Origin: Verrucomicrobium sp. BvORR034
GTDB lineage: Bacteria > Verrucomicrobiota > Verrucomicrobiia > Verrucomicrobiales > Verrucomicrobiaceae
NCBI RefSeq assembly: GCF_000739635.1
Contig: NZ_BATQ01000176.1
Location: 1 to 64,000, forward strand
Reading direction: 5' to 3'
DNA: 64,000 nt
Part shown: positions 1 to 64,000 of the stretch, in pieces
How positions within the stretch are numbered: the stretch's first letter is position 1
Layout of the letters: each line of letters starts with the position of its first letter
The notes under the pieces: model-generated
What the model saw: only the letters and a program-made list of their open reading frames with translations
What the model was told of the DNA's origin: nothing
Databases searched by the model: none
Translations under genes and position numbers: made by a program

Positions 1-135
1 CATTGGTTTTAGAGGTCCGAGCGGACCGTTTCTAATCTCGCGTGACCACGCACAACCCTCAGCGTAGTGCAACTTCATGGTCTTGTTTGGAATATCGATG
101 CACAGCCAATGCGGCAGCGAACGTTGCTCAATCAT
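1..135 (-). CDS. partial hypothetical protein, runs off the left edge
   Basis: An open frame starts with ATG at 135 on the minus strand and stays open to the window edge (45 codons, N-terminus MIEQRSLPHW). It follows the canonical-looking box GTTAGTC on the minus strand (152-158), as the other genes of this block follow similar boxes. That position, not any recognised domain, is the reason to call it a cassette gene. The product is unknown and the C-terminus is outside the window. Confidence 0.4.
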   Translation of the reverse strand, partial: MIEQRSLPHWLCIDIPNKTMKLHYAEGCAWSREIRNGPLGPLKPM

Positions 136-151
136 GGTGATTCCCTTCGTG

Positions 152-384
152 GACTAACGCTCAGGTGATGACCCCCACTAGCGGGGGGCAATGTCGAACG
201 CGCGGTTAAGGTTGGAATTAAGTGGCAGTATCGAGAACAGAAAGTCTAGCGAGGTTGCCATCCACGGCTTGTTCTCCGTTAGTTTTCGGGATTCAAATTG
301 AAGGGACTAGTGAAAATTTCGCCGCCGCAACAGCCTGCCTTGTTGCACGTCCGGTCAGGCGTTATGATGAATGCCTTGTTCCTC
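152..384 (-). repeat. attC-like recombination site downstream of the HNH gene
   Basis: Reading the minus strand, an R''-like box GAGGAAC (378-384) overlaps the stop codon of the HNH gene and is followed by TAACGCCTGACC, the same arm seen at 3015-3031. Right-hand candidates are GTTCGAC (193-199, preceded by CTTAACCGCGC) and GTTAGTC (152-158). The span is long for one attC, so it may be two sites or one site plus a gene-less cassette. A C-run/G-run hairpin lies near 170-188. Confidence 0.4.
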
Positions 385-1118
385 TAGCGGATTATCAAAA
401 GGCGGCGGAGATCTCGAATCATTCGCTCATAGACTTCAAATGCCTTGGTAGACAAATGATTCAACTTATTCATGCAGTCGAAGAATTGCTGGCGAATTTC
501 AGGATTCCCACTTTGCATCCATTCTTTCGGAATTGGGTAAAAATCAGGGTTATGATCGAGCGGCGAAATCTGAGCAAAGTCATCATTTTTCCAGAACGCC
601 CTGTAAGCATGAAAAAACTCGGCGCGATAGCCTTCGCAGGTTGGATCCAGGAACTCTGAGTCGAGCCTCTCGAGAAATCGATCAATCGAATAGACCCTAT
701 CTAGGGTTGCAGAGCTGATGGGCTGCCCCCAACACTGCTCTTTCAGGAGCTGGCGCGCCAGGCTCTCAGGGATCTCCTCCTTTAACCTCTCGAAAAGGTC
801 TCTGTCGACAGCCCGCCGCTCATTGTCAAATATCGCTAGAGTGGTGTCAGAAACACGCCGGAACCAACGATCGCGATGCGATCGAAGTTCGCTTGCGCGA
901 AAGCTTGTTCCTTTCGGATGTCGATGGTTGTAGTGCTGCACTTCAGCATGGCAATCAAAGCACAACGGCATGCAATTGGCCAGAGAGTCATCGCCACCTC
1001 CTGATTCGGGTTCGATATGGTGACATTCGATCTTGGTTCCTACAAATCGGTGACACAAGCAGCAGTGGCGTCCGCACGCGACGAGCGCCTCCTCTCTGAC
1101 CATTTGGGAAAATGCCAT
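384..1118 (-). CDS. HNH endonuclease-domain protein
   Basis: The N-terminal third carries an HNH/zinc-ribbon nuclease core: CxxC (CCLC), then ECHHIEPESGGGDD, then N..PLC..CH, which gives the His-Asn-His metal site plus four Cys. The remaining ~150 residues are alpha-helical in character and not recognised. HNH proteins cleave DNA and occur in restriction, phage-defence and mobile-element settings; which applies is not visible. The ATG at 1118 (MAFSQMVREE) was chosen because the HNH motif starts soon after it; an in-frame ATG at 1157 would add 13 residues lying in the upstream leader. The gene follows a ~50-bp leader (about 1199-1246) that resembles the one ahead of the first cassette, and it ends inside an attC-like box. 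Confidence 0.8.
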   Translation of the reverse strand: MAFSQMVREEALVACGRHCCLCHRFVGTKIECHHIEPESGGGDDSLANCMPLCFDCHAEVQHYNHRHPKGTSFRASELRSHRDRWFRRVSDTTLAIFDNERRAVDRDLFERLKEEIPESLARQLLKEQCWGQPISSATLDRVYSIDRFLERLDSEFLDPTCEGYRAEFFHAYRAFWKNDDFAQISPLDHNPDFYPIPKEWMQSGNPEIRQQFFDCMNKLNHLSTKAFEVYERMIRDLRRLLIIR

Positions 1119-1159
1119 GTTGGAATGTTTAATACTAAAAACACAAACCATCCGCAATT

Positions 1160-1250
1160 ACACAGAAAAAAACTGCATGATAGCATCGAAAATTGAAACC
1201 TAGTCCCAATTCGGAAGCACTGGGGCATGCAGGAAAGATGCAATTGGGGC
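1160..1250 (-). promoter_or_regulatory. leader/promoter-like repeat copy B
   Basis: The stretch from CCTAGTCCC (1199) through GCATGCA to GGAAAGATGCAA matches 5383-5435 closely over about 50 bp. It lies upstream of a minus-strand cassette gene, as the other copy does. An AT-rich stretch follows (TTTTTTTCTGTGTAATTGCG on the minus strand). It may be a promoter or an attI-like leader carried into the array; no transcription data are available. Confidence 0.45.
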
Positions 1251-1317
1251 GAGGCATCGCGCGCCGATGCGGGAACCGCACGTCAATGCGAGCAACTTTT
1301 GGCAGAGGCTGCAGCAA

Positions 1318-1360
1318 CTCCGGAATAGCCTGTCTTATCGCACTCCGGTCTTATCGCACT
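1318..1360. repeat. short direct repeats, GCCTGTCTTATCGCACT type
   Basis: The 13-mer GTCTTATCGCACT occurs twice in 1330-1358 with a 3-nt gap. The wider motif (gcaayrGCCTGtCttgtcGCACttCcgg) recurs near 326, 1484 and 2911, always in attC-like loops or next to them. No gene is seen in 1246-1440; this repeat is its only clear structure. Confidence 0.5.
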
Positions 1361-1440
1361 ACTACCAACATTGGGCTGATCACTTTTATTCGAGAAGTTT
1401 GATGAGACGTTTCCATTTTGGGTGTGGAGGTGTTCTCTTG

Positions 1441-1545
1441 GCCCAACCTGCTAAGCTGCACCGATCGCCGGGGCGGGGAACTCCGCAACGGCCTGTCATG
1501 TCGCACTTCCGGCGGCATGGTGTGGCCAGACACTAACGGGCCGAG
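1441..1545 (-). repeat. attC-like recombination site
   Basis: On the minus strand the site ends with CAGCTTAGCAGGTTGGGC, in which GTTGGGC (1441-1447) fits the integron core GTTRRRY. The opposite arm begins with GGCCCGTTAGTG near 1540. An inner stem pairs CACCATGCCGCCGG with the CCCCGGCGATCGGTG region. The 3' end of the upstream gene (stop at 1496) lies inside the site, as often happens in cassettes. Confidence 0.55.
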
Positions 1546-2137
1546 TTTGCAGGTCAGTGAACCAGATCTCGGCGAAGGGGTGTGCGGACGTCATACTGAG
1601 CGATTGTCGGGCTAGCTGGAGGCCATTGGACACCTGCAACCTACCTTCGCTCATGTACTCAGTAAGGTATTGCACCGTCGTGAAGACGACGAGCCAAAGG
1701 GATGATCCACTGGGCTTCGCGTACTGCTTTGCGAGCTTTGCTTTAATAACGTTCCCAAGTGCTTGATCACGGACTTCCTCATCAATACGCCTAGGTATGC
1801 CGCCAGATTTGTCATGGACGGCGCAAGCCCACTTACCTGCTCTGTACTCTTGCTCGGACATTGCAAACGTGTAAGTGCGATCAACCAATTCGGTCAGTTG
1901 GAGATGTACACGTGATCCCGCTACGAATGCAGAAAAATCGTGGTCGTTCTCTGGCAATTGCGTCAGTTCCGTGATTTGCCGCGACGGGAAAGCTTCGTTG
2001 AACTTGTGCACGAAACGTGTTGCGGCCTCGGTCTCCTGAGTGGCCTTGTCGTCCGAGAGTTGAGAAATCTCGCGGCGTATCCGGCCGTCCTTGGCGAACG
2101 CGATGTGACCGAACGGGGTTGTTGGCTTCTTCGGCAT
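1496..2137 (-). CDS. hypothetical cassette protein, 213 aa
   Basis: Not recognised. The protein is soluble, with no signal peptide or membrane segment. A central DFSAFVAGSRVHLQLTE stretch (about residues 66-82) has the D...(Q/E) spacing found in PD-(D/E)XK nuclease-like folds, but this is only a suggestion and no lysine motif was fixed. The C-terminal residues run into the attC-like repeat and may not be conserved. The start ATG at 2137 lies about 20 bp after the canonical core GTTAGGC (2160-2166), which fits a one-gene cassette. Confidence 0.65.
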   Translation of the reverse strand: MPKKPTTPFGHIAFAKDGRIRREISQLSDDKATQETEAATRFVHKFNEAFPSRQITELTQLPENDHDFSAFVAGSRVHLQLTELVDRTYTFAMSEQEYRAGKWACAVHDKSGGIPRRIDEEVRDQALGNVIKAKLAKQYAKPSGSSLWLVVFTTVQYLTEYMSEGRLQVSNGLQLARQSLSMTSAHPFAEIWFTDLQTRPVSVWPHHAAGSAT

Positions 2138-2159
2138 GAGGTGAAATTTGAGTTCAGAC

Positions 2160-2189
2160 GCCTAACGTCTAAGCTGCGCTTTGTTCGCC
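2160..2189 (-). repeat. minimal attC-like site (30 bp)
   Basis: On the minus strand the order is GGCGAAC (2183-2189), spacer AAAGC, GC, AGC, spacer TTAGAC, GTTAGGC (2160-2166). The outer boxes match the R'' and R' boxes of the longer sites, and GTTAGGC is the textbook integron core. The central stem-loop of the longer sites is missing, leaving almost only the conserved ends. Confidence 0.6.
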
Positions 2190-2214
2190 CTTGGTGATTC
2201 AGTGGTCCTGGAGG

Positions 2215-2760
2215 TCATGGTCTGATCCCCAGTAACTTGAGTGACGCTGTGACGTGACTTGAATCGGCATCGCCGGCAAGTCCTGACTGCAAAAGTAATC
2301 GAGCAGTCCCTTCTAGCGGCGAATCCGCAGTCAACAAGCGACTCGGCTCACGATAAGTTGAAAACCAAGGTTCGCCCTGTTCGGTAACGAAGCGGAAAAG
2401 GTCATCAATGCACCGGTCAAACATATCCCCACTCTTGGCGTTGAAGCTGTGATGATAACGCCCCTCTCTCATCCGTGTCGGATCACTCATCGGGCCGTTC
2501 AGGGCAACCCCCTCAAAAGTGTCGTTCAGAACTCGAATGGCAAAGTGCACCCTGAAAGACACCTTAAAGTTGATGGGGCCTCCGTAGCTGCTGCCGCTAC
2601 GATGAAGATGGATGACATCCACCGTGTGCTCGCGCCTCCGAGTCCCGAACCTCTTCTTCGAACGTGAGAAACCCGAGGCGGCAATTCGCATCGCGAACCG
2701 TCGGCAAGCATCTTCCTGCTTCTCACGGACTATCTTGGTGGTTTCTGGCCCGGCGAGCAT
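2215..2760 (-). CDS. DUF4304-like hypothetical protein, 181 aa
   Basis: The pattern 'GFSRSKKRFGTRRREHTVDV' followed by an 'hxhhRxGSSYGGPINFKVSF' strand region resembles DUF4304-type proteins, which have no established function. The assignment rests on pattern memory and is tentative. No signal peptide or membrane segment is present. The ATG at 2760 comes directly after GTTCGCCCAAC (2771-2781, minus strand), one of three identical-pattern cassette boundaries. The stop lies 26 bp before the minimal attC-like site. Confidence 0.65.
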   Translation of the reverse strand: MLAGPETTKIVREKQEDACRRFAMRIAASGFSRSKKRFGTRRREHTVDVIHLHRSGSSYGGPINFKVSFRVHFAIRVLNDTFEGVALNGPMSDPTRMREGRYHHSFNAKSGDMFDRCIDDLFRFVTEQGEPWFSTYREPSRLLTADSPLEGTARLLLQSGLAGDADSSHVTASLKLLGIRP

Positions 2761-2770
2761 GGGGTGTTGA

Positions 2771-2820
2771 GTTGGGCGAACGTCAAAGAGTTAGATAAGG
2801 CACTTTGTCAGGTTCAGTTT
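2771..2820 (-). repeat. attC-like short site ahead of the DUF4304-like gene
   Basis: On the minus strand an R''-like box ACTGAAC (2812-2818) leads to a 6-nt spacer TTTGAC and then GTTCGCC CAAC (2771-2781). The 6-nt spacer before the core and the GTTCGNCCAAC boundary match other sites in this block. The central part is short and weakly paired. Confidence 0.4.
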
Positions 2821-2893
2821 TCATTTTCGATGCCTTCGCTAAACGAACACCATCGCCCCCAGCAATTTGGCGGCAGCGGCCATTTTCCGTATA

Positions 2894-3047
2894 GCCCAAC
2901 TGTAGCGAATTCGCAATAGCCTGTCTTGTGGTATCCCTCTCCTACGCCTGACCGGGGGCGAGGCTTCGACTGCGAGTTGAGGTTGTAGCGGTCATGGCGG
3001 ATGGAACTGGAAGCGGGTCAGGCGTTAGGAGGAACGTCTTGTTCGGC
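2894..3047 (-). repeat. attC-like recombination site with long stem
   Basis: Minus strand: GCCGAAC (3041-3047) at the left, GTTGGGC (2894-2900) at the right. Inside, CCTCCTAACGCCTGACC (about 3015-3033) pairs with GGTCAGGCGTAGGAGAGG (about 2936-2953). The GCCTAAC-like arms and GTTRRRY core fit attC. No gene is seen between 2819 and 2893. Confidence 0.55.
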
Positions 3048-3052
3048 TTGGA

Positions 3053-3238
3053 CTATTGCTCCTCGCACCATAACGGAAAATGGTCATCAAGAGCCTTCCG
3101 GAATCTATATTCAAATTCACTACGCACTTCTTCCATCTTGTGAGGACCACCTTCACAAAATTCCATGAACGAAAGCAAGGCGATCAAATCCATCTCGGTG
3201 AACCGAAATGCAACGGTATCTTCGGGTGTAGTTTCCAT
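3053..3238 (-). CDS. small hypothetical acidic protein, 61 aa
   Basis: Not recognised. The frame begins METTPEDTVAFRF and is rich in Glu, Phe and Asp. Its stop lies 5 bp before the R''-like box of the 2894-3047 site. It starts 9 bp after the stop of the 74-aa gene, so the two probably share one cassette and one transcript. A toxin/antitoxin or immunity pair is possible from the pairing, but nothing in the sequence shows it. Confidence 0.5.
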   Translation of the reverse strand: METTPEDTVAFRFTEMDLIALLSFMEFCEGGPHKMEEVRSEFEYRFRKALDDHFPLWCEEQ

Positions 3239-3247
3239 GACGTAAGA

Positions 3248-3472
3248 TCAGAGAGTCCAAAACTGGTAGCGGTTGTCGTCATTGGAAACAACTTGGATCT
3301 CAATCCCCAGCTCCGGAATCTTATAGCGACCATGAGGCAGTGTGTTTCCGCTATTCAGATCTAGGTTGGAATGATTCATGGTGGAAGCATTCAGACGAAC
3401 CGAACTTGCCGTGTAACGATTCCTATCCGTGGTGTCAGCCGGTATCAACGTAAAGATGGTGATCTTGTTCAT
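3248..3472 (-). CDS. small hypothetical protein, 74 aa
   Basis: Not recognised. The ATG at 3472 (MNKITIFTLI) was chosen because the frame upstream of it is simply the attC-like repeat read through; an open frame extends to 3739 but that part is repeat-derived. The product is polar and ends in QFWTL. It precedes the 61-aa gene by 9 bp. Confidence 0.5.
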   Translation of the reverse strand: MNKITIFTLIPADTTDRNRYTASSVRLNASTMNHSNLDLNSGNTLPHGRYKIPELGIEIQVVSNDDNRYQFWTL

Positions 3473-3484
3473 GTGAATCTTCTT

Positions 3485-3610
3485 CCGAAGGTCTAAGCTG
3501 TGCCGACCGTCGGGGCGAGGGCAAGCGTGGAGACGGGATGGCGGGTTAATGTTTCGGAAAGTGTAGATGACAGAGCAGCCCCGGCGGCTGGCACCAGCGC
3601 TTTGTTCGTC
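3485..3610 (-). repeat. attC-like recombination site, long type
   Basis: Minus strand: R'' GACGAAC (3604-3610), 5-nt spacer AAAGC, L'' GCTGGTGCCAGCCGCCGGGGC, a loop region, the complementary arm CCCCGACGGTCGGCACAGC, 6-nt spacer TTAGAC, then a degenerate R' CTTCGG (3485-3491). It is nearly the same as the site at 4502-4628 throughout. The 5-nt/6-nt spacer asymmetry is the usual attC arrangement. Confidence 0.65.
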
Positions 3611-3632
3611 CTTCTTGGTTCGCTGTGGTTGG

Positions 3633-4481
3633 TCATTGCCGTGGTTGTGTTTCTGTGTCGAGCCTCTGCACCAACTCGGTGAATACATAGTGCACAAACT
3701 GGCTACCAAGTCCGGTAAGCTCGTAAGCCTCCTCGTCATCGAAAGCCGACTTCATGGTGGTGCTGGCCGTAGTGCCTGGCGCCTTCTTCGGACGAGTCTT
3801 CTTGATGTAGTTCCCGTAGTAGTCTGTCTCTCGGTGCTGTCGAATGATGCCTCCCTGTGACAAGTCTCTGATGAGTAACTTAAACAAGTCGGCCTCAGCA
3901 GAGTCCTCTCTCGGGATGGGGCCTCTGACTTGTGTCCAAATTTCGTAGCGGGTGGAGCCCGGCCTCCGATAGATCTCGCGGATCACGAGAAAATGGGCCT
4001 CGTGAAATGTGTCGAGCCAGTCGAGGAATAAACGAACGATGTCATCCTCGGTCAAGCTAGTCGCTGCGGCGTTTGCCAGCAGCTTGCATACGTAGTTGCG
4101 CTTCTCGGCGGTATCAGCCTGATCGTAAACTCTAAACGCCTTCCGAACGAGAGCCATGTATCCATCACTCTCCACTCGATCTGCAACTGAATCGCCAAGA
4201 GTCTCCAATCGGGCAGTCAATGCTGCCAAATCTTCACCCAACGTCTGAAGCCGCTTCTCGTGCTCGGCCATCCACTCCTTATTGAGGCGATTTACCTCTA
4301 GCTGGCCGCTCTCCTCGTTATAGGCTATTCGTGCTGCCAAGAAGCCGCCAATCCAAGGGATAGCACTCAATGCAGCCGAAATCAGTTTCCTCGCCACTCG
4401 CTGCCTGCGAGTAGGCTCAAGAGCTTCGAGCTTCCGCATGAGCTCGTTCTCAGCTAGTTGAATCGAACTATTCTCTGGCAT
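3633..4481 (-). CDS. hypothetical protein with N-terminal hydrophobic hairpin and coiled coil
   Basis: Not recognised at family level. Residues ~35-50 form a hydrophobic stretch, LISAALSAIPWIGGFLAARIA, of a type seen in membrane-inserting helices. A heptad-like coiled-coil stretch follows (about 65-105, MAEHEKRLQTLGEDLAALTARLETL). The C-terminal half is helical, possibly a winged-helix region (VIREIYRRPGSTRYEIW). The ATG at 4481 (MPENSSIQ) was preferred over a TTG at 4496. The architecture would suit a membrane-acting effector, but no defined system or partner is visible. It lies between two near-identical attC-like sites. Confidence 0.65.
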   Translation of the reverse strand: MPENSSIQLAENELMRKLEALEPTRRQRVARKLISAALSAIPWIGGFLAARIAYNEESGQLEVNRLNKEWMAEHEKRLQTLGEDLAALTARLETLGDSVADRVESDGYMALVRKAFRVYDQADTAEKRNYVCKLLANAAATSLTEDDIVRLFLDWLDTFHEAHFLVIREIYRRPGSTRYEIWTQVRGPIPREDSAEADLFKLLIRDLSQGGIIRQHRETDYYGNYIKKTRPKKAPGTTASTTMKSAFDDEEAYELTGLGSQFVHYVFTELVQRLDTETQPRQ

Positions 4482-4501
4482 GAAGTGGCGCTGCAAAGTT
4501 G

Positions 4502-4628
4502 GACGAACGTCTAAGCTGTGCCGACCGCCGGGGCGGGGTGGCGCATCAAGACGGGATGGCGGGTTAAAATTACGGAAGACATATCCGACACAGCAGCCCC
4601 GGCGGTTGGCACCAGCACCTTGTTCAGC
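4502..4628 (-). repeat. attC-like recombination site, long type
   Basis: Minus strand: R'' GCTGAAC (4622-4628), 5-nt spacer AAGGT, L'' GCTGGTGCCAACCGCCGGGGC, loop, CCCCGGCGGTCGGCACAGC, 6-nt spacer TTAGAC, R' GTTCGTC (4502-4508) continuing CAAC. The outer arms pair as GGCTGAAC/GTTCGTCC and the inner arms over about 18 bp. Its near twin is 3485-3610. Confidence 0.7.
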
Positions 4629-4650
4629 CTTAGTTGTGTGTGATGGCTGC

Positions 4651-5292
4651 TCATGATGGTTGCTTCGTGCCTCCTTCTGCGATTACACCGAGCAACTGCT
4701 GTAGGAGCTGCGCGCTCTCAGGGCGGCTGTCTGCGTGAGCATGGTAGCTCTGCTGATCGGGACTCCAGTCAAAATAGAGTCCAGTTTGTGGCTGTGCCAG
4801 CTCGGCTGCTCGCGTCTCGGTGATCGTTAGTGGAATCGTAATCAACTCGGTAGCAGCGCCATCACCGACGAGCTTAGCGAACAAGGTCAGTCTGTATGCC
4901 CCTGCCAAGAAACCAAAACTCGCTCCGTCCTCCGGCTGTAGAAAGTGATGGTCCAGGGCCACTCCCTCCTGCGGCACGTATAGCCCACTCCCCCGCTTCA
5001 ACTCGGATCTCTCTCCATAAACCCATATGTTGAAGTTCTGCTTCGTGTCATTGCGGTGCAGTGCAATGTGGAGACTCTCGATCACCATGCCGCGTTTAGC
5101 GGTGGAATAGAGTAGTGTGCGAAGATAAATCTTATTCTTCCGACCGTCGAACCGAGGGCCGTCAGGCCCCATGAAAATCAATGTCGGCTGTGTCATCCGA
5201 AGACTACCACGGCGGAAAAAGGTGAACCAAGCAGTCAAGCCTGACACGATCAGCGAGAGAAAGGCGACAACTGGTGCGATCCAAGGCGGCAT
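4651..5292 (-). CDS. hypothetical single-pass membrane protein, first gene of the array
   Basis: Not recognised. Residues 5-27 (IAPVVAFLSLIVSGLTAWFTF) form one N-terminal membrane helix followed by basic residues, so the ~185-residue remainder is probably cytoplasmic. The rest is beta-rich with no known motif. The ATG at 5292 follows GTTCGGCCAAC (5311-5321, minus) by about 20 bp. It is the cassette gene closest to the leader region, and it ends just before the attC-like site at 4502-4628. Confidence 0.65.
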   Translation of the reverse strand: MPPWIAPVVAFLSLIVSGLTAWFTFFRRGSLRMTQPTLIFMGPDGPRFDGRKNKIYLRTLLYSTAKRGMVIESLHIALHRNDTKQNFNIWVYGERSELKRGSGLYVPQEGVALDHHFLQPEDGASFGFLAGAYRLTLFAKLVGDGAATELITIPLTITETRAAELAQPQTGLYFDWSPDQQSYHAHADSRPESAQLLQQLLGVIAEGGTKQPS

Positions 5293-5310
5293 TGGGCGAG
5301 CGGCGTCGTA

Positions 5311-5445
5311 GTTGGCCGAACATACAGATAGTCTGCAAAAGTACAGGCAAAATCAACTTCACTATAGGCTAAAAATCTGTAGCCTAGTCCCGAATCGCCA
5401 ACGCTCTGCATGCAAGGAAAGGTGCAAAATGGTGTATTATCCCGC
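5311..5445 (-). promoter_or_regulatory. leader repeat copy A / possible attI-like boundary
   Basis: It contains GTTCGGCCAAC (5311-5321 on the minus strand), an AT-rich stretch, then the ~50-bp leader repeat shared with 1199-1246 (CCTAGTCCC, GCATGCA, GGAAAGGTGCAA). It sits upstream of the first cassette gene where an attI site and cassette promoter would be expected. No integrase gene lies on either side within the window. Confidence 0.45.
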
Positions 5446-5788
5446 TCAACTGCATGAATATCGCTCACTTGAGAGCGATATCCTGTAGAGGTAGAGCTCG
5501 AGATTAGTTTGTACTCACGGGGCCACCTTTTAAAGTTTACCCCATGAAACTAGAGGAGCAATTGTGAGGAGAGATTCCAAAACATCACTCTTCCGTCCGC
5601 ACTGAGGATGCTTACGTCCTCTGGTACCGGCAGCGCGTTCGTTATCATAAACTCATGCACCCAGAGACCATGGGCGCAGCGGAAGTTTAGGCGTTCCTCA
5701 CGCATCTGACTGCGAGTCGTAACGTGTTCGACTCGCCGCAAAACTGGGAAACACACAATCCTTCGAAGTGGAACGACACCACCACTGA
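5446..5788. other. gene-free spacer between cassette array and ATPase gene
   Basis: No reading frame here has protein-like composition. No integrase remnant was recognised. The spacer ends in the GC-rich palindromes at 5789-5834. Confidence 0.5.
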
Positions 5789-5834
5789 ACCGGCGGGACG
5801 CCGGTACCACGCACCGGCTGGAAGCCGGTGTCAC
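5789..5834. repeat. tandem GC-rich palindromes (REP-like)
   Basis: Two adjacent hairpins: ACCGGCGGGACGCCGGT and CACCGGCTGGAAGCCGGTG. They lie directly after the stop of the AAA+ gene (minus strand) and may stabilise or terminate its transcript. The style (GGGACGCCGGT) resembles dispersed palindromes seen elsewhere in this window. Confidence 0.6.
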
Positions 5835-5840
5835 TTGGGA

Positions 5841-7280
5841 TCACCCCTGCTGCTTCGCCGCCGAAGTCGCCTGCATGAACTTCCGAACCTCGTGGTAGAG
5901 GGCGTCCTGCTGGGCGGCTGGGGTCTGCTGCTTCACGCCGTCCAGCCACGCCTGGGTGGTAGGGGTGTGGGCTTGGGAGACCTGCTGGAGCAGTTCCATG
6001 GTGATGGGCACCGTCTTGCCAGCGTGCAAAGCATCAGCCAGGGCCAGCTCAGCGGCACGATCAAAGACCCAGCGCAGGTCCGCTCCGGAGAATCCGGCAG
6101 TGGTGGCCACGAGCTGTTCATGATCGAGCTTGGCAATGGGCTTGTCCTTGGCGAGCAGGCGGATGATCTGATGCCGGGCGGCATCGTCCGGCGGGGGCAC
6201 GAAAATGGCCTGGTCAAAGCGGCCAGGGCGACGCAGGGCGGGATCCAGCTGCCAGGGTGAATTGGTGGCACCAATCACCAGGATCCGCTGGTTGTCACTG
6301 CGCAGGCCGTCGAGCTCGCTCAGGAACTGGTTCACCACGTTGCGCATCTGCGTGTCACGGACATGACGGCGATCCGGTGCCAGGCTGTCCAGTTCGTCGA
6401 ACACGAGCACGCAGGGCGTGTTGGCCCGGGCGGTCTCAAAGATCTGGTGCAGGTTGCGCTCGATGCTGCCGTAGTACGGGTCGAAGACCTCGTGCAGGCC
6501 AATGGCGAAGTAGTTGCACGAGACCTCCCCTGCCGTGGCCCGGAGGATGGTGGTCTTGCCGCAGCCAGGAGGGCCGTAGAGCAAGATGCCACCGCCGGAC
6601 TTGCGGCCGTAGGCCTTGTAAAGGTCCGGGTGCTGGAGCGGGTAGATGATTTTGAGACGGATCTCCTCCTTGAGGGCTTCCATCCCGCCGACATCGGCAA
6701 AGGTCACGCGGAAGCGCTCGCCGTCGCCGGGGGCGAAGAAGGTCTCGGGCCGCCATTCATAACCGGCAGGCTCATCAAAGGGATCGTCAAAGAACTCCTG
6801 AGGCAGCTCGCTGCCAATCTCATCGTCGTCCGGCAATTCCAGCGGGCTGGAATTGCGCTCCCGGCCCAGTTGGGGCGTCGGCTTGGACACGCGTCCCAGA
6901 TCCGCCTCCAGCGCGGCATCCGCGGCTGAGGAGTCGATTTCCTGGGCACGTTTGTAATGCTCCAGCGCCTTGGAGCGCTGGTTCTCCGTGAGATGGATGC
7001 GGGACAGGAGCAGGTGGGCACCCGCATTCTGCGGATGCTTTTGCAGCACCCGTTCCGCCCGGACGGCGGCACCGCTGGTGTCGCCCTGGAGGACAAGCAC
7101 CCGGGCCAGGCTCAGCTGAGCCTCGGCATGGTCTGGCTCCAAAGCCAGCAACCGGCCCAGGATTTCCTGAGCCTCTTCCAGGTGGAGCTCATCCAGGCAA
7201 GCGTGACCGTACAACAGCAGGAGAGCCGTGTTGTCCGGCGCTTGCGTGAGTGCTTCGCGAAGGGTTTGGAGTCGAGACAT
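5841..7280 (-). CDS. TPR-AAA+ ATPase
   Basis: Two parts. Residues ~1-125 form tandem TPR-like helices (A..LL.LGR..L..EP pattern), a protein-binding scaffold. After an acidic linker, a CDC48/FtsH-type AAA+ module begins with TFADVGGMEALKEEI. The Walker A is GPPGCGKT (~236-243) and the Walker B is VLVFDELDS (~291-298); ATNSPWQLDPALRRPGRFD gives sensor 1 and the arginine-finger region, followed by the small helical lid. Such proteins remodel or unfold partners bound through the TPRs; the target is unknown. No membrane segment or protease domain is present. It is followed by REP-like palindromes. trpG lies upstream on the same strand, 43 bp away. Confidence 0.88.
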   Translation of the reverse strand: MSRLQTLREALTQAPDNTALLLLYGHACLDELHLEEAQEILGRLLALEPDHAEAQLSLARVLVLQGDTSGAAVRAERVLQKHPQNAGAHLLLSRIHLTENQRSKALEHYKRAQEIDSSAADAALEADLGRVSKPTPQLGRERNSSPLELPDDDEIGSELPQEFFDDPFDEPAGYEWRPETFFAPGDGERFRVTFADVGGMEALKEEIRLKIIYPLQHPDLYKAYGRKSGGGILLYGPPGCGKTTILRATAGEVSCNYFAIGLHEVFDPYYGSIERNLHQIFETARANTPCVLVFDELDSLAPDRRHVRDTQMRNVVNQFLSELDGLRSDNQRILVIGATNSPWQLDPALRRPGRFDQAIFVPPPDDAARHQIIRLLAKDKPIAKLDHEQLVATTAGFSGADLRWVFDRAAELALADALHAGKTVPITMELLQQVSQAHTPTTQAWLDGVKQQTPAAQQDALYHEVRKFMQATSAAKQQG

Positions 7281-7323
7281 GGCAAGAAGCCCGTGTGCGG
7301 CTGGACTAGCAACTAAAGTGCCG

Positions 7324-7899
7324 CTACGAGCGCATTTCCAGAAAATTCTTCAAGAGTCGTTTCCCATCCTGGGTGAGGATGCTTTCCGGGTGGAACTGGA
7401 CCCCATGGATCGGCAGTTCCTTGTGGCGAACCCCCATGATTTCCGTGTCGTCATCAGACGCCACCGCCGTCACTTCCAGACAATCAGGAAGGCTCTGACG
7501 CTCAATGATCAAGGAATGGTAGCGGGTGGCTTCAAAGTCCTCCGGCATCCCAGAAAATACGGACTGGTTCGTGTGGTGGATGCGGGAGGTCTTCCCGTGC
7601 ATGAGCCGGGGGGCGCGAATCACGTTCCCACCGAAAACGTCACCGATGCACTGGTGGCCCAGGCATACCCCCAAAAGAGGGGTCCGGCTGCCAAAGCGGC
7701 GGATCACCTCATTGCTGATCCCGGCCTCCTTGGGCGTGCAGGGCCCGGGCGAAATGCAGATGTGATCGGGGTTCAGCCCCTCGATCTCCTCCAGCGTGAC
7801 CTTGTCATTGCGACGGATCTCCATGGTCGCCCCCATCTCGCCAAAGTACTGGACCAAGTTGTAGGTGAAGGAGTCGTAGTTGTCGATAATCAGCAGCAT
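7324..7899 (-). CDS. trpG: anthranilate/aminodeoxychorismate synthase glutamine amidotransferase subunit
   Basis: A class I glutamine amidotransferase (191 aa) supplying ammonia from glutamine to chorismate for anthranilate (TrpE partner) or aminodeoxychorismate (PabB partner). It starts [20 protein letters not shown], the family's typical N-terminus, at the ATG at 7899; the frame is open further upstream but that part has no family similarity. Motifs: [12 protein letters not shown], the nucleophile in [11 protein letters not shown], and the His-Glu pair in GVQFHPES. No synthase subunit is adjacent, so trpG versus pabA cannot be decided from context; it could serve both. Confidence 0.92.
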
Positions 7900-8191
7900 G
7901 GATGGAGCCTCTAGAGAAGCAATGTAATGCACGTAACGCCGCTGGCAAACGGCTTGGACGCTTCCCTGCGTCTTGGGGGAGTCCTCAAACCCAGAATGCG
8001 CCATTTTACCCTTTCCCCAAGCGACCTTACCAGGAGGGTGGTGCCGACTTTTGTTCCAGTAATGCGTTGCACCTTCTTGCCACTTTTTCACCTGCCGCTC
8101 ACCTTCCTTGTTGAGCAACCTGACATCGGCTGAATCGTGTCCGGGACAGGACCAAGCCCAACTTTCCCCAACTCCCACGCAAAGACAGCCA

Positions 8192-9007
8192 ATGCCCCCC
8201 ATTTCCCTGGTGCTGGTGAACTCCAAAATCAAGGTGTCCGAGAGGCCCTTCTCCTACACGCCGAATCGCAGCATCTACCCTACCGAGCAGAGGTACGAGC
8301 AAACCCTGGCGACCATCCGGTCGGTGCGGGACAAGATCCCCCAGTCGTACGTCATCTTTGTGGACAACTCCGAGCTCCCTCCGGACATGATCGAAGGGCT
8401 GCGCGCCTCCGTGGATCTGCTGATCAATCCCACCGACGACAGCACCCTGAACGCAGATACCGATACCAACCCCACGAAGGCGGTGGGAGAGCTCGCGCAA
8501 GTCCGGGTGGGCTTGCAGGCCATCGACCAGCTCGATTTCCAGTGGAAACACCTCTTCAAGATCTGCGGTCGCTACGTACTCAACGACTCGTTTGAGTACC
8601 CCCAGTTCGACAACGCGCACAACATTTTCAAGGTCAACCAGCCGCTGACCAAGTACAAAACCGACACTGCACCTGCCACTGCGCCTGTTGACTTGCCACC
8701 GCAGCCCCCCTCCACTCCCTTCCAGACCGTCATGCGTTGGTTCAAGGGGCCACCACCTCCTCCGCCCCAGCCGGCACCCCGAAACACCACCTGCTACTGG
8801 ACGAGCTTCTACAAAATCTCCCGCGAACACTACGCCGAGTACAAAAAGGCTGTCTCGACCTCCTACGATCTCTTCAAAACGGATCCCGCATACTTCAACG
8901 AGCCCCTGGAGCTGATCTTCTGTGAGCGAGTTCAACCCAAGCTGGAGGTGGATCGCCTGGGGCTCACCATCAACGCCGCGGTGGAAAACTGGATCGAGGA
9001 CATCTGA
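8192..9007 (+). CDS. hypothetical protein of a polysaccharide locus
   Basis: Not recognised with certainty. The start [27 protein letters not shown] and the DN/D-rich centre ([22 protein letters not shown]) look like a glycosyltransferase-type alpha/beta protein, but no clear DXD site was fixed. A low-complexity proline-rich segment (about residues 175-220) splits the protein. The ATG at 8192 was preferred over 8108 because the preceding 28 residues are low-complexity. It is divergent from trpG and convergent with the glycosyltransferase at 9095-10390, which favours a role in the same surface-polysaccharide locus. Confidence 0.7.
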
Positions 9008-9094
9008 CCCTGTCAGGCAACCAACTCTGGGGCTGACAAGCCGGGCGGTGCTCCTGGCAGCTACCCACAAACTCGCGCGAAGGGGCTCCTTCCC

Positions 9095-10390
9095 CTAGGT
9101 CACGGCGGTGTCTGTCTTCTGGCGCCACAGCTCCGCCAGTTTTTCGGCCTGCGTGTGGTGACTTTCGGCCACGGCACGCCAGCCGGGCAATCCGCGTGTG
9201 ACCTCCAGTCCGATCAAGGTGGCACCAGAGAGTGCTTTGAGACACTCCTCCACCGCCCGTTCATAGCGACCCCGCTCCTGATAGGAGCTGGTTTTCTCCA
9301 GGCTCCTTTCGACCTTTTCCCACGCACGCTTCTGCGGGCTCCGCCACTTCCAACGGCCCAGCAGCGAGTTCCTCACCCCTTGAATCAACTGCTTGGCCCC
9401 CTTTAGGCTTTCCTGAAGCACTTCCAAGGTCGCGGCAGCTTCTTCGGAACGCCGGATTTTTGCTTCCTCACGCGCGCGTTGCCGCTCCTCGGCCTCGGTT
9501 TTCTCCTTCTCGACCAACTTTGCGTACAGGCCGCCCTTCCCAAGGATCAGCTCATTCAGAGCATCATTGATACGCTCCGCTTCAGCGGAAAACGGATCCC
9601 CCCAGCCCGAGGGGTTTGCCCGGCAGGCTGTGGACGGTTGCGTGAGCAGGCGGAACACTTTCTCATTCCTCAGGCTGCGCTCACAGAGGGCGCCATTCCC
9701 GGGATTCACATAGTGGTTCTGGTGATAGACGCGCGGCTCATCCACAAACTGGAAGGCGATGCCAGCCATCCGGATCCGGTGAACCAAGTCATCGTCATCG
9801 TAGGCCACGCCTTTGGCATAGCGTTCATCGAACCCGCCCAGTCTTTCGAGATCCGTCCGCGTCAGAGCTCCGCAGAAATGAAAGCCCCGCGGATTGATCG
9901 TGGAATGATTGTACCAGCCTTCCCCCGCCACGAGATGAGGTGCCACCTCCAGTCTCGGCAGGGAGTCCGCCCATTGCGGCACAGCCTCGGGCGCCAGACG
10001 CTGCAAGGCATTCGTGTCAGCCGCGCTCAGGGCATAGCACCCATAGCTGAGGTACACCCCATCCGTCAGATGGGCTCTCACATGGCTGAGGATGTCCCCC
10101 ACATGCAGGCACTCCGGATTTTGTAGCACCAGGGCATCTCCCTTCGCCTCTTTGATGGCGAGGTTGAACGGCATGCACGGATTGCTGTACCACTTCCGGT
10201 CCGGCTCCAGCCGGATCACCCGGAGAAAAGGAAACTCCTGGCTCAGATCTTCGATGCGCTCCTCCGCACGGCTGCCGTCATCCACAGCCACCACCTCGAA
10301 ATCATGCCCCCTGCCATACCTGGCCAGGCTTTGCAGCGTGCGCAGAAAGAGGGCCCTGCGGTTGTAGTAGGCGGTGACAATGGAAATCAT
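9095..10390 (-). CDS. family 2 glycosyltransferase with C-terminal coiled coil
   Basis: Residues 1-240 form a GT-A fold: MISIVTAYYNRRALFLRTLQ, VVAVDDGS, an acidic motif near QNPECLHVGD, and GGFDERYAKGVAYDDDDLVHR. Such enzymes move a sugar from a nucleotide donor to a growing glycan at the inner membrane. About residues 295-345 are highly charged and heptad-like (KTEAEERQRAREEAKIRRSEEAAATL), predicting a coiled coil. It is the last gene of the minus-strand UDP-FucNAc set, 48 bp after the 2-epimerase gene. Donor and acceptor cannot be told from sequence. Confidence 0.88.
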   Translation of the reverse strand: MISIVTAYYNRRALFLRTLQSLARYGRGHDFEVVAVDDGSRAEERIEDLSQEFPFLRVIRLEPDRKWYSNPCMPFNLAIKEAKGDALVLQNPECLHVGDILSHVRAHLTDGVYLSYGCYALSAADTNALQRLAPEAVPQWADSLPRLEVAPHLVAGEGWYNHSTINPRGFHFCGALTRTDLERLGGFDERYAKGVAYDDDDLVHRIRMAGIAFQFVDEPRVYHQNHYVNPGNGALCERSLRNEKVFRLLTQPSTACRANPSGWGDPFSAEAERINDALNELILGKGGLYAKLVEKEKTEAEERQRAREEAKIRRSEEAAATLEVLQESLKGAKQLIQGVRNSLLGRWKWRSPQKRAWEKVERSLEKTSSYQERGRYERAVEECLKALSGATLIGLEVTRGLPGWRAVAESHHTQAEKLAELWRQKTDTAVT

Positions 10391-10438
10391 GTTCGCAATC
10401 GCAGCCGGGCAAAATCAACGCGCCGGCACTTCACTATT

Positions 10439-11575
10439 TCATAGACGCTTTTCCTGCCAGACCACCCGCTTCACAAAGTCCGCATAGCCGCAGATGACCT
10501 TTGCCACCTTCCAGGAGACCTGGTCCACATCGTAGTCCGGCGGCACCATCGGGGCGATGCCCGCCTCCCGCTGAGCCACCGCGACCGCCACAGCCTGGAG
10601 GATCCGCTCCGGGTTCAGGCCACTCATCACCAGCACCCCTCCATCCACGCCCTCCGGTCGCTCATGAGCTTCCCGGACGGTGACGGCTGCGAATCCGGCC
10701 AGCGCCGCTTCTTCCGTGATCGTGCCGCTGTCTGAGATCGTGCAATAAGAGGCCTTCTGAAGGGCGACGTAGTCAGGGAACCCAAGCGGCGGCATCGAAC
10801 GGATCGATGGAGGAAGAATGATCCCCTCGGTCTCCAATCGACGGCGCGTGCGGGGATGAAGCGAGACAATCATCGGGAAGCCTGTTTCCGCAGTGAGCAT
10901 CTCCAAAGCCTGCACCAGGGATCGCAAGTGCGCCGGATTGTCCACATTCTCTTCCCGGTGGGTGCTGACCACAAAGTACTTTCTTTCCTCCAACCCCAGA
11001 CGGGGCAGGATGTCAGAAACAGCCACCTTGGCCGCATGAAAGGCAAGCACCTCTTTCATGGGCGACCCCGTTTTGATGACCCGATCCTCCGGCAAGCCCT
11101 CTCTCAACAGGTTGCGGCGGGCATGCTCGGTGTAGCAGAGGTTGATGTCGCTGGTGTGATCCACAATGCGACGGTTGATCTCCTCAGGGACACGCGAGTC
11201 GAAGCAACGATTGCCCGCCTCCATGTGAAAGATGGGGATCCGCCGCCGCTTCGCCGGAATGACGCACAGCGCACTGTTCGTGTCCCCCAGAACGAGGAGG
11301 GCCTCTGGCTGCTCCCGCTCATACACGGCGTCAATCTCGCGAATGACGTTGGCAATGGACTCTGCAGCATTCCGTCCCGCCACCTCCAGCACGACATCCG
11401 GACGACGAATCTCAAGCTGGTCAAAGAAGATGCCGTTCAGCTCATAGTCGTAGTTTTGCCCGGTATGCACCAGCACATGATCCGTGAGCTGGTCCAGGAC
11501 CGGGATCACGCGACTGAGCCGGATGATCTCCGGTCTCGTGCCCACCACGGTCATCACTTTCATTTTCTTCGTCAT
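10439..11575 (-). CDS. capG: UDP-N-acetylglucosamine 2-epimerase-family enzyme (CapG/FnlC-like)
   Basis: A WecB-family epimerase of 378 aa: VGTRPEIIRLSRVIPVL at the N-terminus, HTGQNYD, LVLGDTNSAL and HMEAGNRCFDSRVPEEINRR. The 'GNRCFD.RVPEEINR' form is typical of the CapG/FnlC branch, which performs the last 2-epimerisation to UDP-N-acetyl-L-fucosamine, rather than of plain WecB (HVEAGLRS). Its ATG overlaps the stop of the reductase gene (11572), so the two are translationally linked. Together with the 4,6-dehydratase at 12433-13479, this is a near-complete UDP-L-FucNAc pathway. Confidence 0.88.
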   Translation of the reverse strand: MTKKMKVMTVVGTRPEIIRLSRVIPVLDQLTDHVLVHTGQNYDYELNGIFFDQLEIRRPDVVLEVAGRNAAESIANVIREIDAVYEREQPEALLVLGDTNSALCVIPAKRRRIPIFHMEAGNRCFDSRVPEEINRRIVDHTSDINLCYTEHARRNLLREGLPEDRVIKTGSPMKEVLAFHAAKVAVSDILPRLGLEERKYFVVSTHREENVDNPAHLRSLVQALEMLTAETGFPMIVSLHPRTRRRLETEGIILPPSIRSMPPLGFPDYVALQKASYCTISDSGTITEEAALAGFAAVTVREAHERPEGVDGGVLVMSGLNPERILQAVAVAVAQREAGIAPMVPPDYDVDQVSWKVAKVICGYADFVKRVVWQEKRL

Positions 11576-12399
11576 CGCAGCCCTCCTTCGGGATCAAGTG
11601 CAGGGCCAGCCTGCTGCCAGGCTTTCAGTTCCACCAGCTGTTGTTTCAGGGATGAGCGTATCCAGTCCGGTTTCAACGTTCGGTCCACTCGTGTGGAGGT
11701 GTCGGCGGGAACCACCGTCGTCTGCCTTTCCCATGCTTCCGCGAACCACTGTAGCAGTTCAAACTTGCTCACGACTTCAGGGGAACCGACCTGGACGAGT
11801 CCCTGGCGGCATGGGGCAGTCCCCTGCATCACTTCATCCACGATCTTCGCCCATTCCAGCGTGGTAATCCCATTCCAGAGATGATTGGTGTAGCCAGTCA
11901 CGCTCCCGCTCTGCCCCAGGAACCACGCGAGCAACCCCTTGCCACCGCCGCCCAATTCCGGACCGACGATGGAGACACGAAGGCAGAGCACCCGTGGATC
12001 CAGTGCCACCGTCTCACCCAGCGCTTTGGAGAGGCCGTAGATGCTGTCTGCATCTCGTTCTGCGGTGGTCGCATAGTCTCCCGTCTTGCCGGAGAACACG
12101 CAGTCGCTGCTGGCGTGAATGAGCTTTTGTTCTGCTCCCAGAGTTTGCAGCAGATGCAGAGGGAAGAGGGTATTGGCGCGATACATCGTGCCATCGTCGC
12201 CTTTTTTCTGCGGGATGGCCCCCAGGGCATTGATCACCCATTCACATCCAGAGTTTCGCACCGCCCGCAGCAAAGGGTCACCCGGCCCGCCCTCATACCG
12301 AAGGCCGCTGGTTATCACCTCATACCCGCAGTGAGTCAGGTGGGACACGACGACATGCCCCAGCATTCCACCGTGACCCAATACAAATACGCGCTTCAT
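11572..12399 (-). CDS. RmlD-type sugar-nucleotide reductase
   Basis: A Rossmann-fold SDR of 275 aa: glycine-rich GHGGMLGHVV at the N-terminus, SSDCVFSGKTGDYA and the catalytic YGLSK (YxxxK). RmlD-like proteins reduce 4-keto sugar nucleotides with NAD(P)H. By position between the CapE-like and CapG-like genes it should do the CapF/FnlB step of UDP-L-FucNAc synthesis. It is shorter than classical CapF (about 370 aa), which carries a C-terminal cupin epimerase domain not seen here. It overlaps the next gene by 4 bp. Confidence 0.87.
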   Translation of the reverse strand: MKRVFVLGHGGMLGHVVVSHLTHCGYEVITSGLRYEGGPGDPLLRAVRNSGCEWVINALGAIPQKKGDDGTMYRANTLFPLHLLQTLGAEQKLIHASSDCVFSGKTGDYATTAERDADSIYGLSKALGETVALDPRVLCLRVSIVGPELGGGGKGLLAWFLGQSGSVTGYTNHLWNGITTLEWAKIVDEVMQGTAPCRQGLVQVGSPEVVSKFELLQWFAEAWERQTTVVPADTSTRVDRTLKPDWIRSSLKQQLVELKAWQQAGPALDPEGGLR

Positions 12400-12432
12400 C
12401 TTTCAGTGACGCCGGGTGGTGGTCTCATTCGA

Positions 12433-13479
12433 TCAAACCGCAACTGCGGCCCCTAACTCAGCTTTGATGTAGTCCAGCCCGAGCAGCACTTCCGTCAACT
12501 CCTCGTCGGTCAACCGACGCGTGTTCTCTGAGGTGTAGTCGATCGCCTCGGTGACTTTCCGCTCCCCTTTATCCACGTAGTTGGCATAGTTGAGATCCCG
12601 GGTGTCCGAGGGGATGCAGTAGTAACCTTCGCGATCATCCGCCCGGACCATTTCCTCACGGGAAAGCAGCGCCTCATGCCGCTTCTCGCCATGCCGCGTG
12701 CCAATCACGCGGATCTCTTCCTTCGACTCGAAGATCGATTGCAACACCCGGGCCAGCTGGCCGATCGTCGCTGCCGGCGCCTTATGCACCAGGATGTCCC
12801 CACTGTTTCCATACTGGAAGGCGTAGAGAACCAGATCCACCGCATCATCGAGGGACATCATAAACCGGGTCATGCCGGGATCCGTCAGCGTCAAGGATCG
12901 CCCCGCCTTGATCTGCTGCACGAACAACGGAATCACCGAGCCCCGCGACGCCATGACATTCCCATAGCGGGTCACGCAGATCGTTGTGCTGCCGGGGGAA
13001 AGATTGCGAGACTGCGCCGAGGCCACCTTCTCCATCAGGGCCTTCGTCATGCCCATGGCATTGATGGGATAGACAGCCTTGTCCGTGCTCAGCACGATGA
13101 CATTGCCCACATTGTTCGCGATGGCGGCCTTTAGAGTGTTTTCAGTGCCGAGCACATTGGTATAGACCGCCTCCATCGGATAGAACTCGCAGGACGGCAC
13201 CTGCTTGAGGGCCGCAGCACTGAATACCATGTCCACACCACGCATGGCGTCACTGATGCTCCGGATGTCCCGCACGTCTCCAATGTAGAACTTCAAGCGG
13301 GAATCACGGAACTCCATCCGCATGTCCTCCTGCTTCTTCTCATCCCGGCTGAAGATCCGGATCTCATCCACCTCTTGAGTCAGAAACCGACGCACGACGG
13401 CATTGCCGAAGGAGCCAGTACCGCCGGTGATGAGAACAGTTTTTCCTGGGAACTTGGTAGGCAGGAACGGAGCAGCCAT
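12433..13479 (-). CDS. capE: UDP-GlcNAc 4,6-dehydratase/5-epimerase (CapE/FnlA-like)
   Basis: A soluble 348-aa extended SDR. N-terminal KTVLITGGTGSFGNAVVRRF binds NAD(P); VFSAAALKQVPSCEFYP, STDKAVYPINAMGMTKALMEK and RYGNVMASRGSVIP are the signature of the CapE/FnlA/WbjB branch, in which Met replaces the usual catalytic Tyr of the YxxxK motif. The C-terminal DYTSENTRRL matches the branch's conserved EYNS.NT end. It starts the pathway to UDP-L-FucNAc. It lies 33 bp upstream of the reductase and 55 bp downstream of the glycosyltransferase-methyltransferase gene, so one long minus-strand operon is likely. Confidence 0.9.
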   Translation of the reverse strand: MAAPFLPTKFPGKTVLITGGTGSFGNAVVRRFLTQEVDEIRIFSRDEKKQEDMRMEFRDSRLKFYIGDVRDIRSISDAMRGVDMVFSAAALKQVPSCEFYPMEAVYTNVLGTENTLKAAIANNVGNVIVLSTDKAVYPINAMGMTKALMEKVASAQSRNLSPGSTTICVTRYGNVMASRGSVIPLFVQQIKAGRSLTLTDPGMTRFMMSLDDAVDLVLYAFQYGNSGDILVHKAPAATIGQLARVLQSIFESKEEIRVIGTRHGEKRHEALLSREEMVRADDREGYYCIPSDTRDLNYANYVDKGERKVTEAIDYTSENTRRLTDEELTEVLLGLDYIKAELGAAVAV

Positions 13480-13534
13480 GAATGAGAATATTGCGAAGAT
13501 GATGGGGAAGCGACAGACAACAAGGTTGCGCCCC

Positions 13535-15316
13535 TCAAGGAGAGTCCTTCCGGCCTTTGAGAGCCATCATAAGTTTCTTCCAAAGGCGGCGACGCCCCGC
13601 TGGGCGAGCCTGTTGCTTGAGCACTGTTTTCTCCAGTTTTCCAGTCACTTTTTCCACCTTCTTCAGGCCGTGGGATACATTTGTCAGCTTCCCTTTAAAG
13701 GAATGAGTCAGTCCGTCCAGACGGCGATGCAGTTCCAAAAACTCCTTCTGCACTCTGTCTTCCCACTTTTCCTCCACCGGTGGATCCAATACTGGCATGA
13801 ATCGGACGGCCGCCTTCTGACGATCTGTTAGACACGAGGAAATAGTTGCACTACGCAACTTCGTCTTGAGGGCGAAAAACGCTCCGAAGGATGGTGTGGG
13901 CTCACCTTTCCAATTGTAACGGTGAAAGTCCCTGCACACATGGTGCTGCCAGTCAGCGGGAAAATCCTCCGGCATCCAGCCTGACTGATGGCGGTGCACC
14001 GCGGTCCCTGAAAGCCCCCATTCATCATGCGCCTCCTCCGCGCATTCTTGCGGGATGAATCCGAGTGGTGCGAAGATGACGATCTGCACAGCTGCCACCC
14101 GTTCCATTTCCCGGATCAGCTCCAGCCCAACCTCTTTCGGAAGATGCTCGATGACATCCAGTAGGAAGATGGAATCAAAGCCTCCATCCGGGAAGGATTT
14201 CAGAACTTGAAGGGCGTCCCCCTGAATCACCAGGCAACTCGGCAGGTGGGCATACTGATGACGCAGCAGTTGCACATACTCGTCATGCACATCCACCATG
14301 ACGTGCAAGGGTGGGCGGAAGAAGGTCATGGGCCTGATGCCACACCCCAGGTCCAGCACCCTGGCGGTGGGCTGGATGAACTTCATCACGTCGTGAAAAA
14401 ACATATCCCGACGATGTTGGCAGATTGATCGCAGCTCTCCTGCAGCCTCACCGTGCTCGGCCACCGGGTGGAGCGACCGCTGTTTCAGCACATACCGGTT
14501 CAGGATGACAGACATGGAGGCACCTTCTCTTCCTCGGCCATTCACGAAATCCTTGCTCAAGGGGTGGCCGTTGAACCAGTGCACGCACATGACCTGATCA
14601 TGCAGGCTCTCCAGTTTGGTCTCCAACCAGAGGGCCTCCAGGTTGAAGACTGGGTAGGGATAGAAGATGTCGTAAGGCACCCCCACCACATCAGGGTAGC
14701 GCTGCTGAACCGCACCCAGGGTCGGGTAGAGACGGTTGAGCAGGGTCACGCCGAACTCCTGGTGGTCCAAGGATCTTCCATCGGCTGAACCGTCTGAACG
14801 CTCCTGGCAGATTTTGATCAACTCTGCGTACAATGGATGACCCGGCAAAGACATCATCACTCCGATGTTGTGCCAGCCCGTCGTGTTTTGGGAGAGGCAA
14901 ACTGTCGCTCCCGCCGTGGCCAGGGCACCGCCCAGGCCTTGCACCTGGCCAAACTCAGACATCGGCTTGATCCAGACCACGTCGAAGTCCGACCACACTC
15001 CGCCGTTCCGGTAGAGAAGTTGATAGCGAAGGATATCGGACCGCAAAATATCAGGCAGATGTTCCCCGATGCCGTATTCCGCCAGATCAACGGTCACGAT
15101 CTGCACATACGGCAGTTCCTTCACCGCCGGGAAATGATCGAATCCCAGGTAGTCAGGGATGTACTTGACGGCCGAGCCACTCTTCGCGGCAGGAACGAAG
15201 ATGGTAATCTCCCAGTCAGGATTCAGATCATGGAAGGTGGTGACGGTCCTGGTCTGCAACCACGACATGGGTCCATGGTCCCAGTAAAGATAGAGATGCT
15301 TGGGTAAATGAGTCAC
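13535..15316 (-). CDS. glycosyltransferase (DXD sugar-binding type)-methyltransferase fusion
   Basis: Two enzymes in one chain. Residues 1-~290: LPKHLYLYWDHGPMSW, then DILRSDILRYQLLYRNGGVWSDFDVVW, the DXD region of Gly_transf_sug/GT32-like capsule transferases. Residues ~335-490: a class I SAM methyltransferase with VLDLGCGIRP and FDSIFLLDVIEHLPKE. The last ~80 residues are charged and helical, possibly a coiled coil (FLELHRRLDGLTHSFKGKLTNVSH), ending in basic residues. The GTG at 15316 (VTHLPKHL) was chosen because family members start at this point; an in-frame ATG at 15418 would add 34 unlikely residues. It probably adds and methylates a sugar or cap on the glycan built by the genes downstream. 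Confidence 0.82.
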   Translation of the reverse strand: MTHLPKHLYLYWDHGPMSWLQTRTVTTFHDLNPDWEITIFVPAAKSGSAVKYIPDYLGFDHFPAVKELPYVQIVTVDLAEYGIGEHLPDILRSDILRYQLLYRNGGVWSDFDVVWIKPMSEFGQVQGLGGALATAGATVCLSQNTTGWHNIGVMMSLPGHPLYAELIKICQERSDGSADGRSLDHQEFGVTLLNRLYPTLGAVQQRYPDVVGVPYDIFYPYPVFNLEALWLETKLESLHDQVMCVHWFNGHPLSKDFVNGRGREGASMSVILNRYVLKQRSLHPVAEHGEAAGELRSICQHRRDMFFHDVMKFIQPTARVLDLGCGIRPMTFFRPPLHVMVDVHDEYVQLLRHQYAHLPSCLVIQGDALQVLKSFPDGGFDSIFLLDVIEHLPKEVGLELIREMERVAAVQIVIFAPLGFIPQECAEEAHDEWGLSGTAVHRHQSGWMPEDFPADWQHHVCRDFHRYNWKGEPTPSFGAFFALKTKLRSATISSCLTDRQKAAVRFMPVLDPPVEEKWEDRVQKEFLELHRRLDGLTHSFKGKLTNVSHGLKKVEKVTGKLEKTVLKQQARPAGRRRLWKKLMMALKGRKDSP

Positions 15317-15489
15317 TGGAGAATGGCGCACAGGGGATTTTCGGGGACACAAGATGGCGAAGCGCAAGCGACCCTGTTTTTTTGGGCTCGCCCAAGGAAC
15401 CAAGACCGGCCCCTGCACCGCCCTGCCAAGCCTTTGTCTTAAGCGGAAACACTATCGGAACTCAAGTGCCAACATGCGGCATTTCGACA

Positions 15490-15511
15490 CACGAAAGTGT
15501 ACACTTTCGTG
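15490..15511. promoter_or_regulatory. perfect 22-bp palindrome, operator candidate
   Basis: CACGAAAGTGT is followed directly by its exact reverse complement ACACTTTCGTG, with no spacer. It lies in the divergent region between the polysaccharide operon (starts 15316 or 15418, minus) and the OstA-like gene (15688, plus). Perfect odd-free dyads of this length usually bind a dimeric regulator. Confidence 0.55.
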
Positions 15512-15687
15512 ATCCCCTTCGCCCACTTGATCCCATGAACAACTCACAGGGAACAGCTTGCGCAGGAACCGCCTCGATTTTCATGCTGCATCCATGGCGT
15601 AAACCTTTGGTGGCAAGATCTCCCTCATTTGACACTTGCACATAAACTTAATTCATCCATAATATCAACCACTTCAGGAGAGCCCCC

Positions 15688-16125
15688 ATGCCCCCTGCTC
15701 GATCTTCCCAACGCCCGATGGTCTTGCCCCAGACTTCACGTCTGATTGCGGTAACAGGCCGGCTCCAGAATGACCATTTTCATCTGACCACAGATCACCT
15801 CTTGCTGGAGGTGGATCGGACCACTCTGAATCTGCAACGAGCCTTCGCAGAAGGGAACGTGGAAGTTCACCTCCACCATGCGCCCCTGGGGCTGGAATAC
15901 GTCTTCTTCTCCCGCCGCGCCACCTACCATCCCAACGACGGCCAGCTGCACCTAAGTGAGTGGCTGGGCACCCAGCAAAATGGTCGCTACGAACCCTTCC
16001 CCGAGCCCCGGCGCGAGTTGGTACTACCGGTGGACGGTACCTTCTTCATGGAGGAGGAACTCCCTCAGGACCTGCGGGAAACAGGCCCCGGCGCCCTCTG
16101 TTACGAGGTGCTGGCAACCTTCTAG
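15688..16125 (+). CDS. OstA/LptC-like hypothetical protein
   Basis: A 145-aa protein without a clear signal peptide. The stretch LQNDHFHLTTDHLLLEVD...FAEGNVEV resembles the beta-jellyroll repeat of OstA/LptA-type lipopolysaccharide transport domains ('drl.l..d...aeGnV.v'). The assignment is tentative. An AGGAG ribosome-binding site sits about 10 nt before the ATG. It is divergent from the polysaccharide operon across the 22-bp palindrome, which would suit an envelope-glycan role. Confidence 0.6.
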   Translation: MPPARSSQRPMVLPQTSRLIAVTGRLQNDHFHLTTDHLLLEVDRTTLNLQRAFAEGNVEVHLHHAPLGLEYVFFSRRATYHPNDGQLHLSEWLGTQQNGRYEPFPEPRRELVLPVDGTFFMEEELPQDLRETGPGALCYEVLATF

Positions 16126-16340
16126 TTTCTATTGTCCAATGTCGCATGGAATAATAGCCCCAGATTGCGAATTCATGAATTGCCACGGCATGAAAAACGC
16201 TTTAAGGTCGGCCCTCGTGGCCGGGTTGCCTCCAACCCGATCCTGAACATCACGGGACCCTGTGATTTGTTCGTCCTTCGGCGGGCATCGCAACGTAAAC
16301 GAACCACCTTCCAACTCTTCTACCACCTTCCCCGCCGCAC

Positions 16341-17036
16341 ATGCCCGACTTACTTTCCAAAGGAGGCCCGCTCGTCTGGTTGCTGCTTTGCTGCTTCGGA
16401 CTCGCCCTGGCCATCTTTGCAGAGCGTCTCGCGTACTTTCACCGGGCATCGCTAAACGTAGGAGAGTTTCTCGCAGGTCTGGCCAGCCTCATCCGGCGCA
16501 AGAATTTCTCTGAAGCCCTCCAGGAGTGCGTCGCTACGCGGGTGCCAGTGGGCCGTGTGCTGCACGCCGCCTTGCTCCGTCACCACGTCCCCCGCGAGCA
16601 ACTCAAGGAGATCGTCCAGGAAGCGGGCCAGCTGGAAGTGCCCCGACTGGAGCGCTACCTCAGCGTCCTCCACGGCATCGCCCACGCCGCTCCTTTGATC
16701 GGCCTGCTCGGCACCATCGCCGGCCTCATGGACACCTTCACGCAGCTCAACAACGTGAACGGCTACGCCACCCCGGCCGATGTCGCCCGCGGCGTTTACC
16801 AGAGCCTCATCACCTCCGCCTTGGGTCTGGTGGTGGCTATCCCCAGTTTCCTTTTCTATTCGTTCCTCGCTGCCAAGGCCCGTCACCTGATGCATGATCT
16901 TGAGCGCGCGGGCATTGAGGTGGTCAACATCCTGGACGACCACCGTGAACCCGCCCAGAATGCCGACACGGGCGCCCAGATCGTGGAGTTCCGCCAGAGC
17001 GACTCCGGCATGCGCAAGATTGGCAAGAACGCCTGA
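16341..17036 (+). CDS. exbB: MotA/TolQ/ExbB proton channel family protein
   Basis: A 231-aa inner-membrane protein. Its first helix is at residues ~8-28 (PLVWLLLCCFGLALAIFAERL), and the conserved pair of helices is GIAHAAPLIGLLGTIAGLMDTF and SLITSALGLVVAIPSFLFYSFL. The GLLGTI.G and A.GL..AIP motifs are family signatures. With ExbD it forms the ion-driven motor that energises outer-membrane transport or cell-envelope work. exbD starts 45 bp downstream. The TonB partner is not next to it. Confidence 0.9.
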   Translation: MPDLLSKGGPLVWLLLCCFGLALAIFAERLAYFHRASLNVGEFLAGLASLIRRKNFSEALQECVATRVPVGRVLHAALLRHHVPREQLKEIVQEAGQLEVPRLERYLSVLHGIAHAAPLIGLLGTIAGLMDTFTQLNNVNGYATPADVARGVYQSLITSALGLVVAIPSFLFYSFLAAKARHLMHDLERAGIEVVNILDDHREPAQNADTGAQIVEFRQSDSGMRKIGKNA

Positions 17037-17080
17037 GGCTCCTCCGGTCGTCCGCTGCAAGCCAGTCCGCCCGTCCTGCC

Positions 17081-17482
17081 ATGAAGCTAGAGAGCCATCT
17101 GCCCAAACAGACCTTTTGGCTCTACCTGGGGCCGGTGCTGAATGTGCTGCTCATCCTGCTCATTTTCTTCCTGCTGGGCTCTTCGTTCGTCATTCAGAGC
17201 GGCGTCAGCGTGAAGCTCCCTGAGAGCGGCTTCCCCCTCCGCGACTTCCACCATCCCCTCGTCGCCACCGTCACGGCCAACTCCGACCAGTTCCTCTATC
17301 TGGAAGGCCGCCCCGTCACTCTCTTGGAGATGCGCAAAGGTCTTGAGGAAAAGAAAAAGGAGAGCCGCCAACTCATCATCCATGCCGACGAGATGGCCCC
17401 CTTTGGCAGAGTCCAGGAAGTGGCCAACTCCGCGTTGAGCCTGGGTTATGAAGTCGCTTATGCGACGCAACCGGCGAGGTGA
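17081..17482 (+). CDS. exbD: ExbD/TolR-family protein with Asn at the proton-site position
   Basis: A 133-aa single-pass protein: a short cytoplasmic N-terminus, one membrane helix at ~12-36 (WLYLGPVLNVLLILLIFFLLG), then a periplasmic domain starting SGVSVKLPESGFPL. Alignment by eye with ExbD/TolR (P-x-x-D-V-x-x-x-L-L-I-F-F) puts Asn21 where the essential proton-carrying Asp usually lies (codon AAT at 17141). The rest of the helix matches. It pairs with ExbB just upstream. Either coupling works differently here, or the clade uses an Asn variant. Confidence 0.87.
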   Translation: MKLESHLPKQTFWLYLGPVLNVLLILLIFFLLGSSFVIQSGVSVKLPESGFPLRDFHHPLVATVTANSDQFLYLEGRPVTLLEMRKGLEEKKKESRQLIIHADEMAPFGRVQEVANSALSLGYEVAYATQPAR

Positions 17483-17550
17483 TCGCAGGGCGAAAGGCGA
17501 GACCTCGCGTCGACCCCACGCACTGACTTTACAAAACGAGTGATCTCGTG

Positions 17551-20091
17551 ATGGTCGGGCTCATGCCTGTCAAGCCGTCGTCACAGCTCAGCCTCCGGGA
17601 CACCCTCTCCCATTTGGACCACATCGCCGCAGCCAAGCTGCTGGGAACAGGCGGCCGGGAACTGCTGATCAAGGGCGGTTCCGTCACGATCGAGGTCACG
17701 GAGCAGGTGCATTTCACAGAAGACCACTTCCAGGTGGTGTTTCCTCATCCCGAGAAAGAACCTCTGGTGGTGACGCTGAGCCTGCATCCTGGGGCCAGGC
17801 GTCGGCTGCAAATCGCCTGCAGTCATGATGGCGATGAAGCTGATTTTTATAAAGCTGCCACCTTTGCCCTCATCCTGGAAGAAAAGACGTTGCTGGGTCT
17901 TGCGGCGGCACCTCCCGATCTTGACATCCCTTGGGAGCTCCTGCCCGCCCACCAGCTGGAGGCGAGAGCCCTGGCCGAAAGGACGAAGCGCGCCGCCGAG
18001 GAGAAGATGCGGATCAAAACGGCCGACAAAGCCCAACCTTGGACCGACTACACCGTCACCAACCCCGTCTCCGGCAAATCCTACCGGGTGGGCCTGCGCG
18101 GCCTGGGCCGGGGGCAAAGCTACTGCGCCTGCCCCGACTTCCGGAGGAACCGGCTCGGCACCTGCAAGCACGTCATCGCCGTCCACACCTGGGTGGGCAA
18201 GAAGTTCGACAGCCGCACGCTCAAGCGGGCCTGGAAGCCCAAAAGCATCAACATCCATGCGCTGTACGATGGAGATCTGCGCCTGGCCGTGGAGCACCCC
18301 TCGAACCTGGCCCCATCGGTCGCCGAGCTCCTCGCCCCCTGGGAAAACCGGCAGGCGAAAAGCACGCAGGATATGCTCGCCCTCTTCGAGCTGATCCGGC
18401 AGCTCATTCAACTGGATCAGAATCCAGTCATCTACCCAGATGCGGAAGAGATCTTGTCCCGCTCTCTGCACGAACACCGGCTGGCTGGTCTCGTAGAGGA
18501 GATTCGCAAGGCCCCGGCAAAGCACCCGCTGCGCACCACCCTCCTCAAGACCGGGCTTCTGCCCTACCAGCTGGATGGCATTGCCTTCGCCGCAGGAAAA
18601 GGACGCGCCGTGCTCGCTGATGAAATGGGCCTCGGCAAAACCATTCAGGGCGTCGGGGTCGCCGAATTCCTGGCACGTCACGCGGATGTTCGCCGTGTGC
18701 TGGTGGTATGTCCCGCTTCGCTCAAGTCCCAGTGGAAACTGGAAATCGAAAGGTTCTGTGGCCGAAGCGTGCAGATCGTCTCCGGCAAAACCTCCGAGCG
18801 CAACGCCCTCTACTCTGGCGTCTTCTCTGTGGTGGAATTTGTCGATGACCGGAGACTGGGGCCCGCCTACCGCTTCTTCCACAGCCACCGGGTGGCCACC
18901 GAAACCGGCCGCGTCTCCGGCTACAAGAATCTGGATGCACTGCGTCAACAACTGGAACCCGTGCTGCTCCGCCGCACCCGGGCCAGCATCGCCCTGGACC
19001 TGCCTCCGCGGACGACAGAAATCGTCCGCATCCCCGCCACGGAAGAACAGCAGCATCTGCACAATAGCCACATGGTGACGGTGAATGCCATCACTTCGAA
19101 GAAGTTCCTCAGTGAGATGGATCTGCTGAGGCTCCAGAAGGCGCTGCTGATGGCAAGGATGAGCGCCAACAGCACCTATCTCGTGGACAAGCAATCGCCG
19201 GGATTCTCCAGCAAGCTCGACCGCCTGTCTGAGCTCCTGGAGGCACTGAGTGGCGAGCCCGAGCGGAAGATCATCCTCTTCACGGAGTGGACGACCATGC
19301 TTAATCTCATCGAACCGCTCCTGCAGAAGCTCAAGATGGATTTTGTGAGGCTGGACGGCCAGGTAGCCCAGAAGAAGAGGCAGTCTCTGGTGTCAGAATT
19401 CCAGAGCAATCCGAAGTGCCGGGTGTTCCTCACCACGAACGCCGGCTCCACCGGTCTCAACCTCCAGGCCGCCGACACCGTGATCAACGTGGACCTGCCC
19501 TGGAATCCCGCCTTGCTTGAGCAGCGCATCGCCCGTGCCCATCGCATGGGCCAGAAACGCAAAGTCCAGGTGCACTTGCTGGTGACAGAAGGCACCATTG
19601 AGGAGAACCTTCTGGCCACGCTGGGTGCCAAACATGAACTGGCCGCGGCGGTACTGGATCCTGATTCGACCCTGCAGGAGGTGACTCTTTCCTCCGGGAT
19701 CGAGGAACTCAGAAGACGCTTGGAGATATTGCTGGGTGCCAAAGTCGAAGCAGATCTGGATGTGTCGTCACAGAATCAGGCCGAAGTCGCGGCCGGGATC
19801 AGCGAAGGCACAACGCCTCCAGACGCAGAACGCAAAGCCCGCGTCGCCGAGGCTACAGGAACTCTGGTGGCCAGCGCCTTCAGCCTCCTGGGTGAGCTTC
19901 TGCCCTCTGGGAAAGTGTCACCTCCTGCGGAATCGGTGAATGCCATCCAGGCAGCCCTGCTGGAGAATGTGGTGCTGGGCGAGGATGGCCAGCCGACGCT
20001 GACGCTGAAACTGCCCAACCAGGAAAGCGTCAACGCCATGGCCTCGGCGTTGGCGAGGCTGATGAGCCTTGGGAGCGGCGTGGGGTCGTGA
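17551..20091 (+). CDS. SNF2/SWIM-domain helicase-like protein lacking motifs II-III
   Basis: A SWIM zinc finger is present (CACPDFRRNRLGTCKH, ~193-208), followed by a SNF2 ATPase. Motif I is LADEMGLGKTIQ (~355-366), motif Ia is VVCPASLKSQWKLEIERF, and the C-terminal lobe has VLLRRTR, ILFTEWT, STGLNLQAADTVI and ARAHRMGQ. Between SERNALYSGVF and SVVEFVDDRRLG (~residue 424) the stretch that normally holds motif II (DEAQ/DEAH) and motif III (LTGTP), about 65-70 residues, is absent without a frame break. A protein with this gap should not hydrolyse ATP normally. ATG at 17551 was preferred over GTG at 17548. It follows exbD by 68 bp. Confidence 0.85.
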   Translation: MVGLMPVKPSSQLSLRDTLSHLDHIAAAKLLGTGGRELLIKGGSVTIEVTEQVHFTEDHFQVVFPHPEKEPLVVTLSLHPGARRRLQIACSHDGDEADFYKAATFALILEEKTLLGLAAAPPDLDIPWELLPAHQLEARALAERTKRAAEEKMRIKTADKAQPWTDYTVTNPVSGKSYRVGLRGLGRGQSYCACPDFRRNRLGTCKHVIAVHTWVGKKFDSRTLKRAWKPKSINIHALYDGDLRLAVEHPSNLAPSVAELLAPWENRQAKSTQDMLALFELIRQLIQLDQNPVIYPDAEEILSRSLHEHRLAGLVEEIRKAPAKHPLRTTLLKTGLLPYQLDGIAFAAGKGRAVLADEMGLGKTIQGVGVAEFLARHADVRRVLVVCPASLKSQWKLEIERFCGRSVQIVSGKTSERNALYSGVFSVVEFVDDRRLGPAYRFFHSHRVATETGRVSGYKNLDALRQQLEPVLLRRTRASIALDLPPRTTEIVRIPATEEQQHLHNSHMVTVNAITSKKFLSEMDLLRLQKALLMARMSANSTYLVDKQSPGFSSKLDRLSELLEALSGEPERKIILFTEWTTMLNLIEPLLQKLKMDFVRLDGQVAQKKRQSLVSEFQSNPKCRVFLTTNAGSTGLNLQAADTVINVDLPWNPALLEQRIARAHRMGQKRKVQVHLLVTEGTIEENLLATLGAKHELAAAVLDPDSTLQEVTLSSGIEELRRRLEILLGAKVEADLDVSSQNQAEVAAGISEGTTPPDAERKARVAEATGTLVASAFSLLGELLPSGKVSPPAESVNAIQAALLENVVLGEDGQPTLTLKLPNQESVNAMASALARLMSLGSGVGS

Positions 20092-20125
20092 TGGTGGGTG
20101 GGTCTTGCTTATTTGAGCGAACCAT

Positions 20126-20370
20126 CCTCCGACATCGGAAGCGGGCTTGATGGACCCCGTCGCTGCATCGCTCTCAACATCTGGCGGCGCAGCCGCTTTG
20201 GGACTGCGGTGAGAATCACCGCTTTGGCTACGCCTTGTGATATGCAACCTGTTTGCGGCCACCAACGAAGCCCATATCCTCCGTTCACACACACCACTGA
20301 CAGCCCAACACAGGACCCCTAAAGCGGCGATTCTCGCCGCACTCCTAAAGATGCTTCGCATCCAGGTGGG
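20126..20370. repeat. direct repeat module, copy 1
   Basis: A ~245-bp module starting CCTCCGACATCGG, including a 67-bp core (20175-20241) identical to 20887-20953, and ending with GATGCTTCGCATCCAGGTGG. It resembles module 2 along its length, with more divergence outside the core. It contains small dyads such as AAAGCGGCGATTCTCGCCG. Confidence 0.8.
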
Positions 20371-20470
20371 GGGCGTCAATGGATTGCTTGTTTCCTCGAT
20401 CTCCCTCCGATGCCGGAGACCTGCGCATCACACCTCCCCAATCTCACGCCAGGGAATGCTTGGATCTTCA

Positions 20471-20571
20471 GGCCTACCGCTCCGCGGTAGAATGCCTCCA
20501 CTTGTAGTCCATGGGTTGCACTCGCTCCGCTCGCTTCACCCATGGCTATTCGTGGCGAACCCTCCGGGTTC
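20471..20571. repeat. inverted repeat element, left copy
   Basis: About 100 bp with internal dyads (CCTACCGCTCCGCGGTAG; CTCGCTCCGCTCG; GAACCCTCCGGGTTC). It is present as a reverse complement at 21123-21222, with the same order of blocks. Codon-like content is absent. Confidence 0.8.
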
Positions 20572-20840
20572 AGTTTCAAAGCAGGGAGTGTGCACCTGGG
20601 TCGCATGCCCGTTCCTGACTATCACTCCAGTATCGCGCTCCGGGGTTTGAGCATTACGCCCATTCACCGAAACCATCGATATGAAGAAACACGAGATGCA
20701 AGGCGCAATGGCCGCCCTGAACATGCGCTTTTCCTCGAACCTCCAGGGTTCGCCACATGCGACCAAGCATATCGTGCACTTTCCAAAGATGCCTCCCATC
20801 CAACCACAGGGAGTGCCAAAGTTACTTGCACCTCAGTCAA

Positions 20841-21081
20841 CCTCCGACATTGGAAGCTCCCAGAACCACCTTGGCCGCACCATCCCCAACATCTGGCGGC
20901 GCAGCCGCTTTGGGACTGCGGTGAGAATCACCGCTTTGGCTACGCCTTGTGATGTTCAACCTGCTGACTGCCACCAACGAAGCCCACTTCCCGGTCATGT
21001 CACAACGCCAACAGCCCAACACAGGACTCCCCAAAGCGGCGGTTCCCGCGCGCATCCCAAAGATGCTTTGCATCCAGGTGG
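20841..21081. repeat. direct repeat module, copy 2
   Basis: The second copy of the module at 20126-20370, starting CCTCCGACATTGG. The 67-bp core at 20887-20953 is identical to copy 1, which suggests recent duplication or ongoing conversion. The end (ATGCTTTGCATCCAGGTGG) carries a hairpin. Confidence 0.8.
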
Positions 21082-21122
21082 AGAGAGAACTGAGATGAGC
21101 TTGCTACATCGAACCTGCCTCC

Positions 21123-21222
21123 GAACCCGGAGGGTTCACCATGCGTAGCCATGGGTGAAACGAGCGGAGCGAGTGCAACCCATGGTTGTCCCGGCGCAGC
21201 TGTTACCGCGGAGCGGTAGGCC
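21123..21222. repeat. inverted repeat element, right copy
   Basis: Reverse complement of 20471-20571: GAACCCGGAGGGTTC, then CCATGGGTGAAACGAGCGG, then TACCGCGGAGCGGTAGG. The pair brackets module 2. The 20092-21240 stretch between the SNF2 gene and the carB terminator has no credible gene. Confidence 0.8.
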
Positions 21223-21261
21223 CATTGCGTCGCCCGCCCCTGACACCCTCACCCCACCCAC

Positions 21262-21297
21262 AAAAAAACCGCCGCCCCGGTTCCCCGGGGCGACGGT
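21262..21297 (-). terminator. rho-independent terminator of carB
   Basis: On the minus strand the stem CCGTCGCCCCGG, loop GGAA and stem CCGGGGCGGCGG are followed by a run of seven T. It lies 24 bp after the carB stop codon. Confidence 0.88.
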
Positions 21298-21320
21298 TGC
21301 AACTCGATTAGGTCACCAGA

Positions 21321-24590
<3,270 letters not shown>

Positions 24591-24882
24591 GGGAAGGAGG
24601 ACGGGACGCGGGCAAAAATGGTGGTTTACATGGCACGCCCGAGGGGTGGTGTAAAGGGGAGAGACGAGGCAAGAGGCCACAAGCTCCCTCGCTCGGGCTC
24701 CACAGGCCGCAACAGAACGGGAAGAAGAGGCCCCGTCACCCCGGCGGTGACGATAAAATCACATGGGGGCGGACAGCGATGCCGCAAGGGGTGAATGCCC
24801 CATCGCTTTTTCACAGATTCCCGCCAGCGGGCTGGACAAAATCCCCCGCCCTCCCCTAGACTCCAAATTAACCGCTGCCTCT

Positions 24883-25143
24883 ATGACTGAACTTCTTGTG
24901 TATGCCCCAGGTCTCCGTGATGAGGAAAAAGTCCTCCAACTGGGCCACCAGATGGACATGCTGCCCGCCCGCTACAAGCTCGATGCGCCGCATGACATGG
25001 TGTACTTCGAGATTGATGACCCCAACCGGGTCACGCTGAAGCAGTTCAGCGACCTTTTCGAAAACATTGGCCTCCAGGCCCGCTTCGTCGGCCAGATTCC
25101 CACGAACCTGCGCCGTGGCGATGTCACGGATCGGCTGGTTTGA
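24883..25143 (+). CDS. small conserved-looking hypothetical protein, 86 aa
   Basis: Start MTELLVYAPGLRDEEKVLQLGHQMDMLPARYKLDAPHDMVYFEID; the alternating pattern suits a small ferredoxin-like or ACT-like alpha/beta domain. No motif identifies a function. The ATG at 24883 was chosen because the upstream in-frame residues (from 24763) are low-quality leader. It is divergent from carB and about 100 bp upstream of mlaE; it could be the first gene of that operon. Confidence 0.7.
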   Translation: MTELLVYAPGLRDEEKVLQLGHQMDMLPARYKLDAPHDMVYFEIDDPNRVTLKQFSDLFENIGLQARFVGQIPTNLRRGDVTDRLV

Positions 25144-25243
25144 GAGCCACGGACTCACCAAAAGGTTAGGAAAGACCATCTTGAGGCCGCCCACTGCCTC
25201 AGACAGACAGAGAACGTTCATTGCGCTGCGCCCATGACGGTGC

Positions 25244-26056
25244 ATGGTGCGAACCTGTCTCATGGACCTCCTTTGCCTACCCGGACGTCTCTTCCTCAAC
25301 TTCCTGATCTATATGGGTCAGCTTGCCGCACTTCTGCGGGAGTTGGGCTTTGCCATCAAGTCTGGGGTCTGGCGAATGCGGCTGGTCGCCCAGCAGATCG
25401 TCTCCATCGGCTACGGCTCCCAGGTGGTGGTGATCGTGACCGGAGCCTTCACCGGCGCGGTGTTCACGGCTCAGACCTACTTTAAGTTCAAAGACTTCGG
25501 GGTGGAAACCGGAGTCGGGGCCATCGTCTCAGTGGCCATGTGCCGTGAGCTCGGCCCCGTGCTGGCAGGACTGATGGTGACTGGGCGCGTGGGTGCGGCA
25601 ATGGCGGCGGAGATTGGCACCATGAAGGTGACCGAGCAGATCGATGCCCTGCGGGCCCTCGGGGTGCATCCGGTGGATTACCTGATGCTGCCGCGGTTCT
25701 TCGCCATGCTGATCAGCATGCCGCTCCTCATCGCTGAGAGCATCACCTTCGGTCTGGCCGCCTCATACTGCGTCGTGGTGTTCGGCTTCGGCGTGCCCAG
25801 TGCCTGGTTTTGGCAGCATGTGGTAGAGCACACGAATGAGCAGGACATCATCTATGGCATGATCAAGGGCCTGATTTTCGGCATCCTGATCACGGTCATC
25901 TCCTGTCATCAGGGGCTCATGGCGAGCGACGGTGCAGTAGGTGTGGGCATCGGCACGACGCGTGCGGTCGTTTACTCCTCATTGGCCCTGCTCATCTGCA
26001 ACTTCTTCCTCTCCATCCTTCTGAACTACTTCTTCCCGCTCGGCACTGCGATGTAA
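25244..26056 (+). CDS. mlaE: MlaE-type ABC transporter permease
   Basis: A 270-aa inner-membrane permease of the Mla phospholipid-transport system. Membrane helices span most of the length. The family motif is present: TGAFTGAVFTAQTYFKF, MCRELGPVLAGLMVTGRVGAAMAAEIGTMKVTEQIDALRALGVHPVDYL. It works with MlaF (ATPase) and MlaD (MCE protein) to move lipids across the periplasm. The start could be 25244 or 25262. It is followed by mlaF after 28 bp and then mlaD. Confidence 0.93.
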   Translation: MVRTCLMDLLCLPGRLFLNFLIYMGQLAALLRELGFAIKSGVWRMRLVAQQIVSIGYGSQVVVIVTGAFTGAVFTAQTYFKFKDFGVETGVGAIVSVAMCRELGPVLAGLMVTGRVGAAMAAEIGTMKVTEQIDALRALGVHPVDYLMLPRFFAMLISMPLLIAESITFGLAASYCVVVFGFGVPSAWFWQHVVEHTNEQDIIYGMIKGLIFGILITVISCHQGLMASDGAVGVGIGTTRAVVYSSLALLICNFFLSILLNYFFPLGTAM

Positions 26057-26084
26057 GCAAGCGCCTTCTTTCCACAGCCGCCCC

Positions 26085-26855
26085 ATGGCCCAACCTCCCC
26101 CTAGCTCCAGCACCCCCTTCATCTCCGTTCGCGGCCTGACTCGCAAGATCGGCTGGCAGGAGATCCTGCGTGGGCTGGACCTGGATGTCCAGAAAGGGGA
26201 GACCTTGATGCTCATCGGCCCCAGCGGCGAGGGGAAGAGCGTGCTGCTGAAACACCTGATCGGGCTGATGAAACCCGACAGCGGGACCATTGTCGTGAAC
26301 GGGACGAACATGACGGGCCTGAGGGAGCGTCAGATGGCCCCCATTCGCAAACAGATCGGCATCCTTTTCCAGAACGCCGCCCTCTTCGACAGCCTCACGG
26401 TGGAGCAGAATGTAGGCTTCCCCCTGGTGGAAGGCGGCATCCGTGATCGCAAAGAGATCGAGCAGCGAGTGCACGAGGCCCTGGAAGTCGTAGAGCTGGC
26501 CCAGCACAAGGACAAGATGCCCGTGAACCTCTCCGGCGGCATGCGCAAACGGGTGGGCATCGCCCGGGCCATCGTCCCCCGACCGCAATGCGTGCTGTAT
26601 GATGAGCCCACGGCCGGCCTGGATCCGATCGTCTCGGACGTGATCGACCAGATGATCCTGCGCCTCCAGAAGCGCTATGGCGTGACCTCCATCGTGGTGA
26701 CTCACGACATGAAGAGCGTCTTCAAGATCGCCGACCGTGTCGCGATGTTGAAGCGCGGGGTGATTCACTTCCTCGGAACACCTGAGGAACTGCGCAACTC
26801 TCCGGATCCCGAAGTTCAAGACTTCATCGAGGGCCGCTCCGGAGTGAAGGGCTGA
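26085..26855 (+). CDS. mlaF: MlaF-type ABC transporter ATPase
   Basis: A 256-aa ABC ATPase: Walker A GPSGEGKS, Q-loop (IGILFQNAALFDSLT), signature motif NLSGGMRKRVGIARAI, Walker B CVLYDEPTAGLDP and the H-loop VTHD. The 'LSGGM.KR' variant is typical of MlaF-like proteins. It energises MlaE. It is between mlaE and mlaD in one operon. Confidence 0.94.
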   Translation: MAQPPPSSSTPFISVRGLTRKIGWQEILRGLDLDVQKGETLMLIGPSGEGKSVLLKHLIGLMKPDSGTIVVNGTNMTGLRERQMAPIRKQIGILFQNAALFDSLTVEQNVGFPLVEGGIRDRKEIEQRVHEALEVVELAQHKDKMPVNLSGGMRKRVGIARAIVPRPQCVLYDEPTAGLDPIVSDVIDQMILRLQKRYGVTSIVVTHDMKSVFKIADRVAMLKRGVIHFLGTPEELRNSPDPEVQDFIEGRSGVKG

Positions 26856-26928
26856 CCCCTCCGCCACCTGTCCAGCCCAACAACCTCCCCTTTCCTCCTT
26901 TCCCCGACCCACCTGCCTTTGCCCCACC

Positions 26929-28005
26929 ATGGAAGAACGCGATAGAAAATCTGAATTGCTCGTCGGGCTGTTCCTGTTCGTCGGCCTGCTGTTGCTGGCC
27001 TATCTCATCCTACAGTTTGGCAGTGTGCGTGAGCTCTTCAAGCCCACCTACCCGCTGACGGTGGAGCTGGCCGATGGCACAGGCATCCGGGAAGCCACGC
27101 CGGTGATGCTGGGAGGCTCCCGCGTGGGCAAGGTGACGCAGAAGCCCACTCTCAATGCCGCCCAGAACGGGGTGATCATCTCCCTGCAGGTGTACCAGGA
27201 CACAAGGATTGGCTCGGACGCCAAGTTCGGCATTGGCACCTCCGGCCTGCTGGGTGACTCGTTCATCGAGATCAAGCCGAGCGGGAAGGAGCCCGCGAGC
27301 TTCATCGAACCCGGGGCCCACATCAAAGGGGAGGTTTCCGCCGGACTCGCCGGCCTTCAGAACTCCGCCGAACAGATCGCGAACAAGGTGGATGTGGCCA
27401 TTGAGGACATCCGGCTTGCCGTGGCCGACCTGAGGACCTCGCTGAAGCGCGTCAATGAGGGCGCGCTCTCCGAGAAAGGGATGTCGGACGTGAAGGACTC
27501 ATTCGCTAAGTTCAACAACATCGTGACCCGCCTGGATGAGAAGACGTTGAACGAAGAGACCAGCCAGAATGTGAAAGACGCGGTGCACAGCTTCAAGGAA
27601 GCGGCAAAAGCCCTGGAAGATGCCGTGAAGAAGCTCCAGCCCGCCTTTGCGAAACTGGATGGTGTGGTCACCAAGATCGACGGAGTGGTCACGAAGGCGG
27701 ATACCGTGATGGGCAGTGCCGATGGGGCTATGAAGTCCATCGACGAAAGTGCCGACGCCATTGGCAAAGTCGCCACGGATCTCCGCCGGGGCGAAGGCCT
27801 GTTGCCAGCTTTGATCAATGATTCAGCGCTCAAGACCGACTTCAAAAACCTGATCGCCAACATGCGCCAGCGCGGCATCTTGTTCTACAAGGACAAGTCC
27901 CCTCCCGCTGTCGCTCCGCCCATGGCACCAGCAACACCCCCCACTCAAAAGTCCCGCTCAGGCTCATCGCGCCCCAATCCGCCACTGGGCGGCCGGGGTC
28001 GATAG
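26929..28005 (+). CDS. mlaD: MCE-domain lipid-binding protein (MlaD-like)
   Basis: N-terminal membrane anchor (residues ~10-30, ELLVGLFLFVGLLLLAYLIL), then the MCE domain (about 38-115, GTGIREATPVMLGGSRVGKV...FGIGTSGLLGDSFIEI). A long helical region follows, with KLDGVVTKIDGVVTKADTV repeats consistent with coiled coil, and a Pro/Ser-rich tail ends in GGRGR. It would receive lipids from MlaE in the periplasm. It is longer than E. coli MlaD (183 aa). It is the last of the three-gene operon. Confidence 0.92.
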   Translation: MEERDRKSELLVGLFLFVGLLLLAYLILQFGSVRELFKPTYPLTVELADGTGIREATPVMLGGSRVGKVTQKPTLNAAQNGVIISLQVYQDTRIGSDAKFGIGTSGLLGDSFIEIKPSGKEPASFIEPGAHIKGEVSAGLAGLQNSAEQIANKVDVAIEDIRLAVADLRTSLKRVNEGALSEKGMSDVKDSFAKFNNIVTRLDEKTLNEETSQNVKDAVHSFKEAAKALEDAVKKLQPAFAKLDGVVTKIDGVVTKADTVMGSADGAMKSIDESADAIGKVATDLRRGEGLLPALINDSALKTDFKNLIANMRQRGILFYKDKSPPAVAPPMAPATPPTQKSRSGSSRPNPPLGGRGR

Positions 28006-28192
28006 GGGCAAAACGGGTTGCGAGGGCCGGTGATCAGTCATGCGTTGTTTGTTATCTGGGGTAATGCGGTTGGCGAAATTGCATTTGCATTTCGAATAAC
28101 AAATAACGAATAACCGCTGTCACCCTCCCATTCTCTTGCGCCAGCGGCAGGGTGGACGAAGATTGCTCCACCTCTTTCCCTTTTCTCCCTGG

Positions 28193-29254
28193 ATGCCTGT
28201 CCCTTGGTCCATCCGGCTTGTCCGGACCCTGTTTCTTACGGTAGCGGTGCTCATCGGCGCCACCATCGCACTGGGCTTTCAGCAGCCCGCCTGGCTTGGT
28301 ATTGTATGTGGGCTCATCGCAGGCGGGTTCTTTGTGCTGGTGGATTCCCTGCTGGCCCAGTTCAGCTTTCGGGAGTTCTCGTTCAGTGTCTTCGGCCTGC
28401 TGGTGGGCATGTTCTGCGCCTTCTTGATCACCAAGATCGGCCTCTTTGACCTGCCGTGGTTCCGCAACCTCGATGCTTCAACGGACCCCTTCCGGAGTAT
28501 CGACTCCATCCGCAGCATCGTGGAAATCTGCCTCTACAGTGTCTTCGGATTCCTGGGCATGAGCCTGGCCCTCCGCAGTGACCGGGACCAGTTCTCCTTC
28601 ATCATTCCCTACGTCCGCTTCCGCCGCGACGCCTCAGAGGGCGAGCCGATGCTGCTGGACAGCAACGTCATCATCGACGGGCGCATCCCCAAGGTCTTCG
28701 CCACCGGCTTCCTCAGCGGGCGCTTCGTGATTCCCCGTTTTGTGTTGGATGAACTGCAGCGCCTGGCCGACTCCCGCGAACCGCTCAAGAGTGCACGAGG
28801 AAAGCGTGGGCTGGACTGCGTGCAGGTCATGCGTGAGGTGCACGGCATCGAACTCACGATCCACGAAGACCCGCTTCACGAAAGCCAGCCAGTGGACACC
28901 CGGTTGGTCACCCTGGCCCGCGAGCTGAATGCCCGTCTCCTCACCAACGACGTGAATCTGGGCAAGGTGGCCTCCGTCCGGAGCGTGACCGTGCTGAACT
29001 TCAACGACCTCGCTCGCGCCCTGCAGCCGGAAGTCGCCACAGGAGATGAGTTTGACCTCAGCCTCGTCAAACCAGGCAAGGACAAGCATCAGGCGGTGGG
29101 TTATCTGCCCGATGGGGCCATGATCGTGGTCAACCACGCCTCCCAGTTCCTTGGGGAGACAGTGCCCATCGTGGTAAGCGGCACCCTTCAGACCTCCGCC
29201 GGCAGGCTGATCTTTGCAGAGCTTCGATCCGCTGATACCCCAGCGGAACGTTGA
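28193..29254 (+). CDS. PIN-TRAM membrane protein (YacL-like)
   Basis: Three or four membrane helices (residues ~8-120) are followed by a PIN-type nuclease domain, starting MLLDSNVIIDGRIPKVFATGFLSGRFVIPRFVLDEL, with acidic residues spaced as in metal-dependent PIN nucleases. A C-terminal TRAM RNA-binding domain follows (VGYLPDGAMIVVNHA...GRLIFAE). Homologues of the YacL type are uncharacterised RNases or RNA-binding membrane proteins. The ATG at 28193 (MPVPWSIRLVR) was chosen over a TTG at 28136. It follows the Mla operon by 187 bp. Confidence 0.86.
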   Translation: MPVPWSIRLVRTLFLTVAVLIGATIALGFQQPAWLGIVCGLIAGGFFVLVDSLLAQFSFREFSFSVFGLLVGMFCAFLITKIGLFDLPWFRNLDASTDPFRSIDSIRSIVEICLYSVFGFLGMSLALRSDRDQFSFIIPYVRFRRDASEGEPMLLDSNVIIDGRIPKVFATGFLSGRFVIPRFVLDELQRLADSREPLKSARGKRGLDCVQVMREVHGIELTIHEDPLHESQPVDTRLVTLARELNARLLTNDVNLGKVASVRSVTVLNFNDLARALQPEVATGDEFDLSLVKPGKDKHQAVGYLPDGAMIVVNHASQFLGETVPIVVSGTLQTSAGRLIFAELRSADTPAER

Positions 29255-29272
29255 TCGATCCCTGATCGCCCC

Positions 29273-30136
29273 ATGCACTCCCTTCGATGCTACTGGTTCC
29301 GTGGCCTGACGTTGGCGGTGCTACTGGCCCTGACGCAGTGTAACAAGGAAAAACCTCCCGGGGCGCTGGATCGCTCCGGCTACCATGTGCGCGGCAGCAA
29401 GGTTTACTTCCTGCCCAACTGGACCAGTCGCGCTTGGGAAATCGACGGAGTGGATCGCGCCACCTTTGAATTCCCCCTGCCCAAAGGCACTGATGCCGAC
29501 TATGCGAAAGACAAGCAATCCGTGTATTGGCGGGGAAACAAGGTGGACGGGGTGGATCCCAAGACCTTTGAGATCCTGGACTCCGGCTATGTACGCGATG
29601 CCCGAAATGTGTATCGCAGCGGGACCCTGATCTGCGATGACGCCGCCCACTTCGAGATGGTGAGCGGAAACTTCATCAAGAATAGCCACACGGTTTATCA
29701 GCTCTATCCGGCCACCACGCCGGTATCCGATGACCCCGCCAACTTTCGCGAGATCGCCGCCCAGGATGGCTACAGCTTTTGCGCGGACCTTCGCCATGTG
29801 TATGTGAATGGCAACGCCATCCCGGGGGCTGATCCGGCGACTTTTCGCATCTTGCGCGGCGGCTACACCCGGGATGCGGGGCAAAGCTATTACTTTGACA
29901 AGCCCATGCCGGAGGGGACGAAGATCGACTCTTTGGAGATGCTGGAGGGCGCCTATGCGAAGGATGCTGCCCGCGTCTATCATCTGGGCCATGTGGTCGA
30001 GGGGGCAGATCCGGCAACGTTCGTCGTCACTGATGACAAGTTCCAACGGGCCAAAGATGCCCGTCAGGAATACGAGCAGGGCAAACGCAAACCGAAGCCC
30101 GAATCCTCTGATCAGCCATCTCCAGGAGGCCAATAG
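29273..30136 (+). CDS. DKNYY-family lipoprotein
   Basis: The signal peptide ends in a lipobox, LALTQC (Cys23), predicting a lipoprotein. The mature part has tandem DKNYY-type repeats (DADYAKDKQSVYWRGNKVDGVDPKTF, YVRDARNVYRSG, YAKDAARVYHLGHVVEGADPATF), each about 40 residues. The family is exported and of unknown role. It starts 18 bp after the PIN-TRAM stop, so it may be cotranscribed. Confidence 0.85.
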   Translation: MHSLRCYWFRGLTLAVLLALTQCNKEKPPGALDRSGYHVRGSKVYFLPNWTSRAWEIDGVDRATFEFPLPKGTDADYAKDKQSVYWRGNKVDGVDPKTFEILDSGYVRDARNVYRSGTLICDDAAHFEMVSGNFIKNSHTVYQLYPATTPVSDDPANFREIAAQDGYSFCADLRHVYVNGNAIPGADPATFRILRGGYTRDAGQSYYFDKPMPEGTKIDSLEMLEGAYAKDAARVYHLGHVVEGADPATFVVTDDKFQRAKDARQEYEQGKRKPKPESSDQPSPGGQ

Positions 30137-30174
30137 GGCGCCGATTTCTGGTACATCGCAGCAGGGCGCACCGT

Positions 30175-30768
30175 ATGAATAGCCGCCTCCCCACCATGAA
30201 AGCCCTCCTGAGTGCCCTCTTCTGCCTTTTCCTCCCGGTCAGCCTCAGCCTTGCCCAGGACAAGCCGCTTGAGCTTGCCGATGTGGAAGGCAATTCCCAC
30301 CAGCCACTGAAGGTGGAGCAAGGGAAGAAAGCCGTGGTGCTGCTCTTTGTTTCTCCCTATTGCCCGACTGCCGGAAAGTTTCTGCCCGAGTTCAACCGCA
30401 TCGCTGCGGAGCAAGCCCAGTCCTTTTCCTTCTATCTGGTGCACTCCGATCCGGAGACCAAAGTGACTGATGCCTACAAGCAGGCGGTGCTGAGCGAGGT
30501 GAAGTCCACGGTGCTGATCGACAAGGACCAGGCCCTCGCGAAGAAGCTGAAGGCCCGCATCACCCCGGAGTGCGTGGTGCTGAACCCTGCGGGCGAGGTG
30601 GTCTATCAGGGGCGCATGAACGATCTCTACCTGGCCCCAACCAAACGCCAGCGTCAGGCCACCACCAAGGAACTCAGCGATGCGCTGGAAGCTATTGCCG
30701 CTGGCAAACCAGTGGCCACTCCGCAGACGGAGGCGGTAGGCTGCAAGATCGGCGGACTGGCTCCATGA
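30175..30768 (+). CDS. exported thioredoxin-fold protein with single cysteine
   Basis: A signal peptide (~1-27, ALLSALFCLFLPVSLSLAQ) precedes a thioredoxin/AhpC-type fold: VVLLFVSPYCPTAGKFLPEFN, the Cys in the place of the first active-site Cys but with no second Cys (CPTA). It has a conserved 'TPECVVLNPAGEVVYQGRMND' core. The C-terminal VGCKIGG adds one Cys. Similar periplasmic proteins occur with copper-oxidase or redoxin partners. Start 30175 or 30196; the second begins MKALL. Catalysis is uncertain. Confidence 0.78.
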   Translation: MNSRLPTMKALLSALFCLFLPVSLSLAQDKPLELADVEGNSHQPLKVEQGKKAVVLLFVSPYCPTAGKFLPEFNRIAAEQAQSFSFYLVHSDPETKVTDAYKQAVLSEVKSTVLIDKDQALAKKLKARITPECVVLNPAGEVVYQGRMNDLYLAPTKRQRQATTKELSDALEAIAAGKPVATPQTEAVGCKIGGLAP

Positions 30769-30857
30769 GGAGAATGTCACTTTGAGACAAGCAGAAGACG
30801 CTTGCCCCGCCGGCTGGCTCTGCCTCATGCTGATCGTTCATCCTGAACCCCTTCCTC

Positions 30858-31736
30858 ATGCGCCCTTTCAGCCTGATCCTTCCCTTGCTCTGTCTTTTGA
30901 CCCCTGTGGTTGCCAGTGCAGAAGCCCCGCCTCCCTTCATCGTCCAGAGCCATCGTGGCGCCGGCGTACTGGCTCCGGAAAACACGTTGGAGGCCTTCGA
31001 ACTGGGCTGGAAGCTCGGCACCATCCCTGAGGCGGATTTGCGCACCACAACTGATGGGGTGTTGGTGGCGTTCCACGATGCGACCTTTGCCCGCGTGGTA
31101 AAAGACGTGAGCCCGGAACTCAAGAACAAAGGGGTGAAGGATGTGTCCTTTGGCGAGCTGTCCAAGCTCGAAGTCGGCGCGGAGATGGGAACGGGATTCC
31201 AGACCCGCAAGGTCTCCAGGATGGCTGAGATCTTTGACGTCATGCGCCCCCATCCCGAGCGCCGCCTGTACCTGGATATCAAACAGGTGAACCTCTCCCA
31301 ACTGGCGGAGTTGGTGAAGGAGAAGGGCGTGGGCCCCCAGGTGATCCTGGCTTCCACCGATCTCAAAATCATTCGGGAATGGAAATCCCTCCTCCCAGAC
31401 TCCTCCACCCTCCTGTGGATGGGTGGCACCGAGGAAAAGTTGCGCGAGCGCTTTGTCGAGCTGCGCCAGTCCGACTTCGCCGGAGTGACGCAGTTGCAGA
31501 TCCACACCAAGCAGGTGAAGCAGCCCGAGGGCGGCAGCAGCATCCAGCCTTCCGAGGCCTTTCTCAGGGAAACCGGTCAGGAGCTCAAGGCTCGCAAGAT
31601 CCTCTTCCAATCCCTGCCGTGGGGTGGCAGTGATGAGGCGGTGTACCGTCAGTTGCTGGATCTGGGAGTTCAGTCGTTTGCGACGGACCACCCAGAAGTG
31701 ACGATGAAAGTGATGCGAGAGCACTGGAAGCCCTGA
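30858..31736 (+). CDS. exported glycerophosphodiester phosphodiesterase
   Basis: Signal peptide ~1-22. The GDPD barrel starts QSHRGAGVLAPENTLEAF (catalytic His and Glu-Asn-Thr), followed by EADLRTTTDGVLVAFHDATFARVV (metal-binding Glu-Asp, catalytic His). The protein ends with SFATDHPEV. It would hydrolyse glycerophosphodiesters such as glycerophosphoethanolamine in the periplasm to glycerol-3-phosphate and an alcohol. It stands alone, with about 90 bp before it and 145 bp after it. Confidence 0.9.
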   Translation: MRPFSLILPLLCLLTPVVASAEAPPPFIVQSHRGAGVLAPENTLEAFELGWKLGTIPEADLRTTTDGVLVAFHDATFARVVKDVSPELKNKGVKDVSFGELSKLEVGAEMGTGFQTRKVSRMAEIFDVMRPHPERRLYLDIKQVNLSQLAELVKEKGVGPQVILASTDLKIIREWKSLLPDSSTLLWMGGTEEKLRERFVELRQSDFAGVTQLQIHTKQVKQPEGGSSIQPSEAFLRETGQELKARKILFQSLPWGGSDEAVYRQLLDLGVQSFATDHPEVTMKVMREHWKP

Positions 31737-31881
31737 TGGCTCTCCGCCGCAGTTTCCTGGTCACGCCGGGCCTACTTTCGACAATCTAGCGGAGACCCCG
31801 CATGCCCTGACGGCAGGGAGAGGGCGCATGCGTCGTTGCACCCATGATGTTCCTGCGTCAGAATCGCTCTTCCGATTGTCC

Positions 31882-33153
31882 ATGAATCCATCTGAATCCT
31901 CCGAGAACCCCTGGGATGTTGTCATCATTGGCGGAGGTCCTGCGGGATCTTCTGCCGCCACCACGCTGGCCCAAGCCGGGCGCAAAGTGCTGCTGCTCGA
32001 GAAAGAGAAGTTTCCTCGTTTCCACATCGGAGAGTCACTCCTGCCCTACAACCGTGAGGTGTTTGAGCAGCTCGGGGTCTGGGACAAGATCTCCAAAGCT
32101 GGCTTCATGCGCAAGAAGGGCGCCCAGTTCCTGCTGGGGGATGGCACCCGCAAAGTCCGACTGGACTTCTCCAAAGGCTCCTTCACGGAATTCTCCGAGG
32201 CCGTGCAGGTGGAGCGCGCCAAACTCGACAACATCCTCCTCACTCATGCGCAGGAAACTGGCGCGGAAGTCCGCCAGGAATCACTGGTGCAAGAGCTTCA
32301 AGTAAACGCGGACGGAGTCGTGGTGAGGTATCGGGACAAAGAAGGCTCGTCCCACGAGGTGAAGGCCAAGTTCCTCATTGATGCCAGCGGCCTGTCCAAC
32401 TTCACGGCCAACCGCGAGAACCGCCGCACCTACTACCCTGAACACAAGAAGATAGCGATCTTCAGCCACTTTGCCGGTGTGGACATGCCGCAGGGTGAAG
32501 AGTACGGCGACATCCTCGTGATCCGGCGGGAGAATTCCTGGTTCTGGATGATCCCCCTGGAAGACGACAAGGTGAGTGTGGGACTGGTGATGGACCGGGG
32601 CGACTTCCAGGCGCTGGGCCAGGAGCCCAAGCAAGTCTTCGAAGACGCGGTGCGCAACACCGCCGCCGTGCAGCAGCGCTTCACGAAGGTGGCACCGCCC
32701 GCTTCCGTGCATGTCGCAACAGACTTCTCCTATCGCAACAACAGCCTCGTGTCGGATCGCGTCATTCGCGCCGGCGATGCCTCCGGCTTTATCGATCCCG
32801 TCTTCTCCAGCGGCGTGCTCCTGGCCACCACCAGCGGACGTCAGGCGGGGCTGGTGGCAGATGAAGCCATCACCCTGGGCAAGACTCTGACTCCGGCCAT
32901 GCAGGCGTATGAGAGCGACACCCGCGCCCGCATCGGACAGTACTGGCAGTTCATTGAGAAGTTCTACACCAAGCACTTCGCCCAGTTGTTCTTCCAGCCG
33001 TCCAACCGGTTCAAGATGATGTGCTCGATCAATGCCGTGCTGGCGGGCTGCACCCAGCTGCCTCTGCATGTGCGCCTGCGGTTGAAGCTCTTCTTCGGCC
33101 TGGTATGGCTGCAGAAGAAATTCTCCTTCGCCGAGGAAATTACCATCAAGTAG
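31882..33153 (+). CDS. FAD-dependent oxidoreductase, halogenase/geranylgeranyl-reductase type
   Basis: The FAD site is at residues ~12-45 (VVIIGGGPAGSSAATTLAQAGRKVLLLEKEKFPRFHIGESLLP), characteristic of the tryptophan-halogenase/GGR superfamily. The WFWMIPL motif and GDASGFIDPVFSSGV agree with this superfamily. The halogenase lysine and WxWxIP set were not confirmed, so the reaction is open; homologues reduce isoprenoids or halogenate substrates. The ATG at 31882 (MNPSESSENPWD) was chosen. The next gene starts 9 bp downstream. Confidence 0.85.
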   Translation: MNPSESSENPWDVVIIGGGPAGSSAATTLAQAGRKVLLLEKEKFPRFHIGESLLPYNREVFEQLGVWDKISKAGFMRKKGAQFLLGDGTRKVRLDFSKGSFTEFSEAVQVERAKLDNILLTHAQETGAEVRQESLVQELQVNADGVVVRYRDKEGSSHEVKAKFLIDASGLSNFTANRENRRTYYPEHKKIAIFSHFAGVDMPQGEEYGDILVIRRENSWFWMIPLEDDKVSVGLVMDRGDFQALGQEPKQVFEDAVRNTAAVQQRFTKVAPPASVHVATDFSYRNNSLVSDRVIRAGDASGFIDPVFSSGVLLATTSGRQAGLVADEAITLGKTLTPAMQAYESDTRARIGQYWQFIEKFYTKHFAQLFFQPSNRFKMMCSINAVLAGCTQLPLHVRLRLKLFFGLVWLQKKFSFAEEITIK

Positions 33154-33162
33154 CCACCGGGA

Positions 33163-34212
33163 GTGAGTGATCTGCGCCCCGTTCTCATCGCCGGCCAGGG
33201 GCTGGCGGGCACGGCTGTGGCCTGGCGTCTCTGGGAGCGGCAGGTGCCCTTCCTCATCGTGGATCCGCAGGCGGAGCAGACGAGTTCCAAGGTGGCAGCC
33301 GGCCTGGTGACGCCCATCACCGGCATGCGGCTGAACCTGAGCTGGCGAATGGCCACCCTGGCTCCGGAGGCGGTCGGGTTCTATGAAAACATTGAGACCC
33401 GCCTTGGCCTGAAGTTCTATCATCCCGCCCCGCATGTCCGGCTGTTCAAGAACGAGCGGGAACTGAAGATCTGGGAGACACGGTCCACCGCGCCGGAACT
33501 CCAGCCGTGGCTGGAACCGGCTCCGCCAGCTCCTCTGGTGGACGAGACCAGCTTTCACGGCGAACTGGGCGGCTTCCAGCAACGCCACTCCGGCTGGCTG
33601 GACACGGCCGCGTATCTGGAGACCAGCCGCACGTTCTTTGCCGCGCAGCAACGGGTGCAGACGGGCGAGGTGGATGACCAGGATCTGGCCGTGACTGCCG
33701 AAGGGGTGACCTGGCAGGGCCTGGATTTCTCCCACGTGGTCTTCTGCCGGGGCTGGCAGGAGTCAGGCTCATCGAGATTCTTCCCGTGGCTCGAGTTCGA
33801 TGCCGCCCGCGGAGTAATCGCAACCCTGCGTACCGACGTGGTGGAACACCGCATCCTCAATCGCGGTGCCTGGATGCTGCGACGCCCGGATGGAGCCTGG
33901 CGGGCAGGGTCAACGTATGAGTTTGATTTCAACCGTCCGCTCGAGGACTCGGTGGCCGAGGTGAGGCGCAAGCTGGAGGGCCTGCTAAAGGCTCCCTATG
34001 AAATAACAGCCGCCCAGGCCGGCGTGCGCCCCATCATCAAACGCCTCCCTGCCGTGGTGGGACGCCACCCTTCCCATGAACGCGTCTGCGTGCTCAATGG
34101 GCTGGGGTCCAAAGGGGTGCTGCGTTCGCCCACCATGGCCCGGCTGCTGGTGGAGCATCTGCTGGATGGCAGCGAACTGGACGCGGAAGTGGATGTGCGC
34201 AGTCATCCCTGA
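33163..34212 (+). CDS. FAD-dependent amino-acid oxidase-like protein (DAO family)
   Basis: It starts with GTG. GAGQGLAGTAVAWRLW-type Rossmann motif (VLIAGQGLAGTAVAW) and the C-terminal GxR(P)xxxxLP (AGVRPIIKRLP) with NGLGSKGVL are features of glycine-oxidase/DadA-like DAO family proteins. Substrate unknown. It follows the previous flavoprotein by 9 bp and precedes the methyltransferase, overlapping its leader; the three may form a unit. Confidence 0.84.
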   Translation: MSDLRPVLIAGQGLAGTAVAWRLWERQVPFLIVDPQAEQTSSKVAAGLVTPITGMRLNLSWRMATLAPEAVGFYENIETRLGLKFYHPAPHVRLFKNERELKIWETRSTAPELQPWLEPAPPAPLVDETSFHGELGGFQQRHSGWLDTAAYLETSRTFFAAQQRVQTGEVDDQDLAVTAEGVTWQGLDFSHVVFCRGWQESGSSRFFPWLEFDAARGVIATLRTDVVEHRILNRGAWMLRRPDGAWRAGSTYEFDFNRPLEDSVAEVRRKLEGLLKAPYEITAAQAGVRPIIKRLPAVVGRHPSHERVCVLNGLGSKGVLRSPTMARLLVEHLLDGSELDAEVDVRSHP

Positions 34213-34255
34213 CAGGTTGACACCGCCCGCCACTGTGTGTCCCATGAGGACGTCC

Positions 34256-34876
34256 ATGGCCAACGTCCAACGTCCCCACTCCACTCCCCTGCTCACCGCC
34301 GTGCGCTGGGTGCATGCGATCCTGGAAACACGTCTGCTGCCGGGCGATCTGGTGGTGGATGCGACAGCGGGCAATGGCCATGACACGCTCTTCCTCGCGC
34401 AACGGGTGCTGCCAGAGGGACAGGTCTTTGCCTTCGATATTCAGGCTGACGCGATCCAGCAGACGGAAATCCGGCTGCGGGAAGCTGGCGTGGACATGAG
34501 TCGCGTCGCCCTGCATGTGGCCGGTCACGAGACTCTGACTGCCGCCCTCCCGACCGAGGTGCATCAGAGGTTGCGGCTTTGCATGTTCAACCTCGGCTAC
34601 CTGCCCGGAGGCGACAAGGCCCGCATCACCCTGGTGGAGACCACACTCTCCGCCATTCAGCAGGCGATGGATCTGCTGGCGGAAGACGGTCTGCTCACCG
34701 TGGTGGTGTATCCCGGCCACGATGGGGGCATGCAGGAAGCAGGGCGCGTCACGGCCTTGCTGGAGGCAGCATCGCCGGACACCTGGGAGGTGCAGCGCAT
34801 CGGCTATTTGAACTTCCGCCCCACCACGCCCTTCTGCCTGGTGGCACGCCGCCGCACTGCGGCCCGGCCAGCGTGA
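34256..34876 (+). CDS. class I SAM-dependent methyltransferase (YtqB/RsmJ-like)
   Basis: 206 aa with a Rossmann methyltransferase: VVDATAGNGHDTLFLAQ (SAM-binding motif I), VFAFDIQADAI, CMFNLGYLPGGDK and VVYPGHDGG. The pattern 'NLGYLPGGDK' is typical of YtqB-like rRNA methyltransferases, whose tRNA/rRNA target is not settled. The ATG at 34256 is preceded at 6 nt by GAGGA. An ATG at 34244 is also possible. Confidence 0.85.
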   Translation: MANVQRPHSTPLLTAVRWVHAILETRLLPGDLVVDATAGNGHDTLFLAQRVLPEGQVFAFDIQADAIQQTEIRLREAGVDMSRVALHVAGHETLTAALPTEVHQRLRLCMFNLGYLPGGDKARITLVETTLSAIQQAMDLLAEDGLLTVVVYPGHDGGMQEAGRVTALLEAASPDTWEVQRIGYLNFRPTTPFCLVARRRTAARPA

Positions 34877-34950
34877 TTGTCTCATGCATCACAGATCGGA
34901 TGAGCAGGGAGGGATTCAGGCAATAATCACGCCACGCCGGTTTCTCCTGC

Positions 34951-35553
34951 CTAGTTGAAATAGGCCGGTCCTCCGCCCTGGCGGTAGAATGAATAGGCCC
35001 GCTCAATGTCCTGACGCGCCGCACGGTGTGGATCCAACTCAGGAAGCGAAGCCATGTTGAAGAACTCAATCTGGCTGCTCTCCAGGTTGGGAACCGGCTT
35101 CCCGCCGATGATCTCGCAGAGGAAAAACATCTTGTAGATCGTGTTGGCGTGCCTGGGATATCCGGCGCGATCCCGATCGATGACGGAGACCAGGGCAGTG
35201 GCCTTCACCACATAGCCGGTCTCTTCCAGACACTCACGTTCCACACTTTCACCCGGGCTCTCATTCACATCGGCCCACCCGCCGGGCAAGGTCCACAAGT
35301 TGGACGCGATCTCCTTGATAAGGAGCACCTGATCCCCCTGGAAGATGGCTCCCCGCACGTCGAGTTTTGGAGTGGGATAGCCGATCTCATCGGGCCATGT
35401 GAACTGCGGTTGTCGGAGAGGAGATTGGAGGAGTTCACCCGCTATCTGTCGGAGCCGCAGAAAGCGCTCTCTATCGAAAGCATCCTTGGTGTAGGTCAGG
35501 CCAGCCTGGGCAATGGCAGCCAGTTCACGGGAGATTTCCAAAAGATCCGTCAT
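34951..35553 (-). CDS. Nudix hydrolase
   Basis: A 200-aa protein with a full Nudix box GGWADVNESPGESVERECLEETGY (catalytic GX5EX7REUXEEXGU). The N-terminal ~60 residues (ELAAIAQAGLTYTKDAFDRERF) are a helical extension found in the ADP-ribose-type Nudix branch (Nudix_N-like). It would hydrolyse nucleoside diphosphates linked to X, probably a sugar nucleotide or NAD-type substrate. The ATG at 35553 was preferred over TTG at 35559. Confidence 0.9.
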   Translation of the reverse strand: MTDLLEISRELAAIAQAGLTYTKDAFDRERFLRLRQIAGELLQSPLRQPQFTWPDEIGYPTPKLDVRGAIFQGDQVLLIKEIASNLWTLPGGWADVNESPGESVERECLEETGYVVKATALVSVIDRDRAGYPRHANTIYKMFFLCEIIGGKPVPNLESSQIEFFNMASLPELDPHRAARQDIERAYSFYRQGGGPAYFN

Positions 35554-35670
35554 GCCCAAGGATTAAGCACCACCCGGTGAAGGAAAGGTGAACGCTCTAC
35601 GAATTCTTCGCGAATCGCGGCCACGATGACGCTGGCAAAAGGCATGGCAGCGCCATTGGGAATCCCTTCA

Positions 35671-35712
35671 CAGGTGCGACGGAGGGCTCGCGCTCCGCCT
35701 TGGTGCGACCTG
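35671..35712. repeat. GC-rich palindromic repeat
   Basis: GGTGCGACGGAGGG, then CTCGCGCTCC, then GGTGCGACC: a hairpin of the dispersed type seen in this window (GGAGGGCTCGCGCTCC). It lies between two minus-strand genes, after the stop of the acidic protein gene, and could end its transcript. Confidence 0.45.
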
Positions 35713-35718
35713 AACCTG

Positions 35719-36156
35719 CTACTTCCCTTTCTCTTCTTCTTCCATTTCCCGAAAGGCCTCTTCGAGTGCCTCATTCAGTTCCTCGACTGTCGCCCTGGCA
35801 AGGCCTGGGTCCACCTCTGGCTCCGGCACCGGGTTCGTCTGGGTGGCGAAGTCTCCTTTGTTGAAGGCCACAATGTTGCTCGTGGCAGGTTCGGGAGCGG
35901 CTTCCATGAGATGCTGCAAATCCACTGCGCCTTCCTCCGATGAGTCCTGGTTCACCTTGGTTTCCATGTTCAGGGTGGGGTCAAAGGATTGCAGCGCCTG
36001 CAGCCAGCCGCGTACGGAGGACAACTCCCGGTCAAAGGTGGATACGACCCTCAACCGTGCTTCCACCAAGGTGGCCTCGATCCGGGCCAGCTTTTCCTGA
36101 AGCAGGCTGTTCACCGGATGGGATAGTTGAGAGGCAATGGCCAACGAGGAGGACAT
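35719..36156 (-). CDS. hypothetical acidic protein
   Basis: A 145-aa protein not recognised. The first half contains a leucine/alanine-rich helix (LLQEKLARIEATLVEARLRVV) and the C-terminus is very acidic (EELNEALEEAFREMEEEEKGK). No signal peptide. The ATG at 36156 was chosen; an in-frame ATG at 36174 lies inside the inverted repeat immediately upstream. Confidence 0.6.
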   Translation of the reverse strand: MSSSLAIASQLSHPVNSLLQEKLARIEATLVEARLRVVSTFDRELSSVRGWLQALQSFDPTLNMETKVNQDSSEEGAVDLQHLMEAAPEPATSNIVAFNKGDFATQTNPVPEPEVDPGLARATVEELNEALEEAFREMEEEEKGK

Positions 36157-36157
36157 G

Positions 36158-36181
36158 ATGGAAATTATATACAATTTCCAT
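36158..36181. promoter_or_regulatory. inverted repeat at the start of the acidic-protein gene
   Basis: ATGGAAATT, a 6-nt loop and its reverse complement AATTTCCAT. It spans the region just upstream of the ATG at 36156, overlapping a possible -10 (TATATAAT on the minus strand). It could be an operator or a 5'-UTR hairpin. AT-rich surroundings (36160-36215) contrast with the GC-rich genes. Confidence 0.45.
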
Positions 36182-36302
36182 AATTACACAATTAAAAATG
36201 ACATTCCACAGCCACCGAATTGCCGCGAATGAGAGATCCCTGAACCCGCGCCCTTCACCTTTCATCGGTTAACACGCTTAAAATCAACACTTTATGCTGA
36301 TA

Positions 36303-37166
36303 TTAGTTCCGATGATGCCGTGAACGATATTGACTGGGAGACATGCGTTTGGCATCCGCAAAAACGCGATTGAAGTTGGAGAGCGACTGAAAACCGGTCA
36401 AAAACGCGATTTCGCTAACGGACTGCGCAGTCTCCACCAGTTCCTTACAAGCTCTCGCCACCCGTAGTTCGTTGATCAGGCAAGTGAGCGTTCGACCGGT
36501 CACTTTCTTGCAGTATCGGCTGAAGGCGGCATCACTCATCCCGGCCACATGGGCGATCTCCGGAAGGCTCAGCGGTTCTTCCAGGTGCGCATACAGATGA
36601 TCGTACACCTTGCGCATGCGGTCAGCCGCCAGGGAGTCATTGCCAGGCAGATAGCCTACTCCTGCCAGACGTACCGCGTCACCCTCTCCTGCCACCAGAG
36701 CCTGTAAGACCTCCAGTAGCGCCAGCAGGCGGTGAGCGCCGCTGGCAGACAAGAGTGAGTCCAGCAGTGGCCGCACCAGGTGTGATGTAGCTGAATCAAA
36801 ACAGAGCCCCTGGGAAGAGGTCTCCAACAGGCGTTTCCAATCCCGGCATTCAGGCAGGTCCAGAAATCCCTGCCCCAGCGAATGGGACCGCATGTGGATC
36901 ACTAGGGCCTGGGCGCGTTGAGCCCGCCCGCCCGCCTCCACACTGCGCCAGTAGTGAGGAAGATTAGGCCCCAGGAGGACCAGATCACCGGCCGTGAAGG
37001 CCCCCAAGTGATCGCCCACACAGCGGTCGCCCTCCCCTTCCACAATACAGGTGAGCTCGATCTCAGGGTGAAAGTGCCAGGGGACCTCAAAGCGAGGAAG
37101 ATCGTAGCGCCGCACGAGGAAAGACTCGTCCGGCCCCCACTGCACATCTTCCAGGCGGGCGCGCAT
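36303..37166 (-). CDS. AraC-family transcriptional regulator
   Basis: 287 aa: an N-terminal cupin ligand domain (RYDLPRFEVPWHFHPEIELTCIVEG...DLVLLGPNLPHYW) and a C-terminal double helix-turn-helix (LPEIAHVAGMSDAAFSRYCKKVTGRTLTCLINELRVARAC; VSEIAFLTGFQSLSNFNRVFADAKRMSPSQYR). It is typical of sugar-responsive regulators. It is divergent from the di-iron gene at 37292 with only 125 bp between, so it may control that gene. Confidence 0.9.
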   Translation of the reverse strand: MRARLEDVQWGPDESFLVRRYDLPRFEVPWHFHPEIELTCIVEGEGDRCVGDHLGAFTAGDLVLLGPNLPHYWRSVEAGGRAQRAQALVIHMRSHSLGQGFLDLPECRDWKRLLETSSQGLCFDSATSHLVRPLLDSLLSASGAHRLLALLEVLQALVAGEGDAVRLAGVGYLPGNDSLAADRMRKVYDHLYAHLEEPLSLPEIAHVAGMSDAAFSRYCKKVTGRTLTCLINELRVARACKELVETAQSVSEIAFLTGFQSLSNFNRVFADAKRMSPSQYRSRHHRN

Positions 37167-37291
37167 AACGATTCACATTGCCAGCCATTTACCCCACAAG
37201 TCAATTCAAGCGCCATTGATTGGTCAAAATTCTGGGAGCACCGGACAAGCAGCGGGTGGCGGGAACTCGACCGTGTCGGTAGGATGGCCTC

Positions 37292-38737
37292 ATGAAACCG
37301 GCTGCCGATTTCGCCTCCTCCTACCTCCCCTATCGCAACCTGCCGCCGCTGGCGGGCGTGACCGACTTCACCAAGGCCGTGGAGCCGGGTCTCGCGGTGG
37401 AGGCCGGGGTGGATCGGCTCAAACGCCATCATTACACGCTGAAACGGCTCATGCAGATCCTGCAGTCCCGGTTGACGGCTGAGCCGGTGTACGAACTGAA
37501 GATGACCTACAGCCTGCACTCCCATTACTGTGCGGAGCACTGCACCGCCATGCGGGAACGGGTGGCCGAGATGCGCACCCCACCTCTGGGTCTGGAGAAG
37601 GTGCCGAATGCGGCTCTGAAGACCTTCTTCGACGAGATTCAGAACGCACCCACGACGGCGGAGATGCTCACCGGCCTCTACGACCATGCCCTGCCAGCCC
37701 TGCAAAAGGCCATGCAGCGACACCGGGAGGAGACTCACCCCATGGCCGATCACCCCACCGTGCGCATCCTGAGGTTTGCCCTGCTGGAGATCGAGGAAAT
37801 GACCCACTGGGGCCGGGAGGCGCTTCCCTGCCTGGTGTCTGCCGATGACAAGGCAAAGATGAAGGACTGGGAGCGCCTGCTGGAGGGGCTGCTGGCAGCG
37901 GCCGGCGGTCTGGATGGAGCCGCGACACCAGAGCCGTGCACCATTCCTCCCCTCTACAGCGACAAGCAGCTGGCCTACGACAAGACGCCGAAGCGGGACG
38001 AGCGATTCCCCGATCCCTACAACATGGGCGTGCACGCGGAAGAGTTCCTCTATGATCCCCAGTACTCTGCCCGGGACAAGACGCTCATGATGTACTACAA
38101 GCGGCTGCGTGAGATCGATGTGCCGGAGATGATGGCCAGCATCCTCACCGAGACGCCGGACAAGCCCTGGGGTTACTACCGTGACATGACGCGTCAGCTC
38201 TGGGACGAGGCGCGCCACGCCATGCTGGGCGAGATCGGCTTTGTCGCCCGTGGCATCGACTGGCCCCACCGCGTGATGGTGAACTTCACGTGGTCCCTGG
38301 GGCTGAACACCCAGCTCCAGCCGTGGGAGCGGCATGCAGTGCTTTATTTCATCGAACAGGGGCTCATGACCAAGACAGGCAAACGCTTCGAGTGGGAGGT
38401 GGGATCGGAATCTGGCGATCCACTGGCGGAGACGTTCCAGGATTTTGACTGGGCAGATGAGGTGCTCCATGCCCAGATTGGCAAGCAGTGGTATGTGAGC
38501 GCTTTTGGCGACCAGAAGCAGGCCATTGAATACGGCAGCAACTGCTGGAGCAAGGTGCTCATCGGCTGGCGTGAGTGGCAGCAACAGGGCCTGACAGAGC
38601 ACCGGAACTGGTGGCCAGAGCTGTATCAGGAATACTGCGCAGTCCAGGGCGTGGTACCAGATCCCGCGGCCCTTGCCTACCACACCACGTATGAGACGTC
38701 CCGCGCGGATCTTGAGAAGCTGGCGGCGTCAGCGTGA
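37292..38737 (+). CDS. ferritin-like di-iron protein, 481 aa
   Basis: Three ExxH motifs fit a four-helix di-iron site: EMTH (169-172), EARH within DEARH (306-309) and EVLH within DEVLH (390-393). The rest is alpha-helical, and HAEEFLYDP is another His/Glu cluster. Known relatives include di-iron oxygenases and DUF455-like proteins; the substrate cannot be read from sequence. No signal peptide, so cytoplasmic. It is divergent from the AraC gene. Confidence 0.75.
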   Translation: MKPAADFASSYLPYRNLPPLAGVTDFTKAVEPGLAVEAGVDRLKRHHYTLKRLMQILQSRLTAEPVYELKMTYSLHSHYCAEHCTAMRERVAEMRTPPLGLEKVPNAALKTFFDEIQNAPTTAEMLTGLYDHALPALQKAMQRHREETHPMADHPTVRILRFALLEIEEMTHWGREALPCLVSADDKAKMKDWERLLEGLLAAAGGLDGAATPEPCTIPPLYSDKQLAYDKTPKRDERFPDPYNMGVHAEEFLYDPQYSARDKTLMMYYKRLREIDVPEMMASILTETPDKPWGYYRDMTRQLWDEARHAMLGEIGFVARGIDWPHRVMVNFTWSLGLNTQLQPWERHAVLYFIEQGLMTKTGKRFEWEVGSESGDPLAETFQDFDWADEVLHAQIGKQWYVSAFGDQKQAIEYGSNCWSKVLIGWREWQQQGLTEHRNWWPELYQEYCAVQGVVPDPAALAYHTTYETSRADLEKLAASA

Positions 38738-38742
38738 GCAAC

Positions 38743-38848
38743 TCCGTCCCGGAGGGACGTAGGAAAGTAGCCGGTGGTGACGGGAGCGTAGCGACCGCAA
38801 CCACCGGATAACGAGTGTTGTTGAAGCATCGCGTCCCGGAGGGACGCC
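38743..38848. repeat. palindrome cluster, CGTCCCGGAGGGACG type
   Basis: Three dyads in about 105 bp: CGTCCCGGAGGGACG (38745-38759), CCGGTGGT...ACCACCGG, and GCGTCCCGGAGGGACGC (38831-38846). It fills the intergenic space between two convergent genes. The first and last dyads are near-identical, as in REP-type repeat clusters of Planctomycetes and Verrucomicrobia. Confidence 0.7.
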
Positions 38849-38860
38849 GGACGCGCTCGC

Positions 38861-39778
38861 TCACCGGCCCGCCGTCTGCGGCAACCCTTTTCCGGATTTC
38901 GACCCCAGGCCGGTCATCCATGAGATCCAGAAGGGCAGATTCACCAGGAAGATGAAGCACATGACCTGGTTCACCCGGAAGTCCAGCTTCATGATCAGCT
39001 CCACCCCAAAATGGAAGGCGATGAAACTGGTGCCGATGAACAGCGCCCAGGCACGGTTCCACAACGCCACAAACGCGAACAGTTCGAGGAAGAAACCGGC
39101 CCCAAATGCCAGCCGGGTGATGATGTGATGCTCCGCGAGCCACTGGGCGATGCCAATGACCGGCTCATACACGCCCTTGCTGGGATTGTCATAGTAGAGC
39201 TGACGATGGGTCTTCACCACGGCCTTGGCCAGGTAGTGGCTCTTGAAAAGCCAGAGCCCCTCGGTCTTGCTCAGCTTCGTGATGGCGGAGGTGACATAGA
39301 CCGCCGCCACCGCGCACTGGGAAAAATAGAGCTGGTAGGAGGCCGCACTGAGCCCCGCTGCAAAGGTGAACGGACGCCCCTTCACCAGCCGCCAACCGAG
39401 CCAGAACAGCTCTGCCACAGACTGGGTGATGAGGATGAGACCTATCATGTTATTTCCATGAAACGTGAAGCCCTGGGAGTTGTGCAGCGTGTTGTACCCC
39501 AGGTGCGCCAGGGTCAGGACGACCACTCCCAGCGGATTGAGAAAGCCGGTCACATACAGCACCGCCGCCACGATCACGAGGGGGCGGAACCAGGTCATGG
39601 CCTCCGGGCCACCCAGGAACGAAAGGTCCACGAAGTAGGCGATGCCATTGGGCATCTCCTGCCGGGCAAACGGCAGCGCCTCCCAGAGGCCCCAGACGAC
39701 GGCCATGGCAAAGAAGAGACGGAGGAGGAACCACTCCCTCGCACACACTGGCACTGGACTGAAGGCTTTAGACTCCAT
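38861..39778 (-). CDS. HTTM-like polytopic membrane protein
   Basis: A 305-aa protein with about seven membrane helices. ALPFARQEMPNGIAYFVDLSFLGG and the loop YVTSAITKLSKTEGLWLFKSHYLAKAVVK resemble the HTTM (vitamin K-dependent carboxylase-like) fold, but the catalytic lysine pattern was not confirmed. It pairs with the short anchored protein encoded just upstream (39834-40283), as such proteins often have a soluble partner. Substrate unknown. Confidence 0.72.
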   Translation of the reverse strand: MESKAFSPVPVCAREWFLLRLFFAMAVVWGLWEALPFARQEMPNGIAYFVDLSFLGGPEAMTWFRPLVIVAAVLYVTGFLNPLGVVVLTLAHLGYNTLHNSQGFTFHGNNMIGLILITQSVAELFWLGWRLVKGRPFTFAAGLSAASYQLYFSQCAVAAVYVTSAITKLSKTEGLWLFKSHYLAKAVVKTHRQLYYDNPSKGVYEPVIGIAQWLAEHHIITRLAFGAGFFLELFAFVALWNRAWALFIGTSFIAFHFGVELIMKLDFRVNQVMCFIFLVNLPFWISWMTGLGSKSGKGLPQTAGR

Positions 39779-39833
39779 AGAACGAATCGGATCAGGTCAA
39801 AGACACGGTATTGGCAGACAACGCAGGGAGGGA

Positions 39834-40283
39834 TCAGCCCTCGCCCAGCACCTGGGGCTCCTCCCGGAAGGTGGTTTCCTCCTGGTAGATGAGCATGTCT
39901 GTGATGCGCACCATTTCTGGCAGCGGGCGCTTCCGCTTGGTCGCCGCCTCACGGAGCTGGCGCATCGTCTCTGCGAAGGCTTCCTTGCGAATCTCCGGCG
40001 TGGCCTCCTCGGGCTCCAGCCCCTTTTTCTTGCAGGTGCGGTTGAGGCGCTCGGTGTAGATCTTTTTCACCTTGGCCGAGCTCAGGCCGGTGTGCTTCTT
40101 GATGTCCAGCGCATTCCCTGCCCCATCCGCCACGACCAGATAGTTGGAGGGGTACTCACTGGGGTCCGCATACATGGGGAAGCTGTTGAAGGGGTAGGCG
40201 TTCTTCACCCCACGACACAGCAAGGTGAGCACCACCATCACCATGATGGGATGCTTGAGAACTCGACGGATGCGCGGCCACAT
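39834..40283 (-). CDS. short membrane-anchored partner of the HTTM-like protein
   Basis: 149 aa with one N-terminal helix (HPIMVMVVLTLLCRGV) and a motif NAYPFNSFPMYADPSEY, seen in partners of HTTM-like proteins ('YPF..FPMY'). The remainder is charged and helical. The ATG at 40283 (MWPRIRRVLKHP) was chosen because earlier in-frame residues lack similarity. It is 55 bp upstream of the HTTM-like gene. Confidence 0.65.
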   Translation of the reverse strand: MWPRIRRVLKHPIMVMVVLTLLCRGVKNAYPFNSFPMYADPSEYPSNYLVVADGAGNALDIKKHTGLSSAKVKKIYTERLNRTCKKKGLEPEEATPEIRKEAFAETMRQLREAATKRKRPLPEMVRITDMLIYQEETTFREEPQVLGEG

Positions 40284-40369
40284 GCCCCTGCCGTAAGCGA
40301 GCCCCGCGGTCGCCGCAACGGGAAAGGAGAGAGGCGCAGGATCCGCCCTGAGAATGCCCGCAGGCACGC

Positions 40370-40960
40370 ATGAGGATCGGCTTCAGCCATCAGGGAGTTG
40401 ACGATTCTGTCAAACAAGGGCACGGGGCGAGAGTGCGCGTCTTCTCTTCTTCTGGCTGTTTCGCGGTCGCCATCTCGGTGGCTCTGGCGTGGTGGCTTCC
40501 GCTGACCTTGCTCCCGGCCCAGACGCCTCAGGCGGGTGCGGGTGTACGGGGAACAGTCGTACGTGTGCACGATGGCGATACGGTCACTATCCTGACACCT
40601 GACAAAACGGAAGTGAAGATCCGGCTGCTGGGAATCGACGCCCCAGAGGCCGGTCAGCCCTATGGATCTGCCGCCAAGAAGTCGCTGTCCTCCCTCGTCT
40701 TTGGGCGCGAGGCCCATCTCCACGCCACAGGTACGGACAAGTACGGCCGCACCCTGGGTCAGCTTCACGTGGGGGATCTCTGGGTGAATCATGAGCAGAT
40801 CCTCCGAGGCATGGCCTGGCACTACGTGCAGTACAGTCAGGATGCCCAACTGGCTCTTGCAGAGGCGGATGCCCGGAAAGCACGTCGAGGCATCTGGCAG
40901 GACGCCAAACCCGTTCCGCCATGGCTGTGGCGGAGGCAGCCGCACAAGAAGAATGGCTGA
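40370..40960 (+). CDS. thermonuclease-family (SNase) nuclease, exported
   Basis: An N-terminal hydrophobic segment (VFSSSGCFAVAISVALAWWLPLTLLPAQ) acts as signal or anchor. The nuclease domain starts VRGTVVRVHDGDTVTIL, with IRLLGIDAPEAGQPYGSAAKKSL and DKYGRTLGQLHVGD, as in micrococcal nuclease (Asp, Arg and Glu active-site positions visible). C-terminal basic residues follow. It probably degrades nucleic acid outside the cytoplasm. Confidence 0.88.
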   Translation: MRIGFSHQGVDDSVKQGHGARVRVFSSSGCFAVAISVALAWWLPLTLLPAQTPQAGAGVRGTVVRVHDGDTVTILTPDKTEVKIRLLGIDAPEAGQPYGSAAKKSLSSLVFGREAHLHATGTDKYGRTLGQLHVGDLWVNHEQILRGMAWHYVQYSQDAQLALAEADARKARRGIWQDAKPVPPWLWRRQPHKKNG

Positions 40961-40994
40961 TGAGCCAGGGCTGCGGGTGACGTATTGCTCCCCC

Positions 40995-42647
40995 ATGCAG
41001 TCACCACAGCTCCGCCAGCTCACCACTCATCCCGTTCTCCCCTTGGGTTTGCTCTTGAGCCTGGCCAGCCTGACGCTGCAGGCGGCGGAGATCTCCGTGA
41101 AACCGGACGCGACTGGCACCCCACAACTGCTCAAGGCGGCGCTGGCTTCAGCAGCGGAAGGGGATGTCCTGATGTTGAAGCCCGGGATCTACCGGGAGAC
41201 GCTGGTGATTGACAAGCGCATCACGATCAAAGGCGGACCTGGGGTAATTCTGGAGGGGACGGTGCCTCTGGTGGCCGACTGGCAGCCAGCCGGGGCGGAG
41301 TTGCCTGGAGTGCTGACTGCCCCCCTCTCCACCCAGCCGGCTGGACTGCTGCTGGATGGCAAGTTCATCGCCGAGTTGCGTTTTGACCGGGCCCAAAAGT
41401 CGGGGGACTGGCACTGGAAAACCTTGCTGAAGAAAGGGCCCCCGCTAAGTGGGTTCAATGAAATCAAGGCACTGTGGATCTGGCATCCCAAAGAGAAGCG
41501 CGCCTACCTGCGTCTGCCGGACGGCATCTCTCCCGCCACGGCCCAGTTGACAATGGTCGCCCAGGATAAACCGCTCATTGCCGTGAAAGGGGCGGCCGGA
41601 GTGGTCATCGAGAGCCTGGAACTCATCGGCGGTGCCACCGGCATCAGCATTGGCGAAGGCGCAGACCGCACGGTGGTGAGAGGCTGCCGTATCCGCTCGT
41701 ATGAAGACACTGGCATTGGCATCTCCGGCACGGCGGGTCAATGCACGGTGGAGCAATGTGAAATCACCCGCGGGGCGATGGAGGAGTGGGCTCCCAGTAT
41801 GGAGCACAACCGCGCCAACTATGAGATCTGGCGCATTCACAAAGATGTAGGCAAATATGACCGCGTGGGTATCAACCTGTTCCGCGCCGGCGTGGGCAAC
41901 CGCATCCTGAACAATCGTCTGGACCGTGTCTTCGACGGCATCTGCCTGGGCGACTACAAGGCGGAATCCCTGGATGATCCGCTGCCAGATGCAACCCATG
42001 GACAGGGCACTTTGATCGCAGGCAACGTGATCGAAAACACCCGCGACTCTGGCATCGAACTCGGGGTGGGCTGCGTGGAGGTGGAGGTGAAGGACAACAC
42101 CCTGCGCCGCACACACGGCGGATTCCGCTTCAAGGCCCCACGCATTGGCCCTGTGTTCATTCACCACAACCGACTCATCGACGGCTCTCCCTTTAACTTC
42201 TGGTTCAGCATGGATTCCTCCCCCGCGGAGGGCTACATCTATCACAACACCATTGTAGGACGGAAGCCGGCTCTGGCGCTGCATGTGGAGAAGGGAAAGC
42301 GGGATTTCAGCATCCCCAAGTGGCACGTCCTCAACAACCTTTTTGCGACCAAGGAAGGTTATCTGGATGAACCTGACAAGGGGAACGCAGTGGACTTCAC
42401 CAGTGCCCACAATGTGGCTCTTCGCAAAGACGCCAGCCCCTGGCCAGGAGATACCACCAAGGACAAGGGCAGCCGCTACGGCGTGCCCATCACTCTGAAT
42501 GAACAAGAAACTCCGGCTCCAGACAGTGCCGCCGTGGATGCTGGCATGGACCTGAGCACCTACTGGAAAGGGAAACCCCTCCCCGGTGCGGAGAAAGGCA
42601 CCTCCAAAGGAGCCGCGCCAGATGCCGGAGCGGTGGAGGTGCGATAG
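40995..42647 (+). CDS. secreted parallel beta-helix protein
   Basis: A signal peptide (~1-33, LGLLLSLASLTLQAAE) precedes right-handed parallel beta-helix rungs (DVLMLKPGIYRETLVIDKRITIKGG, VVIESLELIGGATGISIGEGADRTVVRGCRI, TGIGISGTAGQCTVEQCEI). The pattern fits DUF1565/pectate-lyase-like polysaccharide-acting proteins; catalytic residues were not fixed. The ATG at 40995 (MQSPQLRQ) was chosen over 40791, which lies inside the nuclease gene. Confidence 0.83.
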   Translation: MQSPQLRQLTTHPVLPLGLLLSLASLTLQAAEISVKPDATGTPQLLKAALASAAEGDVLMLKPGIYRETLVIDKRITIKGGPGVILEGTVPLVADWQPAGAELPGVLTAPLSTQPAGLLLDGKFIAELRFDRAQKSGDWHWKTLLKKGPPLSGFNEIKALWIWHPKEKRAYLRLPDGISPATAQLTMVAQDKPLIAVKGAAGVVIESLELIGGATGISIGEGADRTVVRGCRIRSYEDTGIGISGTAGQCTVEQCEITRGAMEEWAPSMEHNRANYEIWRIHKDVGKYDRVGINLFRAGVGNRILNNRLDRVFDGICLGDYKAESLDDPLPDATHGQGTLIAGNVIENTRDSGIELGVGCVEVEVKDNTLRRTHGGFRFKAPRIGPVFIHHNRLIDGSPFNFWFSMDSSPAEGYIYHNTIVGRKPALALHVEKGKRDFSIPKWHVLNNLFATKEGYLDEPDKGNAVDFTSAHNVALRKDASPWPGDTTKDKGSRYGVPITLNEQETPAPDSAAVDAGMDLSTYWKGKPLPGAEKGTSKGAAPDAGAVEVR

Positions 42648-42655
42648 TCCCGCGC

Positions 42656-43672
42656 CTACTCCACTTTCTCTCCGGTCTCCATGAAGAGGAATTCCACGTC
42701 ATCCGGCCGTGGGGCGGTGCCTTTGAGCAGGAACTGGCCCTTGGCCGTATCCCACTCGTAGTAGAGGGCTCGAACCAGCCCCGTCAGTGGCTTGAAGAGG
42801 GCCGGGGTGGCGGTTCCGCCCAGAGAGGCCCATTCCAGGGCCATGTCCGTGCCACCGTCATTGATCCAATAAGGCTGCACGAGGATGCCGTCCCCCTTGG
42901 GTGCACGATGCAGGGACCACTGCGGGTCGTGGTCCTCTTGAGCCAGCCGCTTGCGCAGCGAGCTAAAAGTCGAATCTTCATCCCAGCTCTGCCCCGCCTC
43001 GGCGAGCGCGTGTTTTCGCGCGGCATCCGCCGCCGCGATGAGCGGCTTCGTTGACTCTCCTTTGGGCAGGCAGAGGGCGGCCTCCGGCACCTGGTCCATG
43101 AACGGGCCCAGCCCCTTCACGGCCGAGAACACGACCCTTCGCCCGATGCGTCCGTATTGATAGAGCTGGAAGCTGCGCGTCTCCACATCGCCCTCGGCGT
43201 CCGACGTGCTCACGGCCACCAGAGCCAACGGGTGCGTGGGCACCTCCCCGCCGGCAGAGGGCGGGTACATCCACTTCTGCTGGCGGTCGGCAAAGGGATG
43301 AATGGACAAATGAACGTCGATCCCGCGGTCTTCATTGGATGGAGCAACGGTGCGCAGGGTGAGGACCCGGCGCTTCTCATCGAGCTCCAGCAGATGGCCT
43401 TCTTTATTTCCTGCAACTTTCAACACTACGGCGGCGTCACGCCCCAGGGCCTTGAAGGCCTCTGCCTGCGAATCCCGGGGATGGTCGAACTGCATCTCCT
43501 TCCCCGCCACGCGGTCCGCCCAGACGAGCAGTTCGGTGAACACGGTCTTCACATCTGGCACGGCCGTTTCTGCGGCACCCGCCGGGGTCAGCAAGCCACC
43601 ACCCGCAAGAGCGAACAGGGCTGCCGCACACCACTGGCGGCGTGAAGAGAAGGACAAATCGAGGTGAAACAT
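42656..43672 (-). CDS. exported hypothetical protein, 338 aa
   Basis: Signal peptide ~1-35 (MFHLDLSFSSRRQWCAAALFALAGGGLLTPAGA). Not recognised. It is beta-rich with conserved-looking Trp/Tyr motifs (IHPFADRQQKWMYPPSAGG; VQPYWINDGGTDMALEWASLGG). The ATG at 43672 was chosen over 43717 because MFHLDLS starts a normal signal sequence. It converges with the beta-helix gene. Confidence 0.7.
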   Translation of the reverse strand: MFHLDLSFSSRRQWCAAALFALAGGGLLTPAGAAETAVPDVKTVFTELLVWADRVAGKEMQFDHPRDSQAEAFKALGRDAAVVLKVAGNKEGHLLELDEKRRVLTLRTVAPSNEDRGIDVHLSIHPFADRQQKWMYPPSAGGEVPTHPLALVAVSTSDAEGDVETRSFQLYQYGRIGRRVVFSAVKGLGPFMDQVPEAALCLPKGESTKPLIAAADAARKHALAEAGQSWDEDSTFSSLRKRLAQEDHDPQWSLHRAPKGDGILVQPYWINDGGTDMALEWASLGGTATPALFKPLTGLVRALYYEWDTAKGQFLLKGTAPRPDDVEFLFMETGEKVE

Positions 43673-43706
43673 GGCAACCAAAGGTGAGATGCGGGCTGGT
43701 AGAAAA

Positions 43707-43738
43707 ACGGGCGGCAACCTTTGCAGATCGCCGCCCGT
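43707..43738 (-). terminator. rho-independent terminator
   Basis: ACGGGCGGC (43707-43715) pairs with GCCGCCCGT (43730-43738). On the minus strand the hairpin is followed by TTTTTCT, after the stop of the small exported-protein gene (43758). Confidence 0.78.
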
Positions 43739-43757
43739 CAGAAGGGATGCGCTCCGC

Positions 43758-44048
43758 TTATTTGCGGTCGGTGCGGATCACGATGGCGCTGATGTCATCC
43801 AGGATGACCACGGCATCATAGAACTCCTGGCCGGTGATGGAGGACAGGTGCAGGGCTTGGCCGCCCACCGCTTCGATTTTGCCGGAGATCTTGTCGCCGG
43901 ACTTGAGGCGGATTTCCACTTTCTGACCGATCTGGCGCTCCAGCACGGTGCCGGCGACGTCGTCTTTCTTGAAGCCCACTTTGTCGTCAGCGGACACGGC
44001 AGCGGTGGCAAGGGTGGTCATAAGGGCAATAAGAGCAATGGCTTTCAT
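43758..44048 (-). CDS. small exported protein, SH3/Sm-like core
   Basis: 96 aa. Signal peptide ~1-20 (MKAIALIALMTTLATAAVSA). The mature domain (VEIRLKSGDKISGKIEAVGGQALHL) has the beta-strand pattern of a small SH3- or Sm-like barrel ('v.i.lksGd.i.G.v..v'). Function unknown. It ends at a terminator and is in the same minus-strand group as 44114-44515. Confidence 0.72.
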   Translation of the reverse strand: MKAIALIALMTTLATAAVSADDKVGFKKDDVAGTVLERQIGQKVEIRLKSGDKISGKIEAVGGQALHLSSITGQEFYDAVVILDDISAIVIRTDRK

Positions 44049-44113
44049 GATTTTGATTTTGGCGGGTGTGAATGGGATTACTGATTCAATGGGTGTTTGG
44101 GGGAAATCTTGCT

Positions 44114-44515
44114 TTACTGGATTTCAAACTGGATGGTCGCCGTGGCCTCACCCGCAGTGATGCTGAGCAGGTATTTGCCCGCTGGCAACTTCTGTTTGTC
44201 CATGGTTTGGTCAAGTGAACCCTTGTCTGTGCCCTGGAGGAGGATGATGGCAGGCTGGGCCGTTTCATCCGTGGTGCCGTCAGCCTTCAGTTTGTGCACG
44301 TTGATGATGGTCATGTCCGCCTTGGCGGCAACGCTGAGCGGGGCGTTGGCAGCCACGGGTTTCTCCAATTTGGCAAAAGGTTCACCGGCCTTGTAGGTGG
44401 CGGCCTGGCCGCCCACGTTCACGGCGAAGGGAAGGGAGCCTTCAGCGTGCAGGGAAGACAAACCGGTGAAGGTGGTCAGAAGGCCCAGGAGAGCTGCGAA
44501 TTTGAACTTTTTCAT
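44114..44515 (-). CDS. exported hypothetical protein, Ig-like fold
   Basis: 133 aa with signal peptide MKKFKFAALLGLLTTFTGLSSLHA. The mature part is beta-rich (LSVAAKADMTIINV...AGKYLLSITAGEATATIQFEI), resembling small Ig-like or TQXA-type secreted domains. Not recognised. The ATG at 44515 was chosen; upstream codons are poor leader. Confidence 0.65.
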   Translation of the reverse strand: MKKFKFAALLGLLTTFTGLSSLHAEGSLPFAVNVGGQAATYKAGEPFAKLEKPVAANAPLSVAAKADMTIINVHKLKADGTTDETAQPAIILLQGTDKGSLDQTMDKQKLPAGKYLLSITAGEATATIQFEIQ

Positions 44516-44638
44516 ATCTACAGAGTGTATGTGGGGCTCGCGGAGTTTGTGACAACTGTTCCCCACTCAATCACCCGGAAGAGGGGGTAGAACGTTTTGA
44601 CCTTGAAAGATCGCGGGGAATTTCGTCGCATAGGGCTC

Positions 44639-45451
44639 ATGCTTCTTCGCCCTCTCTCCGCCGCCCTTCTCCTCTTGGCCACGCTGGGCATTTCCCGGCC
44701 AGTCTCTGCCGCCGAACCCGCCGCCCGCCAGCGCCTCGCCATCGTCAAGGCGGACGACGTGAAGGGTGTGAACGGCAAGTGGGACCGCTTCATCACCCTG
44801 TCCCAGGAGCGAGATATTGTCGTCTCTTTGGGCATCATCACCGAGTCGCTGGCCACACAGGACCCAAAATACGTGGCCTGGATCAAAAAGTGGGCGGACT
44901 CCGGCAAGGTGGAGTTCTGGAACCACGGCTGGGATCACAAGAGCTGGACCGATGCAGCGGGCAAGAAGCTCTCCGAGTTTGGCGGCTCCGGACTGGAGCA
45001 CCAGAAAGATCATTTACTGAAGGCGCAGGCCGCATTCAAAACCGCCACGGGCAGTCCCTACACGATCTTTGGCAGCCCCTACAACGCCATGGACGGCGAC
45101 ACCGCGCGGGCGCTCAACGAGATTCCTGAACTCAAGCTGATCTACTGCTATCCCGGATCGGTGGTGAACGCCCAGCTTAAGGGCAAGGTGCTGCTGCCCA
45201 TGAGCCTGCGCGGCGAACATGACGGCACCAGCAAGCCAAACTTCCCCAAGTTCAAGGAAGACTACCAGAAGAAGGACGGCCCTGCCCTCAACCTCGCCGC
45301 CATCCAGTTCCATCCGCTGGGCTTCAGCGAGGAAGGGTTCAAGCACTACACAGACATCCTGGACTTTCTGAAGGCCGAAGGCTGGACCTTCATCCTGCCA
45401 ACGAAATACCTCGAACTCCAGGCGCAGGCAACTCCTGCGGCCAAGCCTTAG
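44639..45451 (+). CDS. polysaccharide deacetylase-like exported protein
   Basis: Signal peptide ~1-24 (LSAALLLLATLGISRPVSAAEP). AIVKADDVKG and the motif FWNHGWDHKSW (His-x3-His pattern) fit the metal site of NodB/DUF2334-like carbohydrate deacetylases, followed by FGSPYNAMDGDT. It would act on glycans in the periplasm. The ATG at 44639 was chosen. Confidence 0.78.
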   Translation: MLLRPLSAALLLLATLGISRPVSAAEPAARQRLAIVKADDVKGVNGKWDRFITLSQERDIVVSLGIITESLATQDPKYVAWIKKWADSGKVEFWNHGWDHKSWTDAAGKKLSEFGGSGLEHQKDHLLKAQAAFKTATGSPYTIFGSPYNAMDGDTARALNEIPELKLIYCYPGSVVNAQLKGKVLLPMSLRGEHDGTSKPNFPKFKEDYQKKDGPALNLAAIQFHPLGFSEEGFKHYTDILDFLKAEGWTFILPTKYLELQAQATPAAKP

Positions 45452-45659
45452 TGTTCAATCTGAAGGGGAATTCCCCAAGGACGTGTTCTGCAAGGTGCGT
45501 GGGCGTCAACCTGCCTCTTCAGCTATCGCCAGACCCGTCAGTTCAAGGAGGGGCCTTGGGGGGATTTTGTGGAGCGGGACGGCCCCCGCCCCTCCGCTCA
45601 GGACACAAAAGTACGAATAAGGAGGCAGAGAGAGCCATCTGCGTCGATGTAGCACCATC

Positions 45660-46718
45660 ATGTCCAGCAGTCCGTTCGATGAAGTCCCGTCTCCTCCACC
45701 GGTGCATAAGCGCCGCCAGAGGTACAGCGGCAAGAACCCACGTCGATTCGAGGACAAGTACAAGGAGCTCCAGCCGGAGCGGTATGCGGACACCGTCGCC
45801 AAAGTGCGCGCCTCAGGGAAGACCCCCGCAGGCCAGCACATTCCCATCATGCTGCCGGAGATCATGGAGATCCTCGCTCCCCAGCCTGGTGAACGTGCCC
45901 TCGACTGCACCCTCGGCTACGGCGGCCACGCTGAAGCCCTCCTCCGCGCCGTGCAGCCAGATGGCTGCCTCATGGGCCTCGACCAGGACGCCATCGAAAT
46001 TGAAAAGACCGGTGCCAGATTAAAGGCTCTCGGTTTTCCTGAAGACACCCTGCGCGTGGTCCGCATGAACTTCGCCGGCCTGCGCAAAGCCCTCGATGAA
46101 GCTGCCTGGAGCGATGGCGCAGACGTCATCCTGGCTGATCTCGGCGTCTCCTCCATGCAGATCGACAATCCCGCCCGGGGGTTCAGCTTCAAGTCAGACG
46201 GCCCGCTCGACATGCGCATGAATCCACTGCGCGGCGTGCCCGCCCGGGAAATCTTGCGCAAGATCTCGGTGCCCAAACTCACTGCTCTCCTTGAGGAGAA
46301 CGCGGATGAGACCAACTCCAGCCTGCTCGCCGAGGCGCTCGCTGGCCAAGACTTCGCCAAGACTCCCACCCTGGCCGCCGCCGTGAAGCGAGCCCTGCCG
46401 AAGCACCTGGATGAGGAGGAAGTCACAGCCACCACCCGCCGGGTCTTCCAGGCCCTCCGCATCGCCGTGAATGACGAGTTCGGAGCCCTTGACTCCTTCC
46501 TGCGGATTCTGCCCACCGCCCTCCGCCCCGGTGGCCGGGTAGCCGTGCTCACCTTTCACTCTGGAGAGGACCGCCGTGTGAAAAAGGCCTTCCTCTCCGG
46601 CTCCCGTGACGGCGTCTTCAGCGCGATCAGCGATGAAGTGCAGCGCCCCTCCCCTGAAGAAATCCGCCTCAACACCCGCGCCGCCTCTGCCAAACTCCGT
46701 TGGGCAGTGCGTGCTTAG
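45660..46718 (+). CDS. rsmH: 16S rRNA (cytosine(1402)-N(4))-methyltransferase
   Basis: RsmH/MraW of 352 aa. It installs the N4-methyl group on C1402 of 16S rRNA. Motifs: HIPIMLPEIMEILAPQPGERALDCTLGYGGHAEALL (SAM site), ILADLGVSSMQIDNPARGFSF, LDMRMNP, VFQALRIAVNDEF and the C-terminal FHSGEDRRVKKAF. An N-terminal extension of about 50 residues (SSPFDEVPSPPPVHKRR) is extra relative to short homologues. It is not next to the dcw cluster here. tRNA-Arg follows 54 bp downstream. Confidence 0.93.
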   Translation: MSSSPFDEVPSPPPVHKRRQRYSGKNPRRFEDKYKELQPERYADTVAKVRASGKTPAGQHIPIMLPEIMEILAPQPGERALDCTLGYGGHAEALLRAVQPDGCLMGLDQDAIEIEKTGARLKALGFPEDTLRVVRMNFAGLRKALDEAAWSDGADVILADLGVSSMQIDNPARGFSFKSDGPLDMRMNPLRGVPAREILRKISVPKLTALLEENADETNSSLLAEALAGQDFAKTPTLAAAVKRALPKHLDEEEVTATTRRVFQALRIAVNDEFGALDSFLRILPTALRPGGRVAVLTFHSGEDRRVKKAFLSGSRDGVFSAISDEVQRPSPEEIRLNTRAASAKLRWAVRA

Positions 46719-46772
46719 GAATCCCATTTGCTCCTTGGCGGTTTCCGTTTATGGTGGTCAGCCCTGCCCATT

Positions 46773-46845
46773 GCACCCGTAGCTCAGTGGATAGAGCAGC
46801 GGATTTCTAATCCGTAGGTCGAAGGTTCGATCCCTTCCGGGTGCG
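46773..46845 (+). tRNA. tRNA-Arg (anticodon UCU)
   Basis: The cloverleaf folds with acceptor GCACCCG/CGGGTGC. The anticodon stem GCGGA/TCCGT encloses loop TTTCTAA, so the anticodon TCT is at 46806-46808 and the tRNA decodes AGA. The T-arm is GAAGG TTCGATC CCTTC. No CCA is encoded. Confidence 0.95.
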
Positions 46846-46849
46846 CACC

Positions 46850-47640
46850 TGAGACTGAACGCCTTGCAGATGCTTCTGGATTCGGATTTACTGGTCGTTT
46901 GGACACTTTGCGATACGTTGCATGTGGTCACCTTCGCCCCGGTTCTTCTTGGCGGTCGAACGCTAAAATCAATCGACGCTCACCTTTGAAAGCGATGTAA
47001 AAGGGGCTGTACAGACAAGAAACCTCTGCCAGCGATTCTCGGGAAATAGATCAGGGATGTGTTGGTCGGGGGTTCGATTCCCCCTCCGTGCGCACTCCTA
47101 TTCTTAGGCGGATTCACGCACTTTGAACTCAAAAGTAAGAATGCCCGTAAGAATATGTCTTCCCATATTCTCACTTGTTTGCGCAAGTTCGGTGGCACAT
47201 TAGGTTCGAGTTGTCGAGCCGTACCATTTGCTTATTCACCTAGATCGGGCGGGAAAGTCCTGGACGGTCACCACCGAGCAGAGGGACTCCAGTAGCAGAT
47301 CTGTTGGCAGGGCCTTCAGCAATAAAAGTAAGCCTCATGCCCAGTGCCCTATGCATATTGATCGCAATGGGCTTTCGAGGCTCCAATTGGTTTGAAGCAG
47401 GGGGCTGTTCACTCCTCGAAGGCTACGATATACTTCTCGCGCCTTCTCCCATGTCCGGGAAATGGCCACCACCTCCCCCTCACCCCGCACCGGCAGCAGT
47501 TCTCGATGATCGTCAGGCTCCCCGCCGTGTCATGCCCCGGGGGAGAAAACTATCCCGGGGTTAATTCCATGTGTTAGGTAGTGGAGCGTTGAGAAGTTGG
47601 CTCAGCATCCTTGAAAACGTCCCGCCTTGGACTTTAGTGG
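46850..47640. other. low-density stretch after tRNA-Arg
   Basis: No convincing gene was found. Apart from the tRNA fragment, the bases are more AT-rich than neighbours and frames are short. No integrase or transposase frame was recognised. Confidence 0.5.
47061..47093 (+). pseudogene. 3' fragment of another tRNA
   Basis: GGGGGTTCGATTCCCCC folds as a complete T-arm, followed by an acceptor-like 3' strand TCCGTGCGC. No matching D-arm or anticodon arm precedes it. Its last bases (GTGCGCAC) match those after tRNA-Arg. It may be a leftover of integration into a tRNA locus. Confidence 0.5.
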
Positions 47641-47645
47641 AGCGC

Positions 47646-47858
47646 ATGTACATGCGCGACCTCTTCTTCGAAGCGCCTTTGAACAGGAAGCGAGCAGTGA
47701 AGCTGTCGCTGATGGCCCTTCTGGTGACGATTCTCGGTTCTCTGTTGGGTTTGGAATTCCTTGTCGTGTCCCTGCCGCTCAGTGGCATATTGGCCAGAGC
47801 TCTGGATGCACACGACTATCGGCAGCGCGAGGTTCGACGAGCTTTGTCCGAAGTTTGA
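47646..47858 (+). CDS. possible small membrane protein, 70 aa
   Basis: A short frame with one strongly hydrophobic helix (LSLMALLVTILGSLLGLEFLVVSLPLSGIL) starting after a charged N-terminus (MYMRDLFFEAPLNRKRAVK). The pattern suits a small inner-membrane protein. Coding status is uncertain; no ribosome-binding site stands out. The region 47859-48268 has nothing else. Confidence 0.35.
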   Translation: MYMRDLFFEAPLNRKRAVKLSLMALLVTILGSLLGLEFLVVSLPLSGILARALDAHDYRQREVRRALSEV

Positions 47859-48268
47859 ATCCGAAAAGTCGGCAACACTTCTAGGAAGGCGGCTCAGCCC
47901 AGCAAGCGATAGGGTAAGTCTTTCATACAGGCAGCCCCCTGTTCCGTCCTCCGGGCGGTTGGGGTGGCCTCCATGTGTTAAAGTGTGCCAGGGTTCGTTC
48001 GGCTGAACGGCAAGCCCCGGTCCTCCGGCCCAATATCCTGCAAGGCATCCCATCACTACGAGCAATGTCGCTTCACAGACCAAGCTTCTTGAGGTTTTCC
48101 GCTCCAAGGACTGCGAACACGCCAAATTGAGATCGCACCACTACAGGTTTCCCAACAAGTACCTTGCTCGTAAATGGCATATCACAAGTATAGCCCGGCC
48201 TCCGTCAGGCCCAGAAAATCGCGAAACAGCCATATCAGCACTTGCCCACGATTCTCCGCATAAACAGC

Positions 48269-49435
48269 ATGGAGACGATAGATGCAGTTCAACTACGATC
48301 CCAGCTGGGAGACTTTTTGGCGGAAAGGACGGGCGACATTGTCCGCTCCTGGGTGAATCAGGTTAAAAAAGATCCCCGCCTCACGACGGCTGACCGGCTC
48401 TCTGAACACCTTCTGGAAGATCACATTCCACTCCTACTGGAGGACTTCATTATAGTCCTTCGTTCGGGGGAAGAGGAGATTGAGATGGGCGCAAGGTGGA
48501 ATGCCGTTAAGCACGGTGCGGAAAGATGGGGCCAAGGATACAGCTACAAAGAACTCGTTTGGGAAATCTACAGGCTCCGCAGAGTTCTGTTTGAAAATGT
48601 CATGGAGTTTGCGTGTGGCAGACCAAACGAACTGGCTGTGTTTTCTCTCGCATGCAGTTCGGCAGACTCTTTTCTCAACGAACTGGAATGTCGTTCGGTG
48701 GAAAAGTATGCCGAAGAGAGCGAGGCCACTGTCCGGCTGTCCAATGAGGCCCGACTTCGTCTCATCCGCACTGTGTCGCATGAGCTTCGCAATCTGTTAA
48801 ACTCGGTAGGTCTGGCATCAGCGCTCCTGTCGAGCGACGACCCGGAGTCGATTGAGCTGATGAGAGGAAACCTCGACCGCAACTGCGGCCACATGAAGCA
48901 GGTTCTTGACGACTTGCTTGATTTGTCTCTCATCTTTTCGCGTCAGAACGTGGCCAAGCCTGCGTGGTTCGATCCTGGGCTGCTGCTCAAGCTCCTTGAA
49001 GCTGCACACCGCCCTGTGGCCGAGGCTAATGGGCTGATCTTTACATCCTCCATCAAAGGAGAGCTCGGTTCAATCTACACGGACGAGCTTCGTGTAAGGC
49101 AGATCGCGGAGAATCTCGTGTCCAATGCCATCAAGTACACTCCAACAGGGGAGGTGCATCTCCGCTTCGAAGGCGTGAGCACCAACGACTGGGCCATTGT
49201 CGTGGAGGACACGGGCCTGGGCATTTCTGAAGGGGACCGCCAACACATCTTTTCTGAATATTACCAGGTATCCCCAGCCTCGCCGCTCCGCGGCTCCGGC
49301 TTGGGGCTATTCATTGTTTCGGGACTTGTAGATCTGCTCAAGGGATCCATTTCCCTCGAATCTGAACCGAACCGAGGCAGTGTTTTCAGGGTAGTACTTC
49401 CCCGCATTCATGGATCGGTCGAGGTCCTTGCCTAA
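48269..49435 (+). CDS. RsbRD-type sensor histidine kinase
   Basis: 388 aa. The N-terminal ~150 residues resemble an RsbRD/co-antagonist domain (TGDIVRSWVNQVKKDPRLTTADRLSEHLLEDHIPLLLEDF). Then come the H-box TVSHELRNLLNSVGLAS (phosphorylated His), N-box NLVSNAIKYTP, D-box VEDTGLGIS and GSGLGLFIV. No membrane helix, so it is cytoplasmic. The ATG at 48269 was chosen over TTG at 48242. It converges with the hybrid kinase at 49482-51068; the response partner is not adjacent. Confidence 0.87.
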   Translation: METIDAVQLRSQLGDFLAERTGDIVRSWVNQVKKDPRLTTADRLSEHLLEDHIPLLLEDFIIVLRSGEEEIEMGARWNAVKHGAERWGQGYSYKELVWEIYRLRRVLFENVMEFACGRPNELAVFSLACSSADSFLNELECRSVEKYAEESEATVRLSNEARLRLIRTVSHELRNLLNSVGLASALLSSDDPESIELMRGNLDRNCGHMKQVLDDLLDLSLIFSRQNVAKPAWFDPGLLLKLLEAAHRPVAEANGLIFTSSIKGELGSIYTDELRVRQIAENLVSNAIKYTPTGEVHLRFEGVSTNDWAIVVEDTGLGISEGDRQHIFSEYYQVSPASPLRGSGLGLFIVSGLVDLLKGSISLESEPNRGSVFRVVLPRIHGSVEVLA

Positions 49436-49481
49436 CAATTGCCCTCTGCGCGGGGCGAGGACCACTAGACCTTCGGTCAGG

Positions 49482-51068
49482 TTACCTAAACTGCTTGGCC
49501 AGGGCCGCAACGGTAACCACAAGTTCTGACGAATCCGCGGGCTTCGGCAACAGAATTTGGAATCCTGCACAAAGTGCTCGGACCCGGTCTTCCACACGGC
49601 TGTAGGCGGTGAGCGCCACCGCGGGCACCTTTCCCCCGTCCTGGGCAGGCTTGGAACGGATGGCTTCGATGAACATATAGCCGTTCTTTTCGGGCATGCC
49701 GATGTCGCTGACTATCACATCGGTTGCCAACGTCTCAAACTTCAGAAGCCCTTCATCTGCAGAGCACGCCGTCGTCACCGTTGCTCCAGCGTTTTCCAGA
49801 GTCCGTGCGAGAAGGTCCCGCGAGTCTTCGTCGTCCTCTACCACCCGTACGGATAGTCCCGCGAGTTGAGGCAACGACTTGTTGGGAAGCTCCGTTGATG
49901 GGGCTGAGGCACGCCCAAGCGGAACTTCCCCCTCCTTCAGGGCGGCAACCGGCAGCATCACTGCGAATGTGGCCCCTCGCCCCGGCCCGGCACTTTTAGC
50001 AACTACCGATCCACCATGAAGCTCAACTAGGTGTTTTACGATGGCCAATCCCAAGCCCAGGCCACCGTGGGTCCTGGTGGAAGAAGCGTCTGCCTGACGA
50101 AACCTGTCAAAAACATAGGGTAAAAAGTCCTCCGTGATGCCCACGCCGCTATCAGCCACGGAGACTTCGAAATGTGAATTCACCCTCTGGAGCAGGACCT
50201 CAATCCGGCCTGCACGTGGTGTGAACTTGATGGCATTGTTAAGCAGATTCCAGAATACCTGATGGAGGCGCTGGGGATCTCCATGTACCAGTTTCGGGAG
50301 CCCATCAAGGACAGCATGCATGCGGATGCTTTTCGCATCAGCGGCCGGCTTCACTGTTTCCATGGCAGCTTCGAGGATGGGGCCAAGCTCGACCCGTTCC
50401 ACCTCAATGCGGATCTTGCCCGAAAGGATTCGGTTCATATCCAGAAGGTCTTCAATGATTCGCTGCTGAGATTGAGCGTTTCGCTTGATCACGTGCAGCC
50501 CCTCTTTCAACTCCTCTGGATCCATGTCGCCTGCGAGCAGGAGCTGCATCCACCCCAAGATCGATTGCAAAGGTGTTCGCAGTTCATGGGAAAGTGTTGC
50601 AAGGAACTCATCTTTCATCCGGCCTTGACGCGCCGTCTCCTCGTTGGCCTCAGCAATGGCTAGCGCGGCCTTTTTCTGAGCGGTGATGTCTCGTGCAATT
50701 TTGGACGCACCAACAACCTGCCCCGTGATATCTCTGACCGGTGAAATTGTCAGGGAGATTTCACGAATCTCTCCATCCTTGCGAACCCGTTGGGTTTCGA
50801 AATGGTCCACCCGCTCACCCCGGCGCAGCTGTTCAAGTATCAGGGGCTCTTCTTCAAGCCTTTCCTTGGGAATCAACAGCGAGATGTGTTTGCCGATGAT
50901 TTCGGGGGCTGAGTAACCAAAAATGCGCTCCGCGCCCCGGTTCCAGCTGGTCACAATACCGTTGAGGTCCTTTGAAACGATGGCATCGTCGGATGAATCC
51001 ACAATCGCCTGTAGCAGGTGCTCCGGGCTGCCAAACCCTCTCGAAAATGATCCCGTATCGTCGCTCAT
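49482..51068 (-). CDS. hybrid sensor histidine kinase (PAS-HisKA-HATPase-REC)
   Basis: 528 aa. PAS domain (~17-130, LLQAIVDSSDDAIVSKDLNGIVTSWNRGAERIFGYSAPEII), HisKA with LSHELRTPLQSILGW, HATPase with NLLNNAIKFTP, DSGVGI and GGLGLGLAIV, and a C-terminal receiver (VVEDDEDSRDLLARTL; phosphoacceptor Asp in IVSDIGMPEKNGY). Cytosolic; the PAS may sense a small ligand or redox change. The ATG at 51068 (MSDDTGSFSRGFG) was chosen; the in-frame extension to 51194 is unlikely. Confidence 0.92.
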   Translation of the reverse strand: MSDDTGSFSRGFGSPEHLLQAIVDSSDDAIVSKDLNGIVTSWNRGAERIFGYSAPEIIGKHISLLIPKERLEEEPLILEQLRRGERVDHFETQRVRKDGEIREISLTISPVRDITGQVVGASKIARDITAQKKAALAIAEANEETARQGRMKDEFLATLSHELRTPLQSILGWMQLLLAGDMDPEELKEGLHVIKRNAQSQQRIIEDLLDMNRILSGKIRIEVERVELGPILEAAMETVKPAADAKSIRMHAVLDGLPKLVHGDPQRLHQVFWNLLNNAIKFTPRAGRIEVLLQRVNSHFEVSVADSGVGITEDFLPYVFDRFRQADASSTRTHGGLGLGLAIVKHLVELHGGSVVAKSAGPGRGATFAVMLPVAALKEGEVPLGRASAPSTELPNKSLPQLAGLSVRVVEDDEDSRDLLARTLENAGATVTTACSADEGLLKFETLATDVIVSDIGMPEKNGYMFIEAIRSKPAQDGGKVPAVALTAYSRVEDRVRALCAGFQILLPKPADSSELVVTVAALAKQFR

Positions 51069-51417
51069 AAAAATCCACTTGAGGTTGCCAACAAACCCGT
51101 TGCAAGTACAGTCTACAGTCCAACCTACGAGCGAGCGTTCATAACGAGATCGCGGATGAAGGTAATGCTGGATGCATGGGCGATGCGTGTGCAAACGTGG
51201 CTTCCGTCAAGCCATGTCAGTGTATGCACCCCACCGAAGAATTCCGGTCGACTTCCATAATTATTGCCGATAACCGAAGTACATAATCCAACACTGCGTG
51301 AGTGCGGGCAACAACCCGCCCTCACAAAAGGGTTCGCGGAATGCTGCGCTCTTCCACATCTGGCTGGGATACAAGCCAGCCCTCGCCACTTTGGTCCTGA
51401 TCTCCCATCCGGCCTTC

Positions 51418-51841
51418 CTATTCTGAGGGAGTGCCATCGACAATCCGTCGGAGCGCTCGAAGCAACGATCCCGCGATTTGCGGCTTGGGTAGAAAATTAC
51501 GAGCCCCTGCATTCGACGAACATGCTACCATGCCATTAGCGTTGAGTGCGCTGGCAGCAAGTACCTTGACTTTTGGATTGATGTGTACAAGGACCATGAA
51601 TCATGGTTGGTCGGTCCATCAAAGGCATCATCACATCAGTGAGCACGACATCGATTTCATGGCGACGCAGAGCATAGGTCGCGGTGGCCTCGGCACCATC
51701 ACATGCGAGCAAAACCTTGTAGCCGAATGCTTCGAGGGTCTGGTGAGTGATATCCCGAACCGAGGTCTCATCGTCCACCACTAGTACGAGCTCCCCGTTT
51801 CCCGTTGGAAAATCTGCCGTGGTGTTTTCACTCAGCGGCAT
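51418..51841 (-). pseudogene. frameshifted receiver domain, remnant of a hybrid kinase
   Basis: The first frame gives ELVLVVDDETSVRDITHQTLEAFGY...VVLTDVMMPLMDRPTMIH and then loses register. Skipping one base in the doubled G of the sequence complementary to 51594-51595 restores INPKVKVLAASALNANGMVACSS...ARNFLPKPQ up to a stop at 51418. Both halves match verrucomicrobial receiver domains. The kinase part that should precede it is missing, so this is a fragment. Confidence 0.75.
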
Positions 51842-52528
51842 CTCGGCATCACTCTGAGCGGCCCCCTTCTACTGCTGTAACGATGTCCATGCCACATTGG
51901 AGCAAATTCAGAGCAGCTGCTTTGTGGCCGGGATTTGAAACGACGGGCTCCACGTGTTCCAGGTGATAGCGGCTGAGCACCGTCACCCATGGACTCACAC
52001 ACAGTCGCGAGTGCCCCGATGCGTTTTCAAGGCCAATTCCAGCACGGTCTGCCGGAGCGGGGAGGCTTCATTGAGAACCTTTCGACTTTGCCTCCCTTTA
52101 CTTCGATGATCTACTCCCCCACTCCAAGGGGTGACTTACTTCTAAAGCGGGCCACGATCAGATTATGCCGAGCCCAACTCTGGACTTTCAGATGTTGCAT
52201 CAATTTTCCGAGTTGCAGAGCTTGAGTCTAGGTCAAGGGCGTCTGACGCCGACTCCCCTGAGTTGCAGCAGGCATGGAAGCTCCGAGCGCTCTTCTGTGA
52301 TAGATGAGATCTTCGTGAAGGCTTCGAGAACTTGCCCAGGTCGCAATTTCACTCACGTGAAGTGCTGAGATTGAGATGTCTCCAAGGGAATTGGCCCTCA
52401 ATCACAGAGTGTGCCGCAAGCTGGCGCCCCTATCTGCTTGCAAAATAAGATTGTAAAATAGGGAAACTATTTAGCATAAAAATAGAGCAAACTATTCATT
52501 GCGTCCATGGGGGCAATCTGAAAGAGTG
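51842..52528. other. gene-poor region before the autotransporter
   Basis: No credible gene. The region just left of 52528 is AT-rich (TTGTAAAATAGGG...GCATAAAAATAG) and may hold the promoter of the autotransporter gene. A possible tail of another protein was seen on the minus strand near 51850-52000 but was not supported. Confidence 0.45.
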
Positions 52529-52550
52529 GCGCCATATAAATATATGGCGC
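52529..52550. promoter_or_regulatory. 9-bp inverted repeat upstream of the autotransporter gene
   Basis: GCGCCATAT, 4-nt AAAT, ATATGGCGC. It lies 75 bp before the start at 52625. It could be an operator or a 5'-UTR hairpin. No T-run follows, so it is not a plain terminator. Confidence 0.45.
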
Positions 52551-52624
52551 AAATTTAACTGGCACAATTGCCACGATATTTTCAAGCCCGTTGCGTCTCA
52601 CCATGAACCCAAATCCACACCCAT

Positions 52625-54523
52625 ATGAGCGCCACCAAATGCAAGCAGGTCATGCTGCACGTTATTTCCACATTGCTGGCGGTGTGTCTTCATCAGACAA
52701 GTCATGCACAATCGGTCGATCTCGGCACGGCGGACAGTTTTGCGGTGCTGGCGGGGTCGGGGATCAGTAATACCGGTCCCACCACCATCGTCGGGGACAT
52801 CGGCACCCATCCAAACCCCTCCATCACAGGCGGTGGCAGCATCACCCTTACAGGAACGAATCATGCCGACGACGCGGTCACGCAGCAGGCCAAAATTGAT
52901 CTGGTGACTGCGTATAACAATGCCGCTGGTCTGGCCCCTACAGGCACCATCACCGCAGGTACACTCGGTGGGTTGACGCTCGTTGCAGGCGTTTATAACG
53001 ATGGCGGTTTTTCTCTGGGGCTAACAGGTACGCTCACTCTGGATGCGCAGGGCAATCCTGACGCGGTGTGGGTTTTCCAGACCGGATCCACCCTGATCAC
53101 AGCTTCCAATAGCTCCGTGGTCATTATCAACGGGGGGCAGGCGTGTCATATTTTCTGGCAGGTGGGCAGCTCGGCCACGCTGGGCACCAACTCCACTTTC
53201 CAGGGAAATGTCCTGGCCCTCACGTCAATAACTGCCACAACGGGCGCGTCCGTCGTTGGTCGGCTTTTGGCACGAAACGGGGCGGTGACCCTGGACACGA
53301 ACGAAATCATCAAAGCGATCTGTGCGGAGGTGGTTGATACCACCCCTGATGATGAGGGGGAAGGTGAAGGGGATTCCTCTGGAGGGAGCGATGCAGAAAA
53401 GGCTGCTGAACTGCGGAAGACGCTTCTGCTGGCAGCCCAAGTGGTGGACATCGCCTCCCTGCCAGGCCTTACCTCCATCTACACCCAGGGCTTTTCCCAG
53501 TTCGACACCGAGGTGTTCAGCGTTCAGCAGCGATTCGCTGACCTTCGTGCCCAATCCTATGCCTGGTCCAACCGGGCTCCCGATGTTTACAGTCCGGAGT
53601 CTGTGCCGAGTGAGAAAAATCCGTGGAGCGGAAAAAATCCCACGGGAGGCAAGAACACTTGGGGCGGCAAAAGAGGCGAGGGCGTACAACCTAAAGAAGT
53701 GCAGGTGGATGAGGACCTGCGTTGGGGCTTCTTCATCGTGGGCACCGGGGACTACCTCACTGCCGGTGGAGCCAACAGCTACGACGGTACAACGGTGGGC
53801 ACGGCCATGGGTGTGGACTACCGTCTCAGTGAACAGTTCGTCGTAGGCGTCAGTGTGGGCTATTCCCATACAGAAGGCGACCTTACGGGCACGAGTAACG
53901 TGGAAGCCGATGGTGGCAAAGCTGCGGTCTACGCCATGTACCACGAAGGTGGTTTCTTCGCAGAGGGCATTGTGGGCGGAGGCTACAACTCGTATGACAT
54001 CGAGAGAAGCGCATTCCTGGGCACCGCTCGCGGTGAGACCGAAGGAACCCAGTTTGACGCTTATTTGGGCGTGGGTTACGATATCAAGCTGGGCGCTTGG
54101 ACCATTACTCCCATGGCCTCCGTACTCTACACCCTGGTCAGCATTGATGGCTACGACGAAGTCGGCTCGCTCTTGCCCCTCATCATTGAGTCCCAGGACG
54201 CAAGCTCCTTGCGCACTCGCATTGGACCCCGGATCGCCTACACCACCAAAATGGGTTCTGCACTGGTGACTCCCTCGGTGGGCATTCAATGGCAGCATGA
54301 GTTTGAGGATGACAGCCTCCCCTTTCAGGCCCGCTTCGCCAATGACAGCGGCAGCCTCTTCACCGTGTATGGGCCCGAGATGGGACGCGACAGTCTTCTG
54401 CTGACAGCAGCGCTCAATGTCTCATGGAAACGCTATGCCGCCTACATTGCCTATCAGGCCAGTTTGGGTCGCGAGAACTACGAAAATCACAGCGGACTGG
54501 TCGGACTGCGCGTAAGCTGGTAA
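52625..54523 (+). CDS. DUF3494 (ice-binding-like) autotransporter fusion
   Basis: 632 aa. Signal peptide ~1-29. Residues ~31-237 form a DUF3494 domain (VDLGTADSFAVLAGSGISNTGPTTIVGDIGTHP, TGVYND-type strands, AVWVFQTGSTLIT), the fold of ice-binding proteins but also found in adhesins. A glycine/acidic linker (DDEGEGEGDSSGG) and a NPWSGKNPTGGKNTWGGK low-complexity part follow. The C-terminal ~265 residues are an autotransporter beta-barrel (GTAMGVDYRLSEQFVVGVSVGYSHTEG, ending LVGLRVSW). It would present the DUF3494 part outside the outer membrane. Ice-binding residues were not checked. Confidence 0.85.
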   Translation: MSATKCKQVMLHVISTLLAVCLHQTSHAQSVDLGTADSFAVLAGSGISNTGPTTIVGDIGTHPNPSITGGGSITLTGTNHADDAVTQQAKIDLVTAYNNAAGLAPTGTITAGTLGGLTLVAGVYNDGGFSLGLTGTLTLDAQGNPDAVWVFQTGSTLITASNSSVVIINGGQACHIFWQVGSSATLGTNSTFQGNVLALTSITATTGASVVGRLLARNGAVTLDTNEIIKAICAEVVDTTPDDEGEGEGDSSGGSDAEKAAELRKTLLLAAQVVDIASLPGLTSIYTQGFSQFDTEVFSVQQRFADLRAQSYAWSNRAPDVYSPESVPSEKNPWSGKNPTGGKNTWGGKRGEGVQPKEVQVDEDLRWGFFIVGTGDYLTAGGANSYDGTTVGTAMGVDYRLSEQFVVGVSVGYSHTEGDLTGTSNVEADGGKAAVYAMYHEGGFFAEGIVGGGYNSYDIERSAFLGTARGETEGTQFDAYLGVGYDIKLGAWTITPMASVLYTLVSIDGYDEVGSLLPLIIESQDASSLRTRIGPRIAYTTKMGSALVTPSVGIQWQHEFEDDSLPFQARFANDSGSLFTVYGPEMGRDSLLLTAALNVSWKRYAAYIAYQASLGRENYENHSGLVGLRVSW

Positions 54524-54676
54524 CGTTCTGTATTTTTCCGGCTCTTCGCTGTTATGGGTGGGTAAAGGCGGGCTGGAGCTTCAAGTCCAGATCACGGGCG
54601 TCCATGGAGAAACGAATTATCGACGCTGAATCAAAGGCTAGCTAGCTCCTGCGTTGGAATGGTCAATGGCAGCGCT

Positions 54677-56095
54677 TCACCACGGCAGTGAAAAGGTCTT
54701 CACCGTTGTCATGAACTTCATCGCCTCGATCACCCCCTCCTTGATCCCCAGGCCGCTGTCTTTCACGCCGCCAAACGGGGAGAGTTCAAGGCGATAACCC
54801 GGAATCTCGTTCACATTCACCGTGCCGACTTTCAGCGTCTTGACCGTTTTGATCACCGCATCCATGGAGTTCGTAACGATGGCGCTTGAGAGCCCGTACG
54901 GAGTGGCGTTGGAGAACTCCAGGGCGTCATCCAGGTCCTTTATGGCAAAGATGGGTGCCAGAGGACCAAAACACTCATTGGTAGCAAGGTAGGCTGATCT
55001 TGGCACATTCGCGAGGATGGTCGGCGCCATCTGGGCACCCTGGCGGCTCCCGCCGAGAAGCACAGCTGCCCCCTTGCCCACGGCCTCCTGCACGGCCCGC
55101 TCCAAAGCGATGGCTGCAGGCTCGTCGATGACGGTGCCCACGACGGTTGACTCCTCCGCTGGATCCCCGTGAACATAGGTCGCGGCCAACTTTACGAACC
55201 GGTCCGTAAACTCCTGAATCACCTTCTCATGCACCAGCAGCCGGCGCACGGCCGTGCAGCGCTGGCCGCTGTTGCGGAAGCTGCCTTCACAGGCCAGCTT
55301 CGCAGCGAGATCAAGATCTGCATCCTCCAGGATGATCATCGGAGAATGCCCTCCCAATTCCAGGCAGAGCTTCTTGTATCCGGCCGTGGCGGCGATCTTT
55401 TTGCCCACCGCCGCGCTGCCGGTGAAGGTGACCAGCTCCACGCGCTCATCTTGAATGAGCGGCGTGGTGACCTCTTCCAGCGAGCCATGCACGACGCTGA
55501 GCATCCACCCTGGCAACCCTGCGTCGTAGAGCACTTCAGCCAGACGGGCGGCCGTGAGCGGCGTCTTCTCTGAAGGTTTGAGGATGATGGGGGCTCCCGC
55601 TGCAATGGCTGGGGCCAGCTTGTGCGCTACTTGATTGAGAGGATGGTTGAAGGGGGTGATCGCGGCCACCAAAGACAACGGTTCACGGTGCGTGAAGATC
55701 TTCCGCGCCTTGCCCGTGGGCGAGATGTCGCAAGAGAATGTCTGCCCGTCATCGCGAAGTGCCTCCATGGCGGCGAATGAGAAGACGTCGCACGCACGGC
55801 CCACCTCATACCGAGTTTCCTTCAGGCAGAGACCCGCTTCCCGGGTGATGATCTGCGCAAGCTCTTCGCGGCGGCCGTTGAGCAGATCATGGGTGCGGTT
55901 CAGGATGGTCGCGCGTTCATACCGGGTGAGCGGCACATGTGGAGCCAGATGCGTGGCAATGACTTCATCGAGCTGGCTGCGCGTGATCCGGGCCACGCTG
56001 CCGACCCGGCTGCCGTCCCAGGGGTTGAAGACTTCAAGACGGTCGTCCGACTGCGTGGCGACGCCCGCCAGATAAGAGGGGAGTTCGAGATTCAA
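54677..56095 (-). CDS. phnY: phosphonoacetaldehyde dehydrogenase-like aldehyde dehydrogenase
   Basis: 472 aa, complete aldehyde-dehydrogenase fold. NAD site TFTGSAAVGKKIA, catalytic Glu in LELGGHSPMII, catalytic Cys in NSGQRCTAVRR, and NVNEIPGYRLELSPFGGVKDSGLGIKEGV. Position at the end of a phosphonate operon with phnA supports PhnY, oxidising phosphonoacetaldehyde to phosphonoacetate. The sequence alone would allow other aldehydes. It starts 24 bp after the alcohol dehydrogenase gene. Confidence 0.85.
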   Translation of the reverse strand: MNLELPSYLAGVATQSDDRLEVFNPWDGSRVGSVARITRSQLDEVIATHLAPHVPLTRYERATILNRTHDLLNGRREELAQIITREAGLCLKETRYEVGRACDVFSFAAMEALRDDGQTFSCDISPTGKARKIFTHREPLSLVAAITPFNHPLNQVAHKLAPAIAAGAPIILKPSEKTPLTAARLAEVLYDAGLPGWMLSVVHGSLEEVTTPLIQDERVELVTFTGSAAVGKKIAATAGYKKLCLELGGHSPMIILEDADLDLAAKLACEGSFRNSGQRCTAVRRLLVHEKVIQEFTDRFVKLAATYVHGDPAEESTVVGTVIDEPAAIALERAVQEAVGKGAAVLLGGSRQGAQMAPTILANVPRSAYLATNECFGPLAPIFAIKDLDDALEFSNATPYGLSSAIVTNSMDAVIKTVKTLKVGTVNVNEIPGYRLELSPFGGVKDSGLGIKEGVIEAMKFMTTVKTFSLPW

Positions 56096-56119
56096 GGGAG
56101 ATTGTTGGTAGGATCAGGT

Positions 56120-57244
56120 TCAGGGTCTCACAGCGACACGCTGCCAGCCCCGGGATCGCGTGAGGGAGACCGCCTCCTCCAGGGAGGCAAGCGGCTGGGC
56201 CGGGCTGACCAGCTTGTCGTAGGGCAACTGGTGCAGGGTCGATTCGAGGAAATTGAGCCCCTCCGCCAGGTGCAGCGGGGAGTAGTTGTGCATACCACGG
56301 ATGGTGAGGCATTTGCGAATGACGGCCTCACCGGTAAGCTGGAGCACCGTCTCCGGGTGGACCATGCCCGCCCACACATACATGCCGCCGGGGCGGAGCA
56401 TCTGCACCCCCGGTGGGACCACGAATGCCGAGCCGGTCACCTCCACGACCAAGTCCACCCCACCGGGGCATTCCTGTTGCATGCGCTCTCGGGATCGGCC
56501 CCAGTTTGCGTCATCGCCGAGAACTGGGATACCGCCGAAGTCGGCGACGAGATCCAGCCGTTGGGGTTGGATGTCTGAGCAATAGACCTGCTGCACACCC
56601 TGGTGACGCAGCCATGCACAGGCATAGAGTCCGAGCAATCCACCGCCCTGCACCCAAGCGGAGCGACAGGGAAAGGGCAACTGAGCGAGTGCGCTGACCA
56701 CAGTGGCCAGGGCACAGTTGGCCGGGGCGACGACGGCATCCGGCAGCGTGTCCGGCACCTCCAACACGGCCGTGCCGGGGCGCAGCAGGATGTGGGTCGC
56801 ATAGCAGCCGTTGAGGCCCGTGCCATCACTCAATGCGGCGTGACCATATTTGAAGAGGTGATCGCACTTCTGGGGCAGGTGCCACGACGCACAGGCCTGG
56901 CAATGGCCGCAGCTATCTGCCAGGCTCCAGGTCACCCGGGCACCGGGCACGATGCCCTGACGACTGCTTTCCACCACCACCCCCACCGCCTCGTGACCCA
57001 GGACGCAGGGGACCGGGGCGGAGCGGCGGCCGTCGATGGTATGGAGGTCAGAGCCGCAGATGGTGGCCAGCGAGATCTCCACCAGCACCTCCCCCTCGCC
57101 CAGATGCTTGGGCAGAGCCTGCTCGTGAAGCTCGAAACTGCGGGAGGGACCATGAAACAACTGAACGCGGGCCTTCGATGCGCGGCGAGACTTTCTTGAG
57201 CCGGCCGGGGCCGGAGAACGGGTGGGATGAAGGGTGGCACTCAT
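56120..57244 (-). CDS. phosphonate-catabolism associated alcohol dehydrogenase (HpnZ-like)
   Basis: 374 aa zinc-type MDR dehydrogenase: CGSDLHTIDG, GHEAVGVVVESS and the structural-zinc region DSCGHCQACASWHLPQKCDH, then the nucleotide domain (VQGGGLLGLYACAWL). It resembles the HpnZ (TIGR03366) family found with phosphonate genes. The alcohol substrate is not established. The ATG at 57244 (MSATLHPTRS) was chosen because the upstream in-frame part overlaps the transporter gene. Confidence 0.85.
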   Translation of the reverse strand: MSATLHPTRSPAPAGSRKSRRASKARVQLFHGPSRSFELHEQALPKHLGEGEVLVEISLATICGSDLHTIDGRRSAPVPCVLGHEAVGVVVESSRQGIVPGARVTWSLADSCGHCQACASWHLPQKCDHLFKYGHAALSDGTGLNGCYATHILLRPGTAVLEVPDTLPDAVVAPANCALATVVSALAQLPFPCRSAWVQGGGLLGLYACAWLRHQGVQQVYCSDIQPQRLDLVADFGGIPVLGDDANWGRSRERMQQECPGGVDLVVEVTGSAFVVPPGVQMLRPGGMYVWAGMVHPETVLQLTGEAVIRKCLTIRGMHNYSPLHLAEGLNFLESTLHQLPYDKLVSPAQPLASLEEAVSLTRSRGWQRVAVRP

Positions 57245-57269
57245 AGGTTGCAAAAGGATGTCAGACAGG

Positions 57270-58553
57270 TCAGCGGCGGATAAGCAGGGCCAGCAGCGCG
57301 CTGCAAACCGCGAAGACGGAGACAATCGGGAAGACGAGGGTGGTGTTTTCGACCCCGGGGATGGTGGCAAAGGGGTTGTGCTGGACCATCCAGCCGATGA
57401 AGGGCTCACCCAGACCGGCCATGGCGTAGGCAAAACAGTTGATCACTCCCACGGCTGTGCCGGCACGGGCGCGGCCCAGCAGGTCGGGAGCCAGAGCCCA
57501 GAAGGCTGCCTGGGGTCCATAGGCAAAGAAACCGCACAGAAACAGGATAGGCAGCCCCAGCCAGTGCCCCTTGGGGAGCAGGTACATGCCCATGGCGGTG
57601 ACGGCGGCCAGGCCCATGAAGGTGGCGATGATGCCGGAGCGACGGGAGCCGCAGAACCGGTCGGAGATCCAGCCTGTCGCCACAGCCCCGAGAGCCATGC
57701 CCACCGGCAGGGCGATGCTGATCCATTTCCCGGCGGAGTTGCTTTTAAAGTCGGGACCTAGGAAATAGACGGGCACCCAAATGAGGAGCCCGTAGCGCAC
57801 GGAGCTCTGGAAGCCGATGGCCAGGCCGGCGAGCATGAGCTTGGCACTGCCCAGGGCGGCCCGGTAGCGCTGCCAGGACGTTTCGCCGGTGACCGTGGGG
57901 GCGGGCGTGCCGTCCGCCTTCTTCTCATCGGTAAAGTCCGCGAACCCGAGCTTGGCGGGCCGGTCCCTGGCCAGCAGCCACACCACCACACCCCCCAGGA
58001 GCATGAGGATCACCGGCAGGCGGAAGATCCAGCGCCAGCTCAGGTGCAGCACGTCCAGAATCAACAGGGAGGTGACATAGGACAGCACAGAGGAAAGGCC
58101 AGCAGAGAGCAGGTAGAAACCGAAGGCCTTGCCACGCTCATGGGTGCCGAACCAGTTGGCCACCAGCCGGCTGCCCGGAGCCCAGCCCATGCTTTGTGCG
58201 AGCCCGTTGGCACTCCAGGCGATGGCCAGCGACTTGAGTCCGGTGCCAAAGCTGGTGGCCCAGTTCAATACGAACGAAAGAACCGTGCCCAAGCTCATCA
58301 TCCGGCGTCCGCCGAAGCGATCACCCAGATTGCCATTGATCGCCTGACCTATGGCATAGGCCCAGAGCATGCCGGCGCTCACCCAGCCCAGCGTCTGCTT
58401 GTCCAGCCCGAGCTCTGCTTGAATGCCCGGAATGGCAAACCCGAAGGTCTGCCGCCCGGTGTAGTAGGAGAAATAGCAGAACATCACCGCCCCGAGCACG
58501 CGCTTTTGCGCGCGGCGGAAGGCAGGCTCCTGATGAGTTACAGCGGCGGCCAT
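57270..58553 (-). CDS. MFS transporter, organophosphate:phosphate antiporter type
   Basis: 427 aa with 12 predicted membrane helices. The GDRFGGRRMM loop, MGWAPGSRLVANWFGTHERGKAFG (GlpT/UhpT-like) and C-terminal RARAGTAVGVINCFAYAMAGLGEPFIG fit the OPA branch of MFS. In the phosphonate operon it most likely imports phosphonoacetate or a related organophosphonate. The start lies 2 bp after the phnA stop, so the two are coupled. Confidence 0.86.
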   Translation of the reverse strand: MAAAVTHQEPAFRRAQKRVLGAVMFCYFSYYTGRQTFGFAIPGIQAELGLDKQTLGWVSAGMLWAYAIGQAINGNLGDRFGGRRMMSLGTVLSFVLNWATSFGTGLKSLAIAWSANGLAQSMGWAPGSRLVANWFGTHERGKAFGFYLLSAGLSSVLSYVTSLLILDVLHLSWRWIFRLPVILMLLGGVVVWLLARDRPAKLGFADFTDEKKADGTPAPTVTGETSWQRYRAALGSAKLMLAGLAIGFQSSVRYGLLIWVPVYFLGPDFKSNSAGKWISIALPVGMALGAVATGWISDRFCGSRRSGIIATFMGLAAVTAMGMYLLPKGHWLGLPILFLCGFFAYGPQAAFWALAPDLLGRARAGTAVGVINCFAYAMAGLGEPFIGWMVQHNPFATIPGVENTTLVFPIVSVFAVCSALLALLIRR

Positions 58554-58555
58554 GG

Positions 58556-59797
58556 TCAGAGGGTTCCGTTGCAGGTGAATTCGAAAATGTCGAAGTTCCG
58601 CGGGTCCGCCTTGGCGCGGGCGGCGTGGGAGGGCTTCAGCGGATGGCTGAAGACAAAGGGCACCATTTCCTCGTACCTGCCGCCGTGGCTGCGCAGACCG
58701 CCTGCCAGGGCCTTCAGATCATGATAGGCGGGGGTGCGGCCCAGCACCACGTCCCGGGCACTGGCCACCACGAGGTCGCCCATGCGGTCCTCCGGGAGTT
58801 CGAGGAGTTTCGCCCCCACGGCCCGGGTGTGGCATTCGGTCACGCCGCTGCGCCCCAGCAGCCAGGTCTGCACGGCCTGAACTTCCGCGCTGGCCGGCAC
58901 GTGTACCTGGGCAAAGGAGCCCAGGGCGCCGTGATGCACCACATACGGGTCAGTGATGGGAAGGATCACGCGGAACCCGCCGCCAAACTGGGCTTCCAGC
59001 TCGCTTTCCAGGTAGATCACGTTGGGCGTGCCATCGGATTTTTGTTTGGCATTCATGCCGTGATCCGCTGTCACGCCTACGACTGCGCCCAGAGCCACCA
59101 GTCGGCCCAGTTCGGCATCGATCGCCGCGTAGAAGTCCAGCGCCTCCTGCTCCTCCGGCGCATGCTTGTGCTGCATGTAGTCTGTGGTGGAGAGGTAGAG
59201 GAAGTCCGCGATGCCGCGCTCCAGCAGAGCCACGCCCGCCTTCAGCACGTAGAGGCTGGCATCACCACTGTAGATATCCGGAGTGGGGCCCACAATAGAC
59301 TCCACTTCCTCGATGCCATGGCTGGTTTTGACCGCCTGCGCGGCTTTCTCCGCGGAGAAGGCGATGCCGCCTTCACAGATCAGGCCCGAGGCAAAGATGT
59401 CGCGCAGCTTTTCCTTGGCGGTGACCACCGCCACCTTGCGCCCCGCTTTCTGGACGGCGGGGAAGATCGTTTCCACCCGCAGGAACTTGGAGGAGTTCAT
59501 CATCACCTCCTGGTCCTGGACGGCGTCGTAGAAGAAATTTCCGCCGATCCCATGCACGCTGGGCGGGGTGCCGGTGACGATGCTGGTGTTGTTGACGTTG
59601 GTGAAGGTGGGCATGGCCGCGCGGGCGAATCCGCGCCAGCCGTGGAGGCTCATTTTGGCGAGGTGTGGCATGAGCCCGCGCACGAGGGCGGCGTCAAAGT
59701 ACTCGGTGGCGGAGCCATCCAGGCATACGACCACAACGGGACGCTGTGGCAGGTTGTAGGCACGCTGGTTGACGGTGACGGAAGCAGTGGAATACAT
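58556..59797 (-). CDS. phnA: phosphonoacetate hydrolase
   Basis: 413 aa, alkaline-phosphatase superfamily. VVCLDGSATEYFDAAL (metal Asp), ARAAMPTFTNVNNTSIVTG (Thr nucleophile region), STTDYMQHKHAPEE and VGVTADHGMN (metal-binding Asp/His). It cleaves phosphonoacetate to acetate and phosphate. Sequence and context (phnY, OPA transporter, HpnZ) agree. The aminotransferase phnW, usually with phnA and phnY, is not in the window. Confidence 0.92.
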   Translation of the reverse strand: MYSTASVTVNQRAYNLPQRPVVVVCLDGSATEYFDAALVRGLMPHLAKMSLHGWRGFARAAMPTFTNVNNTSIVTGTPPSVHGIGGNFFYDAVQDQEVMMNSSKFLRVETIFPAVQKAGRKVAVVTAKEKLRDIFASGLICEGGIAFSAEKAAQAVKTSHGIEEVESIVGPTPDIYSGDASLYVLKAGVALLERGIADFLYLSTTDYMQHKHAPEEQEALDFYAAIDAELGRLVALGAVVGVTADHGMNAKQKSDGTPNVIYLESELEAQFGGGFRVILPITDPYVVHHGALGSFAQVHVPASAEVQAVQTWLLGRSGVTECHTRAVGAKLLELPEDRMGDLVVASARDVVLGRTPAYHDLKALAGGLRSHGGRYEEMVPFVFSHPLKPSHAARAKADPRNFDIFEFTCNGTL

Positions 59798-59816
59798 GGG
59801 TCGGGTTCTAGGAAGT

Positions 59817-61148
59817 TCAGGCAGGGGTGAGGTCGGCCAGGGTCAGATTGTAGGTAAAGACCCTTTCACCGTGGCGGTTGATGAGCTCGGTGGAGACCCG
59901 GGCCGGAGTGACCGTGCTGTCCACCTCCATCACCATGAAAACGTGCGGCTCCACGGCGCTGCGCACCAGATCCGGGTGATACGTGTTCAGCTTGGGGATG
60001 ACGCTGCTGTGGATGGGGGAGGCAATGAACTGCACCAGGTCGTAGCCGACGGTCTTCTTCGACTTGTAGTGAAGCACCCGGCTGGCGTGGATGTCCCCGC
60101 CCACGAGCATCACCCCGGGGATCTTGTTCCGGGCGATGAACTCCTCCAGGGCGATGCGCTCGTGCATGTAGGTGCCCCAGTCGTCCTTTTCGCTGCTCTG
60201 CTTGTCATCCCAGATCACCCCGCAGGCCAGGATCTTGAAGGGCGCTGTGGAGGCCTTCAGTCCGCGTTGCAGCCATTCCCATTGAGCGGCCCCCAGCAGT
60301 GAGAATTTGGAGGGGTCGGCGTAGGATTTCTCTGTTTCCGAGAACCAACGGGTATCGAGCAGGAACACCTCAACCGGGCCATGGCGGAAGCTGGTGTAAA
60401 TTCCTTGATCCTTCTCGCCGAAGGTCCACTGCGGACGGTAGCGGCAGTACACCGTGCGGCTGTTTTCCTTGCCCTTGGCGCGCCCGTCGCAGTCGTTCCC
60501 GGCAAAGTCGTGGTCATCCCAGGTCCACCAGCAGGGGCGGGACTGCAGCAGGTTCTGGTATTCCGGCACTGCCGCGAAGGCACGGTGGCGCTTGGTCTGC
60601 ACTTCGAGGGCGGTGCTGTCGATGTACGGGGTATCACCGATAAGGATCACAGCATCCACCTTCTCCTCCGCCATTCTCTTCCAGACGGCCCGGCTGCCCG
60701 CGTCCTCTTTGGCGCAGGAACTGATGGCAAACCGCACCTTGCCCGGTTTGGCAGGTTCGGGAGCCGTCTTGAAGCTCTGTTCCGGCGCGTTGGCCACTGG
60801 AGCTGAGTTGGACAGGACCCGATAGCGGTAGGCAGTGCCCGGGCGCAGGCCCTTCACCTGCCAGTGCAGGCAGAGATCCTGATCCGCCGCGGCCTGGGCA
60901 GACACCGTCACTGGCGTGCCTCCGCTGACGGGAACCACCTCCAGCACATACTCCCCAGGAGCGCCCGCCCGCATCCAGATAGCGCTCTTGTCGGTTTCTG
61001 TATGGCCGACAATGGGGCCGAGGAAGCCGCTCTGGCTCGCAGAGGCGGCGGCGGCTTGATCAAGAGCGGAAGCCGCGGTGCAGGCGATGGTACCTGCGAC
61101 GAACTGCCGGCGACTGACCCTGCCAGATGGAAGAGAAGGCGTTTTCAT
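59817..61148 (-). CDS. phoD: PhoD-like alkaline phosphatase, Tat-exported
   Basis: 443 aa. Twin-arginine signal SRRQFVAGTIACTAASAL at the N-terminus. A PhoD N-terminal domain (GPIVGHTETDKSAIWMRA) and the metallophosphatase core: FAISSCAKEDAG, ILIGDTPYIDST, WTWDDHDFAGNDCDGRAK and MLVGGDIHASR. It releases phosphate from phosphate esters in the periplasm. Unlike the other operon members it is not a phosphonate enzyme; its place suggests joint phosphorus scavenging. Spacing to phnA is 19 bp. Confidence 0.9.
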   Translation of the reverse strand: MKTPSLPSGRVSRRQFVAGTIACTAASALDQAAAASASQSGFLGPIVGHTETDKSAIWMRAGAPGEYVLEVVPVSGGTPVTVSAQAAADQDLCLHWQVKGLRPGTAYRYRVLSNSAPVANAPEQSFKTAPEPAKPGKVRFAISSCAKEDAGSRAVWKRMAEEKVDAVILIGDTPYIDSTALEVQTKRHRAFAAVPEYQNLLQSRPCWWTWDDHDFAGNDCDGRAKGKENSRTVYCRYRPQWTFGEKDQGIYTSFRHGPVEVFLLDTRWFSETEKSYADPSKFSLLGAAQWEWLQRGLKASTAPFKILACGVIWDDKQSSEKDDWGTYMHERIALEEFIARNKIPGVMLVGGDIHASRVLHYKSKKTVGYDLVQFIASPIHSSVIPKLNTYHPDLVRSAVEPHVFMVMEVDSTVTPARVSTELINRHGERVFTYNLTLADLTPA

Positions 61149-61181
61149 AGAAGGTGGCGATTAGCTAAAAAGACACTTTTG

Positions 61182-61238
61182 TTTCTAGAAAGCAACTTTT
61201 TACGCTTTTCTGTCATCTGCTATTTCTTTTGGGAAACA
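61182..61238. promoter_or_regulatory. candidate operator upstream of phoD operon
   Basis: TTTCTAGAAA (perfect dyad, 61182-61191) and TTTCTTTTGGGAAACA (61223-61238), upstream of phoD (start 61148). Both have counterparts at 62035-62092 in the same relative layout, next to the XRE-cupin regulator gene. Confidence 0.5.
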
Positions 61239-61344
61239 AATCGGTCACCCGGCAGCGGCCTGCAATCCCGGCCCCATTGGGCACAGCTCTCCCTCTCCCG
61301 AACCGCCCTCGCGCGGGTTCAGGAGGTCGTCAGTGTGTTTGCAA

Positions 61345-61956
61345 CTACTTGCTATTGAGCCGATTGGCAGCCCTCAGTGCCGCCGGATCCATGCACATGA
61401 CGCAAAGAACTCGCGCATCTTTGTCGGTCTCATTGAAGACACGATGGTCTGTTTCGGCGTCGAAATAGAGGCTGTCTCCCGCATCAAGGCGGTAGAGATC
61501 GTTGTCGTACTCGAAGGTCACGGTGCCCTCCAGAACCAGGAGAAACTCTTCTCCCTCGTGCTTCATGGCCTGCTGGCGGCCACCCTTGGCAGGGACGCGG
61601 ACTTCGAGCGGGTCCATGGTCCGATCCGCACGCCGGTGGGCCAGGGACTCATAATAATTGTTCAGCTTGTTGCCCGCCTCAGAGGGAATGTAGTTCCGCT
61701 CGATCGGCTTGCGCTCGCTGCGGCGCACCACACTGATGCGGGGCTTCTCATCGAGTCCTTCAAGAAGCTCTGAGAGCTTGATTCCCAGGGTTTCCGTGAG
61801 TTTTGCCAAGGTCGTCAGCGTCGGGGTGACGCGGAAATTCTCCACCTTGGAAAGCAGCCCTTTGGCCAGACCTGAGAACTCAGAGACTTCTTCCAGCGTC
61901 AATCCGCGCTTGAGTCGGGCATTTCGGATTCGTTGGGCGAGTTCTACCAAATTCAT
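61345..61956 (-). CDS. XRE-family regulator with C-terminal cupin
   Basis: 203 aa. Helix-turn-helix (~2-58: LAQRIRNARLKRGLTLEEVSEFSGLAKGLLSKVENFRVTPTLTTLAKLTETLG) and a cupin sensor domain (EGEEFLLVLEGTVTFEYDNDLYRLDAGDSLYFDAETDHRVFN). Such regulators bind a small metabolite. It sits next to the phosphonate operon and is the obvious candidate regulator. The ATG at 61956 (MNLVELAQRI) was chosen; upstream residues are poor. Confidence 0.88.
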   Translation of the reverse strand: MNLVELAQRIRNARLKRGLTLEEVSEFSGLAKGLLSKVENFRVTPTLTTLAKLTETLGIKLSELLEGLDEKPRISVVRRSERKPIERNYIPSEAGNKLNNYYESLAHRRADRTMDPLEVRVPAKGGRQQAMKHEGEEFLLVLEGTVTFEYDNDLYRLDAGDSLYFDAETDHRVFNETDKDARVLCVMCMDPAALRAANRLNSK

Positions 61957-62034
61957 AGGGCTGCGGCGGTTACGCAGATTAGCACAGGGGACGGGTGGAG
62001 CAAAGCGGGATGGTGCGGGAAAAAAGAGTCTGGA

Positions 62035-62092
62035 CTTTCTCGAAAGAAACATTTTGTTTACACAAGAGCATTTTCCTTTCTTTTGAGAAACA
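62035..62092. promoter_or_regulatory. candidate operator between regulator and LamG gene
   Basis: CTTTCTCGAAAG-type dyad (62035-62046) and TTTCTTTTGAGAAACA (62077-62092), 15 of 16 bases as at 61223-61238. The site is in the divergent region of the XRE gene (minus) and the LamG gene (plus), which suggests autoregulation and shared control. Confidence 0.5.
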
Positions 62093-62108
62093 CTAGCCTC
62101 CGACCGCA

Positions 62109-63005
62109 ATGAAACACCTGCTGTCCCTATTGTGCGCTACAGGAATGCTGGCTGGCCTGGTCCAGCCCGCTCTTGGCTCTGTCTCCCTGCTGGACGGACT
62201 GAGCTTCTACCTCGATTTCGAGGGCAGTGCTCCGGTGGACACTTCTGGGAAGAATGTGGTGGTGACCAATTCGGGGGTGACCTCCAACACGTTGACGGGG
62301 CACTACGGCGCGATCGCCGGGGTGGCCGGGAACGCCGGCTTCTTCAACCGGGCCGACAAGGACTGGCTCCAGATCGGACTTGGGTATGGAAAGCTGGCGG
62401 CGGATCCGGCACCCCAACCTCTGGCCTACAGCTTTACCATCAGCGCCTGGTACTACATGCAGCCTGAAAGCGCTCCCACAGACCGGCTTTTCCTCTATGA
62501 GGGCGACGTGGACTATGATTTGTCATTTGGCATCCGCGGGGATCTGGCCTCCTCGAACGGGTCCTACGTAGGCACCGCCTACAACCCCGGGAAGACCAAC
62601 TACGATGTGTCCAATGCCGCGTACTATGACACGACGACCAACGAGGGCGCCTGGCAGCAGGTGGTGGAGACGTTCTCGTCTGATGGCACCACGGTCACGA
62701 AGAAGCTTTACCTCAACGGTGAACTGGTAGGCACCACCTCCACCATGGCTCAGGGTTCGCTTTACTCTCCTGCGATCAATCTGGGGACCTTTCGCGACAA
62801 CAACGGCCGCTACTGGGACGGCTTCATGGATGAAGTCGGCCTCTGGAACCGTGCCCTCACTGATGTCGAGATATCCGATCTCTACGATCTGACTTACATC
62901 GACGGACTTTCAGTGACCAGCCTGGCACCCGAGCCATCGAGAGCCGTCCTGCTGCTGCTAGGCATCGTCGGGCTGCATCTTCGCCGATCCCGCCGCAGAG
63001 CCTAA
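62109..63005 (+). CDS. LamG-domain protein with PEP-CTERM-like tail
   Basis: 298 aa. Signal peptide ~1-23. A concanavalin/LamG fold (LSFYLDFEGSAPVDTSG, AGNAGFFNRADKDWLQIG, YSFTISAWYYM, LGTFRDNNGRYWDGFMDEVGLWNRALTDVEI). The tail EPSRAVLLLLGIVGLHLRRSRRRA is a PEP-CTERM-type sorting signal (Pro, hydrophobic helix, Arg cluster). It would be cleaved by an exosortase and placed at the cell surface. Confidence 0.85.
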   Translation: MKHLLSLLCATGMLAGLVQPALGSVSLLDGLSFYLDFEGSAPVDTSGKNVVVTNSGVTSNTLTGHYGAIAGVAGNAGFFNRADKDWLQIGLGYGKLAADPAPQPLAYSFTISAWYYMQPESAPTDRLFLYEGDVDYDLSFGIRGDLASSNGSYVGTAYNPGKTNYDVSNAAYYDTTTNEGAWQQVVETFSSDGTTVTKKLYLNGELVGTTSTMAQGSLYSPAINLGTFRDNNGRYWDGFMDEVGLWNRALTDVEISDLYDLTYIDGLSVTSLAPEPSRAVLLLLGIVGLHLRRSRRRA

Positions 63006-63053
63006 TGTCAGCAGCTCTGAGTCGAACTGTTGGGAAAACCATGCCCGCACGTC

Positions 63054-63740
63054 ATGAAAACGCCAACGACGATCCCACGCGCCCGCGCTCGAATGGCCGG
63101 CTTCACGCTGATTGAGTTGCTCCTCGTACTGGCCGTGATGACGGTACTGCTGACGCTGGTGGTACCGGCGGTGCAGAGCACGGGGTCTGCGCGTCTCACG
63201 GCGGGAGGCAAACAGGTGGCGGGACTCGTGGGGGCAGCCCGCCAGACTGCCATGTCCCACAACACGCTGGCGGCCCTGGTCCTGCTTACGAGCTCAAACC
63301 AGCCCCAGGCGTACCGGGCCTTTGCCATCATCTACTACAAGGAAGGCCAGGGCTGGGTGCAAAAGGGAAACTGGGAACTGCTGCCGGAAGGCGTGGTGGT
63401 GGATGCGTCCAACACCGCTGATAGCACCTTCCTTCTGAACGCGCCCGAACCGCTCCCCTTCTTGAGTGAAGAGCAAGGGCAGGCGGTCCCGCCGGTGCGG
63501 TACCAGGGGGAGGGAGTTCAGGGTAACAACGCCATGGCCGCACGCATCTTCACTGCCGGAGGCGGGTTGCTGGATGCCTCAGTGCCCACTCAGATCCGTC
63601 TGGTGGAAGGGCACGTGATGAGCGGCACTGTGCAGTACGGCAAGCCGGGTGTTGACGGCAGGCCAGACAACTTTTTTGACATCGCCATCCTGGGGGCCAC
63701 AGGCCTGCCGAAGATCAGTCGTCCACAACTCGAACCATGA
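63054..63740 (+). CDS. type IV pilin-like protein, Verru_Chthon cassette protein D type
   Basis: 228 aa. Prepilin signal with AGFTLIELLLVLAVMTVLLTLVV: G(-1), F(+1), E(+5), hydrophobic helix. The pattern 'AARQTAMSHNTLAALV' and the mid-region match the Verru_Chthon cassette D family (TIGR02596), found with exosortase-containing Verrucomicrobia. It is processed by prepilin peptidase and joins a pseudopilus. The ATG at 63054 (MKTPTTIPR) was chosen. Confidence 0.82.
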   Translation: MKTPTTIPRARARMAGFTLIELLLVLAVMTVLLTLVVPAVQSTGSARLTAGGKQVAGLVGAARQTAMSHNTLAALVLLTSSNQPQAYRAFAIIYYKEGQGWVQKGNWELLPEGVVVDASNTADSTFLLNAPEPLPFLSEEQGQAVPPVRYQGEGVQGNNAMAARIFTAGGGLLDASVPTQIRLVEGHVMSGTVQYGKPGVDGRPDNFFDIAILGATGLPKISRPQLEP

Positions 63741-64000
63741 AACCGATTCAGCGCCTTTCTGCCGGCTTCAGCCTTGCTGATTGGGTCTGGGCACTCAATG
63801 CCATCCCGCGGTCCGGGTCCACAGGTTCACCAGGATCTCGCGCCCCTGTCGTCCCATTTCCCTCAGTACCAGCCCCTCTTCGTCACACCAGCCCAATTCT
63901 CGGGGTTCGAAAGGCGAACATCCCGGCAAAACTTCCGCCCTTCATGGGGCGGGCACCTCGTTGGCGCCGGGCGTCAAATTGTTCACGACGCACCTCAAAG
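63737..64000 (+). CDS. partial, prepilin-like N-terminus, disrupted downstream
   Basis: ATGA overlap with the previous stop; starts MKPIQRLSAGFSLADWVWAL, where AGFSL resembles a prepilin cleavage site. The expected hydrophobic helix does not follow in this frame (SGSTGSPGSRAPVV), so the gene is probably broken or spliced to other sequence. It is open to the window edge. Its place suggests the next Verru_Chthon cassette gene. Confidence 0.4.
   Translation, partial: MKPIQRLSAGFSLADWVWALNAIPRSGSTGSPGSRAPVVPFPSVPAPLRHTSPILGVRKANIPAKLPPFMGRAPRWRRASNCSRRTSK

Follow-up and report, generated by a model that had tools for sequence, protein, structure and literature searches.

The stretch of DNA analysed here (the window) covers 64,000 nucleotides of Verrucomicrobium sp. 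BvORR034, whose genome is available as an 8.58-Mb draft in 200 contigs. It carries an open reading frame (ORF) of the SNF2 family, preceded by two genes that we take to be ExbB/TolQ-like and ExbD/TolR-like (Table 1). In all three congeners, the SNF2 gene lies between exbD and carB. As the intact point of comparison we used the congener G003, presumably V. spinosum, which is assembled as a single contig of 8,220,857 bp and has an orthologue of 915 aa with 95% identity.

Table 1. Features at the SNF2 locus, in window positions
Feature	Position	Strand	Basis or remark
ExbB/TolQ-like gene, upstream; a conserved neighbour in this genus only	16341..17036	+	Name from sequence
ExbD/TolR-like gene, directly upstream of the SNF2 ORF	17081..17482	+	Name from sequence
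SNF2-family ORF, SWIM + SNF2, 847 aa, internal in-frame deletion	17548..20091	+	Intact congener, 915 aa
SWIM-type zinc finger CxCx(n)CxH (CACPDFRRNRLGTCKH), intact	18124..18171	+	Motif in sequence
Motif I / Walker A, DEMGLGKT, intact	18619..18642	+	Sequence
Motif Ia region, LVVCPASLKSQW, intact	18700..18735	+	Sequence
Deletion junction, hybrid Val codon GTC; 204 bp (68 codons, motifs II + III) gone	18820..18822	+	Alignment
Motif IV region, KIILFTEW, intact	19267..19290	+	Sequence
Motif V, NAGSTGLNLQ, intact	19438..19467	+	Sequence
Motif VI, QRIARAHRMGQ, intact	19522..19554	+	Sequence

An earlier, sequence-only reading of this DNA had described an open frame that keeps motifs I, Ia and IV–VI and has lost motifs II and III, and both the ORF itself and its alignment with G003 confirm that description. 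Motifs IV–VI are also conserved. Motif II (DEAQ/DEAH, Walker B), found in G003 and in every other intact orthologue of the alignment, is deleted together with motif III (LTGTP). In Pfam, the ORF matches PF00271 (Helicase_C, 93 bits) and PF00176 (SNF2-rel_dom), both above the cut-off, and the score of the latter falls from 150.7 bits in a single stretch in G003 to 74 bits in two stretches. The SWIM ligands are present, and the assignment has motif-only support, as the Pfam SWIM score of 14.7 bits is below the curated cut-off of 19.6. The ORF is a SNF2 gene by descent that is predicted not to work as a SNF2 ATPase.

The 204-bp deletion and its junction

The DNA alignment of the window with G003 contains a single gap, after window base 18820, and the loss first put at about 200 bp turns out to be exactly 204 bp. 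At the junction, the window protein reads ...SERNALYSG-V-FSVVEFVDDRRLG... in an unbroken frame; at the same place G003 reads ...SGDAFFTLCNYEQVLRDYLDIERTSWDLIILDEAQRIKNWEAKTSRIIKGLRSPFALVLTGTPLENRLDDLFSVVEF..., including both DEAQ and LTGTP. The hybrid codon takes its G from an Asp codon and its TC from a Leu codon, and the residues removed, 425–492, form part of RecA lobe 1. Within the 30 bp around the breakpoints, no repeat was found at the join, and the longest word common to the surroundings of both (TTTTC, 5 bp) lies away from it. With no homology at the breakpoints, the deletion looks like the product of illegitimate joining. The segment is carried by 10/10 intact family members, which makes its loss from the window more than chance. 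As to whether related strains have the same deletion, it is private to the window genome, and its congener BvORR106 is broken differently.

It could be argued that the strain has an intact gene and that its draft assembly, with its many contigs, dropped the 204 bp. BvORR106 is also a draft, and the nearest breakpoints of the two lesions are 10 bp apart, a proximity expected in about 1.5% of cases under random placement, which could hint at a spot that is hard to assemble; another SNF2 gene in the window assembly is one base short in a run of C. The junction speaks against such an artefact, being clean, in frame and without a repeat to collapse on, and repeat-mediated collapse is rejected for the last of these reasons. 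The missing segment is absent from the rest of the assembly, where only other SNF2 genes of 30–47% identity were found. In about 37 kb of colinear DNA compared between the window and G003 or BvORR106, no other indel above 80 bp was found except the BvORR106 lesion in the same gene (the largest other difference within those blocks is 79 bp), and none of the other G003 ORFs matching in the window has a large internal loss, so a generally gappy assembly is rejected too. We consider an assembly artefact improbable and treat the deletion as real.

Lesions in other members of the family

Searches of 387 genomes of the order, most of them draft or fragmented assemblies, with the complete protein and with its first 320 residues turned up a patchily distributed family of 15 members. 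Ten members are full length (G003, G013, G350, G110, G200, G056, G039, G048, G186 and G033). The breakage in the other five (the window, BvORR106, G354, G063 and G084) is due to a large mid-contig deletion, which differs from member to member; for the last three, which belong to other genera, contig-end truncation is rejected on this ground.

BvORR106 (G002; NZ_BATR01000008.1, 54,433 bp) lacks the whole 5' half of the gene, and the 3' end of exbD is joined to ...LTLCNYEQ of a 5'-truncated remnant (G002:C202:35351-36877). Because this remnant keeps nearly all of the 204-bp segment, with DETQ and LTSTP replacing DEAQ and LTGTP, the window and BvORR106 lesions are independent; as G003 has the entire segment, a single shared ancestral deletion is excluded. 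In the lobe-1 remnant of BvORR106, 7/59 conserved sites have changed, against 4/289 in the C-terminal half (P = 0.0006); this difference suggests that the remnant has come under relaxed selection. In G354 (G354:C119), the protein can be followed to residue 448 and is picked up again only from 760, in a different frame, without about 449–759. The member in G063 (G063:C47) has a frameshift between residues 61 and 86 and passes from DEGQRI directly to the C-terminal tail, with a loss of ~430 residues (about 460–890). In G084 (G084:C204), residue 656 is followed by 731 with a change of frame, and 657–730 are missing. In four of the five lesions, a breakpoint falls between residues 424 and 460, next to motif II; clustering of this kind had a probability of 1.2% in a rough simulation, for which the size of the interval was picked post hoc.

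Outside the genus, the exbB, exbD and carB neighbours are absent around all seven of the members checked. The patchy distribution and the unconserved neighbours outside the genus mark this as an accessory gene. A full-length member with ~52% identity also occurs on a contig binned as a Desulfobacteraceae metagenome-assembled genome, which suggests either horizontal transfer or a mis-binned contig. The window strain has other SNF2 genes, so redundancy is possible. In one of them, outside the window (G000:C123, ~22,460–22,540), ACCCC has become ACCC and the frame is split; this gene is intact in BvORR106 and G003, so the change means either an error in sequencing or that a further SNF2 gene is broken in this genome.

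Two other SNF2 groups served as controls. For housekeeping SNF2 genes, we took the group of the window genome's own C189 gene, with matches in 176 genomes. All nine of the partial matches fetched reach a contig end, and five split matches sit in frames of 914–949 aa and are whole; no internal deletion was found among the anomalies checked, and one match, in the complete genome G094, is without ~60 N-terminal residues. In a related SNF2 group (37–41% identity), 32/32 members lie in long open frames, two of them starting near a contig end. With these two left out and shared descent ignored, breakage in 5/15 members against 0/30 gives P = 0.002. Because badly damaged members of the control groups may have been missed at the E-value cut used, and because of the shared descent, the excess of breakage in the SWIM-SNF2 family is suggestive only.

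Predicted effect, selection and age

In SNF2 ATPases, motif I binds ATP and the acidic pair of motif II is needed for its hydrolysis. The intact orthologue aligns with SsoRad54 (PDB 1z63) over both RecA lobes and the helicase motifs (E 1.1e-60), and this alignment includes the stretch deleted in the window, with DEAQ and LTGTP. Compared with SsoRad54, the family has an additional N-terminal SWIM region and a C-terminal extension, and the window copy is without the motif II/III stretch. We therefore predict from its sequence that the window protein is ATPase-dead. Lobe 1 is probably misfolded, since three of its predicted strands fall in the deleted segment, although the AlphaFold models are poor (mean pLDDT 58–59, pTM about 0.3).

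The NCBIfam models for SCO1167/SCO6262, the pilus-regulating Snf2 helicase and RapA have the SNF2 core in common with the family, but all scores are far under the curated cut-offs (258.8 against 1200 for SCO1167), and the protein is not a member of any of them. PADLOC matches to the anti-phage SNF2 proteins ZorD, DpdE and DrmD are likewise limited to the helicase core, and the neighbours within the genus are exbB, exbD and carB rather than defence genes; membership of a defence system is rejected for these reasons. Our literature search on inactive bacterial SNF2/SWIM proteins found nothing relevant, and the main text of a V. spinosum transposon paper (PMC12283558) has no entry for this gene.

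Between the window and G003, dN/dS is ~0.05 (0.049 for the N-terminal and 0.055 for the C-terminal half). Polarised nonsynonymous/synonymous counts for the C-terminal half are 9/46 in the window, 8/44 in BvORR106 and 2/32 in G003, with no significant difference between broken and intact copies (P = 0.16). If the window copy has been neutral since the deletion, that period amounts to ~4% of its branch (95% interval −2 to 11%). The low dN/dS fits a deletion that arose within about the final tenth of the branch. The low values in both halves and the absence of further damage in the window copy would also fit a retained function. Since most of the divergence probably predates the deletion, the low value cannot separate a recent deletion from constraint that has been kept.

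The sequence-only reading had offered both of these possibilities, an ATPase-dead protein kept under constraint or a recent deletion. The loss of ATPase activity stands as a prediction, and a recent deletion is favoured by the exact in-frame loss, its restriction to one genome and the independent breakage of relatives; constraint is a possibility that the dN/dS of 0.05 does not establish, as this value fits a recent event too. A protein retained without its ATPase would need a non-catalytic job, for instance as a scaffold or a competitor of intact SNF2 paralogues that binds DNA through its SWIM finger and lobe 2. The open frame and the low dN/dS would agree with such retention, as would the BvORR106 contrast, which looks as though lobe 1 alone were relaxed there; that contrast, however, consists of 11 changes in one genome. 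Which parts of the protein are kept varies among the broken members, so that they have no common retained architecture, and three of them have changes of frame or have lost most of the protein. We think retention of this kind very improbable. Either a recent deletion or a still-constrained protein would account for the window copy, and recency is the simpler of the two.

Probable reading: a repeatedly lost accessory gene

We regard it as quite likely that the window ORF is a real loss-of-function allele, probably of recent origin, of an accessory SNF2 ATPase with a history of repeated loss. The gene, in the exbD–carB interval of Verrucomicrobium, would encode a DNA translocase with a SWIM finger, two RecA-like lobes and a C-terminal extension. 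A deletion of 204 bp in the window strain, probably recent and with no homology at its junction, would have taken out motifs II and III and with them the Walker B acidic pair required for ATP hydrolysis, so that the product should not hydrolyse ATP. The gene appears to be dispensable, and large deletions would have removed it repeatedly in different lineages. The locus looks like the loss of a dispensable gene, not a new kind of protein; the window allele itself is ordinary, and the notable point is the recurrent loss of this SNF2 family.

A further reading, which we hold only tentatively and think rather unlikely, is that the SNF2-SWIM family is more than dispensable, being costly or unstable, and is gained time and again only to be knocked out by large deletions, as in 5/15 members. 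If it were true, the fact that four of the five lesions have one breakpoint in the 37 residues immediately before motif II or at the motif itself would indicate a deletion hot spot or selection against the ATPase.

In annotation, the window ORF should be left out of counts of functional SNF2 ATPases, together with at least four relatives, even though profile searches continue to give the window copy that label. That this gene has been broken so often, with other SNF2 genes whole in the same genomes, suggests that it carries a cost or is useful only at times, which is what an accessory or defence-like gene would show.
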